A stretch of DNA of 64,000 nt from Emcibacteraceae bacterium (lineage in GTDB: Bacteria; Pseudomonadota; Alphaproteobacteria; Sphingomonadales; Emcibacteraceae), in the NCBI GenBank assembly GCA_021774795.1, contig JAJFIR010000053.1, positions 248,001 to 312,000 of the forward strand, given 5' to 3'. The translations under genes were made by a program, and so were the position numbers. Of the stretch, positions 1-64,000 are shown in pieces. How positions within the stretch are numbered: position 1 is the stretch's first letter; each line of letters starts with the position of its first letter. The notes below the pieces were generated by a model, which made no database searches, had not been told where the DNA came from, and saw only the letters and a program-made list of their open reading frames with translations.

Positions 1-110
1 CGGGCATGACATCCCATGATATTCCATTTAGAGGATAAACTGAGGTGAAATCCCGTAGAAAATAATTTTAATGCTGCATACAGATTTTTAGCAGACTTTT
101 GGATGACAAA

Positions 111-593
111 ATGCCGTTATTTATGTCTAAATATACGAATAAGGTGGACAGTAAGGGCCGAGTATCGGTACCTGCCCAGTTCCGTTCGGCACTACCATCT
201 GGATTTCAAAAATCGATAGTGATTTATCAGGCGGTCAACCACAACGCTATCGAATGTTGTGATCTTCTTCACATTGAAAAAATAAATGAAAGCTTCGAAG
301 GTTTTGCGCCTTATTCAGATGAACATGATGAGTTTAGTTTAGCGCTTATGTCTGGCTTGGTGGAACTGACATTTGATGGTAATGGCAGAATTATAATCCC
401 GCAGGAATTGATGAAATTCGCAGGAATAAGTGAGTACGCGACATTTGCTGGAAAAGGAAAGACATTTCAAATTTGGGAACCCGAGGCTTTTAATAGCGAA
501 CTTGAAATTGCTCGAAATAAAGTGAAAGAAAAACGCTCTTTGTTGCGTTTTCGCGCCGATAATGAAAATGGAGGAGGCAATGACCGTTCATAG
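111..593 (+). CDS. mraZ: MraZ, transcriptional regulator of the dcw cluster
   Basis: MraZ is an AbrB-fold DNA-binding protein encoded first in most division and cell wall clusters, where it regulates the operon. The protein (160 aa) carries the family's N-terminal signature, with the KVDSKGRVSVP stretch near residues 11-21 and a second AbrB-like half around residues 80-100 (FDGNGRIIIP). I chose the ATG at 111 (MPLFMSKY...) because it matches the usual MraZ start; the frame is open to a TTG at 99, which adds only MDDK-like residues. Its end overlaps rsmH by 14 bases. No clear TGGGN-type MraZ operator repeats were found in the 110 bases upstream. Confidence 0.95.
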   Translation: MPLFMSKYTNKVDSKGRVSVPAQFRSALPSGFQKSIVIYQAVNHNAIECCDLLHIEKINESFEGFAPYSDEHDEFSLALMSGLVELTFDGNGRIIIPQELMKFAGISEYATFAGKGKTFQIWEPEAFNSELEIARNKVKEKRSLLRFRADNENGGGNDRS

Positions 594-1590
594 TACTCCT
601 GTTAAAGGTGTGTCTGCTGAGTCAGATCATATTTCCGTTATGTTAGATGAAGTGATTGATACGTTGCAGCCGAATAAGAACGGCGTATATGTGGATGGTA
701 CTTTCGGGGCGGGTGGTTACAGTCGCGCTATACTGATGAATAAAGTTTCAATGCTTTGGGCTATTGATCGCGATCCATCGGTACATGAGGCGGCAAATGC
801 TCTCGAAAATGATTTTCCAAATAAATTTAAACTTCTTGAGGGTTGTTTTTCAGATATGGAAAGTTTGGTTCGTGACAAGGGCCAGAAACGGGTTGAGGGA
901 GTAGTGCTTGATATTGGTGTATCTTCAATGCAGCTTGATCATGCTCACAGGGGCTTTTCTTTCATGAAAGACGGGCCGCTTGATATGCGGATGGCGGATC
1001 ACGGAATTACGGCAGCGGAAGTCGTGAATGAAACCGAAGAAGAAGATCTAGCGAATATTATCTATGAGTACGGCGAAGAGCGTGCTTCCCGAAGAGTAGC
1101 GCGCGCCATTGTAGAAGCACGAAAGAAAAAACAATTTTCGACAACATTAGAATTAGCACAGGTAGTTGAAAAAGCAGTGGGCGGTCCCAAATTTAAAAAG
1201 AGTAGGAGGCAAATTCATGGTGCAACCAGAACCTTTCAAGCCTTGAGAATTTATGTCAATGATGAGCTAGGTGAACTACGTCGAGGGTTAGAGGCTGCTG
1301 AAAAAGTATTAGCACCGGGTGGTCGTCTGTGTGTTGTCACATTTCATTCACTTGAAGACCGGATAGTAAAAGAGTTTTTCAAAAAAAGAAGTGGTGATAT
1401 CCCAAAGGGGTCTCGTCATATGCCAGCGCAAGGTAATAATTTTCCGGCACCGACGTTTACGATGATTTTTCGCGGCGGGAAGAAAGCATCAAGCAAAGAA
1501 ATCCAATTAAATGTGCGCTCTAGGTCCGCAAAGCTGAGAGCAGCGATACGCACGGACGCACCATCATGGAATGAGGAGATAGCAGCATGA
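580..1590 (+). CDS. rsmH: 16S rRNA (cytosine(1402)-N(4))-methyltransferase RsmH
   Basis: RsmH (MraW) methylates N4 of C1402 in 16S rRNA using S-adenosylmethionine, in the cytoplasm. The 336-residue product has the SAM-binding DGTFGAGGY motif at about residues 39-47, the LDIGVSSMQLD segment and the C-terminal HSLEDRIVKEFF signature. The frame is open from an ATG at 562, but the ATG at 580 has a strong GGAGG ribosome binding site just upstream (within the end of mraZ), so I start there. It overlaps ftsL by four bases (ATGA), indicating translational coupling. Confidence 0.96.
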   Translation: MTVHSTPVKGVSAESDHISVMLDEVIDTLQPNKNGVYVDGTFGAGGYSRAILMNKVSMLWAIDRDPSVHEAANALENDFPNKFKLLEGCFSDMESLVRDKGQKRVEGVVLDIGVSSMQLDHAHRGFSFMKDGPLDMRMADHGITAAEVVNETEEEDLANIIYEYGEERASRRVARAIVEARKKKQFSTTLELAQVVEKAVGGPKFKKSRRQIHGATRTFQALRIYVNDELGELRRGLEAAEKVLAPGGRLCVVTFHSLEDRIVKEFFKKRSGDIPKGSRHMPAQGNNFPAPTFTMIFRGGKKASSKEIQLNVRSRSAKLRAAIRTDAPSWNEEIAA

Positions 1591-2096
1591 TTAGAATATT
1601 TGCCGCCTTTGCGATCCTAACTGTAATGATATCAACAGCATCCGTTTATAATTTAAAGCAGGCTACCTATGATCTTGAAGAAAAAAAACGGGATATTAGC
1701 TCTCAAATTTTAAAGGATCGCCAGGCCATAAAAGTTTTAAAAGCTGAGATGGCTTATCTATCGAGGCCAGAAAGACTGGAAAGGCTAAGCCGGCGTCATT
1801 TGGTTCTAGATGCTACGCAAAATGAACAATTGGTTGCTGATCTTAACGAATTGACGGTTCGCGGTAGTGTTCAAATGGCGACTTTGCCTGTTGATAACTT
1901 CCAACTTCTTTTGCCACGGCAAAAGCCAAACCCGTCAACTTTCAAAAAAAATAACAAGAAACAGAAAATAACACCCGATGTTAGATTGGCGAGCTATGCC
2001 AAATCCGCTGAGAAACAAAATGTAATACATAAGAAAGAGCTAGAACAAAAAAGTCTATATGAGAGAATTCTGGCTAAAATTGGGAACTACAAATAG
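1587..2096 (+). CDS. ftsL: Cell division protein FtsL
   Basis: This is a small bitopic division protein that joins FtsQ and FtsB-type partners at the septum. The 169-residue product has one N-terminal membrane segment (about residues 3-20), followed by a charged coiled-coil region (about 28-60) and the RPERLERLSRRHL stretch common to alphaproteobacterial FtsL. The C-terminal third is lysine-rich and low in complexity. Identification rests on topology and on its place between rsmH and ftsI, because FtsL is poorly conserved. Its start overlaps the rsmH stop (ATGA). Confidence 0.88.
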   Translation: MIRIFAAFAILTVMISTASVYNLKQATYDLEEKKRDISSQILKDRQAIKVLKAEMAYLSRPERLERLSRRHLVLDATQNEQLVADLNELTVRGSVQMATLPVDNFQLLLPRQKPNPSTFKKNNKKQKITPDVRLASYAKSAEKQNVIHKKELEQKSLYERILAKIGNYK

Positions 2097-2107
2097 GGAT
2101 TAAAAAA

Positions 2108-3799
2108 GTGAAGCCGATTGATTTGCGAGTGGAAGGAACGCGCCAGGGTGCGATGGAGGTTGCCCGAAACCGAATGATTTTCTTAATGGCCGTATTTACG
2201 TTTGGATTTTTCACACTCGCTATTAAATTAATATCAATTGGGGTGTTCCAAGCTACAAATACAGATTATCCCGGTTCCAGCGGTAAAAATACAGTCTTAA
2301 TGGCACGTGCTGATATCGTCGACCGTAACGGTGTGGTGTTAGCCACCAATTTAAAAACCCCGTCATTAGGCGTTAATCCCTATAAAATTAATGACCCTGA
2401 GTTGTTGTCTTATAAAATTATCGAGATACTTCCAAATTTAAAACGCGAGAATGTCCTTGAAAATTTGCAATCAAGTAGACGTCACGTTTGGATAAAAAGG
2501 AAACTGACACCTAAGCAAATGTTTGAAATTAATCGACTTGGTGAACCCGGGTTGGTATTTTCAGACGCCGAAAAGCGAATTTACCCACATGGTAGTTTGG
2601 TGTCACATGTGCTTGGATCAGTGGGTGTCGACAATCAGCCATCGGCCGGTGTTGAATTATATTTTGATGAACATTTATCCAACCCGCTACGTTCTGAGGA
2701 ACCGCTTGAGCTATCCATTGATATTCGGTTACAGCATATGCTCAATCAAGAATTAAACACATATGTTGAAAGGTTTAGCGCAAAAGGTGGTGGGGGTGTA
2801 ATTCTTGATGCTAACACGGGTGAAATTCTGGCTCTCTCTTCTTTGCCTGATTTTGATCCGAATGAATATGTTGAGCCCGATGATCCGAGCAGGTTTAATC
2901 AAATCCTGCAAGGGGTGTATGAATTGGGCTCAGGTTTTAAAACATTTACTGTAGCACTGGGTCTTGATACCAAAACAGTTGACCTTTCAAGTGGTTATGA
3001 TGCTTCTAAACCAGTTAAAGTTGCTCGGTTCACGATACATGATGATCACGCGAAGAACAGATGGCTTAACGTGCCTGAAATTTACGTTTATTCATCAAAT
3101 ATTGGTACTTTAAAATTGGCGCGGGATATCGGCGTGGAACGCCAAAAAGCGTTTTTCGACAAACTAGGACTATTTCGAAAGACAAATGCAGAAATTTTTG
3201 AAGTCGGGCGGCCAATTTTGCCGTCACAATGGGGCCCAACGGAGCTGGTAACGACCTCTTATGGTCATGGGATCGCTGTTACTCCTTTACATTTAGCAAG
3301 CGGAGTTGCAGCAATGGTCAACGGTGGACGCCTTAATCCTGCCACCTTACTGAAGAAAGATGCGTCACAAATAAAGAGTATTTCATCCGGGTCAGTAGAC
3401 AATCAGGTAATTTCACCGGAAACGAGTGAGACTATGAGAAACCTTATGCATTTGGTTGTAGAATATGGCACCGGTAAAAGCGCAAAAGTCGATGGTTATG
3501 TGATTGGGGGTAAAACTGGAACTGCTATAAAAGCGGCAGGCGGCGGGTATAGAAACAAGGATGTTATATCGTCTTTTATATCTGTGTTTCCCATCGATAA
3601 GCCCAAGTATATCGTGTTTGCCATGCTAGACGAGCCACAAGGTATAAAGGAAACACTTTATATGGCATCTGGTGGTTGGACCGCCGCGCCGTTAGTTGGA
3701 AACCTCATTCGCCGTATGGGGCCGCTTCTCGGAATTGCCCCAACCAAAAAAGAAGAAATAGAATATGAAAGCATGATCCTGGTATCCGGAACAGAATAA
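2108..3799 (+). CDS. ftsI: Peptidoglycan D,D-transpeptidase FtsI (PBP3)
   Basis: This septal class B penicillin-binding protein cross-links peptidoglycan during division. The 563-residue protein has one N-terminal membrane segment (about 22-45), a PBP dimerisation domain and a transpeptidase domain with all three motifs: SxxK as SGFK with catalytic Ser275, SxN as SSN at 329-331, and KTG at 469-471. Translation starts at GTG 2108, which is unusual in this cluster. The stop overlaps the murE start by one base (TAATG). Confidence 0.96.
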   Translation: MKPIDLRVEGTRQGAMEVARNRMIFLMAVFTFGFFTLAIKLISIGVFQATNTDYPGSSGKNTVLMARADIVDRNGVVLATNLKTPSLGVNPYKINDPELLSYKIIEILPNLKRENVLENLQSSRRHVWIKRKLTPKQMFEINRLGEPGLVFSDAEKRIYPHGSLVSHVLGSVGVDNQPSAGVELYFDEHLSNPLRSEEPLELSIDIRLQHMLNQELNTYVERFSAKGGGGVILDANTGEILALSSLPDFDPNEYVEPDDPSRFNQILQGVYELGSGFKTFTVALGLDTKTVDLSSGYDASKPVKVARFTIHDDHAKNRWLNVPEIYVYSSNIGTLKLARDIGVERQKAFFDKLGLFRKTNAEIFEVGRPILPSQWGPTELVTTSYGHGIAVTPLHLASGVAAMVNGGRLNPATLLKKDASQIKSISSGSVDNQVISPETSETMRNLMHLVVEYGTGKSAKVDGYVIGGKTGTAIKAAGGGYRNKDVISSFISVFPIDKPKYIVFAMLDEPQGIKETLYMASGGWTAAPLVGNLIRRMGPLLGIAPTKKEEIEYESMILVSGTE

Positions 3800-5271
3800 T
3801 GAAATTAAGTCAGCTACTAGAACAAAATAGTCAGGTATTGGAGATGGAAATCTGCGGAATTACAGCAGACAGCCGTAAAGTCGAAGAAGGCTTTTTGTTT
3901 GTTGCGCTTCCTGGACTAATTTTTAATGGTGCCGATTTTATCAAGGACGCCGTTGAAGCGGGCGCGTCAGCGGTGCTTTGCATTCCTGACGCGAAACTTG
4001 AAAATGATGATGTTACCTGGATTCTAGACGAGCATCCTGGGCGGGTGTTTCCTTACATAGTGTCCCGCTTTTTCAAATATCAGCCGGAAAATATTGCGGC
4101 TGTAACAGGAACTAATGGTAAGACTTCAGTTGCATTTTTTACGCAACAAATATGGAAAAAACTAGGGATCAAGGCGGCTTCGGTCGGCACCTTGGGAATT
4201 AAAGCGGACGGTTATCAGCTTGATACAGGTTTAACAACGCCCGACCCCATGGTTATTCATAAGGCATTAAGTGAACTCTGTGATTTAGGGGTAGATCATG
4301 TGGTGTTTGAGGCGTCAAGCCATGGATTGGATCAACATAGGCTGGACGGCGTAAATATATCGGCCGCAGCATTTACCAATTTAACCCATGACCATCTTGA
4401 TTATCATAAAACTGAAGAAGATTATTTTAACGCCAAGGCACGCCTTTTTAAGGAAGTTTTACAACCATCAAAAACGGCAGTGCTAAATATTGATAATCCA
4501 CATGTCAGGGACGTGCTGCAAATATGTAAAGCCAAGGGCCATAAGATTATCACTGTTGGTAAAACAGATGGTGATATTCGGCTTCTAAATCAACGTACTT
4601 CTTCCACCGGTCAGGAAATTACGGTTAGTTACAAAAGAAAAATCTACGATATTGCCCTGCCACTTGTTGGTGGATTTCAGGCAACAAATGCTTTAATGGC
4701 CGTTGGATTGGTCATAGGTTGCGGAGGCCGTGCAGATAAAGCTTTTAAGGCGCTATCATATCTTCGCCCTGTTCGCGGCAGAATGGAACAAGCGGGTCGG
4801 CATCCTGCGGGCGCGCGAATATATGTTGATTTTGCTCATACGCCTGATGCGCTCGAAACAGTGCTTCAATCATTAAAACCACACGTTAAGGGAAAGTTGG
4901 CAGTTGTCTTTGGTTGTGGTGGTGATCGAGACAGAGCAAAGCGAAAAATAATGGGTGAAATAGCGGATAAACTAGCAGACAGAATATATGTGACCGATGA
5001 TAACCCAAGGTCAGAAAGTCCGGAGGGAATAAGGCAAGAAGTTTTGAAAGGCTGTGCTGTAGGTATCGATGCGGGTGATCGGGCAAGTGCGATTGCAATG
5101 GCAGTAGAGGACCTGCAAAAGGGGGATATTTTGCTGGTCGCTGGCAAAGGTCATGAACAGGGTCAAATGATCGGTACAAACATGACTGATTTTGATGATG
5201 TTTCAGTGGTTCGTTCCGCTATTGCGGCAATAGAGCTGCAAGAAACAACAATAAGAGCAAAAGCAAACTAG
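3799..5271 (+). CDS. murE: UDP-N-acetylmuramoyl-tripeptide synthetase MurE (meso-DAP type)
   Basis: MurE is the cytoplasmic Mur ligase that adds the third stem-peptide residue to UDP-MurNAc-L-Ala-D-Glu. The 490-residue product has the ATP-binding GTNGKT loop at 104-109 and, near the C terminus, DNPR at 401-404. DNPR is the signature of enzymes that add meso-diaminopimelate rather than lysine, so the organism should make Gram-negative DAP-type peptidoglycan. It is translationally coupled to ftsI and followed after 15 bases by murF. Confidence 0.97.
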   Translation: MKLSQLLEQNSQVLEMEICGITADSRKVEEGFLFVALPGLIFNGADFIKDAVEAGASAVLCIPDAKLENDDVTWILDEHPGRVFPYIVSRFFKYQPENIAAVTGTNGKTSVAFFTQQIWKKLGIKAASVGTLGIKADGYQLDTGLTTPDPMVIHKALSELCDLGVDHVVFEASSHGLDQHRLDGVNISAAAFTNLTHDHLDYHKTEEDYFNAKARLFKEVLQPSKTAVLNIDNPHVRDVLQICKAKGHKIITVGKTDGDIRLLNQRTSSTGQEITVSYKRKIYDIALPLVGGFQATNALMAVGLVIGCGGRADKAFKALSYLRPVRGRMEQAGRHPAGARIYVDFAHTPDALETVLQSLKPHVKGKLAVVFGCGGDRDRAKRKIMGEIADKLADRIYVTDDNPRSESPEGIRQEVLKGCAVGIDAGDRASAIAMAVEDLQKGDILLVAGKGHEQGQMIGTNMTDFDDVSVVRSAIAAIELQETTIRAKAN

Positions 5272-5286
5272 GAAGTTGGAATTTAA

Positions 5287-6729
5287 ATGAGTTTACTGCC
5301 TTTATGGACATCGCAAGAGTTGCAAACTGTTTTCGGTATTTCCTTAACCGCAAACTGGAACTCTTACGGTGTTTCAATAGATAGCCGCAGTATAGAAAAA
5401 GGCGATCTGTTTTTCGCGCTATCGGGACCAAACTTTGATGGCCATGGTTACGTAAATGCGGCACTGGATAGTGGTGCTGCGGGTGCTGTTGTTGATCGAA
5501 TTTTGCCGGATGTTGATCCTTCCAAATTAATAATTGTACCCAATGTTATGGAGGCACTTATCGCGTTGGGAAAGGCGGCCAGGAACCGAGTGAATGTACC
5601 GATTATTGCAGTAACGGGAAGTGTTGGAAAAACAGGAACTAAGGAGGCATTAAAAGCCGCTTTATCCCGTTACAAGAAGACGCATGCGAGCGTTTTAAGT
5701 TATAATAATGATATCGGCGTACCACTTTCTCTGGCACGTATGCCATATGATGCACAATACGGCATTTTTGAAATGGGCATGAACCATAAAGGTGAACTTG
5801 AGGAACTTGTGAAACTAGTACGGCCGGATGTGGCAATCATTACGACGGTTGAACTTGCACATAGTGAATTTTTTCAAAATGTTGAAGAGATAGCGGATGC
5901 AAAAGCAGAAATATTTACATCTATGAATGAAGGCGGTATAGCCGTCTTGAATTATGATAATCCTCATTATGAAAGACTTGCAGCTAAAGCTACGGAAGCA
6001 GGGGTTGAAAAAATAATATCGTTCGGAAACAATGCCAAAGCAGATGTTGAAATCTTGCGTTACTTTTTCCACGATACGTGTAGCTGTGTAATTGCTGATA
6101 TTATGGGCAAGGTAATGACTTATAAAGTCGGCATGCTGGGCTATCATTGGGTAATGAATTCGCTTGCTGTTTTAGCAACTGTTGACGTGGTTGGTGCCGA
6201 TTTGGGGTTGAGCGGCCTTGGGCTTGCTGAATTAAAACCGCTGGTTGGTCGCGGGAGACGCGAACGTATCTATTTTGACATAGCGACTGAGGCATCATTT
6301 TTATTGATTGACGAAAGTTATAATGCCAATCCAGCGAGTATGGAAGCGGCGATCAAAACTCTTGGGCAGTGTGAAAGTCAGGACATTAATAGACGAATTG
6401 CAGTGTTATGCGACATGGGAGAGCTGGGTTCCCATGCGGATCAGCTTCATTGTGGCCTTGCACCGATTTTAAAAAAGGCAGCTGTTGACCGGGTGTTTAT
6501 GGTTGGCAAACACATGAAAGCATTGGCAGATTTTATTACGAAAGAGATGTCCGAAATAAATGTTAATTATTTTAACGATAATACAGCTCTCGAGCGCGCA
6601 TTGCTGCATGACATACGCGATGGGGACGTAATCATGATCAAAGGGTCAAATTCCGGAGGTATGTCGGCAATTGTTCAGTCACTGAACCAGTTGGATATAA
6701 ATTTCGATAAACAAGCTGTGAGTAGCTAG
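5287..6729 (+). CDS. murF: UDP-N-acetylmuramoyl-tripeptide--D-alanyl-D-alanine ligase MurF
   Basis: MurF adds the D-Ala-D-Ala dipeptide to give the complete UDP-MurNAc-pentapeptide. The 480-residue protein has the Mur ligase layout: an N-terminal substrate domain (IDSRSIEKGDLFFAL), a GSVGKTG ATP loop at about residue 111, the EMGMNHKGEL central motif and the DESYNANPASM segment specific to MurF. It lies between murE and mraY in the same operon. Its substrate supplier, ddl, is encoded 6 kb downstream in the same cluster. Confidence 0.97.
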   Translation: MSLLPLWTSQELQTVFGISLTANWNSYGVSIDSRSIEKGDLFFALSGPNFDGHGYVNAALDSGAAGAVVDRILPDVDPSKLIIVPNVMEALIALGKAARNRVNVPIIAVTGSVGKTGTKEALKAALSRYKKTHASVLSYNNDIGVPLSLARMPYDAQYGIFEMGMNHKGELEELVKLVRPDVAIITTVELAHSEFFQNVEEIADAKAEIFTSMNEGGIAVLNYDNPHYERLAAKATEAGVEKIISFGNNAKADVEILRYFFHDTCSCVIADIMGKVMTYKVGMLGYHWVMNSLAVLATVDVVGADLGLSGLGLAELKPLVGRGRRERIYFDIATEASFLLIDESYNANPASMEAAIKTLGQCESQDINRRIAVLCDMGELGSHADQLHCGLAPILKKAAVDRVFMVGKHMKALADFITKEMSEINVNYFNDNTALERALLHDIRDGDVIMIKGSNSGGMSAIVQSLNQLDINFDKQAVSS

Positions 6730-6746
6730 AAAAAGGGTAAGAACGG

Positions 6747-7835
6747 ATGCTCTATCATTTATTAACTTCGTTGAGTGACGATTATGGGTTTTTCAATGTG
6801 TTTAATTATTTGACCTTCCGAACCGGAGCGTCTTTGTTTACAGCGTTTGTTATTAGCTTTCTATTTGGTCCAAAAGTTATCTTTATGTTGAAAAATAAAC
6901 AAAAAAAGGGACAACCCATTCGTGATGATGGCCCTGAAAGTCATTTACTTACAAAACAGGGCACTCCAACGATGGGCGGGTTTCTTATCCTGTTAGGCTT
7001 GAGTGCCGGAACGTTACTTTGGGCAGATTTAACAAATCAATATGTTTGGGCCTGTTTGCTCATAACGAGCGGTTTTGGCTTTATTGGTTTTTTGGATGAT
7101 TATGCAAAAATTACGAGGTCCAGTAGTGACGGTGTTTCAGGAAAAGTAAAATTATTATTGGAAATCGTGATTTCATTGGGCGCAGTTTACTTAATAATTG
7201 ATGCGGCGGGCCCTGATATTGGGACGATGTTAGCTCTGCCATTTCTTAAGGATACCATGATTAACCTCGGCTGGTTTATGGTGCCGTTTTCAATGTTTGT
7301 GCTTGTTGGTGCTTCAAATAGCGTAAATTTAACAGATGGGCTCGATGGTCTTGCGATCATGCCTGTTATTATTGCATCGGGGACATTTGCGATAATCGCT
7401 TATTTGGTAGGTAATGTGGTATTCGCCGACTATCTTAACCTGACTTACGTAACCGGCACCGGAGAGCTTTCAGTTTTTCTAGCGGCAATTATTGGTGCGG
7501 GTCTTGGGTTTCTTTGGTTTAATGCTCCTCCAGCTATGATTTTTATGGGCGACACCGGAAGTCTTGCTTTGGGCGGTGCGCTGGGCGCAGTTAGTGTAAT
7601 CACTAAACATGAAATAGTGTTAGGCATTGTTGGCGGCTTGTTTGTTCTTGAGACCGTTTCTGTCATTGTTCAGGTTGCATCCTATAAACTTACGGGTAAA
7701 CGCGTTTTTCGAATGGCACCAATCCATCATCATTATGAAAAAAAGGGGTGGGCAGAACCTACAATCGTTATTCGTTTCTGGATAATTGCTGTTTTGCTGG
7801 CACTTGTCGGATTAGCGACATTGAAATTAAGATAA
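6747..7835 (+). CDS. mraY: Phospho-N-acetylmuramoyl-pentapeptide-transferase MraY
   Basis: MraY is the integral membrane enzyme that transfers phospho-MurNAc-pentapeptide to undecaprenyl phosphate to make lipid I. The 362-residue product has about ten membrane segments, an LDDYAKI acidic motif, [10 protein letters not shown] at about 194-203 and the [12 protein letters not shown] motif near the C terminus. All are hallmarks of the family. Only 22 bases separate its stop from ftsW. In many alphaproteobacteria murD sits here; it does not in this genome. Confidence 0.97.
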
Positions 7836-7857
7836 AGAAAAAGGTTTAAAAGGAAAA

Positions 7858-9006
7858 ATGAGCACGTTTTCACGGACAGACAATAGCATAATTAGCACAT
7901 GGTGGTGGACAGTTGACCGCTGGTTACTAATGTCGATCGCGCTGTTGATTACAGTCGGCTTGGTACTTGTGTTTGGTGCCAGCCCCGCTGTTGCGGAACG
8001 TATCGGGCTTTCGAGCTTCCATTTTGTTGAAAGGCAAATCTTTTTTCTAGTCCTTTCTGTAGGTGTCATGTTTTTCGTTTCACTGATGACACCTGTCATG
8101 GTTCGGCGCGCCGGTGTCGTATTGTTTGCAGTTTGCTTATTATTGCTCCTGGCAACTTTGATGTTTGGTCCCGAAGTTAAAGGAGCTCAGCGCTGGCTGC
8201 CGATTGGATCATTTACCTTTCAAGCATCAGAATTTATGAAGCCAGCATTTATAATTTTCTCTGCCTGGATGTTTTCTGAAAGCCACAGAGTGCCGGGATT
8301 TCCTGGATCGAAGATATCAATGTTCTTTTTTGCGGTCGTTATTGCGCTGTTAATATTACAACCAGATTTTGGTCAATCTATATTGGTAGCATTCGTTTGG
8401 GGCATACAATTTTTTATGGCTGGTCTATCATGGATGTGGGTTGGTGGTTTGATTGCTCTGGCAATAACCGGACTAGTGGTCGCCTATACTTTATTGCCTC
8501 ATGTCGCCTCCCGAATTGATAGTTTTTTAAACCCTGAAAACAGCGATACCTATCAAGTCGATCTGGCTATGGATGCCTTTCGCAATGGCGGGCTTCTGGG
8601 TAAAGGGCCTGGTGAGGGTATCGTTAAAATTCGCTTGCCAGACGCACATTCAGATTATATTTTTGCGGTTGCCGGCGAAGAATTTGGTGTAGTCGTTTGT
8701 TTATTGATTATCGCGATTTTTGCCGTGATCGTTATAAGAGGATTTGTAAATTTACTCAAAGAACAGGATATGTTTACTGTTCTTGCTGTGGCCGGGCTGC
8801 TTATACAGTTTGGTATACAGGCATTTATTAACCTGGCCGTGAATTTGTCGATCCTTCCGAGTAAGGGCATGACACTTCCTTTTATCAGCTACGGTGGTTC
8901 GTCAATGCTGGCTCTTGCTATCAGTATGGGGATGATTTTGTCGCTAACCCGACGCTATAGTCAATATAAACCTGGTCAAACCACTCTTTCTTGGGGCCAA
9001 AGATGA
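7858..9006 (+). CDS. ftsW: Septal peptidoglycan glycosyltransferase FtsW
   Basis: FtsW is a SEDS-family polytopic membrane glycosyltransferase that works with FtsI to build septal peptidoglycan. The 382-residue product has about ten membrane segments, the GAQRWLPIGSFTFQASEFMK region and a C-terminal PFISYGGSS motif typical of FtsW/RodA. I call FtsW rather than RodA from the cluster position. A clear AAGGA ribosome binding site precedes the ATG. Its stop overlaps the murG start (ATGA). Confidence 0.95.
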   Translation: MSTFSRTDNSIISTWWWTVDRWLLMSIALLITVGLVLVFGASPAVAERIGLSSFHFVERQIFFLVLSVGVMFFVSLMTPVMVRRAGVVLFAVCLLLLLATLMFGPEVKGAQRWLPIGSFTFQASEFMKPAFIIFSAWMFSESHRVPGFPGSKISMFFFAVVIALLILQPDFGQSILVAFVWGIQFFMAGLSWMWVGGLIALAITGLVVAYTLLPHVASRIDSFLNPENSDTYQVDLAMDAFRNGGLLGKGPGEGIVKIRLPDAHSDYIFAVAGEEFGVVVCLLIIAIFAVIVIRGFVNLLKEQDMFTVLAVAGLLIQFGIQAFINLAVNLSILPSKGMTLPFISYGGSSMLALAISMGMILSLTRRYSQYKPGQTTLSWGQR

Positions 9007-10199
9007 AGCGCCGCAGGACAAGCCATATAGTATTAGCCGCAGGCGGCACGGGCGGTCACATGTTTCCTGCTTTGGCATTAATGGATGAATTGATAGAGCG
9101 CGGCCACCGTGTAACGTTGATCACTGATAAGCGGGGCCTTAAATACCGAAATATGTTTAAGGAAATCAAAATATATGAAGTTGAAAGCGCATCTTTTGCG
9201 GGTAAAGGTATATTTGGAAAAATAGCGTCTATCCCAAAAATTATTAGCGGGATTTTTGAAGCGCGTTCAATATTAAAAATGATTATGCCGGGAGCCGTTA
9301 TTGGCTTCGGCGGCTATCCGGCTTTTCCGACAATAAAGGCTGCTTTATCCCTTAATATTCCAACTTGTCTTCACGAGCAAAATGCGGTGTTGGGTAAAGT
9401 GAATCGCCATTTGGCAAAATCTGTAGATGCGGTGGCATTGTCATTTGAAGATACTAAGAAAGTTAAATGGCATAATTATAATTATGTTGCTGTTACAGGT
9501 AATCCTGTCCGAAAGGAAATTGTCGACATCGGTGATTTATATTATCCAACGGTGGGCGATGACAAAATTTTCAGGATATTGGTGATCGGCGGTAGCCAAG
9601 GGGCTAAAATTTTCAGTGAGGTTGTTCCACAAGCTGTTTCAACATTGCCCAGAGCGTCTCAGCGCAGATTGCAAATTACGCAACAATGCCGCGAAGATGA
9701 TATAGAAGCAGTACGAGAGCTTTATTCAGACACAAAAATTGCTGTTGATCTTACCACTTTTATTGATGATCTGCCAAATTGCCTACGTTGGGCGCATCTG
9801 GTGATAGGTCGAGCCGGGGCATCGACAATTTCGGAATTATCGACAGCGGGACGGCCGGGGATATTGGTCCCTTATCCGCAGGCTACGGATAATCATCAGA
9901 TGGAAAATGCCAAAGAATTGGTTTCTACGGGCGGTGCGTGGTTGTACCAGAACCATGAATTTAATGCCAAAACATTGGCAAAGATATTACAGCGCATGGC
10001 AAGGCATCCTAACGAAGTTTGGAAGGCCGCCGAACAATCGCGGAAAATTGGCAAACCTTATGCAGCAAAGGATTTAGCGGATTTGGTTGAACGTTTGGCG
10101 TTGGTAAAAGGGAAACGTTCGGTACTTAAAGTAAATAAAATTGAAGAAGTCGCCAATGACAAGGAAACCGAAATTGAAGAACTAAAGGCCGAAAGATGA
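9003..10199 (+). CDS. murG: UDP-GlcNAc:lipid I N-acetylglucosaminyltransferase MurG
   Basis: MurG is a peripheral inner-face glycosyltransferase that turns lipid I into lipid II. The protein (398 aa from ATG 9003) begins with the [10 protein letters not shown] phosphate-binding loop at 14-23 and has the GGSQGA loop and the [11 protein letters not shown] donor-binding region. I start at 9003, which overlaps the ftsW stop as ATGA, rather than at the in-frame ATG at 8991. The last 25 or so residues form a charged tail beyond the catalytic domain, so the protein is slightly longer than usual. Confidence 0.96.
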
Positions 10200-11629
10200 G
10201 TAAGACGATCAGATCAAATAATATCGGCCATCCGGTAAATATCGGCACCCTTCATTTTGTTGGAATAGGCGGAATTGGTATGAGCGGTATCGCTGAAGTT
10301 ATGCATAATTTCGGGTATAAAATTCAAGGTAGCGATATTTCTGAGAATGCGAATGTTATACGGTTACGCGCATTAGGCATTAAAGTATTTATTGGACAAA
10401 AAGCAGAAAATCTGGAAGGGGCTTGGGGGATTGTTATATCAACGGCTATTAAGCCGGATAATCCGGAAATTGTAGCGGCGCGAGCACTAAAAATGCCGTT
10501 AATCCGACGTTCCGAAATGCTTGCTGAATTGATGCGCCTGAAATGGTGCATTTCGATTGCCGGCACCCACGGTAAAACAACAACGACAACGATGGTTTCC
10601 GCAGTTCTCGATGAAGCGAACTATGACCCAACGGTTATAAATGGCGGCATTATAAACGCTTACGGCACAAATGCGCGCCTTGGCGAGGGCGATTGGATGG
10701 TTGTGGAAGCGGATGAAAGTGATGGAACCTTTATAAAAATACCGTCGACTGTCGCTATTGTAACAAATATAGATCCGGAACATCTGGATTTTTATGGGAA
10801 TTTTGAAAATGCGAAAGAAGCTTTTCACACTTTCGTTGAGAATGTTCCTTTTTACGGTTTTACCGCCATGTGTATCGATCACCCTGAAGTTCAAGCGTTA
10901 ATCGGTAAAATAATCGATAGAAGAATTATAACATACGGATTTAGTCCTCAAGCAGAGGTCAGAGGGACTAATGTTTCCTTTAGTGAGGGAGAAGCACATT
11001 TTGACGTAGAAATTAGCAGTCGACTGGATGACAGCCTTACGGTTTTAAAAGGAATTAAGATGCCGATGCCAGGTCGCCATAATATTTCTAACGCGCTTGC
11101 GGCCATCGCGGTTTCACATGAACTCGGTATTTCTGATGATATCATCCGCAAATGTTTTTCTGCATTTTCCGGTGTTAAAAGACGGTTTACTTTGGTGGAT
11201 AAAGTTAATGGTATCACTATCGTCGATGATTACGCTCATCATCCGGTGGAAATATCTTCAGTATTAAGTGCTGCTCGTGAAGCTTATTCGGGAAGAGTCG
11301 TAGCGGTAATGCAGCCACATCGATATACAAGATTACAAAGTCTATTTGACGAGTTTTGCGCTTGTTTTAACGATGCGGACGTGGTGATTGTGTCTCCCGT
11401 ATTTGAGGCAGGTGAAAAACCGATAAAGGGGGCAGATCAGGATGCACTTATTAACGGATTGCAAAGCGTAGGCCATAGGAGCGTTATTAAATTAAATGAC
11501 CCAAGCGACTTAGCCGCCGTAATCGGTGATGTAGCCGAACCTGGTGATTTAGTAATCTGCCTTGGGGCAGGGAGTATTACTCAATGGGCGTATGATTTGC
11601 CGGACGCTTTAAGAAAGGTATGTGATTAA
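10196..11629 (+). CDS. murC: UDP-N-acetylmuramate--L-alanine ligase MurC
   Basis: MurC attaches the first stem residue (L-Ala) to UDP-MurNAc. The 477-residue protein has the N-terminal [15 protein letters not shown] nucleotide-sugar motif, an ATP loop GTHGKTTT at 123-130, EADESDGTF and the DDYAHHP motif in the C-terminal domain. It overlaps murG by four bases and murB by one (TAATG). It is full length, with every Mur ligase signature visible. Confidence 0.97.
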
Positions 11630-12546
11630 TGTCTGTCGCTGTGCCTTATACAGATATCCATGAAATTATTCCAAATGTGCGAGGGAAAATTGAATTTGAT
11701 GCGCCGCTTTCAAAATTAACTTGGTTTCGCACAGGTGGAAATGCGGACGTACTTTTTACGCCGGAGGATGAAAATGATTTAAGTGAATTTCTAAAATCAA
11801 TACCAAGTGCAATACCGGTGATGCCACTTGGTGTAGGGTCAAATATGTTGATAAGAGACGGCGGTATAGAAGGTATTGTGATCCGGTTCGGCAAGAACTT
11901 TTCATCTGTAATACTCGAAGGAAGCTTTATAAAAGCTTTTGCTGGGGCACCCGATATATCCGTTGCGCGTAAAGCGTTGGATGCGGGCTTGACGGGCTTT
12001 GAATTTCTGCGTGGCGTTCCCGGTACAATTGGCGGTGCTATAAAAATGAATGCTGGCGCATACGGGAGCGAAATTAGAGACATATTTTATAGTGCCAGAG
12101 CTGTCGATAGAGATGGTAATATTCATCAAATAAATAAAGACAACATTGAGTTTTCTTATCGTCATACCAATGTTCCGAATGATTACATTTTCATGGAAGC
12201 TACATTTGAAGGCAAATTTGGCGACCCGGATTTAATTAGAAAGAGAATGAAAGAAATTGGTGACCAGCGAGAAGAAAGTCAACCATTACGCACGCGAACT
12301 GGTGGCAGTACGTTCAAAAATCCATCAGGACATTCTGCCTGGAAGCTGATCGAGGGAGCGGGTTGCAGAGGCTTAAAAATCGGCGGCGCGAGGGTTTCGA
12401 AAAAGCATTGCAATTTTCTTATTAATGAAGGAGATGCTACTGCAAAAGATATTGAAGATCTGGGCGATGAGGTGCGTCGTCGGGTAATGAATAATTCCGG
12501 GGTTAAGCTCGATTGGGAAATTAAAAGAATAGGGAGGCGGAGATGA
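11629..12546 (+). CDS. murB: UDP-N-acetylenolpyruvoylglucosamine reductase MurB
   Basis: MurB is an FAD-dependent reductase that makes UDP-MurNAc, the substrate of MurC. The 305-residue product shows the FAD-binding LGVGSNMLIRDGGIEG region, GVPGTIGGAIKMNAGAYG and the GGSTFKNPSG motif holding the catalytic serine. The last segment (GCRGLKIGGARVS...H) fits the shorter type II-like MurB. Its end overlaps ddl by four bases. Confidence 0.96.
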   Translation: MSVAVPYTDIHEIIPNVRGKIEFDAPLSKLTWFRTGGNADVLFTPEDENDLSEFLKSIPSAIPVMPLGVGSNMLIRDGGIEGIVIRFGKNFSSVILEGSFIKAFAGAPDISVARKALDAGLTGFEFLRGVPGTIGGAIKMNAGAYGSEIRDIFYSARAVDRDGNIHQINKDNIEFSYRHTNVPNDYIFMEATFEGKFGDPDLIRKRMKEIGDQREESQPLRTRTGGSTFKNPSGHSAWKLIEGAGCRGLKIGGARVSKKHCNFLINEGDATAKDIEDLGDEVRRRVMNNSGVKLDWEIKRIGRRR

Positions 12547-13448
12547 GAAAATTTAATCATGTCTGTGTCCTGAAAGGGGGATGGTCAAATGAGCGCGAAG
12601 TGTCTCTCGTTAGCGGTGCGGCCATAGCTTCAGCATTAAGGAATACGGGCTATACCGTATTTGAAATTGATGCCCAGCCAAATATTTATGAGATTTTAAA
12701 AGAACAGAAACCGGACGCTGTTTTTAACGGGCTGCATGGCACATGGGGCGAAGATGGCTGTGTTCAAGGTTTGTTGGAAATTATGAAAATTCCCTATACC
12801 CATTCTGGTGTAAAAGCTTCAGCTCTTGCGATGGATAAAATTTTGTCAAAAAAACTATTTCAATCTGTTGGAATACCGTGCGCACCAGATAAAATTGTTA
12901 ATGCTGCTGAGTTATTCGAACGTGACCCGATGCCAAGGCCTTATGTAGTGAAACCATATAATGATGGATCAAGTGTTGGTGTGGTTATTGTCCGTGAAGA
13001 TAGTGAAATAACGATAGATCAAGAAGGTCCGTGGATCAATACGGATCATTTAATGATTGAGAAATATATACCCGGGCGCGAGCTTACCGTCTCCGTGATG
13101 GCTGATAAGGCATTATGTGTCACAGAGCTTAAGCCAAAGCACGGATTTTATGACTATGAAGCAAAATATCAGGATGGAATGACAGATCATATTTTACCTG
13201 CTGACCTTAACGACGCACAACACGAAAAAATAATGGACATGGCACGTACGGCCCATAATATTTTGGGATGTAGAGGTGTTAGTCGTTCAGATTTTCGAAT
13301 GGACGGCGATAATATTTATATATTGGAAACAAATACTCAACCGGGAATGACGCCTCTATCTTTGGTGCCGGAACAGGCGAAATATGTAAACCTTAGTTTT
13401 GATGAATTAGTAAGTTGGATGATGGAGGACGCATCATGCGAGCGGTAA
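12543..13448 (+). CDS. ddl: D-alanine--D-alanine ligase
   Basis: Ddl is an ATP-grasp ligase that makes the D-Ala-D-Ala dipeptide used by MurF. The 301-residue product shows the GGWSNEREVSLVSG N-terminal loop, the GxHGxxGEDGxxQG motif (GLHGTWGEDGCVQG), the VKPYNDGSSVGV ATP-grasp strand and the ETNTQPGMT metal-binding end. It overlaps ftsQ by 13 bases. The size is normal for DdlB. Confidence 0.97.
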   Translation: MRKFNHVCVLKGGWSNEREVSLVSGAAIASALRNTGYTVFEIDAQPNIYEILKEQKPDAVFNGLHGTWGEDGCVQGLLEIMKIPYTHSGVKASALAMDKILSKKLFQSVGIPCAPDKIVNAAELFERDPMPRPYVVKPYNDGSSVGVVIVREDSEITIDQEGPWINTDHLMIEKYIPGRELTVSVMADKALCVTELKPKHGFYDYEAKYQDGMTDHILPADLNDAQHEKIMDMARTAHNILGCRGVSRSDFRMDGDNIYILETNTQPGMTPLSLVPEQAKYVNLSFDELVSWMMEDASCER

Positions 13449-14320
13449 GGACTGAACATCATAATCATAATGTCTCGGTGAAGCGTGGAGAGAAAGAGGC
13501 GATAAGCTTACGGCGCCGACGTCTTATGAAAGCAATTATAAGAAGTGTTACTCTTGTAAGCATTTGTATCCTGGTCGGGAGCAGTTTTTATTTGTGGCGA
13601 AGTGGGTTAATGGAGAATTGGCTTTATAGCGCAGAAGTAACAGTAGAAGATAGTCTGGTTGACGCTGGTCTTACGGTTGAACAAGTTTTGGTAACGGGTT
13701 ACCGACAAGTGACGTTAGAGCGGATTGACCAAGCTGCGGATATAAATATTGGCGAACCACTACTTGGCCTTGATATTAGTGCGATTAAAATGCGCGTTGA
13801 AAAAATGAGATGGGTTAAAAGGGCAACGATCAGCCGTAAATTACCGGATGCGATCATTGTTAATATAATTGAACATGAACCAGCTGCTTTATGGCAAGTG
13901 GATAACAAATTATGGGTTATTTCAGATGAAGGTATAAAAATTACCGATGAACAATTGGCTGTCTTTTGGGAGCTGCCGATGATTAGTGGACTTGGTGCCG
14001 ATTTTGCCTTGGGAAGTCTTCTGTCGGCGGTAGGTGATGACAATATGTTATTTGACCGTGTTGAGACAGCCAGTTGGGTCGGTGGAAGACGTTGGGATCT
14101 GATTTTAAACAATGGGATTAAAATTTTGTTGCCAGAAAAAGAACTGGCATCAGCATGGGAAGAATTGGTCACGCTTGAACAAACCGAAAAATTGCTAGCC
14201 CGAAATATACTCACCGTAGATTTTAGAATTAAAGGAAAGACTATTGTCCGCCTTACCCCAGAAGAAGCAGACCGGAGAAGATTAATGGCAAAGACCGCGG
14301 GAAAAGGGGAAGAAATTTAA
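13436..14320 (+). CDS. ftsQ: Cell division protein FtsQ
   Basis: FtsQ is a bitopic inner-membrane protein linking early and late divisome components. The product (294 aa) has a basic cytoplasmic head, a membrane segment at about residues 34-53 and a periplasmic POTRA domain (roughly 75-150, including VLVTGYRQVTLERI), then the FtsQ beta domain. I start at ATG 13436 because GGAGGA lies just upstream. The open frame begins at 13415, inside ddl. Alphaproteobacterial FtsQ sequences diverge, so synteny adds weight. Confidence 0.92.
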   Translation: MRAVRTEHHNHNVSVKRGEKEAISLRRRRLMKAIIRSVTLVSICILVGSSFYLWRSGLMENWLYSAEVTVEDSLVDAGLTVEQVLVTGYRQVTLERIDQAADINIGEPLLGLDISAIKMRVEKMRWVKRATISRKLPDAIIVNIIEHEPAALWQVDNKLWVISDEGIKITDEQLAVFWELPMISGLGADFALGSLLSAVGDDNMLFDRVETASWVGGRRWDLILNNGIKILLPEKELASAWEELVTLEQTEKLLARNILTVDFRIKGKTIVRLTPEEADRRRLMAKTAGKGEEI

Positions 14321-14321
14321 A

Positions 14322-15554
14322 ATGCGTGATAAAGTCATCGCAGTTTTGGATATCGGAAGCAGTAAGATTTGCTGTTTCATAGCGGAAATTCCCGAAGGAA
14401 CGAACCGACCGCGGGTCATTGGAATTGGCCACAGGGAATCTCGTGGGCTTAATCTTGGCACAGTTGTCGATATGGAAGAAACTGAAAATGCTATTCGCTC
14501 CGCAGTAGACGCTGCGGAGAAAATGGCTGGCGGCGACCCCATTGAAAACGTGACAGTAAATATTTCTTCCGGTGAGCCACAATCAACCCAGTTATCTGTC
14601 GAAGTAAAAGTAGCGGGCCATGATATAAGTGATGCCGACATTGAACGTGTACTTGATTTGGGGCGGCACCATATCAATGACCAGGATCGGTATGTAATAC
14701 ATTCCCGTCCCACTAGTTTTTCAATAGATGGTGTTGGTGGCGTACGCGACCCAAAAGGGATGTTTGGTGAGGTATTGGGCGTCGAAATGCATGTGACGTC
14801 GGCCAGCATTAGTCCTCTAAGAAATTTGCAAACCTGTATAAATCGCTGCCATTTGACAATGATAGGTATTGTCTTTTCCCCTTACGCTTCTGGCCTATCT
14901 GCACTCGTTGCGGATGAACTTGAACTTGGCAGTATATGTATTGATATGGGTGGCGGAATTACCAGTATTGCTGCATTTAATGACAATGAATTTATTTATG
15001 GTGACATGGTGCCTTATGGGGGCAGTCATGTCACACGTGATATAGCACTTGGATTATCTACACCAATTCAAAGCGCAGAACGGCTCAAAACATTGTTTGG
15101 CAATTGCATTGCTATATCTACCGTTAGGAATCAAATTGATGTGACGCAGATCGGCGATAACGGCAAAGAAACTGTGACCACTATTCCCCGCCGTATGTTG
15201 ACCTCGATTATTGAACCCAGAGTTGAGGAAATTTTTGAGATAGTGCGTGATAAAATCAAAGAAGCCGGACTTGAAAATACGGCAGGGCGAAGATTAATTA
15301 TTACAGGTGGTGCAAGTCAATTAGGCGGTATCGAAGAACTGGCGAAAAAAACTTTTAAATGCAGTGTCCGTCTTGGACGACCGCTTAATGTTGATGGGTT
15401 GGCCGATACCACTGCCGGTGCGGGGTTTGCGACCGGGGCTGGATTGCTTATTTACGGGGCTTTAAAGCCTGAAGAATTACATTTTACAGAGCAAAAAAAA
15501 CCTATTTTAGGTGTAATTGCCAGCATTAATAGCTGGTTTAAGGAGAATTTTTAA
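14322..15554 (+). CDS. ftsA: Cell division protein FtsA
   Basis: FtsA is an actin-like ATPase that tethers FtsZ filaments to the membrane. The 410-residue product starts with the phosphate-1 motif VLDIGSSKICC, has CIDMGGGITSIAAF as phosphate 2 and ITGGASQLGGI in the adenosine region. It ends with an amphipathic SINSWFKENF helix that would be the membrane-targeting sequence. It lies one base after ftsQ. The 173-base gap after it carries regulatory sites for ftsZ. Confidence 0.96.
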   Translation: MRDKVIAVLDIGSSKICCFIAEIPEGTNRPRVIGIGHRESRGLNLGTVVDMEETENAIRSAVDAAEKMAGGDPIENVTVNISSGEPQSTQLSVEVKVAGHDISDADIERVLDLGRHHINDQDRYVIHSRPTSFSIDGVGGVRDPKGMFGEVLGVEMHVTSASISPLRNLQTCINRCHLTMIGIVFSPYASGLSALVADELELGSICIDMGGGITSIAAFNDNEFIYGDMVPYGGSHVTRDIALGLSTPIQSAERLKTLFGNCIAISTVRNQIDVTQIGDNGKETVTTIPRRMLTSIIEPRVEEIFEIVRDKIKEAGLENTAGRRLIITGGASQLGGIEELAKKTFKCSVRLGRPLNVDGLADTTAGAGFATGAGLLIYGALKPEELHFTEQKKPILGVIASINSWFKENF

Positions 15555-15593
15555 ATCAGATTGAACGTTAAGGTAGAAAATTATCAGGAAAAC

Positions 15594-15695
15594 GACTCGG
15601 ATTTAAAAAAAAGCGACTCGGGTTCACTTTTTTAAAGACAGCGCGAATCACTTGCTATAGAGTACCGTTAACTGTTTGTTAAAGAAGAATGAATC
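15594..15695. promoter_or_regulatory. Cluster of four GANTC sites upstream of ftsZ
   Basis: Four GANTC sequences, the CcrM methylation target of alphaproteobacteria, lie in the ftsA-ftsZ gap: GACTC at 15594-15598 and 15615-15619, GAATC at 15645-15649 and 15691-15695. Fewer than one would be expected by chance in 173 bases. The first two sit in a near-perfect direct repeat (CGACTCGGATT and CGACTCGGGTT). In Caulobacter, ftsZ transcription responds to CcrM methylation and GcrA. That the same holds here is an inference. Confidence 0.55.
15668..15682. promoter_or_regulatory. CtrA-type box upstream of ftsZ
   Basis: The sequence TTAACTGTTTGTTAA fits the full CtrA consensus TTAA-N7-TTAA exactly. It ends 45 bases before the ftsZ ATG, where a bound CtrA could block the ftsZ promoter or the path just downstream of it. 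CtrA represses ftsZ in Caulobacter. No ctrA gene is in the window, so its presence is inferred from the lineage. Confidence 0.6.
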
Positions 15696-15727
15696 CTGAT
15701 TTAACGATTTATTGTTGGGAGCAAAAA

Positions 15728-17347
15728 ATGACTATTGAATTTACATCACCGGAATTAACAGAATTAACGCCGAAAATTACTGTTTTTGGTGTGGGTGGTG
15801 CAGGTGGTAATGCTGTAAATAATATGGTGAACGCATCGCTAAAGGGTGTTGACTTTGTTTGTGCAAATACTGATGCACAAGCGTTGAGCCATTCATTGGC
15901 GGAGCAGAAAATTCAACTTGGCGCCGAATTAACGCAGGGACTTGGCGCGGGTGCAAGACCCGAAGTTGGTCGCGCCGCTGCGGAAGAAACCATGGAGCTG
16001 ATTGTCGAGCATCTTGAAGATTGTCATATGGTATTTATTACAGCGGGTATGGGTGGTGGTACTGGTACCGGTGCGGCCCCTACTATCGCTAAAATGGCTC
16101 GCGAAAAAGGAATTTTAACTGTTGGTGTCGTAACAAAACCGTTTCAGTTTGAAGGCGGCCGCCGCATGAAGCTGGCGGAAGAAGGTATTGCGGAACTCTC
16201 AAAATATGTGGATACGCTGATTATTATCCCCAATCAAAATCTTTTTAGAATTGCTAATGAGCGAACAACTTTTGCGGATGCATTTGCGATGGCTGATGAA
16301 GTCCTGCATTCCGGCGTTAGAGGCGTAACTGATTTGATGATGTTGCCCGGGTTGGTGAACCTCGATTTTGCTGACGTACGCACTGTTATGAGCGAAATGG
16401 GTAAAGCCATGATGGGGACCGGCGAAGCAGAAGGTGATAACCGTGCCCTTGAGGCCGCGGAAGCCGCAATTTCAAATCCACTCTTAGATGAAGTTTCCAT
16501 GAAAGGCGCTCAAGGTGTTCTTATAAATATTACCGGTGGTATGGATTTAACGCTGTTTGAAGTTGACGAAGCAGCGAACCGTATTCGAGGCGAAGTGGAT
16601 CCGGAAGCGAATATACTGGTCGGTTCTGCTCTCGATTCTAGCTTAGACGGTAAAATGCGTGTTTCTGTTGTTGCAACCGGGATAGAGGCAGACACGATGC
16701 AAACCGAAGAAATTCCGCAAAAGAAATATTCGACACCGAAAGAAGAGACTTCTTCTTTATCGGTAAATCAGGAGCAAGGCGAAATCAGTGAAGCATCGCC
16801 AGTTGAAGGGGTGTCCTCAGATGTAGTTGAGGAAGCAAAAGATGAAACTGAGCAATTGCTTGATAAGTTAACCGAAGATATTACAGAAGTGAGAAACTCG
16901 TTTAACGATGAGGATAGTGTTTCCGAGGATAGAGATGCACCGTTTATAGCGCCTGAACCGATAATGCCTGAAGAGACAGATGAAGAGAAGTTTGCAATAA
17001 AGGAAGAAGTGTCTGATCCATATGCTGAAGCCGCGCTGGAAAATAGTGAACCAAGTGTGAAGCCACGCCAAAAGTTAGGGTTGTTTCAAAACCTGCTAGG
17101 CGGAAAAAAGGAACCGGCAATTCAAAAAGAACCTATCTTAAAACAAGGAGATATGTTGGATGCTAATTCTACGGAGCATCCAAAAGAGGTAAAATCAACT
17201 GATACGAAGACTGAAGAGCCGAATGAAGAGCTGCTGCAAGATAAGATACCTCTTGTTTCTGGCGAACCTATAATTGCTAAAGTTGATAAGACTGATGATG
17301 ATGACCATTTGGAAATACCGGCTTTTCTAAGACGTCAAGCTAACTAA
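15728..17347 (+). CDS. ftsZ: Cell division GTPase FtsZ
   Basis: FtsZ is the tubulin-like GTPase that forms the division ring. The product (539 aa from ATG 15728) has the [11 protein letters not shown] loop at 21-31 and the GTP-binding GGGTGTG signature at 109-115. A long acidic linker of roughly 180 residues follows, and the conserved C-terminal peptide [10 protein letters not shown] binds FtsA and other partners. The open frame reaches 15689, but 15728 has a GGGAG ribosome binding site at good spacing and matches normal FtsZ starts. Long linkers are usual in alphaproteobacteria. Confidence 0.98.
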
Positions 17348-17363
17348 CATAAGTGCATTTAAT

Positions 17364-17397
17364 AAAAAAGGCGGTTTGATGTAACCGCCTTTTTTTA
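17364..17397 (+). terminator. Rho-independent terminator after ftsZ
   Basis: A stem GGCGGTT/AACCGCC with a six-base loop, preceded by A5 and followed by T7, lies 20 bases after the ftsZ stop. The A and T runs make it usable from both strands, so it probably ends both the dcw operon and the convergent hppD transcript. Confidence 0.92.
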
Positions 17398-17404
17398 ATT
17401 AGTG

Positions 17405-18457
17405 TTAAATTATACCGCGTCTCATTTGATCAAGTTCAATTGATTCAAAGAGTGCCTTGAAATTACCTTCACCAAAACCATTATTCCCTTTGCGTTGAAT
17501 GATTTCAAAGAAAATCGGGCCGATGACCGTATCTGTGAATATTTGCAATAAAATCCCATCATCTTTACTGCCATCAATAAGAATGCGGCGTTTACGAAGC
17601 TCCTCGACGTCCTCGTCATGCTCGTCTATCCGTTCATCAATAAGGTCATAATAGGTATCGATGGTATCTTGCAGCGGAACATTACGTTCTTTCAAAGTAT
17701 CGACCGTTCTATATATGTTATTTGAATATAGCGCGATATGTTGAATACCTTCTCCGCGATATTCGTTCAGATATTCAACAATCTGCGATTTGCTATCTTT
17801 AGATTGATTAAGTGGAATATGAATCTTACCGCAAGGGCTCGTCATTGCCTTACTTGTCAATCCTGTTTTTTGCCCGTCGATGTCAAAAAACTTTAACTCC
17901 CTGAAATTGAATATTTTTTCGTAAAACTCCGCCCAGTAACTCATGCGTCCCTGGTATACGTTATGGGTCAAATGATCGATAAACTCGAATCCGGTTTCAG
18001 CAATATCCTGGTCGTCATCATCTTCGCATTTAACGAAATCAACGTCATAAATCGTGCTCTCTCCGTAACGGTCGACTAAGTATAGTCGGCTTCCACCAAT
18101 ACCTTCAATTGCAGGAATGTTCAGTTCCATCGGTGCGACGTCCTGGGCTATTGGGTTTGCACCCTGTGCTATGGCGTGATCATAGGCCTTTTGTGCATCG
18201 GCAACTCGAAATGCCATTGCGCAGATACAGGGACCATGTGCAAAAGCAAATCGTTGTGCAAAACTATTCGGCTCTGAATTAATCAAGAAATTCACACCAC
18301 CAGCTCTATGTAATGTGACATTTTTGGAACGGTGCTTTGCAACCATTCTAAATCCCATCTGTTTAAACAGTTTCCTCAGAGTTTCAGGCTCCGGAGACGC
18401 ATATTCAACAAACTCAAAACCATCAACGCCCATCGGGTTCTCAAATAAATCAGCCAT
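17405..18457 (-). CDS. hppD: 4-hydroxyphenylpyruvate dioxygenase
   Basis: This non-haem Fe(II) enzyme converts 4-hydroxyphenylpyruvate to homogentisate in tyrosine breakdown. The 350-residue product has two vicinal-oxygen-chelate halves, and the three iron ligands fit HLTHNV (His), QHIAL (His) and FFEIIQR (Glu). It is divergent from an Lrp/AsnC regulator with a perfect inverted repeat between them, a common arrangement for amino acid catabolic genes. The rest of the homogentisate pathway is not in the window. Confidence 0.95.
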   Translation of the reverse strand: MADLFENPMGVDGFEFVEYASPEPETLRKLFKQMGFRMVAKHRSKNVTLHRAGGVNFLINSEPNSFAQRFAFAHGPCICAMAFRVADAQKAYDHAIAQGANPIAQDVAPMELNIPAIEGIGGSRLYLVDRYGESTIYDVDFVKCEDDDDQDIAETGFEFIDHLTHNVYQGRMSYWAEFYEKIFNFRELKFFDIDGQKTGLTSKAMTSPCGKIHIPLNQSKDSKSQIVEYLNEYRGEGIQHIALYSNNIYRTVDTLKERNVPLQDTIDTYYDLIDERIDEHDEDVEELRKRRILIDGSKDDGILLQIFTDTVIGPIFFEIIQRKGNNGFGEGNFKALFESIELDQMRRGII

Positions 18458-18540
18458 TTCTTATTCCTTCGATCAAGTTAACTAGTTACATACGGAACTT
18501 ATATACCATAATTGATGAAATATTGTTTCTATTTATCACT

Positions 18541-18568
18541 AATTTATATTATAAGTGAAATATAAATT
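18541..18568. promoter_or_regulatory. Inverted repeat in the hppD-lrp intergenic region (probable Lrp operator)
   Basis: AATTTATATT and AATATAAATT are perfect 10-base inverted arms separated by eight bases, ending six bases before the regulator's ATG. Lrp/AsnC proteins typically bind AT-rich palindromes and control themselves and a divergent target. The position suits autorepression. Alternating AT tracts can arise by chance in AT-rich gaps, so confidence is moderate. Confidence 0.5.
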
Positions 18569-18574
18569 CGTATT

Positions 18575-19069
18575 ATGAGATATTTAGATATGTCAATTTC
18601 ATTAGATTCTTCCGATATTAAAATTCTAAGTCTAATTCAAAATGATGCAACAATGACCAACCAAGATATTGCAGATCAAACTGGTGTGTCGGCAACGTCC
18701 GTCTGGAGACGTATAAAAAACCTTGAAGAGGTTGGTGTCATAAAGGGCACAGTTGCTTTACTCGACCAGAATAAAACCAAACTAAATGTTTGTGTTATAA
18801 TACATGTTAAACTCAGCCGCCACGGCGAAGATACGCGCGTTGAATTTGAAAGCTTTATTGATAGCCGACCGGAAGTCGTCGAATGTTACGCTATATTAGG
18901 AAATCATGATTACTCACTAACAGTAATGGTGCCTGACGTGGAAATGTTTGAAAAATTTCTTGCCGGCCACCTGTTAAGCCATCCGCTGATATCAGAATCA
19001 ACGTCCTATTTTACTTTGAGACGAGTGAAATATTCTACGGCACTACCTCTTAATTTGCACCAAACATGA
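18575..19069 (+). CDS. Lrp/AsnC family transcriptional regulator
   Basis: This is a DNA-binding regulator of amino acid metabolism. The 164-residue product has an N-terminal winged helix-turn-helix (MTNQDIADQTGVSATSVWRRIKNLEEVGVIKG, split as helix-turn-helix plus wing) and a C-terminal RAM ligand-binding domain with the typical ECYAILGNHDYSLTV strand. ATG 18575 is used; the in-frame ATG at 18590 (MSISLDSSD) is an equally plausible start. Its divergent neighbour is hppD, the likely target. Its 3' end overlaps the convergent zinc-binding protein gene by 20 bases. Confidence 0.9.
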   Translation: MRYLDMSISLDSSDIKILSLIQNDATMTNQDIADQTGVSATSVWRRIKNLEEVGVIKGTVALLDQNKTKLNVCVIIHVKLSRHGEDTRVEFESFIDSRPEVVECYAILGNHDYSLTVMVPDVEMFEKFLAGHLLSHPLISESTSYFTLRRVKYSTALPLNLHQT

Positions 19070-20006
19070 ATGCTTCATCTTTTTCCTGACAATCCAGAAT
19101 GCTTTGAGTTATTTCATACATGAGCTGGAAGTAACTTTCCGGGCCGGGTTCCAAATATTGCCCTAGATGGTCGACAACACCGTATCCGGCGGTAGTATCG
19201 CCCATTACTGCTGTTGCGATACGAGGATGCGTACCAGGGATCGCAAGTACGCATGTAACTTTTCTTTCGGCAGCTATTTTTTTTAAGGCAGTGAGATGTT
19301 TTACACTTGGTGTTTCATCTGATTTAAGCTGTATTGCACCGAAACTTTTAAGTGAGAAAGCCTTTTCATAATACTGGAACGCGTCATGATACACGATCAT
19401 GGCGCTATCTCGCAACGGTCGTAATAGTTCGCGGATGAGTTCCTCTTGCTCATAAAGCTGCCTTATAAGAGATCTCGAGTTTTTCACATAAGTTATTGTG
19501 TTTGCAGGGTCAAGGTCCGACAATGTTTCTTCAATTATGTTGACGATGCGCCGCGTGTTTGCAGGATCCAACCAAATATGTAAATCCATATCACTTAATG
19601 CATGCTCTTCATCGATATCGCCCTCCTGGAACCATATTTTACTTGTACGAAAAGGATATAATTTGATTCCTTCCTGCTCAGCAAATGCGATTGCATTGAG
19701 GGATGATCGGTCACTAAGTGCTGCATTTTTTAAAAATGTCTCAAATTTTGGTGAAACGTAAAATAGTACATCTGCGTTAACAACTTTTTTAAAATCGGAG
19801 GGCTTCATTCTGAAGATATGGGGGGTCAAACCACCAGTTAATAATAGTTCAGGTTCGCCCAAATCACCCATCACTCTAGACACTAAAGAATGAATTGGCT
19901 TGATACTGGTGACAACGGATAATTGTTTTGTATGCCCTTGAGTACCGCCGAAAAATAGTATGATGGAAACTATAAATACGGTGATATTTGGATATTTCTT
20001 TTTCAT
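19050..20006 (-). CDS. znuA: Zinc ABC transporter substrate-binding protein (ZnuA-like)
   Basis: This is a periplasmic cluster A-I metal-binding protein that delivers Zn(II) to an ABC importer. From ATG 20006 it has a signal peptide (MKKKYPNITVF..., cleavage near residue 25) followed by a mature domain with candidate zinc ligands in SIKPIHSL, TPHIFRMKPSDF, DLHIWLDP and YHDAFQYYE. The acidic His-rich loop seen in Escherichia ZnuA is short. The frame opens at 20087, but that would bury the signal peptide and include a Zur-like box, so 20006 is preferred. No znuB, znuC or zur is adjacent. Confidence 0.88.
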   Translation of the reverse strand: MKKKYPNITVFIVSIILFFGGTQGHTKQLSVVTSIKPIHSLVSRVMGDLGEPELLLTGGLTPHIFRMKPSDFKKVVNADVLFYVSPKFETFLKNAALSDRSSLNAIAFAEQEGIKLYPFRTSKIWFQEGDIDEEHALSDMDLHIWLDPANTRRIVNIIEETLSDLDPANTITYVKNSRSLIRQLYEQEELIRELLRPLRDSAMIVYHDAFQYYEKAFSLKSFGAIQLKSDETPSVKHLTALKKIAAERKVTCVLAIPGTHPRIATAVMGDTTAGYGVVDHLGQYLEPGPESYFQLMYEITQSILDCQEKDEAFMFGAN

Positions 20007-20035
20007 AGTTTTACTAAATAGAGTCCTAAATTTTT

Positions 20036-20050
20036 TGTTATTATATAACA
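20036..20050. promoter_or_regulatory. Zur-box-like palindrome upstream of znuA
   Basis: TGTTATTATATAACA has perfect six-base arms (TGTTAT/ATAACA) around three bases. It matches the core of the proteobacterial Zur box (TGTTATAWTATAACA, from memory) at 14 of 15 positions. It lies 29 bases before the preferred znuA start, where a zinc-loaded Zur would repress it. Confidence 0.6.
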
Positions 20051-20191
20051 TACCTAAAAATAAGGCAACATCGTGGTGAAATACCAATAAATAAAATTAT
20101 AATAAATTCTAAATTGGAATAGTGATTTTTGGTTGAAGCGTGGTATATACACTGCTATTGATCAGTTTAATTATTGGTAATTGGAATAACA

Positions 20192-20974
20192 ATGAATTTT
20201 ATCTGTCGTAATGTAACTATACTAAGATCTGTCCAAAAATTTATATTTGGTGGCATCATCCTATCTTTTTTGACGGGTTGTGGAGGCGAAACTTTACAAT
20301 ACAGGGATTTGCCTGTCGATCAACTATATATTGAAGCGCAAAAATATTTGGATTACGAACAATTTGATGTTGCTGCGGTAGCCTTTGATGAGGTTGAGCG
20401 GCAACATCCATATTCAATATGGGCACAGCGTGCCCAATTAATGTCGGCATATTCATACTATATGGCCAATGCGTATGAGGAAACAATTCTGGCATCTCAG
20501 CGTTTCCTTGCATTACATCCTGGCAATAAAAATGCGGCATATGCGTATTATCTTTTGGCCCTTAGCTATTATGAGCAAATTGCCGACGTAAGACGGGACC
20601 AGAATAACACCGAACAAGCACTGGGAGCCTTTACTGAATTGGTACGTCTTTATCCAGAATCAGATTATGCAAAGGATGCACGTGTAAAAATTGAACTGAC
20701 GTTGGATCATTTGGCTGGTAAAGAAATGGAAATCGGCCGCTTTTATCAAACCACCGGAGAATTTTTTGCTGCTATTGGTAGGTTCAATAACGTTGTTAAG
20801 GATTTTCAAACAACCAGTCATACGGCGGAGGCATTGCACCGAATAACAGAAGCATATCTTGCCCTTGGAATAGTGTCGGAAGCGAGGAAATCAGCTGAGG
20901 TGCTCGCGTATAATTATCCTGATAGTGAATGGAATAGTTATAGCATTGAGCTTATGCAAGAGCACGGAAATTAA
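20192..20974 (+). CDS. bamD: Outer membrane assembly lipoprotein BamD
   Basis: BamD is the essential lipoprotein of the BAM complex that inserts beta-barrel proteins into the outer membrane. The product (260 aa from ATG 20192) has a signal peptide with lipobox LTGC, lipidated Cys about residue 30, followed by TPR-type helices (YIEAQKYLDYEQFDVAAVAFDEV and further repeats). The frame opens at TTG 20174, but ATG 20192 gives the better signal peptide. The bamD-recN-ligA order is conserved in alphaproteobacteria; lpxC, often just upstream, is missing here. Confidence 0.94.
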   Translation: MNFICRNVTILRSVQKFIFGGIILSFLTGCGGETLQYRDLPVDQLYIEAQKYLDYEQFDVAAVAFDEVERQHPYSIWAQRAQLMSAYSYYMANAYEETILASQRFLALHPGNKNAAYAYYLLALSYYEQIADVRRDQNNTEQALGAFTELVRLYPESDYAKDARVKIELTLDHLAGKEMEIGRFYQTTGEFFAAIGRFNNVVKDFQTTSHTAEALHRITEAYLALGIVSEARKSAEVLAYNYPDSEWNSYSIELMQEHGN

Positions 20975-20990
20975 GAGGTAATTTAATTTC

Positions 20991-22655
20991 ATGATTGTCT
21001 CGCTAACGATCAAGGATATAGTTCTCATTGACCGCCTTCAAATGAATTTTGAAGACGGTCTTTGTGTATTAAGTGGCGAAACGGGAGCGGGAAAATCAAT
21101 CCTGTTGTCTGGAATTGGATTAGCGATAGGGTCGCGTGGAGGAAGAGAACTTATCCGCCATTCGAAGGATCAAGGCAGTGTTTCTGCTGAATTTGCCCTA
21201 AATGAGACGCATGCCGCGTTGAAAATACTTGAAGATAACGGGATAGATTTTGATTCTGGTCAAATAATCCTTCGCAGAATAATCACCAGAGATGGCCGAA
21301 GTCGGGCCTTCATTAACGACCAGCCAGTTAGCGTTTCATTGCTGCGTAATGTTGGTGAACATCTTATAGAGATTCACGGCCAACATGATGAGAGAGGATT
21401 ATTAAACCCTTCCGGTCATAGAGATTTATTGGATAATTTTGGAAGTTACCAGGGATTGCTAAACAGAGTCCGGAACACCTATGCTGAATTAGTGACCTAC
21501 ACAGAAGCTCTAATCGAAGAGCAGGAGAAGCTCGAGATCGCCAAAAAAGATGAAGAATATATTCGCTATAATTTGGAAGAACTCGTACTGCTCAATCCAT
21601 TGGAAGGCGAAGAGGAAAACCTTGCAAAAGAGCGAACAAGAATGATGCAGGGTGAAAATCTTTCAGAAGGTTTATCGGAAATATTAAATAAACTTTTAAA
21701 CGATAAGGGCGTCGATACAATCATCCGAACCGCGCTGCGTAAAATTGAGCGGCTTTCAGATAAGGCGCCCGGTCTACTTGACCAAGTATCCGAAGGATTA
21801 GACCGTGCGGCGGATGAGACATCAAATGCCACTGCGGTGTTAGAAGATATAATACGCAACTTGGAATTTAATCCTTATGACCTGGAAAATACCGAAGAAC
21901 GGTTATTTGCTTTGCGAGCCGCAGCGCGAAAGCATAATTGTCAACCGGATCAACTGGTTCGGTGTAAAGAAGAATTTGAGCAAAAACTTGCAGCCCTCGA
22001 ATATGGTGATGGGGAAGTAAAAAGGTTGATATTGAAAGTGCGCGAGGCGAGAGAGAAGTTTGAGAGAGAAGCCCGAAAACTATCGATTCAGAGAACAAAA
22101 ACAGCTCAGGAGCTTGATAAACTAGTCAATCAAGAACTACCTGCATTAAAAATGAATAAAGCTGAATTTAAAACATTTTTTGAACTCAAGGAAAACTGGA
22201 ATGCTGATGGTGCAGAGCGTGTCGATTTTAAGGTTTCCACTAATCCCGGCGCCCCTTTTGGCGGGTTAATCAAAATTGCGTCGGGGGGAGAGCTTTCTAG
22301 ATTTATACTGGCCTTAAAGGTCGTTCTGGCGCGTAAATCGAGTATTGCGACCCTAATTTTTGATGAGATAGACCAAGGTGTCGGCGGTGCGGTTGCCAAC
22401 GCGGTAGGAGAGAGATTGGCGCAGCTTGCAAAAAAAGCTCAAATTTTAGTTATTACACATTCCCCGCAGGTCGCTGCACGAGGCACAAGTCACTGGTTAA
22501 TTAGGAAGCGTTCTGCCAAAGGTGATAGCACACTTATTACAGCCGTAACACCGTTAGAAGATGGCCATAGGCGTGAAGAAATAGCGCGAATGCTTTCCGG
22601 AGCAGAAGTGACTAAAGAAGCTAGAGCCGCTGCCGATAATCTGCTACAATATTAA
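20991..22655 (+). CDS. recN: DNA repair protein RecN
   Basis: RecN is an SMC-like ATPase acting early in double-strand break repair. The 554-residue product has the Walker A motif GETGAGKS at 29-36, a long central coiled coil, an ABC signature LSRFILALK following SGGE, and Walker B in LIFDEIDQGVGG. It ends with the H-loop ITHSPQVAA. It starts 17 bases after bamD and is followed after 22 bases by ligA, consistent with one transcript. Confidence 0.96.
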   Translation: MIVSLTIKDIVLIDRLQMNFEDGLCVLSGETGAGKSILLSGIGLAIGSRGGRELIRHSKDQGSVSAEFALNETHAALKILEDNGIDFDSGQIILRRIITRDGRSRAFINDQPVSVSLLRNVGEHLIEIHGQHDERGLLNPSGHRDLLDNFGSYQGLLNRVRNTYAELVTYTEALIEEQEKLEIAKKDEEYIRYNLEELVLLNPLEGEEENLAKERTRMMQGENLSEGLSEILNKLLNDKGVDTIIRTALRKIERLSDKAPGLLDQVSEGLDRAADETSNATAVLEDIIRNLEFNPYDLENTEERLFALRAAARKHNCQPDQLVRCKEEFEQKLAALEYGDGEVKRLILKVREAREKFEREARKLSIQRTKTAQELDKLVNQELPALKMNKAEFKTFFELKENWNADGAERVDFKVSTNPGAPFGGLIKIASGGELSRFILALKVVLARKSSIATLIFDEIDQGVGGAVANAVGERLAQLAKKAQILVITHSPQVAARGTSHWLIRKRSAKGDSTLITAVTPLEDGHRREEIARMLSGAEVTKEARAAADNLLQY

Positions 22656-22671
22656 CTTATTTTTTGAGTGA

Positions 22672-24765
<2,094 letters not shown>

Positions 24766-24833
24766 TTTAGATATGCATAAATTGCATAGCTGGGTGGAGA
24801 AAATACCCTCTACTCATTCGTTATGAGAATAGT

Positions 24834-24866
24834 TATTATCCTTTCAACAGAAGATGAATAGCATCT
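24834..24866 (+). promoter_or_regulatory. -10 element and leader hairpin of the first FMDLL gene
   Basis: TATTAT at 24834-24839 is a good -10 element with only a weak -35 upstream (TACTCA). Thirteen bases on lies AGATG-AATAG-CATCT (24852-24866), a five-base-pair hairpin near the expected 5' end of the mRNA. The second copy of the unit has the same stem, AGATG/CATCT, at the same distance from its own -10. The conserved pair and differing loop argue for a structured leader. Confidence 0.45.
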
Positions 24867-24902
24867 TTTACGAATATTAATTCAGCAGAAAAGGATAGAT
24901 CA

Positions 24903-25157
24903 ATGACAAATATATTTAATACATATTGCTTCATGGACCTGTTGAAGGATTACAATTATGTACCTGAAGCAGATCGAAGTGAAACAGCAGTTTCCCAAGA
25001 TTTTACAAAACTAGTGACTTCATTTTCGAATTTTATCAAAAATAAAACCACCGATTATGATTTTATGGACCTTCTTGGTGATAATGGCTATGTGCCGGTT
25101 AATGATAACTGGGTAAAATCGAAATCTGACGACATTATCGTCGAAATAGCTTCTTGA
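24903..25157 (+). CDS. Small two-repeat protein, FMDLL...YVP motif, copy 1
   Basis: This 84-residue protein belongs to no family I recognise. It carries the same motif twice, [TD]Y-x-FMDLL-x-D-x-x-YVP: once at residues 8-21 (TYCFMDLLKDYNYV) and again at about 51-65 (DYDFMDLLGDNGYV). About 30 polar residues separate the copies, and the C terminus is short and acidic. There is no signal peptide, membrane segment, cysteine pair or catalytic motif. An AAGGA ribosome binding site precedes ATG 24903. A paralogue with matching layout follows 225 bases downstream. Coding is supported by the protein-level conservation between the copies despite silent differences. Confidence 0.75.
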   Translation: MTNIFNTYCFMDLLKDYNYVPEADRSETAVSQDFTKLVTSFSNFIKNKTTDYDFMDLLGDNGYVPVNDNWVKSKSDDIIVEIAS

Positions 25158-25171
25158 AATCTTATTATAAT

Positions 25172-25194
25172 GTGGCAGTATTTATTACTGCCAC
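25172..25194 (+). terminator. Hairpin after FMDLL copy 1
   Basis: Perfect nine-base stem GTGGCAGTA/TACTGCCAC with a five-base loop, 14 bases after the stop codon. No T run follows (TAAAATAATTT), so it is a weak terminator or an RNA-stabilising 3' hairpin. Copy 2 of the unit ends in a related GTGGTAGC/GCTACCAC stem. Confidence 0.5.
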
Positions 25195-25244
25195 TAAAAT
25201 AATTTCCCCATTTTCTTCACTATTTTTAACTAAAATATCCTAAA

Positions 25245-25273
25245 TTGCGACAAACTGAATTAATTTTGCGACA
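25245..25273. promoter_or_regulatory. Direct repeat TTGCGACA x2 upstream of FMDLL copy 2
   Basis: TTGCGACA occurs at 25245-25252 and again at 25266-25273. The period is 21 bases, two turns of the helix, so both lie on one DNA face. The second copy ends 17 bases before the predicted -35 element. This is a normal place for a dimeric activator such as a response regulator. Copy 1 of the unit has no such repeat. The protein that binds it is unknown. Confidence 0.5.
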
Positions 25274-25290
25274 GGGTACACTTGGCTCTA

Positions 25291-25319
25291 TTGTTTGTCT
25301 GGTAGGGGCGATCTATATT
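25291..25319 (+). promoter_or_regulatory. Predicted sigma-70-type promoter of FMDLL copy 2
   Basis: TTGTTT at 25291-25296 and TATATT at 25314-25319 are separated by exactly 17 bases, giving an expected start near 25326. This is just before the conserved leader hairpin at 25330 and 57 bases before the coding start. Confidence 0.55.
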
Positions 25320-25329
25320 TAATTCATAC

Positions 25330-25344
25330 AGATGATAAACATCT
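25330..25344 (+). promoter_or_regulatory. Leader hairpin of FMDLL copy 2
   Basis: AGATG-ATAAA-CATCT repeats the stem of the hairpin before copy 1 (24852-24866) with a different loop. Both are followed by a TTCA[AG]CAGA box and AAGGATAGATCAATGAC across the start codon. A hairpin at the very 5' end usually protects an mRNA; that role is an inference. Confidence 0.45.
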
Positions 25345-25382
25345 ATATTGAAAAATAGTTCAACAGATTTAAGGATAGATCA

Positions 25383-25643
25383 ATGACGAATATACTAAAC
25401 ACATATAACTTCATGGATCTGTTGAAGGATAACAATTATGTCCCTGAAACAGATAATGGTAGCAACAAATTAATGCAAGATATTGAAAGCTTATTTGATC
25501 AAATTTCAAATATCGTAACAAGCAAGGTTACCGATTATGATTTTATGGACCTACTTAATGACAAGGGTTATGTTCCTGCGGTGGAAAGCTGGATACCTGT
25601 AGCCAGCAATGACAATTCAGTTCTTTTGCAAGCAGCTTCATAA
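25383..25643 (+). CDS. Small two-repeat protein, FMDLL...YVP motif, copy 2
   Basis: This is an 86-residue paralogue of the protein encoded at 24903-25157. It has the same two motifs, TYNFMDLLKDNNYVP near residues 7-21 and DYDFMDLLNDKGYVP near 51-65, at the same spacing. The linker between them has diverged almost completely (DIESLFDQISNIV, a possible short amphipathic helix). The residues held constant between the two proteins, and between the halves of each, are the Phe-Met-Asp-Leu-Leu core, an Asp, and Tyr-Val-Pro. No function is known to me. It is acidic, cytoplasmic by prediction and transcribed from its own promoter. Confidence 0.75.
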   Translation: MTNILNTYNFMDLLKDNNYVPETDNGSNKLMQDIESLFDQISNIVTSKVTDYDFMDLLNDKGYVPAVESWIPVASNDNSVLLQAAS

Positions 25644-25651
25644 TAACTTTA

Positions 25652-25675
25652 AGTGGTAGCTTAAATGCTACCACT
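25652..25675 (+). terminator. Hairpin after FMDLL copy 2
   Basis: Perfect nine-base stem AGTGGTAGC/GCTACCACT with loop TTAAAT, eight bases after the stop codon and just before the convergent prmA end. It lacks a clear T tract. It is related to the hairpin closing copy 1. Confidence 0.5.
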
Positions 25676-25681
25676 GACTTC

Positions 25682-26617
25682 CTAAATTCCTTTAAGCACA
25701 AGCGTATGCCATTCATTGATGGAATATCGTTTTTTAAGTTTTAAGCCTTCTTTTTCATATGCTTCTAACACCATGCTTTCCTGGCTATCCAGAAGCCCCG
25801 ATAAAATTAACATTCCGTCATCACCCAGATTAGCCGCAATATCCGGTGCCAGATGTTTTAAAGGAAGTGCTAAAATATTAGCTATAATTAAATTATAAGG
25901 TCCCGTCTCGCCAATAACGGTGTTTTGAAATCCGTCGCATGTCAGCGTGGCGATACCATGTGCTTTGGTTTCGGGCGCAATCAGTTTGATATTATTTGTA
26001 ATAATATTGCCGTCGGCCGTTAATGTTGCGATGGGATCAATATCGCTAGCAATTACTCTGGTGTTCCACTGTTTGGCCGCAGCGATCGCCAAAACACCAC
26101 TTCCACACCCTAAATCAAGTATCAAATCTGGATTTTTGTTGAGCGGTAGATCACTCAGGGCAAGAAGACACCCTTTTGTCGTTTCGTGACTTCCTGTGCC
26201 AAAGGCCTGGCCTGCTTCCATCAATATGGAAATTTTATTCCTGGGAGCCGTTTCTTTGTCATGTGCGCCATATAAGTAAAATCTACCAGCATCAATAGGT
26301 TGAAGTAATTTTTGTGACGCAGCAACCCAATTTTCGTTGATTACTGCTTCGATGGTAATGTCAGGTACGGGCAGGTCAAAAATATTCGCAGCATTTTTTA
26401 CGCCGATTTTAATTTTTTCAAGATCAGGCTCTGTATCGAAATATACTTCAAGCAATCTATTTATTTTATCCCCTTCAATTTCAAAATTAGAGAGCGTCGG
26501 ATAATATTCATCGTTTATACTGATGAATATTTCTTCTAGGGCGGGGAGCATAACGACGGGTGATTTGACGCTTATTTTCCATGTGTGCGAGCTACCGTTA
26601 TTTTCGTTGTGGTTCAT
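25682..26617 (-). CDS. prmA: Ribosomal protein L11 methyltransferase PrmA
   Basis: PrmA trimethylates ribosomal protein L11. The 311-residue product has an N-terminal substrate-recognition domain and a C-terminal class I SAM-dependent methyltransferase with GQAFGTGSHETT, motif I LDLGCGSGVLAIAAAK and NPPY-like IANILALPL. The gene converges on FMDLL copy 2 and diverges from the DUF2807 genes. Its length is typical. Confidence 0.95.
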   Translation of the reverse strand: MNHNENNGSSHTWKISVKSPVVMLPALEEIFISINDEYYPTLSNFEIEGDKINRLLEVYFDTEPDLEKIKIGVKNAANIFDLPVPDITIEAVINENWVAASQKLLQPIDAGRFYLYGAHDKETAPRNKISILMEAGQAFGTGSHETTKGCLLALSDLPLNKNPDLILDLGCGSGVLAIAAAKQWNTRVIASDIDPIATLTADGNIITNNIKLIAPETKAHGIATLTCDGFQNTVIGETGPYNLIIANILALPLKHLAPDIAANLGDDGMLILSGLLDSQESMVLEAYEKEGLKLKKRYSINEWHTLVLKGI

Positions 26618-26733
26618 AAATATATCCGGTTAGAAAAATTGTTATTTTACGTTCCAGTCATCAATTTCCGCTGATAAAAAGCCATAATTGCGATGAAATG
26701 CCCTTAAAATGCGATAAACGACATCGCGTGTTA

Positions 26734-26762
26734 TTGTTTCGTTCGATGTCATCAAATATACT
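26734..26762 (+). promoter_or_regulatory. Predicted promoter of the DUF2807 gene set
   Basis: TTGTTT (26734-26739) and TATACT (26757-26762) are 17 bases apart, a near-consensus sigma-70 arrangement. The start would be near 26769, ahead of an AGGAG ribosome binding site and the ATG at 26787. Confidence 0.55.
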
Positions 26763-26786
26763 TCTAAGTTATAGGAGACCAACTTT

Positions 26787-27452
26787 ATGGCAATCATTAT
26801 ATCAAAATTATCAAAAACTATACTATGCATATTTGCAGGTTTGTTGATTGCGATAAGCGTCACATATGCTGATGACCTTTCAGTGACACATGATTTAAAT
26901 GGTTTTGAGAAAATCCGTATTAATAATGTTGGTATAGAGCTTGAGGTAAAAGTAGGTGAAGCTTTTGAAATAATTGTAGATGGTCATGAAGTTAATGTGA
27001 AAAATCTTATGCTTGATGTAGAGGGCGATACTTTGGTTATTCATAGAAGGGACGGCAAAAGGACCTGGAACCGGCGCGGAAATTCACATCTGGAAATAGA
27101 GATCAAAATGCCGAAATTTAGAGGACTCGAATTGCGCGGTGCTGTGGACGCTGAAATAGAGGGCGTAGACAGCGATGTTGTTGAGTTCAACCTAAGAGGT
27201 GCGGGCCACATTGAAGTCGAAGGAAAATGTACGAAACTTAATGTTGCATTAAAAGGCGCGGGTAATTTTGAAGCAGAAGATTTGGAATGTGAGGAAGTTG
27301 ATGTTGAGTTGAATGGGGCTGGTAATATAGAAGTTTACGCCAGCAAAGAGATTAATGCCGAAATTAATGGCATCGGAAATATCGATGTGTTTGGCGATCC
27401 TGAAAAAGTAACAAAAGACGACGGATGGCTCAGTCATATTTCCGTACACTAA
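26787..27452 (+). CDS. Secreted DUF2807 (GIN domain) protein, paralogue 1
   Basis: This 221-residue protein has an N-terminal signal peptide (cleavage near Ala-Asp-Asp at about 28) and then a repeating beta-strand domain of the DUF2807 type. It opens with the usual FEKIRINNVGIELEVKVG module and runs through about five turns of an 18-21 residue repeat. In this copy the turns read GAGH/GAGN/GIGN rather than the GSGD of its two neighbours, and there are fewer of them. It is probably periplasmic or surface-exposed; the function of the family is not firmly known. It is the first gene of a three-gene set. Confidence 0.85.
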   Translation: MAIIISKLSKTILCIFAGLLIAISVTYADDLSVTHDLNGFEKIRINNVGIELEVKVGEAFEIIVDGHEVNVKNLMLDVEGDTLVIHRRDGKRTWNRRGNSHLEIEIKMPKFRGLELRGAVDAEIEGVDSDVVEFNLRGAGHIEVEGKCTKLNVALKGAGNFEAEDLECEEVDVELNGAGNIEVYASKEINAEINGIGNIDVFGDPEKVTKDDGWLSHISVH

Positions 27453-27492
27453 GTGTTAAAACTGAACGGGATATTTTAAAAAGGAGGTTATT

Positions 27493-28275
27493 ATGAATAA
27501 ATTATTTAAAATTGCAGGGGTGTCCGTGGCCGCACTTTCAGCCGCACTTTATGCGTCTTCGATCACAAAGACAGTAGCACAAGATATTACGCAACAGTCT
27601 GATTTAGAAGGGTTCTCAAAAGTTAAGTTAAATTCTTCGTCTGATATCAAAATAGCAATGGGAAGTGATTATTCAATTGAATTAATCGGCGATGAAGAAC
27701 GCATTAGTAACACTATTCTCACATTGGAAGGCGACACATTAATTATCAAACATAAAAAAGGCCACCACAATTATGATGATGATCAGGAAATGATGATTTC
27801 TGTAGTGATGCCAGATATCGAACTTATGCAAATTAACGGTTCCGGTGACGGTGAAATAATCGGTGTTGATAACGCACATCTGGAGCTTAATATCAATGGC
27901 TCCGGTGATCTTGAAGTAACAGGTAAAAGTGAAGAACTTGACATAAGCATTAATGGATCCGGTGATGTTAGAATGGAAGAAGTATTGGGTAAAGATGTTG
28001 ATGTCTCTATAAACGGGTCGGGAAGTGTCGAACTTGCCGGTGGGTCCTGTAACGCTTTTGAAATAGATATACATGGATCTGGTGACGTAGAGGCCAGAGA
28101 TATGAAATGTGTTGACGTTGATGTAGAAGTCTCAGGATCAGGTGATAGCGAAGTTTATGCCAGTAATTCATTAACTTTTGACAGCCGCGGATCAGGTAAT
28201 GTTGACGTTTATGGTAAGCCTGGAACCATTATTGATAACGAATTAAGACGTAGAAGCAAGATCAGAATTAGGTAG
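27493..28275 (+). CDS. Secreted DUF2807 (GIN domain) protein, paralogue 2
   Basis: This 260-residue secreted protein has a signal peptide (roughly residues 1-30, ending near VAQD). A DUF2807 beta-helix-like domain follows with seven GSG[DSN] turns, each of the form [IV]xGSGDxx[VI]xG. A strong AAGGAGG ribosome binding site lies in the 40-base gap after paralogue 1. The C terminus is basic (RRRSKIRIR). The repetitive turns resemble right-handed parallel beta-helices that form stiff extracellular or periplasmic rods. Its role is unknown. Confidence 0.88.
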   Translation: MNKLFKIAGVSVAALSAALYASSITKTVAQDITQQSDLEGFSKVKLNSSSDIKIAMGSDYSIELIGDEERISNTILTLEGDTLIIKHKKGHHNYDDDQEMMISVVMPDIELMQINGSGDGEIIGVDNAHLELNINGSGDLEVTGKSEELDISINGSGDVRMEEVLGKDVDVSINGSGSVELAGGSCNAFEIDIHGSGDVEARDMKCVDVDVEVSGSGDSEVYASNSLTFDSRGSGNVDVYGKPGTIIDNELRRRSKIRIR

Positions 28276-28386
28276 TTGACCATATATTTTTGATCATAGA
28301 AAATTTTGATGAAATTTAGAATAGTTTCGAAATTTCTCAAGAACTATTAGATCCGGTAGCCGATAAATCATAACTAAGGAAGTAAA

Positions 28387-29160
28387 ATGAGTAAGCTAAA
28401 CAACTATTTGAGTGCTTCATTCATATTTCTTAGCGCGATAGTATTAACGGAAGCTTCGGCTAGAGATATAACCAAAGATATTGATGTAATGAATTTTGAC
28501 GAAGTAACGTTAGATACACCGGCAAAGCTTCATATAACAATTGGTAAAGATTTTTCTGTCACTGCAAAAGGCGATGAGAACCGGATTGAAAATACCGAAT
28601 TTAATCGGTACGGAGACAGATTAGAAATCACGCGCAAGAAAAGATTTAGATTTTTTGGTAGAAATGATGACGGCCATTTAGATGTCTATATCACCATGCC
28701 GGATATTCGTGAAATGGTCATTGATGGGTCCGGAGATGCTTTTATTACCGGTGTTAATGGACACGACTTAGAGCTTAAGATCGACGGATCAGGAGATATA
28801 GAAGTAGAAGGTACAAGTGAAAAATTAGAAATCAATATAGACGGGTCGGGCGATATTGATTTAGAAGGGTTTTCCGGCAAACAAGTAAATGTAAATGTTG
28901 ATGGTTCTGGTGATGTCGATATAGAAGGCACCTGTGATAGACTTGAGATCGAAATTGATGCTTCGGGTGACGTTAAGGCGAAGAACCTTATCTGCAAAGA
29001 AGTCAACGTTATTATAGAAGGATCTGGTGATAGCTATGTCCATGCGATAGATACTTTTAGTTACGATAGCGACGGTTCGGGAAATGTAGATGTTTTTGGA
29101 AAGCCCAAAGAGGTTATCGATAATTCTCGTGATAGTAATACAAAAATCAGAGTGCGTTAA
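28387..29160 (+). CDS. Secreted DUF2807 (GIN domain) protein, paralogue 3
   Basis: This 257-residue product has a signal peptide ending near SARD (about residue 27) and seven turns of the DUF2807 repeat, mostly IDGSGD. It is closest in layout to paralogue 2, including the PKEVIDN...KIRVR-type end. The 111-base gap before it is long enough for a separate promoter, but I see no clear one. An AAGGAAG ribosome binding site precedes the ATG. It converges on the downstream helicase gene. Confidence 0.88.
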   Translation: MSKLNNYLSASFIFLSAIVLTEASARDITKDIDVMNFDEVTLDTPAKLHITIGKDFSVTAKGDENRIENTEFNRYGDRLEITRKKRFRFFGRNDDGHLDVYITMPDIREMVIDGSGDAFITGVNGHDLELKIDGSGDIEVEGTSEKLEINIDGSGDIDLEGFSGKQVNVNVDGSGDVDIEGTCDRLEIEIDASGDVKAKNLICKEVNVIIEGSGDSYVHAIDTFSYDSDGSGNVDVFGKPKEVIDNSRDSNTKIRVR

Positions 29161-29196
29161 TACCTAGTAAGATGTATGTAGACGTATAAATTGTTA

Positions 29197-31482
29197 TTAT
29201 GCGGGTTTTATAAAACTATCCATTACTTTACGGGCTGATCCCATTTCAAAATCAATCATTAATTTATTACCGTCAACTGCGGTTACTTGACCATATCCGA
29301 ATTTATCGTGAAAAACGCGTTCTCCGATAGAATATGAAGATACTGGAACGGCCTGTGATGATTGCTTTCTAATGGCAGGATGTTTTTTGGCAAGACTGCG
29401 GCCAAGTTGATATTTTTCTCTGCCTTGTCCGAAGTTAAAGGAGGTATTAAAATTACGATCTGAACCTTCAAATTCGTTATTGCCCAATCCTTGCTGGCCA
29501 TGTTGTTCAATATGTTCATCCGGAAGTTCCGCTATAAAGCGGGACGGAATGGGTGTCATATAATTACCAAACATATATCGTGTGGCGGCATAAAAAATAT
29601 AGGCCCGTTTTTTAGCGCGTGTTATACCAACATAGGCGAGGCGTCTTTCCTCTTCCAATCCTCTTTCACCTAGTTCTTCAATCGATTTTCTACTGGGAAA
29701 TAGCTCTTCTTCCCAGCCGGGTAGGAACACGGTATCAAATTCTAATCCTTTTGAGCCGTGTAAAGTCATTATGCTGATACTGTCTTGTTTATTATCGGCT
29801 GTGTTTTCCATTACCAGTGATACATGTTCTAAAAATTCTGCTAAATCCTCAAATGCTTCCATGCCGCGAATAAGTTCGGATAAATTTTCAAGTTTTCCTG
29901 GCGCATCAGGTGATTTATCGTTGCGCCATTTGTCATAATAACCGCTTTCTTCGAGTAATGTATCGGTTAGCTCAAGGTGACTTATATCTGCTGATAGGCT
30001 ACGCCATTTGTCAAAGTTCGCAATAAGTGTTGCTAGGGAGCCTCTCGCCTTCTTACTAATTTCTTCTGTTTGAATAATGTCTCTAGATGCCTTCGTAAGA
30101 GAAGTTTGTTGCGCGCGGGCAATCTGGTGAAGTTTTGAGACGGTGGCATCGCCTATACCTCTTTTGGGTACATTTATTATTCGTTCGAAGGCAAGATCAT
30201 CATCTGGGTTCTGAATGACCCTTAGGTAGGCCATAGCATCTCTAATCTCGGCCCTCTCATAAAATCTTACACCGCCTATAATCCGGTATGGTACGCCAAG
30301 CGTAAGAAAGTTTTCTTCAAACTCCCTGGTTTGAAATCCTGCGCGGACAAGAATGGCCATATCATTGAGTGCGCTTTTATCTCGTTGTAGGTTTTCTACT
30401 ATTTCGCCGATTGCCCTCGCTTCCGCGCGCCCATCCCATACGGCATTGACCGAAACTTTTTCACCACCTTGTTCCGCCGTCCACAATGTTTTCCCCAAGC
30501 GTCCTTGATTTGCATTGATGAGGCCACTAGCCGCACCCAAAATATGAGTTGTCGAACGATAATTTTGCTCGAGGCGAATGACTTTTGCACCTTCGAAATC
30601 TTTTTCAAAGCGTAATATATTACCAACCTCTGCACCACGCCATCCATATATTGATTGATCATCGTCGCCGACACAACATATGTTTTTATGTGTCATCGCC
30701 AGCAGCCTGAGCCATAAATATTGTGAGACGTTTGTGTCCTGATATTCGTCAATTAAAATATATCTAAAGCGGGTTTGATACTCATTTAATATTTTGGGAT
30801 TATTTTGAAATAAGTTTACGCATAGCAAAATTAAATCGCCAAAATCTGCGGCGTTTAGCTCCTTTAATCGGGTTTGATATGCGGAATAGATTTTAGTCCC
30901 CTTACCGTCTGCGTAAGCATGTGCTTCATTTTTGGGAACCTGATGCGGCAATAATCCTTTATTTTTCCAACTGTCGATTAAACCCGCGAGCATGCGCGGC
31001 GGAAAACGTTTTTCGTCAATTTCCGCGGCGCGCACCAATTGTTTAAGCAAGCGAAGTTGGTCGTCCTGATCCAATATCGTGAAGTTTGTTCCAAGTCCGG
31101 CAAGATCGGCATGACGTCTTAAAATTTTTACACAAATAGAATGAAAGGTGCCAAGCCAAAACATATTCTCGACCGCATCGCCGATAATTGCGCCGACCCT
31201 ATGTTTCATTTCCTGAGCTGCCTTGTTAGTAAATGTGACAGCCAGAATTTGGTTTGGAAATGCAAGACCGGTCGCAAGTATATGAGCGAGTCTGGTGGTT
31301 AACACGCGCGTCTTTCCAGTTCCGGCCCCGGCAAGGACCAACACAGGACCGTTAACATGGTTTACTGCTTCAAACTGTGGTTCATTTAAACCGTCAAGGT
31401 AAAAGGGAGGCACGGAATTCTTCATTTCATCATTCGGTGAAGAGAGTTCAGGTAAATTATCGAGATCAAACGGGTCAGGCAT
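29197..31482 (-). CDS. uvrD: UvrD/PcrA-family ATP-dependent DNA helicase
   Basis: This superfamily 1A 3'-5' helicase acts in nucleotide excision and mismatch repair and in clearing proteins from DNA. The 761-residue product has Walker A AGAGTGKT at 51-58, the DEYQDTN Walker B, the GDDDQSIYGWRGA motif, the QNYRST motif and the TLHGSKGLEFD motif. It ends with a Tudor-like GERVFHDKFGYGQVT domain seen in UvrD/PcrA, where it contacts RNA polymerase. It is complete and monocistronic. Confidence 0.95.
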   Translation of the reverse strand: MPDPFDLDNLPELSSPNDEMKNSVPPFYLDGLNEPQFEAVNHVNGPVLVLAGAGTGKTRVLTTRLAHILATGLAFPNQILAVTFTNKAAQEMKHRVGAIIGDAVENMFWLGTFHSICVKILRRHADLAGLGTNFTILDQDDQLRLLKQLVRAAEIDEKRFPPRMLAGLIDSWKNKGLLPHQVPKNEAHAYADGKGTKIYSAYQTRLKELNAADFGDLILLCVNLFQNNPKILNEYQTRFRYILIDEYQDTNVSQYLWLRLLAMTHKNICCVGDDDQSIYGWRGAEVGNILRFEKDFEGAKVIRLEQNYRSTTHILGAASGLINANQGRLGKTLWTAEQGGEKVSVNAVWDGRAEARAIGEIVENLQRDKSALNDMAILVRAGFQTREFEENFLTLGVPYRIIGGVRFYERAEIRDAMAYLRVIQNPDDDLAFERIINVPKRGIGDATVSKLHQIARAQQTSLTKASRDIIQTEEISKKARGSLATLIANFDKWRSLSADISHLELTDTLLEESGYYDKWRNDKSPDAPGKLENLSELIRGMEAFEDLAEFLEHVSLVMENTADNKQDSISIMTLHGSKGLEFDTVFLPGWEEELFPSRKSIEELGERGLEEERRLAYVGITRAKKRAYIFYAATRYMFGNYMTPIPSRFIAELPDEHIEQHGQQGLGNNEFEGSDRNFNTSFNFGQGREKYQLGRSLAKKHPAIRKQSSQAVPVSSYSIGERVFHDKFGYGQVTAVDGNKLMIDFEMGSARKVMDSFIKPA

Positions 31483-31541
31483 GAGATAGTATATACCGCA
31501 AATGAAACGAAAAAACAGATGAAATTATAGATTAACTATAA

Positions 31542-33338
31542 TTATATTTCTTCGGCCTCAATCAACAATTTATTATAAGCTCTAAGCACGTTATGTTGCG
31601 ATAAAACACCTAAAATTTCTGCCTTATCGTCGCCCGAAGTAACGGCGATCGTTTGCTCACCTGATTGTTCAAATAGGAATATTGCATGCTCCAAGGTATC
31701 TTCTGGTGAAAGATGAAATGACTGACCTCTGCAAATGCTGCTCGCCGTCAATTCCTCCTGAGGTCTATCTTTTTGGTAACTTTCTCGAAGTTCGTTTAAA
31801 GTGATGATGCCGATAATTTTAAATTTATCATCTAGAACGAATAAATTATTATATCTTGAATTAACAATAAGTTCTCGCACGCGGTCCAGGTCAGTTTCTG
31901 TGCCGACAGTGGCAAAATCGTCTTTCATCAGTTTTTTAACTTTTATCTGTCGACTTAGGTGTTTTGCTCGCCCGCCTTCTATGTCTTTACCGTGTCTTTT
32001 AAGTTGCAGGTGAAAGAACGATGTGGATTTCAAATAGTGTGTGGTTATTAGATTTGCTGTAACAACCGCGGCCATGAGCGCGAGGGTAATCTGATAATCA
32101 CCGGTGAGTTCAAAGATAATCAGGATAGTTGATATGGGAGCGCCCAAAATAGCAGACGATACGGCCCCCATGCCAACAATAGCGTATAGTCCGTTATTGC
32201 TGGCTAAATCAGGGAAGGCTAGTGTCGCGATATAGCCGTAAGCACTTCCAACAACAGCACCAAGAAGGATCGAAGGGCTAAAAATACCGGAGCCATACCG
32301 AAACGCTAAGCTAATTGATGTGGCTGCTATTTTTGCGACAATAAGAATACATAATAGGTCAAACGATATAATGTTTTTTAGTGCTGCGTCTGTTGTGCCG
32401 TAACCGGCACCTAAGATATAAGGACATATAATGGCGATTAAGCCGACGGCTAATCCCCCGATGGGAGGGAGAGTCCATCCGGGAAGGGGTATTTTCCCGG
32501 CAAAATCTTCTGTGAAGAAGATAGATTTGATCAAAATTATAGAGACGAGCGCGCTAACTGCGCCAAGCAGGAGGAAGGCGGGGAACTCCAGAAAACTGGC
32601 GATTTGATAATCGGGTATTATAAATGCGGGGAAGTCGCCAAAATGAATTCGAGAGATTATCGCGGCAGTTACGGATGCGATAACTATGGGTGCAAATGCA
32701 TGGAGAGCATAATGCCCGAGTACCACCTCAAGCGCAAAGAATACACCGGCGATTGGGGCGTTAAATGATGCGGAGATGGCGGCGGCAATGCCGCAACCAA
32801 ATAATGTTCGGCACATTTTTGGCGATAGATGCAATTTTCTGGAGACCATTGATGACAGCGTAGCACCAAGATGAACTACAGGACCTTCGCGGCCCGCACC
32901 AGAACCGGTACCCAATGCAATCGCCGCTGAAATAGCGCTAAATATACCATCTTTTGTTGACATTTTAGTATTCTGATAGGTGTTGGCTTCCATTACTTCG
33001 GCTATGGCACCGGCTCTTTTATCTCTCATAAAAAAGAAGTAGATCACACTGATAATAAGTCCGCCGGTAACAGTGGACAGCAGAATTCTCCACCATTCCA
33101 GATTTATGACATGGTCAAATATATTCTCGGAAATATCCCCCAGAGCGTAGAATTGCGCAATTTGAATAAGATAACGAAAAGCTATAGCCGCTAAAGCAAC
33201 CAATGCGCCAATAAACATTGCGAGCAGCACGCCCACGATTTTGTCATGGACATTTATATAATTTCTCAACTTTATTTGGCTGAGAATGAATTTTCTTTTA
33301 ACGTTACCTTGTTTGTGGTGCATTCTTTTTTTATACAT
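31542..33338 (-). CDS. ClC-family chloride channel/antiporter with CBS domain pair
   Basis: This is an integral membrane Cl-/H+ antiporter or channel. The product (598 aa) has a long basic N terminus, about ten to twelve membrane helices and the family motifs GSGAGREGPVV (with the gating glutamate) and YGSGIFSPSILLG. A pair of cytoplasmic CBS domains follows at about residues 460-590 and probably senses nucleotides. ATG 33323 is a possible alternative start (the frame opens at 33338). It diverges from the AsmA gene. Confidence 0.92.
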   Translation of the reverse strand: MYKKRMHHKQGNVKRKFILSQIKLRNYINVHDKIVGVLLAMFIGALVALAAIAFRYLIQIAQFYALGDISENIFDHVINLEWWRILLSTVTGGLIISVIYFFFMRDKRAGAIAEVMEANTYQNTKMSTKDGIFSAISAAIALGTGSGAGREGPVVHLGATLSSMVSRKLHLSPKMCRTLFGCGIAAAISASFNAPIAGVFFALEVVLGHYALHAFAPIVIASVTAAIISRIHFGDFPAFIIPDYQIASFLEFPAFLLLGAVSALVSIILIKSIFFTEDFAGKIPLPGWTLPPIGGLAVGLIAIICPYILGAGYGTTDAALKNIISFDLLCILIVAKIAATSISLAFRYGSGIFSPSILLGAVVGSAYGYIATLAFPDLASNNGLYAIVGMGAVSSAILGAPISTILIIFELTGDYQITLALMAAVVTANLITTHYLKSTSFFHLQLKRHGKDIEGGRAKHLSRQIKVKKLMKDDFATVGTETDLDRVRELIVNSRYNNLFVLDDKFKIIGIITLNELRESYQKDRPQEELTASSICRGQSFHLSPEDTLEHAIFLFEQSGEQTIAVTSGDDKAEILGVLSQHNVLRAYNKLLIEAEEI

Positions 33339-33479
33339 ATGTTGGATTATTTATATATTAAAAAATTAAAATTCATTAAATATTGACCTATTATTGCCAC
33401 TATTATCGCTTTATGTATAATTAAAAGAGTTGTTAGAAGTTTTAAGCTATAATTTTTGCTAACTCTGGACGGGGCTTAT

Positions 33480-36400
33480 ATGAAAAAAGTTGGCATTAAT
33501 GCCGGAATATTATTGATTCTTCTCATCGGTAGTGCGCTTGTCGTACCGAGTTTTGTTGATTGGAATAAATATAAAACCGAAATAGAAATGACGGCCACTG
33601 ACCTTAGTGGTCGCAATGTTGCGATTAGTGGCGATTTGTCACTATCTATTTTGCCTTCTCCTTCATTTTCTGCTGCCGATGTTACTATTTCCAACGTTGA
33701 GGGCGGACAAGCGGCGAATTTAATTGAATTAAAGTCGGTAGATGTAAATGTTGCTTTTTTTCCTCTTCTAAGCGGAAATATTCAAGTTAAAAAATTTATA
33801 TTGGTTGAGCCAATTGTAGCGTTGGAAGTTGATGAAAATGGCCGTGGTAACTGGGAATTTGGAGGTAATGAGCCACCAACAGAAGCTAGCAGGTCGACAA
33901 CGGAATTGAGTTTTGAACAATTTCAAATTGAAAATGGACAGGTCAGCTACCAGGATATTGCCAAAGGGCATCAGGAATTGGTTAGGGGCATCAATGCGTC
34001 GGTTGCGATGGATAGTTTGCAGGGTCCTTTCGAAGTAAGCGGCGACGCTCGTTATAAAAATCTCCCGGTTTCGACGGAGTTAATGGTAGGAACGATACGG
34101 GACGGTCGCAAAGTGCCATTTAATGTGACCGTCGGATTTTTAGAGAATAAAGTCGAGGTAAAATTTAACGGCGGAGTACTTTTGGATGAAAGCAGTCCGC
34201 AAGCAGACGGTAAAATAAACCTTAATGCAGATGACATCGGCGATATCTTATTAGCAATTTCTTTGCTTGATATTGAAAATACTAATCAAAATAATACAAC
34301 GTACAATCACCCTTTGGTGCTTGAAAGTAACGTTACTTACGGCGGTGATGCTGTGAATATTTCTGATCTTATGTTTGAGATGGGTGAAAGTCGCGGCAGT
34401 GGTGAATTATATGCCACTCTGGGTGATGTGAAGCGTTTCAAAGGAAAATTATTGGTAAATAGTTTCAATCTGGATAATTTTTTATCGGGTGGAGACGATG
34501 GTACAAACACCAACAATGAAGAAAAAGTTGATTATGCGTTTCTTGATAATGTTGAAGGAACGTTTAATTTTAAACTGGGCGCACTGCAATTTAACGAAAA
34601 AATTGCCAGCCAATTGGATTTAGATTTGAATGCTGTTGGCGGCCAGCTGGATATCACTCAGGCGCGTATTAATATGCCGGGAGGCTCAGAATTGTCATTG
34701 GGTGGTTCTTTATCCGCCCCCAATAATAACCCAGAATTTAATGGTGATATCACTCTAAACTCAGGTAATTTTAGAGCTTTCTTAGAATGGTTAAAGATAG
34801 ATGTTTCAGCGATACCTGAAGGGCGTTTAACGAGGCTCGCATACAGTGGCGGCATTAAAGCGGACACAGAACTTGTCCAATTATATGAAATTGATGGAAA
34901 TTTAGATACTTTTCAGTTTAATGGTGGGGTTTCTTATGCGGTTCAAGATCGGCCTTCATTTGGCTTGGATGTGAGTATTGCTGACCTAAATATTGATAAT
35001 TATCTTGAAGAACCGTCGACAGAACCGGTCAATTTAAAAGATATGGTTGGTATTTTAGGTGAATTTGATGCCAATTATAAACTCAATCTGGCCAATGTGA
35101 CTACCCAGGGTGTGACCGTAAAAAAAATTGATATGGCGGGGGAGCTGTTTGGTGGAAAACTTAATGCCAAAACCATAAATATTGAGGGATTCGCTGGTTT
35201 TGACTTAAATGGTTCTCTTATCGGTAGTAATTTAGCGGATAATCCAATATTTGAAACTTCGTTTAATACAACGGCTGCATCGCTGGTTGCGCTGCAACGG
35301 GCATATCGTTTTAAAACGCCATATGATATTGGCCAAGTTGGTGCCGTGGCATTAAATGTCCGCAGTTCCGGCGATTTTGAGAAAATAGATATAGATATTA
35401 AGTCGACCATTGGCACCACGAAGGCGGATGTGAAGGGGATTGTTAGAAGTGCAACGTTAAAACAACTGCCTGAAGTAGGCAGTGTTGATGTTACGCTTTC
35501 TGCCTCAAATTCGAGTTTTGCCAGTTTGATTGATCAATTTGATTTGCCGGTTACCAAAGCAGCAGCGTCCGACGATAGACCATTTGGAATTAATACCTCG
35601 GTAAAAGGTACCAAAGAATTGGTGGATCTGGATGGGACGTTATCCATTGCTGGTGGTAACGTCGCTTTAAAAGGCCGAACAAATTTTTCGAATAATGAAA
35701 TTAGTACTTTCGATATGGCAATAGATATAAATGGGCCGCATATGAGGGAATTTGTGCGCGCATTGGGTGTAGAATTTAATCCGTCGAACACTGACCTCGG
35801 TCCGTTGATTATGAAAATGACTGCGTCAGGTACGATGACAGATATTGCCCTAAATAATATTACGGGCGCATTAGGGCCGACAAAAATAAATGGGTCGGGT
35901 CAAATTAACGGCTTGACCGCCGAAAAAATTGAAGGTCAGAAAACTAATTTTGACTTTACATTCGTTTTGGACGATCTACCGGTTCAGGAATTTATGGAAC
36001 CGGAAACAGAAAGACCGGTGGGCGAAGACTGGGGTAACTGGAGCAAGGAACCAATGGAACTTGCTTTACTAAACGATTACGAGGGGCGTGCGTCTATAAC
36101 CGCGAACCGTATTAATTATGATACCTATAATTTTGAGAACCCTCGTTTTGATGCTGTTCTTAAGGATGGCGTAATCAATATCAGTAATTTTACCGGCAAA
36201 CTATTTGGTGGTGAAGTCGAGGTTGCGGGAACGTTTAGTAGTGCTGGGGAACTCGATATGGATATGTCGCTTAAAAATGCGGCCATTGTTGATGCGACTA
36301 CGACTTTCGCCGGAATAAAGCCAATTTCCGGATATTTTGATATGACGCAAAAAATTACGGGCAAAGGTACAAGCCAGGACGCGCTAATTTCATCGCTCAA

Positions 36401-37118
36401 TGGAACAGGCGAAATTAATGCTACGCCAGGAATTATTAACGGCATCGATATTCCACAACTGAGCGAGAGAATAAATGAATTAACCAACAAAAATGGTGTT
36501 TTGGGGTTGCTTACGGCGACCCTGTCTGGGGGACAAACGCCGTATGAAGGTGGCGCAAGCACAATTACCACTAAGAATGGATTTATTCAATTAAGCCCGC
36601 TGGATGTAAAAATGTTGGGGGCAGAAAGTGATATTAATTTAGGTATTAATCTCGCTCAGTGGCAAATGAACATGAGCGGCGACATGGCGCTAAGTGACCA
36701 CCCCGACGCCCCACCAATTGGCATTAGTGTACTTGGTGATCTTCATGATCCTGATATTAAATATAACACCGCGCAACTTGAAGGGTTCATTGGTGCAAAG
36801 ATAGCCTCGAGCTTGTTGCAGAACATGGTTGAAGGCAATGGCGGTTTGGGCACTCTTTTTGGTGTTCCGGCTGCACCTGATGATACTTCTGTTGAGGGAG
36901 AAAATGTACCCGCCACAACATCCAGCGCGCCTGGCGCAACAGAAACAGCATCAAGTCCGTTTGAAGATTTCATTGAACCGCCAACAGAGCTTCCACCACC
37001 GTCTCCCGAAGAAGAACCCACTCCTGCACCGGCGCCTGAGCGGCAACAAGAAACTGTTGAGGAGCTGGGTGTTAAATTGCTGGAGCGATTATTCCAGCAA
37101 CCGCCGCCACAAAATTAA
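33480..37118 (+). CDS. AsmA-family protein (giant, inner-membrane anchored)
   Basis: The protein has 1,212 residues from ATG 33480. One N-terminal membrane segment (about 5-22) is followed by the AsmA N-terminal signature (PSFVDWNKYKTEIEMTATDLSGRNVAISGDL) and a very long periplasmic region of beta repeats. The AsmA_2 domain follows (LNGTGEINATPGIINGIDIPQL) and then a proline/glutamate-rich tail. Proteins of this family bridge the periplasm and are linked to phospholipid transport to the outer membrane. The frame opens at TTG 33456, but 33480 gives the standard AsmA start and has GGGG upstream. Its stop overlaps the convergent ribbon-helix-helix gene by four bases. Confidence 0.9.
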   Translation: MKKVGINAGILLILLIGSALVVPSFVDWNKYKTEIEMTATDLSGRNVAISGDLSLSILPSPSFSAADVTISNVEGGQAANLIELKSVDVNVAFFPLLSGNIQVKKFILVEPIVALEVDENGRGNWEFGGNEPPTEASRSTTELSFEQFQIENGQVSYQDIAKGHQELVRGINASVAMDSLQGPFEVSGDARYKNLPVSTELMVGTIRDGRKVPFNVTVGFLENKVEVKFNGGVLLDESSPQADGKINLNADDIGDILLAISLLDIENTNQNNTTYNHPLVLESNVTYGGDAVNISDLMFEMGESRGSGELYATLGDVKRFKGKLLVNSFNLDNFLSGGDDGTNTNNEEKVDYAFLDNVEGTFNFKLGALQFNEKIASQLDLDLNAVGGQLDITQARINMPGGSELSLGGSLSAPNNNPEFNGDITLNSGNFRAFLEWLKIDVSAIPEGRLTRLAYSGGIKADTELVQLYEIDGNLDTFQFNGGVSYAVQDRPSFGLDVSIADLNIDNYLEEPSTEPVNLKDMVGILGEFDANYKLNLANVTTQGVTVKKIDMAGELFGGKLNAKTINIEGFAGFDLNGSLIGSNLADNPIFETSFNTTAASLVALQRAYRFKTPYDIGQVGAVALNVRSSGDFEKIDIDIKSTIGTTKADVKGIVRSATLKQLPEVGSVDVTLSASNSSFASLIDQFDLPVTKAAASDDRPFGINTSVKGTKELVDLDGTLSIAGGNVALKGRTNFSNNEISTFDMAIDINGPHMREFVRALGVEFNPSNTDLGPLIMKMTASGTMTDIALNNITGALGPTKINGSGQINGLTAEKIEGQKTNFDFTFVLDDLPVQEFMEPETERPVGEDWGNWSKEPMELALLNDYEGRASITANRINYDTYNFENPRFDAVLKDGVINISNFTGKLFGGEVEVAGTFSSAGELDMDMSLKNAAIVDATTTFAGIKPISGYFDMTQKITGKGTSQDALISSLNGTGEINATPGIINGIDIPQLSERINELTNKNGVLGLLTATLSGGQTPYEGGASTITTKNGFIQLSPLDVKMLGAESDINLGINLAQWQMNMSGDMALSDHPDAPPIGISVLGDLHDPDIKYNTAQLEGFIGAKIASSLLQNMVEGNGGLGTLFGVPAAPDDTSVEGENVPATTSSAPGATETASSPFEDFIEPPTELPPPSPEEEPTPAPAPERQQETVEELGVKLLERLFQQPPPQN

Positions 37119-37333
37119 TTTTCGGTCTTTTTTAATATATAAACCCGAATTGCGCTACTGAGATTAGTGCGGCGATGCTTATCGATTTCGGTGATCAGCG
37201 CTTTGAGGCTTTTGCCTTCCGTTTTGGAAATTGTTTTAAGTTTCTCCCAAAAAATATTTTCCAGTGTGAAGCTGGTTTGATGGCCGGTTATAACGACGGA
37301 GTGTTTTTGCAATATTTCATCTTCCTGGCCCAT
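37115..37333 (-). CDS. Ribbon-helix-helix domain protein (RHH_4 type)
   Basis: This is a 72-residue protein. Its core VVITGHQTSFTLENIFWEKLKTISKTEGKS is of the type found in the alphaproteobacterial RHH_4 family, followed by helices ending in a basic tail. Members are presumed DNA-binding regulators. It sits directly downstream of fumarase on the same strand with a 12-base gap, an arrangement seen in other alphaproteobacteria, so it is probably co-transcribed. Its targets are unknown. Confidence 0.85.
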   Translation of the reverse strand: MGQEDEILQKHSVVITGHQTSFTLENIFWEKLKTISKTEGKSLKALITEIDKHRRTNLSSAIRVYILKKTEN

Positions 37334-37345
37334 AGCTGCTTTATT

Positions 37346-38974
37346 TTATAGCATTTTGAAGAAATCGTTACCTTTATCATCAACAATGATAAAGGCCGGA
37401 AAATCTTTGACTACAATTTTCCACACGGCTTCCATACCAAATTCTTCGAAATCAAGGACTTCGACTTTTGTAATGTTGTTTTTTGCGAGAATGGCAGCAG
37501 GGCCGCCTATTGAACCCAGATAAAACCCGCCATGCTTGGCACAGGCGTCAGTGACTTGCTTGCTCCGATTGCCTTTTGCTAACATAATCATACTGCCGCC
37601 AGCCGTTTGAAATGTCTCAACATAACTATCCATGCGTCCCGCTGTTGTTGGCCCGAAGGAACCGGAAGCATACCCATCAGGGGTTTTCGCCGGACCGGCA
37701 TAATATACGATATGGTCTTTCAGATATCGTGGCATCGGCTCGCCGTTTTCCAATTTTTTTAGTATGGTGGCGTGGGCCAAATCACGTGCGACAACAATTG
37801 TGCCGCTTAAAGAAAGTCTCGTTCTAACGGGATATTCACTCAAATTATTTAGGACTTCCTCCATCGGACGATTGAGATCAATACTGACGACATTATCGCT
37901 TAAATTATCTTCTTTTATGTCTGGTAAGAAGCGCGCGGGGTCGCGCTCCAATTGTTCAAGGAATATGCCATCTTTGGTTACTTTAGCTTTTGCCTGCCTG
38001 TCAGCAGAGCAAGAAACCCCGATACCGATCGGTACGGACGCGCCGTGACGCGGCATTCTGACAACGCGGACATCGTGGCAGAAATACTTGCCCCCGAATT
38101 GCGCACCAATATTAAAAGCCTGTGTCATCTTTAAAACTTTTTCTTCCATTTCCGGGCAGCGGATTGCCTGGCCAAATTCGCCGCCAACTGTGGGCAAATT
38201 ATCAAGATAATGTGTGCTCGTCATTTTTACAGTTTTGAGATTTTGTTCAGCGCTCAGACCACCAATAACAATTGCTAGATGATAAGGCGGGCAGGCGGCG
38301 GTACCCAAAGTTTTTAATTTTTCATCTAAAAATTCCAGTAATTTGTCTTCCCTCAAAACGGCGGGTGTTTGCTGGAAAAGGAATGTTTTGTTTGCACTCC
38401 CTCCTCCTTTTGCCACGAAAAGAAAATGGTATTCGTTGCCTTCGGTTGCATAAATATCGACTTGGGCAGGGCCGTTAGTTTTAGTGTTTTTTTCTTCAAA
38501 AAGGCCAATAGGAGCAAGTTGGGAATATCGAAGGTTTGTTTTGGTATAGGTGTCAATCATGCCTTGGTTTATGGCTTGGGCGTCATCGCCTTCCGTCCAT
38601 ACATATTGACCTTTTTTACCCATAATAATGCCTGTTCCGGTATCCTGACAACCGGGTAAAACCATGCCTGCCGCAATATTGGCATTTTTTAAAAGTTCAG
38701 TCGCCACGAAACGGTCATTGTCAGATGCTTCATCATCATCATGAATTTTCGCTAACTTTTCCAAATGAGTAGGTCGTAACAGATGGGCGATATCTCTCAT
38801 GGCTTCCGAAGTAAGCAAGCGCAATCCTTCGGGGTCGACTTTTAATATTGTTCTTCCGTCAACTTCTATAGTTGAAACATAATCAGATGTAATTTTACGG
38901 TACACAGTTTTGCTATCACTTTGCGCATACATGTCTGTATACGGTGATCCAGCGGTATCAGTTGAGGATGTCAT
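37346..38974 (-). CDS. fumA: Class I fumarate hydratase (iron-sulfur)
   Basis: This enzyme interconverts fumarate and L-malate in the TCA cycle with an oxygen-sensitive [4Fe-4S] cluster. The 542-residue product has the class I layout: an N-terminal alpha region with [11 protein letters not shown] (cluster ligand Cys109) and later ligand candidates in GTAACPPYH and GVSCSAD. A C-terminal Fumerase beta domain follows ([13 protein letters not shown]... [13 protein letters not shown]). It lies between sspB and the ribbon-helix-helix gene on the same strand. Fusion of both subunits in one chain is normal for this class. Confidence 0.95.
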
Positions 38975-39003
38975 GAGATTGTTTCCAAAATTATCATGCT
39001 TGA

Positions 39004-39495
39004 TTATTTTTTGTTACGGAAAGCATCCAGAGCGACGATGTTGTCTTTTTCGACTGAGGGGGATTGTTCGGCTTTGTCAATTTTTTCAACCTTTAAGATT
39101 TCTTTTTCTTCAGGTTCAGAAATCTCAACCGTCGCTTCTGCATCAGCATTAAAGTGAAGGCCAAAATCGACACTCGGGTCAAAAAAACCAAGTAAGGCGT
39201 CAAATGGGATATAAAGATGTTCTTTATTTCGGTTAAAGCTCAAAGAAATTTCAAAATGTTTGTCATCGACTGATAAATCCCAGAACTGATTTTGTAGTAC
39301 TATAGTCATATCTTCTTCGTATCTTTCTTTTAGATACGTTGGAATCTGTACATCTGGATGATTGGTCTGGAAAGTAATATAAAAGTGGTGTTCGCCCTTT
39401 AGGCCGTTTTCAATAGTATCGAATAAGATGTCTCTAACGACACCAATGAGTGCTGTTTGGACCATTTCGTCATATTTTATAATGCCATCTGTCAT
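39004..39495 (-). CDS. sspB: SspB-alpha, ClpXP adaptor for tmRNA-tagged proteins
   Basis: This adaptor binds ssrA-tagged polypeptides and delivers them to ClpXP. The 163-residue product has the N-terminal substrate-binding domain ([51 protein letters not shown]) and a polar linker. It ends in a short conserved tail ([11 protein letters not shown]) that docks on ClpX. It lies downstream of the ssrA gene on the same strand, with a terminator between, so the tag RNA and its reader are neighbours. Confidence 0.93.
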
Positions 39496-39586
39496 TTTTA
39501 ATGTTACTTCTCGATTTTTAGCGACTCTAACTTTGTTAAACTATAACGCTAACTTACGTTTTGGGCTAGTTTTTTTCCAAAGTCAT

Positions 39587-39647
39587 AAAAAAACGCAGGT
39601 TAAGAAGTGGTAGGCTTCTGTTGCTAGGTGCCTACCGAACCCCGCGT
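39587..39647 (-). terminator. Terminator of ssrA
   Basis: On the minus strand an inner stem GGTAGGC/GCCTACC sits inside an outer stem formed by ACGCGGGGTT and AACCTGCGT, followed by T7 at 39593-39587. It ends the tmRNA precursor before sspB. Part of the inner stem may belong to the mature coding RNA. Confidence 0.75.
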
Positions 39648-39895
39648 AGCTAAACTATTAAGCTGCTACAGCAAATGCTTCATTATCGTTTGCATTTACA
39701 AAATTTGACCCGTTACAGCGGTGTCATGCTGAGCAAAAGTTATATCTTTATTGCGCACGTCGATCCTATTTCGCCCCCTAAAGTCCCATGATTTATCCGG
39801 GTTTAAGGTAATGGTGGAGGCGCCGGGTACCGCCCCCGGGTCCGTAACGTTTATTCCATATATCAGTTTATTGCCGTAGTCGGTTACCCGACTCG
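39609..39895 (-). ncRNA. ssrA: Two-piece (circularly permuted) tmRNA
   Basis: tmRNA rescues stalled ribosomes and adds a degradation tag. The order on the minus strand is permuted. The acceptor piece comes first (about 39895-39812), with a GTAA-capped stem, a T-arm stem CCGGG/CCCGG and the 3' end CGCCTCC-ACCA. About 33 spacer bases follow (39811-39779). The coding piece then starts with GGGGGCG at 39778. GGGGGCG pairs with CGCCTCC over seven pairs, including the G-U at position 3 required by alanyl-tRNA synthetase. The reading frame at 39693-39661 encodes ANDNEAFAVAA and then TAA TAG. The end coordinates of the pieces are approximate. Confidence 0.92.
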
Positions 39896-39990
39896 TTATA
39901 TATAAGTGCAAATGCTTAAAATTTAAATAGATTTGCGCAAATTTTTATGTAATTTATAGGAAGATAACAAAGTAAGCTAAATGGAATTTC

Positions 39991-40785
39991 ATGAAACAGT
40001 ATCTTGATCTCGCTCGACATATTCGTGACGAGGGTGCAAAAAAGGAAGATCGAACCGGCACTGGTACGGTCAGCGTATTTGGATATCAGATGCGGTTTAA
40101 TCTAAACGATGGTTTCCCCATGGTCACGACCAAAAAGCTTCATTTGAAGTCAATAATATATGAACTTCTGTGGTTTATTGCCGGTGATACTAACATCAAA
40201 TACCTAAAGGAAAATGGAGTACGGATCTGGGATGAATGGGCAGACGACAAAGGTGACCTTGGCCCAGTATATGGTCATCAATGGCGGTCATGGCCTACAC
40301 CAAGTGGTGATACCGTTGACCAAATAGAGAATTTGATTTCAATGATCAAAAATAACCCTGATAGCCGCCGCCTTATTGTTAGTGCGTGGAATGTGGCGGA
40401 TGTGGACCATATGGCATTGCCGCCGTGTCATTGTTTGTTCCAATTTTATGTAGCAGACGGAAAACTGAGTTGTCAGCTTTACCAACGAAGTGCCGATGTG
40501 TTTTTAGGGGTGCCGTTTAATATTGCTTCCTATGCACTACTTACAATGATGATTGCGCAAGTATGTGATCTTAAGCTGGGTGATTTTGTCCACACTTTTG
40601 GTGATGCGCATCTTTACTTAAATCATATGGAGCAAATAGAACTTCAACTTAGCAGGGAGCCATTGCCGCTGCCTCAAATGGCGATTAATCCGGATGTGAA
40701 AAATATTTATGATTTTAAATTTGAAGATTTTGAACTTCAAAACTATCAGGCGCATGCCCATATTAAAGGAATAGTGGCAGTATAA
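39991..40785 (+). CDS. thyA: Thymidylate synthase ThyA
   Basis: ThyA methylates dUMP to dTMP using methylene-tetrahydrofolate. The 264-residue product is the same length as the Escherichia enzyme, with the nucleophile Cys146 in [12 protein letters not shown] and the dUMP-binding [10 protein letters not shown] segment. It ends with KGIVAV. Its stop overlaps the folA start by one base (TAATG). The pair therefore couples dTMP synthesis to regeneration of the dihydrofolate it produces. Confidence 0.97.
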
Positions 40786-41291
40786 TGATCAAGCTATGTT
40801 TAATCGTCGCCATTACTGAAAATGGGGTAATCGGTAAAGACAATGATATGCCCTGGAAAATCTCATCTGACTTGCAATATTTTAAGAAGATCACGATGGG
40901 TAGACCTATTATTATGGGCCGCAAAACATATCAATCCATTGGTAGACCGCTGCCGGGTCGCGTTAATATCGTTGTCACACGTGATACGAATTTCGCCGAA
41001 GAAGGGGTGATTACCGCACATAGTTTGGATATGGCATTGGAAGTCGGAAAAAGTCTTGCAGAAGCAAAAGGACTTAAAGAAGTGATGGTGATCGGTGGGG
41101 CACAAATTTATGCGCTTTGCCTGCCCGAAGCCGACCGGCTTTACCTGACGCGTATTCATGCAAGAATAGAGGGGGATACTTATTTCCCCGATCTTGATGA
41201 AAAAGAATGGCTAGAATATTCATCCGAGCATCATGTGGCTTGCGAAAAAGACAGTCACGATTTTAGTTTCAAGGTACTCGACCGCATTTAA
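40785..41291 (+). CDS. folA: Dihydrofolate reductase
   Basis: This enzyme reduces dihydrofolate to tetrahydrofolate with NADPH. The 168-residue product has the NGVIGKDNDMPWKISSDLQYFK substrate site, GRKTYQSIGRPLPGR and VIGGAQIY cofactor motifs. It is translationally coupled to thyA. The 3' end overlaps a convergent SIMPL gene by four bases. Confidence 0.96.
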   Translation: MIKLCLIVAITENGVIGKDNDMPWKISSDLQYFKKITMGRPIIMGRKTYQSIGRPLPGRVNIVVTRDTNFAEEGVITAHSLDMALEVGKSLAEAKGLKEVMVIGGAQIYALCLPEADRLYLTRIHARIEGDTYFPDLDEKEWLEYSSEHHVACEKDSHDFSFKVLDRI

Positions 41292-42010
41292 TTTTCCAGC
41301 TGGTATATCAATGTCACTTGCGCTGTTGTTGTTATTTTTCCGGGTTTGATTGGGATTGAAAGGTTTTTAGGCGCGGCGGACATTGCCATGCTTTCTTGAC
41401 GCATCATATCCATTCTGCGTGGCATCACTTGTGCGTGTCCTTCGGTGATTGTGCATATGGTTCCAAGTTCATTATCTGCTAGTTCTGCATATAGCAGAGC
41501 TTTATGCTGGGCCTTTTTGAATGCGGCCATTCTTGCTTGATCTTCCAATCCCTCTTTGTCGGTCGAAGAATAGGTAATATTTGAAAATAAATTATCGCTT
41601 CCCGCCATGACGCCTGACATAAGTTCCGTAATTTTACCAAGGTCATATGTTTTAAAGTGAACGCGCGATGTACCTTCATATGCAAGTATCTCTTGACGGT
41701 TTCGTTGATCATATACAGGGAAAACATTGATAGAATCCGTACGAATGTCTTCATCCTGAATACTCAAATCTTCCAGCACATTAATTATTTTTTGAATATT
41801 TTCTGACAAACCTTGCAGGGCGGACATTTCATCACTCGCTCTGCTTTTTACATTGAGCGAAACTTCAGCCACGTCAGGAATACTTTCAATTTCACCTGTT
41901 GCGGTCATCGTGATAAGGGACCCACTGCATGTCTTAACTTCTTGAGAATTACACGCAGAAATGAATAATAAACTTGCAAATGAAATGGTAAGGATATTGA
42001 TGATTCTCAT
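41288..42010 (-). CDS. SIMPL-domain (DUF541) lipoprotein
   Basis: This 240-residue protein has a lipoprotein signal peptide (lipobox ISAC, Cys20) and then a SIMPL/DUF541 domain (MTATGEIESIPDVAEVSLNV, later YSSTDKEGLEDQARMAAFKKAQHKALLYAE). Members are periplasmic or outer-membrane and include an oxidative-stress protein in Escherichia. The molecular role is not settled. It lies downstream of the threonine-synthase-like pair on the same strand, separated by 61 bases. Confidence 0.85.
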   Translation of the reverse strand: MRIINILTISFASLLFISACNSQEVKTCSGSLITMTATGEIESIPDVAEVSLNVKSRASDEMSALQGLSENIQKIINVLEDLSIQDEDIRTDSINVFPVYDQRNRQEILAYEGTSRVHFKTYDLGKITELMSGVMAGSDNLFSNITYSSTDKEGLEDQARMAAFKKAQHKALLYAELADNELGTICTITEGHAQVMPRRMDMMRQESMAMSAAPKNLSIPIKPGKITTTAQVTLIYQLEN

Positions 42011-42071
42011 ATTATTATCTCCTCGAATTATTTATTTACAAATTTATTTTTTAATCATGTCAAATTTGCGG

Positions 42072-43331
42072 CTATTTAAATCTTGAATAGTCAATAGGCT
42101 GATTTTTATCTAACGGTTGATTAGTTTCAGGCATCGGATATTTAAGGCCTGTGGCTGTATTAAACAGCAGCACTTTGTCACTGCTGCTTACTTGGCCGCT
42201 TTTTAAAGCCATTTGCCACGCAGCGAAGGTGGTCGCGCCTTCGGGGCATAATAACAGGCCGTCTTTTCGGGAAACTTTGTCTCTGCACTTAAAAATATCT
42301 TCTTCGTCTACGGCAATGGCAAAGCCGCCACTTTCGCGTATCGTCCTTATCATCAGAAAATCACCGATTGCTGCGGGAACTCTGATTCCCCATGCCTCGG
42401 TATAGGCATTTTCCCAGAATGTTGCATGTTCTACACCATCTTCGTAAGCTTTTACGATCGGTGCGCAATTCGCCGCCTGTACGGCGACCATTTTTGGACG
42501 TTTTGATCCAATCCAGCCGACACTTTCGAGTTCGTCAAAGGCTTTCCACATGCCGATGAAACCGGTGCCGCCGCCTGTCGGGTAAAAGATAACGTCGGGG
42601 AGTTCCCAGCCAAATTGTTCGGCAAGCTCTAATCCCATGGTCTTCTTGCCTTCAATCCGGTAGGGCTCTTTCAGGGTCGTGTAATCGGTCCAGCCCACTT
42701 TATCATTACCTTCTTGGACAATTTTAATACAGTCGGATACCAAGCCGTTTACGGTAAAAACATCAGCACCCTGAAGCCTGATTTCGCGGATATTGACGAG
42801 CGGAGTGTCATCAGGGCAGAATGCGGTGGCTTTTAGCCCGCCGAAGCTAGCATAAGCGGCGAGGGCAGCACCTGCATTGCCGTTGGTCGGTATCGCCAGA
42901 TGAGTTTGCCCCAGTTCTTTTGACATGGCGGCCGCTACTCCGAGGCCGCGGGCTTTAAAAGAGCCTGTTGGCAAGCGTCCCTCATCCTTTACGATAATAT
43001 CACATCCATTCGGAACAGAATGTTTCAGCGGGATCAGCGGTGTCATCACTTCGCCAAGGCTAATGACGTTTTCACCATTTTCCACTGGTAAAAATTCTCT
43101 ATATTTCCAAAATCCGCCTGGGCGGGCTTCGATCTCCTCGCGGGTGACGTTATTCTTTATGGTGTCGAGGTTGTAACGGACAAGTAACGGCCTCCCGGCT
43201 TCGGATAAGCCGTGGATTTTGCCGGCTTCATAGTCATTTTTGCCTGTTATTGAGCATTCCAGATGACTTACGCAGGATGGTTTATCATTATAGAGTGATA
43301 TGGTCTGTTCAAATTCCAATTTTTTGCTCAT
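42072..43331 (-). CDS. Threonine synthase-like PLP enzyme, copy B
   Basis: This 419-residue fold type II PLP enzyme has the cofactor lysine at about 126 in GRLPTGSFKARG, the NGNAGAALAAY phosphate-side loop and the glycine-rich YPTGGGTGF loop. The ECSITGK...HGLSEAGRPL N terminus is that of proteins usually annotated threonine synthase. It is a close paralogue of the next gene upstream (43331-44590). The two overlap by one base. Nearness to ilvD leaves threonine dehydratase-type activity possible, but I see no ACT regulatory domain. Confidence 0.8.
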   Translation of the reverse strand: MSKKLEFEQTISLYNDKPSCVSHLECSITGKNDYEAGKIHGLSEAGRPLLVRYNLDTIKNNVTREEIEARPGGFWKYREFLPVENGENVISLGEVMTPLIPLKHSVPNGCDIIVKDEGRLPTGSFKARGLGVAAAMSKELGQTHLAIPTNGNAGAALAAYASFGGLKATAFCPDDTPLVNIREIRLQGADVFTVNGLVSDCIKIVQEGNDKVGWTDYTTLKEPYRIEGKKTMGLELAEQFGWELPDVIFYPTGGGTGFIGMWKAFDELESVGWIGSKRPKMVAVQAANCAPIVKAYEDGVEHATFWENAYTEAWGIRVPAAIGDFLMIRTIRESGGFAIAVDEEDIFKCRDKVSRKDGLLLCPEGATTFAAWQMALKSGQVSSSDKVLLFNTATGLKYPMPETNQPLDKNQPIDYSRFK

Positions 43332-44590
43332 TATTTAAATCTTGAATAGTCGATAGGCTGATCTTTATCGAGAAACTGATTTGTTTCTGGCATAGGGTAT
43401 TTAAGGCCTGTGGCGCAATTAAAGAGGATGACTTTATCATCTTTGCTCACTTGTCCATTTTCAAGAGCCATTTCCCAGGCGGCGAAGGTTGCCGCACCTT
43501 CAGGACAAAGGAGCAAACCATCTTTCTGTGCGACCCGGTCGCGGCAGTCAAAAATGTGATCTTCTTTTACGGCGACGGCAAACCCACCACTTTCACGTAC
43601 CGCGCGCAAGATCAGAAAATCACCAACTGCGATGGGAACTCTTATTCCCCATGCGTGGGTAAAGGCATCATCCCAAAGTGGTGCGTGCTCTTCACCTGCG
43701 TCATATGCCTTTACGATTGGTGCGCAACCTTCGGCCTGCACCGCGACCATGCGCGGCCTTTTTGCTCCAATCCACCCAATTTTTTCAAGTTCGTCAAATG
43801 CCTTCCACATACCGATCAGACCTGTACCCCCACCTGTCGGATAAAATATAACATCGGGCATTTCCCATCCAAGCTGCTCTGCCAGCTCAAGGCCCATGGT
43901 TTTTTTCCCTTCAATTCGGTATGGTTCTTTGAGGGTGGAGATGTCAGCCCAACCCATAGGTTCTTTTCCTTCGAAAACAATCTTCCCGCAGTCATTAATT
44001 AGACCGTTTACGGTATAAACATCACCGCCTTGAAGTTCTATTTCCCGGATGTTTACTGTTGGTGTATCATCAGGACAGAGCACCGTGGTTTTTAAACCGG
44101 CATAACTGGCATAAGCAACCAGGGCTGCACCCGCATTACCATTTGTCGGAATAGCAAGGTGATTTTGACCAAGCTCTTTTGCCATCGCTACCGCAAGGGC
44201 GAGACCTCGTGCCTTGAAAGAACCAGTTGGCAAGCGACCTTCATCTTTCACGATGACGTCGCATCCGTCCGGAACAGAATATTTTAATGGAATAAGCGGT
44301 GTCATAACTTCACCCAAGCTGGTCATCGCATCGCCGCTGTTGACGGGCAAAAATTCACGGTACTTCCAAAACCCGCCGGGACGTTGTTCAATTTCCTGTT
44401 TGGTGACGCTATTTTTTATTTTATCGAGGTCATAACGAACCAGAAGTGGCCTTCCCGCTTCCGATAAGCCATGAATTTCTCCCGCTTTATAATCATCTTT
44501 ACCTGTTATCGAACATTCGAGATTAGTGACGAAAGATGGTTTGTCGTCATAAAGGGCTTTGGTAAACTTATATTCTACCGACTTGGTCAT
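43331..44590 (-). CDS. Threonine synthase-like PLP enzyme, copy A
   Basis: This protein has 419 residues, the same length as copy B, and aligns with it without gaps over the whole length by eye. The PLP lysine at about 126, the NGNAGAALVAY loop and YPTGGGTGL are all kept. It lies ten bases downstream of ilvD and is coupled to copy B, so ilvD and the two PLP enzymes form one operon. Both copies appear intact, with no sign of decay. Which one makes threonine from phosphohomoserine cannot be told from sequence alone. Confidence 0.8.
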   Translation of the reverse strand: MTKSVEYKFTKALYDDKPSFVTNLECSITGKDDYKAGEIHGLSEAGRPLLVRYDLDKIKNSVTKQEIEQRPGGFWKYREFLPVNSGDAMTSLGEVMTPLIPLKYSVPDGCDVIVKDEGRLPTGSFKARGLALAVAMAKELGQNHLAIPTNGNAGAALVAYASYAGLKTTVLCPDDTPTVNIREIELQGGDVYTVNGLINDCGKIVFEGKEPMGWADISTLKEPYRIEGKKTMGLELAEQLGWEMPDVIFYPTGGGTGLIGMWKAFDELEKIGWIGAKRPRMVAVQAEGCAPIVKAYDAGEEHAPLWDDAFTHAWGIRVPIAVGDFLILRAVRESGGFAVAVKEDHIFDCRDRVAQKDGLLLCPEGAATFAAWEMALENGQVSKDDKVILFNCATGLKYPMPETNQFLDKDQPIDYSRFK

Positions 44591-44600
44591 TTATTTTCCT

Positions 44601-46442
44601 TTAAAGATGGTCGATGCGTCGTACCGCACCTTTGTCGGCGGAAGTTGCCATTAATCCATAGGCTTTTAAAGCGGTAGTAATCACACGGGTTCTAATTTCC
44701 GTTGGCTTCCATGCTGCTTTTGTGCGTGCATTCATTTTTTCTCGCCTTGTTTCCAGTTCGGCGTCACCAATATCCACGCGAAGAACCCGGTTCGGGATAT
44801 CTACCTCGATCATATCGCCATTTTCAATGAGCGCAATGGCGCCGCCGGAGGCGGCTTCCGGTGACACGTGACCAATTGATAATCCAGATGTACCGCCGGA
44901 AAAGCGACCGTCTGTTATTAGGGCACATTCGGTGCCAAGCCCCATTGATTTTAAGTATGATGTGGGATAGAGCATTTCCTGCATTCCTGGACCACCTCGT
45001 GGTCCCTCGTAACGAATAACAACGGCTTCACCGGATTTAACTTCGCCAGAAGTAATACCCTTTACCGCAGAATCTTGGCTTTCATATACGCGAGCGGGAC
45101 CTTTGAAAGTAAAGTTTTCTTTTGCAACACCGGCGGATTTAACAATACAACCGTCAAGGGCTATGTTTCCTTCAAGTACGGCAAGTCCGCCGTCTTGTGA
45201 GTATGCGTGTTCAATTGATCTTATGCATCCATCGACGCGGTCAAGATCGAGAGTGTTATAGCGCTCACTTTGTGAAAATGCTTCTGTGGTTCGTACGCCT
45301 CCCGGTGCCGCTTTATAGAATTCAACTACATCATCTTCCGGGTTGCGGTTAACATCAAAATAATCAATGACTTCACCAATTGAACGTCTCTGAACGGTGG
45401 AGCAATCACGGTGAATAAACCCGCCTTTTTCAAGCTCACCAAGAATGGCGATAACACCACCGGCGCGGTGGACGTCTTCCATATGGTAATCTTGTGAAGC
45501 GGGGGCCAGTTTACATATATTTGGTACTTTCCTGGAAAGACGATCAATGTCTTCCATTTTGAAGTCACACTTGCCTTCGTAAGCAGCGGCGAGCAAATGT
45601 AGAACCGTATTGGTTGATCCACCCATTGCTATATCAAGTGTCATAGCGTTCTCGAATGCTTTAAACGATGCGATTGAACGCGGTAGAACGCTTTCATCAT
45701 TTTCTCGATAATAAGCTTTAGTGATGTTCATAATTGTTTTTGCAGCACCCAGGAATAACTGTTTGCGATCGCTGTGGGTGGCAAGAGCCGAGCCGTTGCC
45801 CGGTAGCGCAAGACCAAGTGCTTCCGTCAGACAGTTCATACTATTCGCCGTGAACATACCGGAACATGATCCACAGGTTGGACATGCTGATTGTTCGACT
45901 TTTTCAACAGTAGCATCGTCAACGTTGGGATCAACGCCCATAACAATAGCATCCACAAGGTCAAGCCCGTGGTTTACGCCGTCAGTTCTCCCGGCTTCCA
46001 TTGGTCCGCCCGACACAAATACAGCGGGAATGTTCAGCCGCATTGCGGCAGAAAGCATGCCGGGTGTGATCTTATCACAATTGGAAATACATACCATCGC
46101 ATCAGCACAGTGCGCGTTCGCCATATATTCCACACTGTCTGAGATAATTTCACGGCTTGGCAGTGAATAAAGCATCCCATCATGGCCCATGGCGATACCA
46201 TCATCGACGGCAATTGTATTAAATTCTTTGGCAATACCTCCGTGCTTTTCGATTTCGCGAGCAACCATTTGACCAAGGTCTTTTAAATGAACGTGGCCCG
46301 GTACAAATTGGGTGAAGCTGTTTACCACGGCAATGATGGGTTTACCAAAATCGTTATCCGTTACTCCCGTGGCGCGCCAAAGAGCCCTTGCACCAGCCAT
46401 ATTTCGGCCATGCGTGGAAGTTTTTGAACGATATGTGGGCAT
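44601..46442 (-). CDS. ilvD: Dihydroxy-acid dehydratase IlvD
   Basis: IlvD makes the 2-keto acid precursors of valine, leucine and isoleucine using an iron-sulfur cluster. The 613-residue product carries cluster-associated cysteines in [12 protein letters not shown] and in [13 protein letters not shown], plus the [19 protein letters not shown] signature near the C terminus. The length is typical of the longer IlvD type. It is first in an operon with two threonine-synthase-like genes. Confidence 0.97.
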
Positions 46443-46541
46443 CTAATAATCTTTCTTATAGGCATTTAAAAAAATATCTGTAATAAATATCAGTTTTACA
46501 CCATTTGTCGATAAATAAGTGATTAATCCAAGGAGCATTTG

Positions 46542-47570
46542 ATGCGTAGTGACAATATAACGGGAATCTCACCACAGATTTTAGAAGCTATCATTGCAGA
46601 AAATGAAGGAGAGACGACCGCTTATGGTGGTGATGACGTCACAAAAAGATCAGAAGAAAGATTAAGGGAAGTCTTTGAAAATAGGGAGTTAGACGCGTTT
46701 AATATATTGACCGGAACAGCGGCTAATTCGCTGATAATTTCTACTTTGTCGCCCACTTTTGGGGCGGTGTTCTGCCATAGAAATTCACACATAAATGGTG
46801 ATGAGTGTGGTGCCGTTGAATTTCAATCGGGTGGGGCAAAACTTATACCGCTCGAGGGTAAAAACGGTAAGATTACGCCAGACACCCTGGAAGTTTCATT
46901 AGAAACTTTTATCATCGGAGAACCACACCATAGCCAACCGTCAGTAATAAGTATTGCTAATACAACGGAAGCCGGTACGGTGTACACGCCGGAAGAGATA
47001 TTTGCTTTATCAAATATTGCGAAGAAGTATAAATTAAAATTTCACATGGACGGTGCGCGTTTTGCCAATGCACTGGTTAAAACTGGTTGTAGTCCGGCGG
47101 AGCTAACATGGAAGGTCGGCGTTGATGCGCTTTCGTTTGGTACAACAAAGAATGGCGCGTTGGGCGCAGAAGCCGCAGTTTTTTTTAACGGCTGCGAAGA
47201 TGGAAGTTTTGCGTATCGCCGCATGAGAAGCGGACATTTAGCTTCAAAAATGCGATTTATATCTACGCAAATCATCGCGTATCTTGAAGATGATCTATGG
47301 CTTAAGAATGCCACTCACGCTAATGCAATGGCCGAAAAATTGTATCAGGGCGTTAAAGATTCTGGAGCTTTAAAATTTTCTTTTCCAGTTCAGTCAAATG
47401 TCATGTTCACCGAAATGAATGTCGGATTAAAAGATGCATTGGAAGGGGCGGGGTTTAAGTTTTATACTTCGCCCGCCGAGGAAGGTGTCAGTGGCCGACT
47501 TGTTACAGCATTTAATACGGATAAAGCGCTGATTGAAGATTTTATTAAGGTCGTAAACGACTATAAATGA
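46542..47570 (+). CDS. ltaE: Low-specificity L-threonine aldolase
   Basis: This PLP enzyme cleaves L-threonine to glycine and acetaldehyde. The 342-residue product has the family's RSDNITGISPQI start, the YGGDDVTKRSEE segment, HMDGARFANAL and the PLP lysine in FGTTKNGALGAE. The ATG at 46542 has AGGAG upstream; the frame opens one codon earlier at TTG. It diverges from ilvD, so threonine synthesis and breakdown genes sit together. Confidence 0.93.
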   Translation: MRSDNITGISPQILEAIIAENEGETTAYGGDDVTKRSEERLREVFENRELDAFNILTGTAANSLIISTLSPTFGAVFCHRNSHINGDECGAVEFQSGGAKLIPLEGKNGKITPDTLEVSLETFIIGEPHHSQPSVISIANTTEAGTVYTPEEIFALSNIAKKYKLKFHMDGARFANALVKTGCSPAELTWKVGVDALSFGTTKNGALGAEAAVFFNGCEDGSFAYRRMRSGHLASKMRFISTQIIAYLEDDLWLKNATHANAMAEKLYQGVKDSGALKFSFPVQSNVMFTEMNVGLKDALEGAGFKFYTSPAEEGVSGRLVTAFNTDKALIEDFIKVVNDYK

Positions 47571-47685
47571 TAAGTTTAGTGGGCTAATTTCAAACTGTTT
47601 CTTTCCGGTAATCTAAACGATTTTTTAATAGTCCTTATGTTATAGGTTACCTGTAATACTGCGGTTAATTTAACGATGTAAAACT

Positions 47686-48027
47686 ATGAAAAAGACGATT
47701 ATCAACATTATTATTATTCTTTGTTCAATTTCGCTTTGGGCGTGCGATAGCTCAAGCGAGAAGCGTATAAAAACATTGGAAGACAAGCTCACTGATGTTT
47801 ATGCCGCTTCGAACTCTGAAGTTGTTAATCGGGTTAACATTATCGTGGCCGCCAGTAATGATCATAATTATACCCTTGCGATGAATGAGCTCGGTATATT
47901 ATCAGCATCACAGATTAATACGTCCGATCAAGAAAAAGCTATAAAATCACTCATGACACAGTTGCGATATAATCTGGAAGATGAGGATGCAGCGAACAAA
48001 AAGGCCTTCGCTAACAGGCAACCATAA
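47686..48027 (+). CDS. Small putative lipoprotein
   Basis: This 113-residue protein has a lipoprotein signal peptide (lipobox SLWAC, Cys20), then a mostly helical, charged region (KRIKTLEDKLTDVYAASNSEVVNRVN) that may form a short coiled coil. I recognise no family. It is followed by a gene for a small membrane protein on the same strand. Export to the envelope is likely, but the function is unknown. Confidence 0.65.
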   Translation: MKKTIINIIIILCSISLWACDSSSEKRIKTLEDKLTDVYAASNSEVVNRVNIIVAASNDHNYTLAMNELGILSASQINTSDQEKAIKSLMTQLRYNLEDEDAANKKAFANRQP

Positions 48028-48147
48028 TATATTAATTCGTGCAATTTTACTTTTTTTTAATAGTGATCAACTCAGTAAGTTATTGACATGATGCACTAAA
48101 ATAACCCAGTATCTTGATGTTAAAGGTTGTTTTGTGTGGAATGAATA

Positions 48148-48414
48148 ATGGATAAATCAACATCAAGCCTTATTTGGAAACTGTTAGTGGCTTCATTATG
48201 CGTGGGGTTACTGCTAAGTTTTTTTAATATTGATCCGGTGGAACTTATCAACGATGTGCCCGAAACTTTGGCTAAAATCATCGACGTTATTCTTGATGTT
48301 ATAAATTGGGCCGGTAAGTATATCCTGCTTGGTGCGATCATCGTTATTCCTATCTGGTTCTTACTAAACATAAGAACAATTTTTGACAAATTGTTCAGAA
48401 GTAAAAACAAATAA
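48148..48414 (+). CDS. Small inner-membrane protein (DUF6460-like)
   Basis: This 88-residue protein has two predicted membrane segments (about residues 10-26 and 55-75) flanking an amphipathic stretch. The pattern LLVASLCVGLLLSFF...PVELI...WAGKYILLGAIIVIPIW resembles DUF6460 proteins of alphaproteobacteria, an assignment I make from memory. The function is unknown. It lies between a small lipoprotein gene and a cytochrome b561 gene. Confidence 0.65.
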   Translation: MDKSTSSLIWKLLVASLCVGLLLSFFNIDPVELINDVPETLAKIIDVILDVINWAGKYILLGAIIVIPIWFLLNIRTIFDKLFRSKNK

Positions 48415-48418
48415 TAAG

Positions 48419-48439
48419 AACACCTATCTTAAGGGTGTT
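48419..48439 (+). terminator. Possible weak terminator
   Basis: AACACC/GGTGTT inverted repeat, six base pairs with a nine-base loop, three bases after the small membrane protein's stop codon and followed only by TTAA. The short T tract makes this a weak candidate. Confidence 0.35.
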
Positions 48440-48495
48440 TAATCGGGCGTTTGGTATGGGAGCACTTATAACGATATATTGGAGGATTAAATAAT

Positions 48496-49017
48496 ATGTC
48501 ATCTAAAAATACGAATAATTCATATGGCTGGGTCGCGAAGACTTTCCATTGGGGATTGTTTCTGATCATTGTTTATCAATTTTGGCTCGGAAATAATTTT
48601 AAAGAACTAGAACTTGCAGGAAGACATTTTTCGATAGGTGTCTTAATATTGCTGCTTATGCTTTTAAGGTTTTCATGGCGCGCATCTAACCCGGTTCCGG
48701 AACTACCGGATGGTACGGGTAAGTTGCAAGCGATGGGCGCACATGGTCTGCATATTCTATTTTATATTTTGCTTATCGGACTTCCGCTCGCGGGAATTGC
48801 TATTGTGCAGTCCAAAGGCGGAACCGTTTCCTTTTTCGGTTTATTCTCTATTCCGGGTATCTTGGAAAAAGCGGAAAGCTCCGCCGATCTAGCGGTCACA
48901 ATGCATATCATCTTCGCGAGAGCGACGCTTATTTCCGTTATTCTGCATTTGCTCATGGCTTTATATCATCACTTTGGTAAAAAAGATGATGTGCTAAGGC
49001 GCATGCTTCCCTGGTAA
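48496..49017 (+). CDS. Cytochrome b561 family protein
   Basis: This is a four-helix inner-membrane dihaem protein that passes electrons from the quinone pool. The 173-residue product has histidines in KTFHWGLFLI, RHFSIGVLILL, HGLHILFYILL and HIIFARATLISVILH, as expected for the two haem-binding pairs of bacterial b561. The physiological acceptor is unknown. It is closed by a good terminator. Confidence 0.9.
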   Translation: MSSKNTNNSYGWVAKTFHWGLFLIIVYQFWLGNNFKELELAGRHFSIGVLILLLMLLRFSWRASNPVPELPDGTGKLQAMGAHGLHILFYILLIGLPLAGIAIVQSKGGTVSFFGLFSIPGILEKAESSADLAVTMHIIFARATLISVILHLLMALYHHFGKKDDVLRRMLPW

Positions 49018-49040
49018 CTAAATAAACACTGATATTTGAG

Positions 49041-49067
49041 AAAAGGGCTCAGTAGAGCCCTTTTTTT
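49041..49067 (+). terminator. Rho-independent terminator after cytochrome b561
   Basis: GGGCTC-AGTA-GAGCCC stem loop preceded by A4 and followed by T7. The T run overlaps the stop codon region of the convergent MATE gene, so it could serve both strands. Confidence 0.88.
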
Positions 49068-50424
49068 ACGCGGCTTTCATTTTACGAATTGTTTTTCTTA
49101 TCCAGATATAACCGACTATACCTGCGATCATATTAGACGCACTAATCAGGATGAAAGCTATTTGAAGATCATAAAACTGCGATGCGACATAAACCAAAGG
49201 AAGTTGAAGGATAAATACGCGAAGGCTCGATATAACTACGCCGGGCATTGGGTTGCCAATACTGTTGAACATCGCATTTACGCTCATCACAAGGCCGTAT
49301 AGACCATATGATAGCGGTACTACATATAAATAAGAAATTGTAAGAGCCGTTATTCCTGGTTCCTCAGAGAAAAGCGCAGCAAGTGTCGGTGCAAAAAGCC
49401 CTAATACCACAGCCATAAGCCCGCCCCACAACATGCAAAATATGCTGGCTTTTTTAATACATTCTTCGATTCTCTCGAAGTTTCCTGCGCCCAGATTTTG
49501 ACCTATAAATGGACCGACAACGGCGGATAAAGAAAAGAACAAAACAAGCGACAAACTTTCAATCGTCGTCGCGACATTGGTTGCTGCGACAGCATCATTC
49601 CCATAGCGGGCGATGATTGAAATAATTATCGCGGCAACGATTGGAATGATCATATTTGTACCGGTCGCCGGTATGCCCACATGCATTATCTTCTTCACAG
49701 AAATCGTAAATTTTTTCAATGTTTCCATTTTTATGCAAACCACATGAAACCTGAAGTAAAGGTAGTATAAAATAATCGCAAAACTTATAAAGCGCGTTAT
49801 TAATGATGCAAGAGCAGCTCCCTGAAGGCCTAGTTCGGGTAAGCCAAACATTCCGAAGATTAAAATAGGGTCAAGGATTGCATTTGCTATTGCCGAAAAT
49901 AGCATTAAATTGCCCTGCAATTTCGTATCACCAAGCGCTCTCATTACGGAACCGCCTGTCATCGGCATCATTATAAATAACGGCGAGAAATACCAAATTG
50001 TCACATAGTCACGTATCAGCGGTAGAATATTCTCATCAGCTCCCATGGCGGTGAATAACGGGTCAATGGTCAGTAACCCGACGACGGTAATTAAGATTGA
50101 AAGTATAAAGGTAAAAACGAGCGTATTGGTCGCGAGAGTTTTTATTTCTTCATCATCTTTATTACCGGCAGCGCGCGCCAGAACGGAAGAAATACCTGCA
50201 CTCAATCCAATTGATGCGGATATCACAATCATGATCATTCGGGTGACAAACCCCATAGCCGCAAGCTCATCTGTGCCGAGCATACCAATGTAAAATAAAT
50301 CAACGAACGTGAAAGACATGCTTGCTGATAATCCTAAAATCATCGGAAGCGCCATTCTTATTAAATGTTTGTGTACGGGACCTACGGTTAAGTCTACGCG
50401 AGGGGAATTCTTTTTAGATGCCAT
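49066..50424 (-). CDS. MATE-family efflux transporter
   Basis: This 452-residue polytopic protein has two homologous halves of six membrane helices, starting with VGPVHKHLIRMALPMILG. The TIESLSLVLFFSLSAVVGPFIGQNLGAG segment is characteristic of MATE cation-coupled exporters. It is most likely an Na+ or H+ drug antiporter; substrates cannot be predicted. It stands alone. Confidence 0.92.
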   Translation of the reverse strand: MASKKNSPRVDLTVGPVHKHLIRMALPMILGLSASMSFTFVDLFYIGMLGTDELAAMGFVTRMIMIVISASIGLSAGISSVLARAAGNKDDEEIKTLATNTLVFTFILSILITVVGLLTIDPLFTAMGADENILPLIRDYVTIWYFSPLFIMMPMTGGSVMRALGDTKLQGNLMLFSAIANAILDPILIFGMFGLPELGLQGAALASLITRFISFAIILYYLYFRFHVVCIKMETLKKFTISVKKIMHVGIPATGTNMIIPIVAAIIISIIARYGNDAVAATNVATTIESLSLVLFFSLSAVVGPFIGQNLGAGNFERIEECIKKASIFCMLWGGLMAVVLGLFAPTLAALFSEEPGITALTISYLYVVPLSYGLYGLVMSVNAMFNSIGNPMPGVVISSLRVFILQLPLVYVASQFYDLQIAFILISASNMIAGIVGYIWIRKTIRKMKAA

Positions 50425-50589
50425 TTTACTTAATTTATTACCTGAAAAATCTATTGGAATATTGCTTCTTTAAATGGGGTCATATTACGATTTAGTCAAT
50501 AGGGTGTTTGATATATTAAATAATACTGTATTTATAAAAGGAGTATGTTATTTGTATATCATATTTTGGCTACTGGGAATTTATATAAA

Positions 50590-51363
50590 ATGATTATTGT
50601 TGTATCACCCGCTAAGAAGCTTGATTTTGCAAGTGATGAAGTTAAACCAAATTGGTCTCAACCGGATTATTTAGACCAAAGTGAAAAACTCATAAATACA
50701 ATGCGTAAATTAAGCCGTTCTGAAATCGCAAATTTGATGAATCTAAGCGATAAACTAGCGGATTTAAATTACGAACGTTATCGGGATTTTTCAATACCAT
50801 TTAGCCCGGCAAATTCAAGACAAGCGGTGCTCGCGTTTAAGGGCGATACATATGTGGGGCTTGATGTGGAAACACTTTCCGAAGAAGATTTAAATTTCGC
50901 ACAAAATCATTTTCGAATTTTGTCTGGTCTTTATGGTATTTTACGACCACTAGATTTAATTCAAGCATACCGCCTTGAAATGGGGTGCCGTCTTAACAAT
51001 CCAAAAGGTAAGAATTTATATGATTTTTGGGGCAATAAACTGACCAAGGGTTTAAACCAGTTGCTAGCTGAACAAAAAACAGATGTCATAATAAATTGTG
51101 CTTCCAATGAATATTTCAAATCTATTGACGAAAAAAAGCTTAAAGGCCGCGTCATAACGCCCGTGTTTAAAGTCGTTAAAGAAGGAATTGCTAAAAGTCC
51201 TGGTATGATGGCGAAGAGAGCCCGTGGGATGATGGCACGCTTTATAATTCAAAATAAAATTGAAAATGTCGAAGGATTGAAAAAATTCAAACTTGATGGT
51301 TATAAATTCCAGCCCACTTTATCAACCGGTGAAAAGATGGAATTTCACAAAATTTCAGGTTAA
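50590..51363 (+). CDS. yaaA: Peroxide stress protein YaaA (DUF328)
   Basis: YaaA is a cytoplasmic protein that limits free iron and oxidative DNA damage under peroxide stress. The product (257 aa from ATG 50590) starts MIIVVSPAKKLDF and has the YRDFSIPFSPANSRQAVLAFKGDTYVGLD and LRPLDLIQAYRLEMG blocks of the family. The frame opens at 50545, but 50590 is the family's usual start. The gap to the next gene is five bases. Confidence 0.94.
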   Translation: MIIVVSPAKKLDFASDEVKPNWSQPDYLDQSEKLINTMRKLSRSEIANLMNLSDKLADLNYERYRDFSIPFSPANSRQAVLAFKGDTYVGLDVETLSEEDLNFAQNHFRILSGLYGILRPLDLIQAYRLEMGCRLNNPKGKNLYDFWGNKLTKGLNQLLAEQKTDVIINCASNEYFKSIDEKKLKGRVITPVFKVVKEGIAKSPGMMAKRARGMMARFIIQNKIENVEGLKKFKLDGYKFQPTLSTGEKMEFHKISG

Positions 51364-51368
51364 GTTTC

Positions 51369-52127
51369 GTGATTGAAAGTCCTCTTTTTTACCTTGTAGC
51401 GGCTATCGCCGTGTTAATTACAGGGATTTCTAAAGGCGGATTTGTTGGTGGGTTTGGGATGCTGGCCGTACCCATGATGGCGATGCTTATTGACCCGCGC
51501 CAAGCAGCAGCGATAATGCTTCCAATATTGTGTGTTATGGACATATTTGCTGTCAAAGCGTTCTGGAAAAAATGGGATAATAGGGCTTTAAAATCAATTA
51601 TACCGGGGGCTGTTGTTGGCATAATTTTCGGTACTGCGACCTTTAAAATCTTAAACGCTGATATGATCCGCATAATAGTGGGTGCAGTGACCATTATTTT
51701 TGTGTTGCAATATTGGTTTATTAACCGCCGTGTGAAAGAAGCTGAGGGTCTTGGCTACAGTGCGACAAAAGGAAATATCTGCGGCGCATTGAGCGGTTTT
51801 ACCAGCTTCATAGCCCATGCAGGTGGCGGGCCGCTCTCAATGTATTTATTTCCGTTGAAGTTTGATAAGACCAAATTGGTTGCGACGTCGGTCGTTTTTT
51901 TTATTACCGTCAATTATATCAAGCTCATACCATACGCGTGGCTAGGGCAGCTGTCTTCTGAAAATTTAATGACTTCATTGGTTTTATCACCCCTTGCACC
52001 AATCGGCATAAAATTAGGCGTGTGGATGCATCATAAGATATCAACGGATTTATTTTATAAAATTTGTTATTTAGCACTATTCTTTACGGGGCTTAAGCTG
52101 ATTTATGAGGGCGGCATTAACCATTAA
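51369..52127 (+). CDS. TauE/SafE-type (TSUP) permease
   Basis: This 252-residue membrane protein has about eight helices and the duplicated glycine-rich segments SKGGFVGGFGMLAVPMMA and AHAGGGPLSMY of the TSUP family, which exports sulfite or related organosulfur anions. It starts at GTG 51369 directly after yaaA. Its end overlaps the convergent DUF1134 gene by four bases. The substrate is not predictable. Confidence 0.9.
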   Translation: MIESPLFYLVAAIAVLITGISKGGFVGGFGMLAVPMMAMLIDPRQAAAIMLPILCVMDIFAVKAFWKKWDNRALKSIIPGAVVGIIFGTATFKILNADMIRIIVGAVTIIFVLQYWFINRRVKEAEGLGYSATKGNICGALSGFTSFIAHAGGGPLSMYLFPLKFDKTKLVATSVVFFITVNYIKLIPYAWLGQLSSENLMTSLVLSPLAPIGIKLGVWMHHKISTDLFYKICYLALFFTGLKLIYEGGINH

Positions 52128-52729
52128 AACGGAATCCAGCTTCGATCTTCGGTGAAATGCAGGTATCCTAAATTGACACCGGCTCGCAGCCCAACACCAA
52201 CGCGAATTGGTGCAATAATAATCTCATCCAACTGCTGATAGTTCATTCCAATCCCGGCTACATAGTAAAAGCTTCCTTCAACCGCTGGAAAGCGCTGATG
52301 CAGCTCGGTGGTATCGTTGAGGTTATATACCAGGGCAAAAACTCTCGAACCATTTGCACCGGCATCAATGCCGACTGATGGACCTTTCCAGTAGACACGC
52401 TTATCACCTTCTATTTTATGAGAAAGTGTACCGTCGCCGTAACGAACGCCAACAATTAAAGCAGCGCTGGCTTCTGTGCCAATAATATATCCGTTCGGGC
52501 GGCCTAAATCGGCGAATGCTTTTTCAATAACACTTGCAAGTGCTTCTGAACCGCTACCAAAAAATTCAGATGCGGCGTTCATAATATTTTCTTTATCATA
52601 AGTGGCATCAATATTGGTACTATCGATATTTTGTCGTTCAGCTGTAGGTGGCGGACCACCATTTTTGCTGGCGCATGCCGAAACCATGAGAGCACAAGAG
52701 AGCAGAAAGAGATTGATTATAACGCGCAT
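52124..52729 (-). CDS. eipA: DUF1134 (EipA-like) envelope lipoprotein
   Basis: This 201-residue protein has a lipoprotein signal (lipobox VSAC, Cys19) and a full DUF1134 domain (NAASEFFGSGSEALASVIEKAF, GRPNGYIIGTEASAALIVGVRYG, VGIDAGANGSRVFALVY). In Brucella the DUF1134 protein EipA is needed for envelope stress resistance. The usual form is periplasmic with a plain signal peptide, so the lipobox is worth noting. Its ATG overlaps the stop of the small membrane gene before it, making it the last gene of the operon. Confidence 0.88.
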   Translation of the reverse strand: MRVIINLFLLSCALMVSACASKNGGPPPTAERQNIDSTNIDATYDKENIMNAASEFFGSGSEALASVIEKAFADLGRPNGYIIGTEASAALIVGVRYGDGTLSHKIEGDKRVYWKGPSVGIDAGANGSRVFALVYNLNDTTELHQRFPAVEGSFYYVAGIGMNYQQLDEIIIAPIRVGVGLRAGVNLGYLHFTEDRSWIPF

Positions 52730-52956
52730 TATTTATTCCCCGATTGGTCCGTTCCGTTAATTTTAAACATTATCCATTTTGCTGGAAAAATCCAGATAAT
52801 TCCGGCGATAAAATAACAAATAATTTCCAGCGCAATATTCCCTGAAAAGAAGGCATCAATAAGACGGGTTACTATTAAAATATAAATTGTCATTATGGCG
52901 AGCATAAAAAACAGCCATATTAACTTACTTATTTTTGGGAAGGCAGGTGATGACAA
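52729..52956 (-). CDS. Small membrane protein (DUF2842-like), TTG start
   Basis: This 75-residue protein has two membrane segments (about 10-32 and 42-60) in the pattern KLIWLFFMLAIMTIYILIV...YFIAGIIWIFPAKWIMF, similar to DUF2842 proteins of alphaproteobacteria (assignment from memory). The start is TTG at 52956. It is supported by an AAGGAAG ribosome binding site that overlaps the stop codon of the 45-codon gene before it, and by the lack of an upstream ATG. Its stop overlaps the DUF1134 start by one base. Confidence 0.75.
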   Translation of the reverse strand: MSSPAFPKISKLIWLFFMLAIMTIYILIVTRLIDAFFSGNIALEIICYFIAGIIWIFPAKWIMFKINGTDQSGNK

Positions 52957-52968
52957 GCGAAAACTTCC

Positions 52969-53106
52969 TTAAATATAACCGGTTAAATACATGACAAGAT
53001 AAATGCCGCCGTAAACTACCGTTGAGAATGCCGCGGCAATTGCAAGGACTTTCAGATGCCGCCCAAGGCTTTTGAAAAACCTTACAAATATAGCTTGATT
53101 TTCCAT
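52969..53106 (-). CDS. 45-residue single-pass membrane peptide
   Basis: A short frame starts with ATG directly after the NUDIX stop codon (TAG then ATG) and ends 12 bases before the next start. The peptide begins MENQAIFVRFFKSLGRHLKV, a basic amphipathic head, and continues as a 20-residue membrane helix (VLAIAAAFSTVVYGGIYLVM) ending LTGYI. Exact fit between its neighbours and the positive-inside layout support a real gene. The family is unknown to me. Confidence 0.6.
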   Translation of the reverse strand: MENQAIFVRFFKSLGRHLKVLAIAAAFSTVVYGGIYLVMYLTGYI

Positions 53107-53565
53107 CTAACCGTTATCGTCCATTTCTAATTTGGCTTTTTGAATTATGTGCACTGTTTTGGTCCATAAATTATATTGCTCGAGCTCATCCAATGCTACC
53201 CAACGTGCCTCTATAGCATCGTCGGCCGCTATTAAAGTGCCCTCTTTATATGTGGCTGCGTAATCAATCAAGCTATAATGAAATTTAATGTTGCCTATTT
53301 CATCATGATCAATGAAGTCGACAACATCTAATAATTTAACATTGTCTATTTTTATACCGGTTTCCTCAAATACTTCTCGCTTCGCAGTTTCCTGTAATTT
53401 TTCGCCTAAATCTTGCGCTCCACCGGGGATACTCCACATATATGGTTTGGGTGGTTTGTTTCGTTTAATTAGAAGGACTTGCCGTTCTTTAAAAACAACG
53501 ACACCGACGGCAACTATTGGGCGATCAGGATATTCTCTTGATTGGGTATTTTTTTCTTTGCTCAT
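53107..53565 (-). CDS. NUDIX hydrolase
   Basis: This 152-residue nucleotide-diphosphate hydrolase has a complete Nudix box at 49-71 (G-x5-E-x7-REVxEETGI). The PIVAVGVVVFKERQVLLIKR start is typical of ADP-ribose or MutT-like members; the substrate is uncertain. It is the first gene of a four-gene operon that continues with two small membrane proteins and DUF1134. The SRAP gene is divergent, 58 bases away. Confidence 0.92.
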   Translation of the reverse strand: MSKEKNTQSREYPDRPIVAVGVVVFKERQVLLIKRNKPPKPYMWSIPGGAQDLGEKLQETAKREVFEETGIKIDNVKLLDVVDFIDHDEIGNIKFHYSLIDYAATYKEGTLIAADDAIEARWVALDELEQYNLWTKTVHIIQKAKLEMDDNG

Positions 53566-53623
53566 AGATAACTTTGAGTATGATGAGTTTCAGTGCAAAA
53601 TTAATTATAGCGTAATTTCGAGC

Positions 53624-54355
53624 ATGTGTGGAAGATATTCACTATCAAGAGCGAATTTTGATAGTTTTATGGAATTGAAAAACATGAGCAGTTCTATTGA
53701 AGTGCCGTCACGTTTCAATGTGGCGCCCAGCCAGCCTGTGGCGGTTATCAGATTAAAAGGTTCCGATAAAGATCAGGCCATAATGCCCGATGCACCGCTG
53801 CCGGAAAAAGAAGGTACGTTAATGAGATGGGGTTTAGTGCCGCATTTTGCTAAAGAAATTAAAACAGACCGACCGCTTATAAACGCGCGTTCAGAAACGA
53901 TCGCGGGGAAACCTTCGTTTCGTGGTCCGTTCCGTAGACGTAAATGCCTTGTTCCTGCGGACGGATTCTATGAATGGAAACGCGGTGGTGCCTCTCCAAT
54001 ACCGCACCATATATGTCTGCCTGATAAGTCGCCCTTTACGTTTGCTGCGATTTGGGAGGCGTGGACGGGCCCCGCCGGAGAAGATTGGCTGGAAACGGTT
54101 TCACTTATTACAAAAGCTTCAAGGGGTAAGATGGCAAAGCTGCATCACCGTGCACCGGTTATCATATGCCCATCGGATCAAGATATCTGGTTGCGACCTG
54201 CCGATCCACCAGACCCGACTATTTTCTCAAGACTTTCGACGGAAATAGACGAAAAATTAGAAATCTACGAAGTGAGCCCTTTTGTTAATAATGCGCGCAA
54301 TGATGGGGTGCTTTGTATTAAACCTGCGACGACAGACCAATTTAAATTATTTTAG
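53624..54355 (+). CDS. yedK: SRAP domain protein (YedK/HMCES family)
   Basis: This protein forms a stable thiazolidine crosslink with abasic sites in single-stranded DNA and shields them. The product (243 aa from ATG 53624) begins MCGRYSL, so catalytic Cys2 becomes the N terminus after Met removal. It has RFNVAPSQP, INARSETI, RRKCLVPADGFYEWK and LHHRAPVII (active-site His). The frame opens at 53312 inside the NUDIX gene, but that start would bury Cys2 and is rejected. Its 3' end overlaps the convergent fusion gene by four bases. Confidence 0.94.
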   Translation: MCGRYSLSRANFDSFMELKNMSSSIEVPSRFNVAPSQPVAVIRLKGSDKDQAIMPDAPLPEKEGTLMRWGLVPHFAKEIKTDRPLINARSETIAGKPSFRGPFRRRKCLVPADGFYEWKRGGASPIPHHICLPDKSPFTFAAIWEAWTGPAGEDWLETVSLITKASRGKMAKLHHRAPVIICPSDQDIWLRPADPPDPTIFSRLSTEIDEKLEIYEVSPFVNNARNDGVLCIKPATTDQFKLF

Positions 54356-56748
54356 CGAATTATTCTGCCTGGATTCATAATGTTATTTGGATCAAGCACT
54401 TTTTTAACGTCGCGCATTACTTTCAAATCTATTGCTGGTTTATATCGCTCCAACTCCTCCACTTTCAAAATGCCGATGCCATGTTCGGCACTGATACTGC
54501 CGTCCAGGTCCGCGACAATATCATGTACGACACGATTTATTTCTTCCCATTTTGATAAATAATCATTTTTGTCCATTCCAACTGGTTGGGATAAATTAAA
54601 ATGAATATTGCCGTCACCAATATGACCAAATGGTACCGGGCGAACGTCGGGAAGGGCATTTTGAACTGCCTGCGTCGCGCGGGACAGAAATTCAGGAATT
54701 TTTGAAACTGCGACTGAGATATCGTGTTTTATACTGCCACCTTCAAATTTTTGCGCTTCTGACATAAATTCTCTTAAATTCCACAGTGCCTTCATTTCCG
54801 CAACATTTTTTGGTATCACGCCATCAACAACAAGATTATGTTCCATTGCTTTCTCGAGAATTTTTTCCATAACTTTTTCAAGGTCGAGAAGGTCATTTTC
54901 TAATGAAGTGGCGCATTCCATAAGAATATACCATGAATATTCGTCGCTTAGTGGATCGCGACAATCTGGCATATGTTTAATCGTAAAATCCAGTCCTATT
55001 CGCGGTAAAATTTCGAAAGCGATTAAGTTATCGCCGCTAACCTCCTGTGCAAGATCCAGCAGTTTTATAGCCGCTTCCGGATTTGAGATGGCGACGAAAG
55101 CTACATTTTTTTGTTTTGCGACTGGATATAATTTTAAAGTCGCGGCGGTTATTATACCCAATGTGCCTTCGGCCCCGATAAATAGTTGTTTCAAGTCGTA
55201 ACCGGTATTATTTTTCCTAAGACCGTTTAATCCTTGCCAAATTTCACCACTTGGAAGTACCACTTCCAGGCCCAGAACAAGATCGCGCATGACGCCGTAG
55301 TGAAGGACATTTATACCTCCGGCGTTGGTTGAAATATTACCGCCGATCATCGCAGAGCCTTCGGAAGCGAGATGCATTGGAAATTGACAATTAATCTTGT
55401 CTGCGGCTTGATGAACGTCTGACAAAATCATTCCTGCTTCAACTGTTATGGCGTGATTAAGCGGATCAACTTCGCGCACAGCATTCATTCGTTTTAAATT
55501 AACAAGAATTTCAGTGTCAGTGCCGTCAGGAATGCTACCGCCAACTAATCCGGTATTGCCGCCTTGAGGGACAATTTTTAAATTATTGGCATTAGCGTAT
55601 GAAACGATTGATGAAAGCGTAGAGGTGCTGTCGGGAAAAAGCAGCAAAGGCGTTTTACCAGAAAACTTACCTCGTGGTTCGATGACGTGAGGCGCGATAA
55701 TATCTTGATCCTCGGTCCATCCTTTTTCATCTACTATAGATTTCAGCGCCTCTAAATGTGTTGGATCAATTCCCATTTTATATTTTTTCCTCGGTGCTGC
55801 GGCTCTTTTTAGCCTATCATTGATGGCTAATCCAAGTCCAGTTGTGGGGATTGGACTTACTGCAATTGTGGAAAAACGGCGTTCGTCCAGTTCTCTCATC
55901 ATTGAAAACAAATTTGCTGCTGCTTCACTTAAATCGCCATTTGGGCTGAGGTTTAAGCTATATACACCATCAACCAAGTTCGTTTTTCCAAAAGCGAGGA
56001 GACATTCATTATCTTTAACATGACCTGCGTTTAGTCTCATTGACGTTGACGGCGCATAGTGACGCTCAAGTTGACCCGGTGATGCAATTCTTCCGCCCTT
56101 GGCATCAGCCATCACCACGGCTTGATTTGTGGCAACTTCAATATCTTGAACGGTAACGTTACCGGGGCGTAATAATATTATTTGGTCGTCTTTTACCTGC
56201 ACGATCGTGGATTCAATGCCGTTCTTACAGGGACCGCCATCGATGATCATTTCTAATTCATCACCAAACTCGCCTGCCACGTGGACCGCTGTTGTCGGGC
56301 TAATTTTTCCTGATATATTGGCACTTGGTGCAGCGATGGGTCCCTTGAATCGGTTCAGAAGATCACGTGCAATTTTATTTTCCGGCACCCTTATGGCAAC
56401 CGTTTCCAGCCCGGCGGTGATTAATTCAGAAAGATTATTTTCTTTAATTAGCGGTAACACCATCGTGAAAGGACCGGGCCAGAATGCTTCTGCCAATTTT
56501 ATTGCGAGGTCATTCATTTTAACATATTTAAGGGCGATATTTTTATCTTCGACATGCACGATGAGAGGATTAAAGGAAGGTCGATCTTTAGCGGCATAAA
56601 TTTTAGCCACAGCGTCAGAATTTCTGGCGTCTGCACCCAGCCCATACACAGTTTCAGTAGGAAAAGAAATAATATTTCCAGAGTGCAGTAATTGCGCTGC
56701 AATCTCATATGTTTCGGCATTGGGCAAGTATAGTCGTTTATCATTCAT
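54352..56748 (-). CDS. Sua5-type L-threonylcarbamoyladenylate synthase fused to FAD-linked oxidase
   Basis: One frame encodes two normally separate enzymes. The first 324 or so residues (from ATG 56748; the frame opens at GTG 56763) are a full Sua5/YrdC protein with ISFPTETVYGLG, KDRPSFNPL and a C-terminal Sua5 domain; it makes threonylcarbamoyl-AMP for tRNA t6A. From an internal ATG at 55776 follow about 474 residues of a complete FAD-binding oxidase/dehydrogenase of the D-lactate or D-2-hydroxyglutarate type (PQGGNTGLVGGSIPDG, FGHIGDGNIHFN, SAEHGIG). The junction reads AGG AAA AAA TAT AAA ATG. One extra A in the run of six would give TAA directly before that ATG. A true fusion, a recent frameshift or a sequencing error are all possible. 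Confidence 0.85.
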   Translation of the reverse strand: MNDKRLYLPNAETYEIAAQLLHSGNIISFPTETVYGLGADARNSDAVAKIYAAKDRPSFNPLIVHVEDKNIALKYVKMNDLAIKLAEAFWPGPFTMVLPLIKENNLSELITAGLETVAIRVPENKIARDLLNRFKGPIAAPSANISGKISPTTAVHVAGEFGDELEMIIDGGPCKNGIESTIVQVKDDQIILLRPGNVTVQDIEVATNQAVVMADAKGGRIASPGQLERHYAPSTSMRLNAGHVKDNECLLAFGKTNLVDGVYSLNLSPNGDLSEAAANLFSMMRELDERRFSTIAVSPIPTTGLGLAINDRLKRAAAPRKKYKMGIDPTHLEALKSIVDEKGWTEDQDIIAPHVIEPRGKFSGKTPLLLFPDSTSTLSSIVSYANANNLKIVPQGGNTGLVGGSIPDGTDTEILVNLKRMNAVREVDPLNHAITVEAGMILSDVHQAADKINCQFPMHLASEGSAMIGGNISTNAGGINVLHYGVMRDLVLGLEVVLPSGEIWQGLNGLRKNNTGYDLKQLFIGAEGTLGIITAATLKLYPVAKQKNVAFVAISNPEAAIKLLDLAQEVSGDNLIAFEILPRIGLDFTIKHMPDCRDPLSDEYSWYILMECATSLENDLLDLEKVMEKILEKAMEHNLVVDGVIPKNVAEMKALWNLREFMSEAQKFEGGSIKHDISVAVSKIPEFLSRATQAVQNALPDVRPVPFGHIGDGNIHFNLSQPVGMDKNDYLSKWEEINRVVHDIVADLDGSISAEHGIGILKVEELERYKPAIDLKVMRDVKKVLDPNNIMNPGRIIR

Positions 56749-56847
56749 TCTGGTACAATACACTTGATTGATTATATTTTATACTGTTCTATAATTGTTG
56801 TCGCTCAACTTCACAACCAATAATAAGCTGATAATTAGAAAGTACCC

Positions 56848-57690
56848 ATGTCCGAAGATAAAGCAGCATTAAAAGGGAAAACAGTTTTTATTACAGGGGG
56901 CAGTCGGGGTATTGGCTTGGCAATCGCGCTTAAATGCGCCCGGGATGGTGCCAATATAACCATTGCTGCGAAGACTGTTAAGAAACACCCCAAACTTGAA
57001 GGTACCATATTTACTGCTGTTGAAAAAATAAATGATGCGGGTGGTAATGGGCTTGCGTGCCAAACTGATATTCGTGATGAAGATATGGTTTTGAACGCTG
57101 TCGAGCAAACCGTGGATAAATTTGGCGGTATTGATATTCTTATTAACAATGCCAGTGCCATTTCACTTACGGCCACTTTGGAAACCGAAATGAAACGATA
57201 TGACTTGATGCATCAGGTCAATACGCGAGGCACATTTTTAGTGTCAAAAACCTGTATTCCACACCTAAAAAAAGCAACAAACCCTCATGTATTGAACATT
57301 TCTCCGCCGCTTAATATGGAAGCGAAATGGTTTGGGCCTCATGTCGCCTATACGATGGCGAAATTTGGTATGAGCATGTGTGTGCTCGGCATGGCTGAGG
57401 AATTTAAAAACGAAGGAATTGCCTTTAACGCCTTATGGCCTCGAAGTGCGATTGCGACTGCGGCCGTTAGAAACCTGCTTGGCGGTGAACAAGCAATTAA
57501 GGGATGCAGAAAACCAGAAATAATGGCGGATGCTGCCTATAGTATTTTTAAAAAACCAGCGAAAGAAAACACCGGTAATTTTTACATTGATGACCAAGTG
57601 CTTGCGAATGAAGGTATTAATGGTTTATCAAAATACGCTGTTGACCAGTCGGCACAAATTACGCCAGATTTTTTTGTTAAACCCGCTTAG
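56848..57690 (+). CDS. SDR-family NAD(P)-dependent oxidoreductase (HSDL2-like)
   Basis: This 280-residue short-chain dehydrogenase has the cofactor motif TGGSRGIGLAIALK at about 16-29, NNASAISL and the catalytic YTMAK. The PRSAIATAAVRNLLGG segment is like that of HSDL2-type SDRs. Its substrate is unknown. It starts a same-strand run of seven genes and lies 23 bases before an acyl-CoA ligase gene, suggesting a role in lipid metabolism. Confidence 0.88.
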   Translation: MSEDKAALKGKTVFITGGSRGIGLAIALKCARDGANITIAAKTVKKHPKLEGTIFTAVEKINDAGGNGLACQTDIRDEDMVLNAVEQTVDKFGGIDILINNASAISLTATLETEMKRYDLMHQVNTRGTFLVSKTCIPHLKKATNPHVLNISPPLNMEAKWFGPHVAYTMAKFGMSMCVLGMAEEFKNEGIAFNALWPRSAIATAAVRNLLGGEQAIKGCRKPEIMADAAYSIFKKPAKENTGNFYIDDQVLANEGINGLSKYAVDQSAQITPDFFVKPA

Positions 57691-57713
57691 GGCTGCTAAT
57701 AAAAGGTATAAGA

Positions 57714-59408
57714 ATGATAGATCACCCATGGTTAAATAGTTATCCGAAACATGTTAAATGGGATGCGCAATTTATAGGTAAACCGTTAAGTGATTTGGTT
57801 GACGACACGGCAAATCAAGTGCCTGATAATATTGCCCTTGATTTTATGGGCAAGACGTGGACATACGGCGAGCTACAAACGCTTGTCAATAAAGCGTGCA
57901 GGTCCTTTCAAGAGCTCGGTGTAAAAAAAGGGATTAAAGTAGGATTATTTCTTCCAAACTGTCCTCAGTTCGTAATTGCTTTCTTTGCGATCTCAAAGGC
58001 AGGCGGCACCGTAGTAAGTTATAGTCCTTTATATTCTGAACCGGAACTTTTGCATCAAGTAGAGGATTCTGGAACAGATATCATGGTCACCATCGATTTA
58101 GTCACTCTCTATCCAAAAATAAGGGCGGTTGTAGAGAAAAGCCGAATAAAAAAACTTATCGTCGGGTCTTTTTCTGAAATACTTCCTTTTCCGAAAAATG
58201 TTCTATTTAGAATCTTCAAAAAAAGCATGACAGCCGACTTGATAAAAGACGAGTATCACATGTGTTTTAATGATTTATGTGAGAATGATGGTAAATTTAT
58301 CGCTCAGCACATTAATCCAGATGACGATGTTGCAGTTTTACAATATACGGGCGGCACAACCGGTATTCCCAAAGGTGCTATGCTAACGCATTCCAATTTA
58401 TATATTAATATGAGCCAATTGACCGTATGGCCGCAGTTGCTTGAATTCGGGAAAGAAAATGTCGCGGCCTTTTTGCCATTTTTTCACATTTTTGCCTTAA
58501 CGGTTGTCTTGAATTTGGGCCTTAAGTCTGGAGGGCGGATTGTAATCGTTCCAAAATTCGAACTTGACGAAGCAGTGGCCTTGTTGACGAAAGAAAATAT
58601 CACCCTGTTCTCAGGCGTGCCAACCATGTATACGGCGTTATGCCATCACAAAGACGCGGATAAAATTGGTCTTGGTAATATTAAAATGGCCATGTCTGGT
58701 GGTGCGCCACTGCCTGTTGACCTTCGGCAACAATATATTGACCGTTTTGGCCTGGAAATTACCGAAGGTTACGGCCTTACTGAAGCTTCGCCGGTAACAC
58801 ATGCAAGCCCAATGGGAGGTGGCAGTAAGGCTGGTTCGATTGGGATGCCATTACCGGGGACGGAGGTGTTTATTTTGGAACGTGGAACTGAGGATAATTT
58901 TCTGCCTGTTGGTGAAGTTGGTGAAATTTGCGTTCGCGGTCCCCAGGTTATGAAAGGCTACTGGAAAAATCCCGATGCCACCGACGCGATAATGATTGGC
59001 GATATCCTGAAAACAGGTGATGTTGGTAAAATGGATGATGACGGTTTTACATTTATTCTTGACCGCGATAAGGACCTTATCCTAGTGGGCGGTTTCAACG
59101 TATTCCCGCGCAATATTGAAGAAGCTATTAATGATCATCCGTCGGTAGAGGAAGTCACTGTAATAGGTATTCCAGACGACTATCTTGGCGAAACGCCAAA
59201 AGCGTTCGTTAAACTGAAAGATTTAAATGAGCCTTTAAGTGAAGAAGAGCTACTTGCGTTTATTAAACCAAAAATTGGCAAACATGAAAGACCATCACAA
59301 ATTGAATTTCGTAGTAAGCTACCAAAAACCATGATAGGGAAGCTTTCCAAAAAAGAACTGGTAGCAGAAGAAAAAGAAAAATACGAAGCGGCGAAAAATT
59401 TAAAATGA
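57714..59408 (+). CDS. fadD: Long-chain acyl-CoA ligase (FadD-like)
   Basis: This 564-residue AMP-forming ligase activates fatty acids to acyl-CoA. Visible motifs are the ATP loop YTGGTTGIPKGAMLTH, EGYGLTEASPV, LKTGDVGKMDDDGF and the C-terminal lysine region LPKTMIGKLSKKEL. The FFAISKAGGTVVSYSPLYSEPEL segment fits FadD-type long-chain enzymes. It overlaps the next gene by four bases (ATGA). Confidence 0.9.
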   Translation: MIDHPWLNSYPKHVKWDAQFIGKPLSDLVDDTANQVPDNIALDFMGKTWTYGELQTLVNKACRSFQELGVKKGIKVGLFLPNCPQFVIAFFAISKAGGTVVSYSPLYSEPELLHQVEDSGTDIMVTIDLVTLYPKIRAVVEKSRIKKLIVGSFSEILPFPKNVLFRIFKKSMTADLIKDEYHMCFNDLCENDGKFIAQHINPDDDVAVLQYTGGTTGIPKGAMLTHSNLYINMSQLTVWPQLLEFGKENVAAFLPFFHIFALTVVLNLGLKSGGRIVIVPKFELDEAVALLTKENITLFSGVPTMYTALCHHKDADKIGLGNIKMAMSGGAPLPVDLRQQYIDRFGLEITEGYGLTEASPVTHASPMGGGSKAGSIGMPLPGTEVFILERGTEDNFLPVGEVGEICVRGPQVMKGYWKNPDATDAIMIGDILKTGDVGKMDDDGFTFILDRDKDLILVGGFNVFPRNIEEAINDHPSVEEVTVIGIPDDYLGETPKAFVKLKDLNEPLSEEELLAFIKPKIGKHERPSQIEFRSKLPKTMIGKLSKKELVAEEKEKYEAAKNLK

Positions 59409-60331
59409 GTACAGCACTGATAACCCATAAAGATTGTCTAAATCATGTCTCGCCTCCTGGTCATCCGGAATGCGTAGAAAGATTATCTGTTGTTTTATCA
59501 GCATTATCGCAACCGGAATTTAACAAGCTAGACAAAATAGAAGCCGACTTAGCGACCATTGAACAACTAAAGTTGATTCATGATGAAGAACACATTCGAA
59601 ATGTTATGGGCGCGGAGCCGGGTGTAGATAATTTTATGCTAGACAATGATACATATATGTCTTCCGGCTCATCGCAAGCTGCTTTACGTGCGGCAGGAAG
59701 CTTATGTCAGGCGGTGGATCTGGTGATGGCGGGGTCACATAAAAATGTATTTTGTGCAGTGCGCCCGCCCGGCCACCATGCGGAACCTACTCATGCAATG
59801 GGCTTTTGTATATTCAATTCTATAGCAATTGGGGCACTTTATGCGCGGACAAAATACTTTCAGCACCGTGTGGCGATTATCGATTTTGATGTTCATCATG
59901 GCAATGGTACTCAAACGATAGCCGAAAAAACCAATGGTTTATTTTATGCTTCGACTCATCAGTCACCGCTGTATCCGGGAACAGGTCATGTTCAGGATAT
60001 TGGCAAAGGGGTTATCGTTAATGTGCCGCTCGCCGCTGGCAGTGGCGGAAACGTTTTCAGGCAAGCCTATGAAAAAAGAATTTTGCCGGAATTGGAAGAA
60101 TTTAATCCCGACTTCATATTTATTTCCGCAGGATTTGACGCCCACAGCATGGATCCACTTGCCGACCTTAATTTGGACAAGGATGACTATTATTGGGTGA
60201 CCGAACAGATTGCTAAAATAGCGAATAAATGTTCAAACGGGCGCCTGGTTTCAGCTTTAGAAGGCGGATATAATCTATCAGCGTTGAGCGAAAGTGTTAA
60301 AGAACATGTTTCGGCATTGATGAATGAATGA
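59405..60331 (+). CDS. Histone deacetylase-like (class II) amidohydrolase
   Basis: This 308-residue zinc hydrolase of the acetylpolyamine/HDAC superfamily has RPPGHHAEP with the paired active-site histidines, the DFDVHHGNG zinc-binding motif and SAGFDAH. The actual acetylated substrate in bacteria is often unknown (acetylpolyamines, acetyl-lysines, acetoin-related). It lies upstream of xseB and ispA, an order seen in other alphaproteobacteria. Confidence 0.92.
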
Positions 60332-60377
60332 AATATCCGCTATAAGGTTAAATGATTATCATAAACGGGAGCAGGAA

Positions 60378-60647
60378 GTGACAAAAGACGAGAATTTAAA
60401 AGTCGAAATTCCAAATGACATAAAGGCTATGAAATTTGAACAAGCTTTGGAGGCACTCGAAGATATCGTAAGGAATTTAGAAAGTGGTCAGGTTTCCCTG
60501 GAGCAGTCCATTGACATATATACCCGTGGCACACAGCTAAAAGCACATTGTGAAGATAAACTAAAAGATGCGACTGAGCGCATCGAAAAAATTACGAAAT
60601 CAACAGATGGTTCATTAAGTACAGAGCCGCTAGACGCTGTAAATTAG
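60378..60647 (+). CDS. xseB: Exodeoxyribonuclease VII small subunit XseB
   Basis: This is the small subunit of exonuclease VII, which degrades single-stranded DNA with XseA. The 89-residue product has the full XseB domain: [32 protein letters not shown] then a short helical tail. I start at GTG 60378, which has GGAG upstream; an ATG at 60324 overlapping the previous gene would add 18 residues. XseA is not in the window. It lies three bases ahead of ispA. Confidence 0.9.
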
Positions 60648-60650
60648 CAA

Positions 60651-61553
60651 ATGTGCGCTATTAATCCTGATCTGGCACGGCGTTCTATAAAAGAACATGC
60701 CGCACATATCGAAGCCAATATTTTAAAACTCGTACCAAATGCTGACGGTATGGAAGATCAGGTTATTGATGCCATGCAGTACGCGTTGGCGGCGGGCGGG
60801 AAACGGTTACGTCCATTTTTGGTAATGACTACCTCTGCATTATTTGCTGTTGATCAAGGATACGCCAGCCGGGTAGCGGCTGCTGTAGAATGTGTTCATA
60901 CATATTCTTTAATCCATGATGATCTTCCATCAATGGATGATGACGATATGCGCCGAGGCCAGCCTTCAGTGCATAAAAAGTTTGATGAAGCAACAGCCAT
61001 TCTTGCTGGGGACGGCCTTTTAACGTTAGCGTTCGAAATAATGGCGGACGTAAAAACCCACATTGATCCGAAAATTCGTTGTGAGCTGATGTCTTCGTTA
61101 GCGATGGCTATAGGTGCACGAGGCATGGTGGGTGGCCAGATGATTGATTTAAAGGCTGAAAAACAAAGCTTGAATCAGAATGAAATAACCCGTATGCAAC
61201 ATATGAAAACAGGGGCACTGATTGTTTTTTCCTGTGAAGCGGGTGCAATATTGGCTAATGTAGACGGTAATCGCCGGGAAGCCTTGAGGGGCTATGCACA
61301 AAATGTGGGGTTGGCTTTCCAAATTATTGATGATTTGCTGGATGTAGAAGGTAATTCGGAAGATATAGGAAAAACGACGGGCAAAGATATTGAAGCCGGC
61401 AAAGCAACACTAAGATCTTTGATGGGACCAAAGCGAGCGCGGGAGTATGCTGAAGGATTAATCGAGCAGGCAGCAAATTGCTTGCAAATTTTTGATAAAA
61501 AGGCTGATGTTTTAAGATCATTAGCAGCATTTGTACTCGATCGGGCTCATTAA
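60651..61553 (+). CDS. ispA: Polyprenyl synthetase IspA (farnesyl/geranylgeranyl diphosphate synthase)
   Basis: This enzyme makes C15 (or C20) allylic diphosphates from IPP and DMAPP. The 300-residue product has the first aspartate-rich motif DDLPSMDDDD, GGKRLRPF, GQMIDLKAE and the second motif DDLLDVEG. The length fits IspA. Adjacent dxs supplies the MEP pathway that feeds it. The start is ATG 60651. Confidence 0.95.
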   Translation: MCAINPDLARRSIKEHAAHIEANILKLVPNADGMEDQVIDAMQYALAAGGKRLRPFLVMTTSALFAVDQGYASRVAAAVECVHTYSLIHDDLPSMDDDDMRRGQPSVHKKFDEATAILAGDGLLTLAFEIMADVKTHIDPKIRCELMSSLAMAIGARGMVGGQMIDLKAEKQSLNQNEITRMQHMKTGALIVFSCEAGAILANVDGNRREALRGYAQNVGLAFQIIDDLLDVEGNSEDIGKTTGKDIEAGKATLRSLMGPKRAREYAEGLIEQAANCLQIFDKKADVLRSLAAFVLDRAH

Positions 61554-61577
61554 ATAATAATAAATGAAGAATTAAAT

Positions 61578-63500
61578 ATGAGTGATAAACCAGACACACC
61601 TTTACTTGACCAGATTAATTTTCCGGCTGATGTTAGAAAATTAAACGCTGAGCAACTACCGGCACTTGCTGACGAACTGCGCAGTGATATGATTTATAAT
61701 GTGTCGCGCACGGGGGGGCATTTGGGTGCAGGCCTTGGTGTTGTGGAACTCACGACGGCTATTCATTTCGTTTTTAATACGCCAAAAGACAAGCTTATAT
61801 GGGATGTTGGTCATCAATGTTATCCCCACAAAATTCTGACGGGACGCCGCGACCGAATGAATACTATTCGCAAGGGGGACGGCCTTGCCGGTTTTACCAA
61901 ACGAAAGGAAAGTGATTATGACCCATTTGGTGCCGGGCATAGTTCAACTTCAATTTCGGCTAGCCTTGGAATGGCGGTGGCTAGAGATTTAAACAAAGGT
62001 TCTGAAAATGTAATAGCTGTCATTGGTGATGGTGCGATGAGCGCGGGTATGGCCTATGAAGCCATGAATAATGCGGGGGCACTAAACAGCCGTTTAATTG
62101 TTATCTTAAATGATAATGATATGTCCATAGCGCCGCCGGTCGGTGCAATGAGTGCTTACCTCGCACGGTTGTTATCTTCCAGATCCTATTTAAACTTAAG
62201 GGATTTTGCGAAAAACATTGTTAAAAAGTTTCCTCGCCCCATTAGCTCTCGTGCAAAAAAAGCAGAAGAATATGCTCGTGGTATGGCGACAGGTGGAACT
62301 TTGTTTGAAGAATTGGGGTTTTATTATGTTGGCCCTGTCGATGGTCATAATATGGAACATCTTTTGCCGGTCCTTGAAAATGTCCGCGATGCTACCGGTG
62401 GTCCGATATTGGTACATGTGGTCACCAAAAAAGGAAAAGGTTATACCCATGCTGAAAATGCAGCAGATAAATATCATGGTGTTTCAACCTTTGATGTTGG
62501 TACAGGTGCGCAAAATAAATCGGTACCAAAGGCGCCAAGTTATACTGGCGTGTTTGCCAAAGCACTTATCAACGAAGCCCGAAAGGATGATAAAATTATT
62601 GCGATCAATGCCGCGATGCCGTCAGGGACCGGGCTTGATAAATTTGCCGAAGAGTTTCCTGATCGCTGCTTTGATGTTGGAATCGCGGAACAACATGCTG
62701 TGACTTTTGCGGCAGGACTTGCTTGCGAGGGTTATAAACCCTTTGCAGCTATTTATTCGACATTTTTACAGCGCGCGTATGACCAAGTTGTACATGATGT
62801 TGCCGTTCAAAATTTACCGGTACGATTTGCGATTGACCGTGCCGGTCTTGTTGGTGCCGATGGTCCTACGCATGCCGGCTCGTTTGACGTTACGTATCTT
62901 TCTTCTTTACCTAATATGGTTGTAATGGCTGCTGCCGATGAAGCAGAGCTTACCCATATGATTGCGACAGCAGCGGCGCATGATAGTGGTCCCTCTGCGG
63001 TAAGATACCCCCGCGGTGAGGGTGTAGGGATTGAACTGCCAGAAGATGGGATAGCACTTGAAATAGGTAAAGGCCGCATCGTTCGTGAAGGCAAGCAGAT
63101 AGCGATATTATCACTGGGAACAAGGTTAGAGCAGTCATTAAAAGCGGCGGATGATTTAGCAGTTAAAGGTTTGACCTGTACGGTGGCGGATGCACGTTTT
63201 GCAAAACCGCTTGATCATGAAATGATCAGGAAATTGGCGCTTGAACATGAAGTTCTTATAACGATAGAAGAAGGTGCTATTGGTGGCTTTGGCAGTCATA
63301 TTCTCGATTATTTGAGCAACGAAGGCTTAATGGAGCAAGGATTGAAAGTCAGAACCCTTAAATTGCCGGATATATTCATTGATCAGGATAGTCCGGATGA
63401 AATGTATAAAAAGGCCGGGCTTATGTCGTCCGATATAGTAAGAACTGCCCTTCATGCACTTGGGCATAATGATATAAATTCCTCGCAGATTAATGGCTAA
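61578..63500 (+). CDS. dxs: 1-deoxy-D-xylulose-5-phosphate synthase
   Basis: Dxs condenses pyruvate and glyceraldehyde-3-phosphate in the first step of the MEP isoprenoid pathway, using thiamine diphosphate. The 640-residue product has the thiamine-binding [18 protein letters not shown]...LNDN motif, [32 protein letters not shown] and [13 protein letters not shown]. It is complete and overlaps tlyA by seven bases. Confidence 0.97.
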
Positions 63501-64000
63501 GAAACGCGCAGATCAACTTCTCGTGGAACGCGGTCTTGCCAACAGCAGATCAAGGGCGCAAGCTTATATAATGGCGGGCAATGTATATGTTGGCGAAAAA
63601 AAGATAGAAAAATCAGGACATCAATTAAACGAAGATACCGTACTGGAAGTTCGAGGCAGGGAACATCCATGGGTTAGTCGCGGTGGGCTTAAGCTGGTTA
63701 AAGCCCTGGATGAGTTTGGCATTGATGTTAGCGGCATGACCGTCATAGATGTCGGTGCTTCGACAGGCGGCTTTACGGATGTATGCCTGACAAATGGTGC
63801 ATCAAAAGTGTATGCAGTTGACGTGGGCCACGGTCAACTCGCCTGGAAAATCAGAAATGATGAACGTGTCGTTGTTCTTGAGAAAACCAATGCAAGATAT
63901 TTATCACCTGAACAAATAGACGAACCTATTCAACTGGTTGTGTGCGACGCAAGTTTTATTGGCTTGCAAATTGTGTTGCCGGCTGCCATGTCAATGGTTG
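63494..64000 (+). CDS. tlyA: TlyA-family rRNA methyltransferase, 5' part (cut by window end)
   Basis: The first 169 codons are visible, starting at ATG 63494 inside the end of dxs. It opens with an S4 RNA-binding domain ([27 protein letters not shown]) followed by the start of an FtsJ-like methyltransferase ([28 protein letters not shown]). TlyA methylates 2'-O of 16S and 23S rRNA cytidines in some bacteria and is often called haemolysin A. It is expected downstream of dxs. The gene is truncated only by the window. Confidence 0.94.

Follow-up and report, generated by a model that had tools for sequence, protein, structure and literature searches.

The window, a stretch of 64,000 nucleotides from an Emcibacteraceae genome (contig JAJFIR010000053.1, positions 248,001 to 312,000), holds two small genes between ligA (22678-24765, + strand), their 5' neighbor, and prmA (25682-26617, - strand), their 3' neighbor. 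Both open reading frames (ORFs) are present where a sequence-only reading of this DNA had put them, and they lie on the same strand. Gene 1 (24903..25157, +) encodes P0001, a protein of 84 residues with two FMDLL...YVP motifs and a tail ending in ...SKSDDIIVEIAS, and gene 2 (25383..25643, +) encodes P0002, a protein of 86 residues with two such motifs and an ssrA-like tail, SNDNSVLLQAAS. The products are 54-55% identical when aligned, and each consists of internal repeats, which the sequence-only reading had not noticed: FMDLLKDxNYVP stands near the N-terminus, followed by a linker of about 30 residues and then by DYDFMDLLxDxGYVP. Some relatives contain a third motif. Among 42 ORFs from the bacterial family f1, counted by motif expression, two motifs were present in 30, three in nine and one in three. 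An AF2 model places short helices at both motifs and a helix in the linker, with low confidence (pLDDT 58). The neighbors of the gene pair include recN as well as ligA. The tandem arrangement is a local one; in the set of extracted members, the genome of the window (G000), G003 and G010 have pairs at the ligA/prmA site. Just past prmA, three consecutive proteins (26787-27452, 27493-28275 and 28387-29160, all +) carry repeated '..NGSGDVE..' segments and are presumably DUF2807-like; proteins of this type are also found 3' of prmA in many of the relatives shown.

The sequence-only reading could place neither protein in any family, and our searches agree: matches in Pfam, NCBIfam, PHROGs and PADLOC were weak and scattered over unrelated families. 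The strongest, TIGR04512, appeared in 4 of 28 members with a best E-value of 6.3e-4 and is read as chance, as is phrog_22015 (E 0.018). A profile search of the PDB returned five weak matches, the best (E 0.004) to the designed protein Maquette-3, and an origin from phages or plasmids was rejected, since viral contigs, plasmids and phages held nothing similar. A search of 60 relatives with a single sequence found matches in 35 at E<=1. A profile built from 28 members matched 35 of the 346 genomes of the order at E<=0.01, with members in 30 of the 32 listed f1 genomes, and the iterated profile reached 57 of the 346 (30 from f1, 24 from f5, two from f2 and one from f8). A class-wide profile search of 385 genomes gave, besides G000, one match (E 0.008) in a 630-codon frame, which we read as chance. 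The four matching contigs that carry a name are metagenome-assembled, three labelled Kordiimonadaceae and one Emcibacteraceae. Selection on the protein, likewise claimed earlier, is evident from pairwise dN/dS values of 0.08-0.30 among the 40 pairs listed, a range that describes other pairs, since the pair in the window falls below the identity limit of that listing.

These results confirm both ORFs as genuine genes, belonging to a family for which no searched library offers a convincing name. That they are spurious or non-coding, as short frames with no known domain might be, is so improbable given the dN/dS range, the presence in 30 of 32 listed f1 genomes, the start box of their own and the conserved place that we dismiss it. 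The outcomes that had been named as counting against a new family, a match to a known one or an absence of conservation in relatives, were not found, and the same evidence upholds the proposal of an undescribed small-protein family. Full-text searches of open-access PMC (few subscription journals), some of them aimed at SspB- or ssrA-like clients and at these organisms, listed no paper on it, and the family is apparently undescribed.

Its genomic place is conserved well beyond the window. For 37 f1 ORFs in searchable stretches, a count that leaves out five further ORFs in shorter stretches, ligA and prmA both lie within 2.5 kb in 23 cases, one of them in three and neither in 11; the last are dispersed copies or copies lying apart. 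At 27 loci from f2, f5 and f8, both genes are in the fetched stretch in 22 and at least one in 26, while the fetched stretches of G038 (f8) and G041 (f5) show prmA and uvrD only. Directly after ligA in 19 genomes of the order that had no profile match, a similar small ORF was seen in seven (G055 and G032 from f2, G034 from f4, and G037, G049, G054 and G058 from f7) and none in 12. These seven are tied to the family by place, motif and tail and not by profile score. Beyond the order, the region after ligA holds no such candidate at any of 29 loci sampled in the class. Given small ORFs at the ligA/prmA site across families of the order, this looks like one old locus with a fast-evolving product.

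Each of the two genes has a start-region box, a leader hairpin and a closing hairpin. The start-region box proposed earlier, TTCArCAG...AAGGATAGATCAATG, held up: the pattern AAGGATAGATCAATGA, with at most one mismatch, occurs twice in G000, exactly at the two genes (gene 1, TTCAGCAGAAAAGGATAGATCAATG, 24881..24905, +; gene 2, TTCAACAGATTTAAGGATAGATCAATG, 25359..25385, +), and the backward control pattern has no match there. A shared leader hairpin was claimed as well (gene 1, 24849..24869, +; gene 2, AGATG-ATAAA-CATCT, 25330..25344, +). The AGATG-loop-CATCT hairpin covaries over 15 copies in the genus, with six of seven pairs changed on both sides, a score reached by none of 500 shuffles, and the gene 2 leader folds more stably than shuffles (z -2.8), but the gene 1 leader taken alone folds no better than they do (z -0.9). 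In line with the earlier claim there are closing hairpins too, and their stability far exceeds that of shuffles (gene 1, GTGGCAGTA-TTTAT-TACTGCCAC, 25172..25194, +, z -5.3; gene 2, AGTGGTAGC-TTAAAT-GCTACCACT, 25652..25675, +, z -5.8); a terminator scan called neither as a terminator, and Rfam gave no family at gathering scores at the locus. Upstream of gene 2 (25310-25381, +) a GATCTAT segment can pair with ATAGATC of the start box, closing the ribosome site (MFE -14.7, z -2.8), and pairing of this type is absent from the predicted fold of gene 1.

Two kinds of promoter-like element were found. Gene 1 is preceded by CTCTACTCAT...TTATTAT (24808..24842, +), an element also present upstream of relatives in f1, f5 and f7. 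Its CTCTACT core occurs in 25 of 71 upstream regions, which are not independent of one another (shuffle mean 0.33, maximum 2), with an AT-rich box about 20 nt 3' of it. Within the window the element overlaps a terminator-like stem after ligA (24791-24816). The other copies printed do not preserve the partner arm of that stem, which makes a promoter the more likely interpretation of the element. A joint -35/-10 pattern and one longer CTCTACT form were found in none of the 71 regions; the short CTCTACT alone stood out clearly. The LexA box, GTTC-N7-GTTC, was absent in either orientation from all 71 upstream regions (up to 300 bases each), and SOS control of the genes was rejected on this ground. 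The second element, CTTG-N19-TATCT/TACGT, occurs in 6 of 43 f1 upstream regions (shuffle mean 0.24, maximum 3). All six belong to dispersed copies of genus g1 (L033 4252, L045, L048, L050, L057 and L069) and share a similar spacer, CGTAyyATr; dispersed copies in L054 and L058 stand outside the count, and the CTTG promoter was not found upstream of the genes in the window. Alphaproteobacterial RpoH promoters are given as CTTGAA-N15/16-CCTATAT and CTTGCC-N15/16-CCTATCT in the passages of PMC4843759 that concern them. By their sequence the elements of the dispersed copies would fit an RpoH-like promoter, being close to those quoted, which makes it plausible that these copies are under stress control.

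The chief new finding, absent from the sequence-only reading, concerns the C-terminus of the proteins. About 14 kb from the gene pair lie two adjoining genes: a permuted tmRNA gene (39567..39907, -) whose tag is ANDNEAFAVAA, and a gene for SspB (39004..39495, -; 163 residues; PF04386, E 6.2e-40), a homologue of the adaptor that recognizes the tmRNA tag. In the tag, NDN is followed by seven residues. Among 42 different f1 ORFs, 38 have an NDN with exactly seven (17 ORFs) or eight (21 ORFs) residues after it, and the same holds for five of six further members, missed by the motif expression and judged by eye, giving 43 of 48. An alanine occupies the last or next-to-last position in 41 of the 42 ORFs and in all six added members, hence in all but one of 48. 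P0002 has the NDN box near its C-terminus, and we propose its last 12 residues (25605..25640, +), on the strength of the family statistics, as SspB box and ClpX-contacting end. P0001 has NDNW further in, and is one of five f1 members that depart from the register, all of which keep the Ala-Ser end and have NDNW further in. The end dipeptides of the 42 ORFs are AS (18), VA (16), AA (3), AG (2), VS (1), AL (1) and AM (1); in the members printed the residue before AS is V, I, L, A, E or K, and a g3 member ends in SNDNDLNIKVA.

This layout is rare among other frames. In 1.2 Mb of G012, G034 and G015, taking every six-frame ORF of 50 or more codons, NDN lies 4-14 residues from the end in 8 of 5876; of these, just one also has alanine in the last or next-to-last position, and it is the G034 family member beside ligA, with the tail FANDNVTDEDNQAA. 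A greedy ORF caller (60 or more codons, same 1.2 Mb) gave NDN at that distance in 3 of 1148, none ending in A, and missed the G034 member, which was masked by an overlapping ORF. At other loci, none of 416 ORFs of 100 or more codons has NDN in the last 17 residues. The machinery co-occurs with the family: tmRNA was found in 30 of 32 genomes and SspB in 31 of 32, and all 28 tags obtained from 30 tmRNA loci begin with ANDN and close with AA. The C-terminus of f1 family members thus resembles the layout of the tmRNA tag. To our knowledge, no conserved chromosomal family carrying this layout, SspB box included, was known before.

Outside f1 the tail varies. The relatives listed from f2, f4, f7 and f8 end in AA. 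In G038, G045, G055, G034 and G032 (f2, f4 and f8), NDN lies 9-15 residues from the end, which is AA; G059 has NDD and an AA end, and the four f7 candidates have the AA end and no NDN. Because in the f2, f4 and f8 relatives NDN stays near the end while its distance to the last motif varies widely, it is tied to the C-terminus. In the wider family the ssrA-like tail is not a general feature, since none of 24 f5 relatives has NDN in its tail and His is the last residue in 19 of the 24, with FAH in 12 of these 19. The f5 relatives at the ligA-prmA site, such as L165, L168 and L177, have a conserved tail of the ...IVRP..GG..GGAFAH type, and some f5 relatives are without the second motif, while the first stays. 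According to passages of PMC11986505 and PMC10665427, Lon responds to a terminal His in proteins such as SulA and LarA. However, the f5 ends are mostly F/L/Y-A-H and not the x-L/I-L/I/V-H of the Lon paper, and with Ala before His the match is a loose one. The motifs persist while families differ in the type of tail, which suggests that selection acts on instability, perhaps with an exchangeable protease. Apparent selection for instability in turn favors a short-lived effector over an obligatory adaptor of SspB.

The sequence-only reading offered no mechanism, and the tail points to one. We consider it rather probable that the family members are short-lived effectors built of repeated motifs, with an encoded ssrA-like degron by which SspB and ClpXP remove them. 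This proposal starts from features present in the sequences themselves: the family and its selection, the synteny, the tail statistics, the co-occurrence of tmRNA and SspB, the start box and the leader hairpin. From these we infer degradation, a role for SspB, a partner and regulated expression. The protein would have a transcript of its own, which carries a structured leader. Its body would consist of two, in relatives up to three, short helical motifs (YxFMDLLxDxGYVP) joined by a longer helix, and the repeated helices would bind a putative partner. The tail would be a genome-encoded likeness of the ssrA tag, with an NDN box for SspB, then 7-8 residues and a hydrophobic-Ala or Ala-Ser end meant for the ClpX pore. 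Removal by SspB-assisted ClpXP would make the protein level track synthesis closely. Several observations speak against this proposal: P0001 and four other f1 members have no NDN near the end, the usual f1 end is AS or VA, the f5 relatives have other tails, NDN also stands after an inner motif in some three-motif proteins, and the structure model is poor.

Two known kinds of tag bear on this proposal. First, family tails share with the tmRNA tag, the substrate of SspB and ClpXP, the distance of NDN from the C-terminus and the alanine at the last or next-to-last position, in a genome that has both the ANDNEAFAVAA tag and SspB. They differ in that the gene itself encodes the tail, with no need of trans-translation to add it, and in that the tag ends in AA whereas most f1 proteins end in AS or VA. 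In E. coli, AANDENY is the SspB-binding part of the tag and ALAA the part that binds the ClpX pore, as stated in passages of PMC8512704. It speaks against the proposal that the E. coli tag has NDEN where this lineage has NDN, here taken as a putative SspB box. Secondly, the engineered DAS-type ssrA tags described in the same passages combine an SspB box, a short spacer and an ...AS end, as the family does, but the family is natural and conserved, has NDN in place of NDEN, and does not have D before AS. Tags ending in ADAS were degraded in vitro when SspB was present; in vivo trends were alike in E. coli wild type and in clpX and sspB mutants, which counts against the proposal (PMC8512704, same passages). 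By the E. coli model the f1 tails may count as SspB-assisted degrons whose ClpX end is moderate, and the AS ending, similar to the engineered tails, would make removal lean on SspB. By analogy the family would work most like a native C-degron substrate of ClpXP, LarA-like in its logic.

The alternative that survives best, possible though doubtful, is a stress protein similar to LarA or SulA whose instability is conserved and whose protease is exchangeable, being ClpXP in f1, f2, f4 and f8 and Lon in f5. It overlaps with the short-lived effector and does not exclude it. LarA, the 89-residue heat-shock activator of Lon in Caulobacter, has a functional C-terminal degron (PMC10665427, in the passages on LarA). 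Like it, the family consists of small alphaproteobacterial proteins with tail-driven logic, and the f5 relatives share its terminal His, 19 of 24 f5 tails ending in His like the Lon C-terminal His degrons in passages of PMC10665427 and PMC11986505. The six dispersed g1 copies with CTTG elements, close to RpoH promoters (PMC4843759, in the passages cited above), also favor this alternative. However, the degron of LarA is a hydrophobic C-terminus with His and 0 of 42 f1 ORFs end in His, the f5 ends depart from the Lon consensus as described above, PF06620 (DUF1150, the family of LarA) is not among the matches of family members, and the copies in the window have no CTTG promoter. PF06620 itself was found in G034 and G054 and not found in G000, G012, G014, G015 and G035, which cover f1 and f5. 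With SOS division inhibitors of the SulA type the family shares the idea of a C-terminal degron and a gene beside recN and ligA, but it has no LexA box in the 71 upstream regions and matches no known inhibitor family.

The remaining alternatives keep the resemblance to the tag and give it another purpose, or deny it one. A natural trans-adaptor, which would grip a target by its FMDLL motifs and bring it by its ssrA-like tail to SspB and ClpXP for destruction of the target, would suit the modular layout of repeated binding-type motif plus tail, and PMC12373786 describes plasmid-encoded degrader peptides that deliver GroEL to ClpXP in E. coli. We regard it as unlikely: in f5 the tail has been replaced by an ...AFAH-type end with the first motif kept, and therefore the tie to SspB is not fixed. 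It is similarly improbable that NDN and the alanine end belong to the fold of the protein or to a contact with its partner and resemble the tag by coincidence. NDN does also follow an inner motif in some three-motif proteins and might have a structural role there, many members of g1 have VNDNW after the second motif, and the 24 f5 tails have no NDN. Against coincidence stand the tag register kept in 43 of 48 f1 members, the position of NDN near the C-terminus in f2, f4 and f8 while its distance from the motifs changes, and the background of 5876 ORFs, whose only NDN-plus-Ala end belongs to a family member. Quite unlikely, to our mind, is a family of native degraders, in which the repeated motifs would catch a specific partner and the tag-like tail would hand it over to the disposal route of tmRNA-tagged proteins as a programmable regulator, the tail having passed from a ClpXP/SspB type to a Lon type in one branch. 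A competitor that occupies SspB and slows the removal of tmRNA-tagged proteins under some condition is very unlikely. The NDN layout is that of the tag, some members carry two NDN boxes, and SspB and tmRNA are encoded about 14 kb away in the window; an inhibitor, however, would be expected to lose the ClpX-contacting end, yet 41 of 42 ORFs keep Ala at the last or next-to-last position, and the repeated helices would be left unexplained.

In conclusion, the short-lived effector is the reading that we prefer, and the tails suggest that nature has made these regulators for a short life. If the tails work in that way, the family consists of natural proteins with the whole layout of the tmRNA tag, namely SspB box, spacer and ClpX end, and not a chance Ala-Ala. 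They would then form a native, dedicated set of clients for the alphaproteobacterial SspB and would link the disposal route of trans-translation to regulation, in a lineage where the type of degron, ssrA-like or terminal His, seems to have been exchanged while the motifs were kept.
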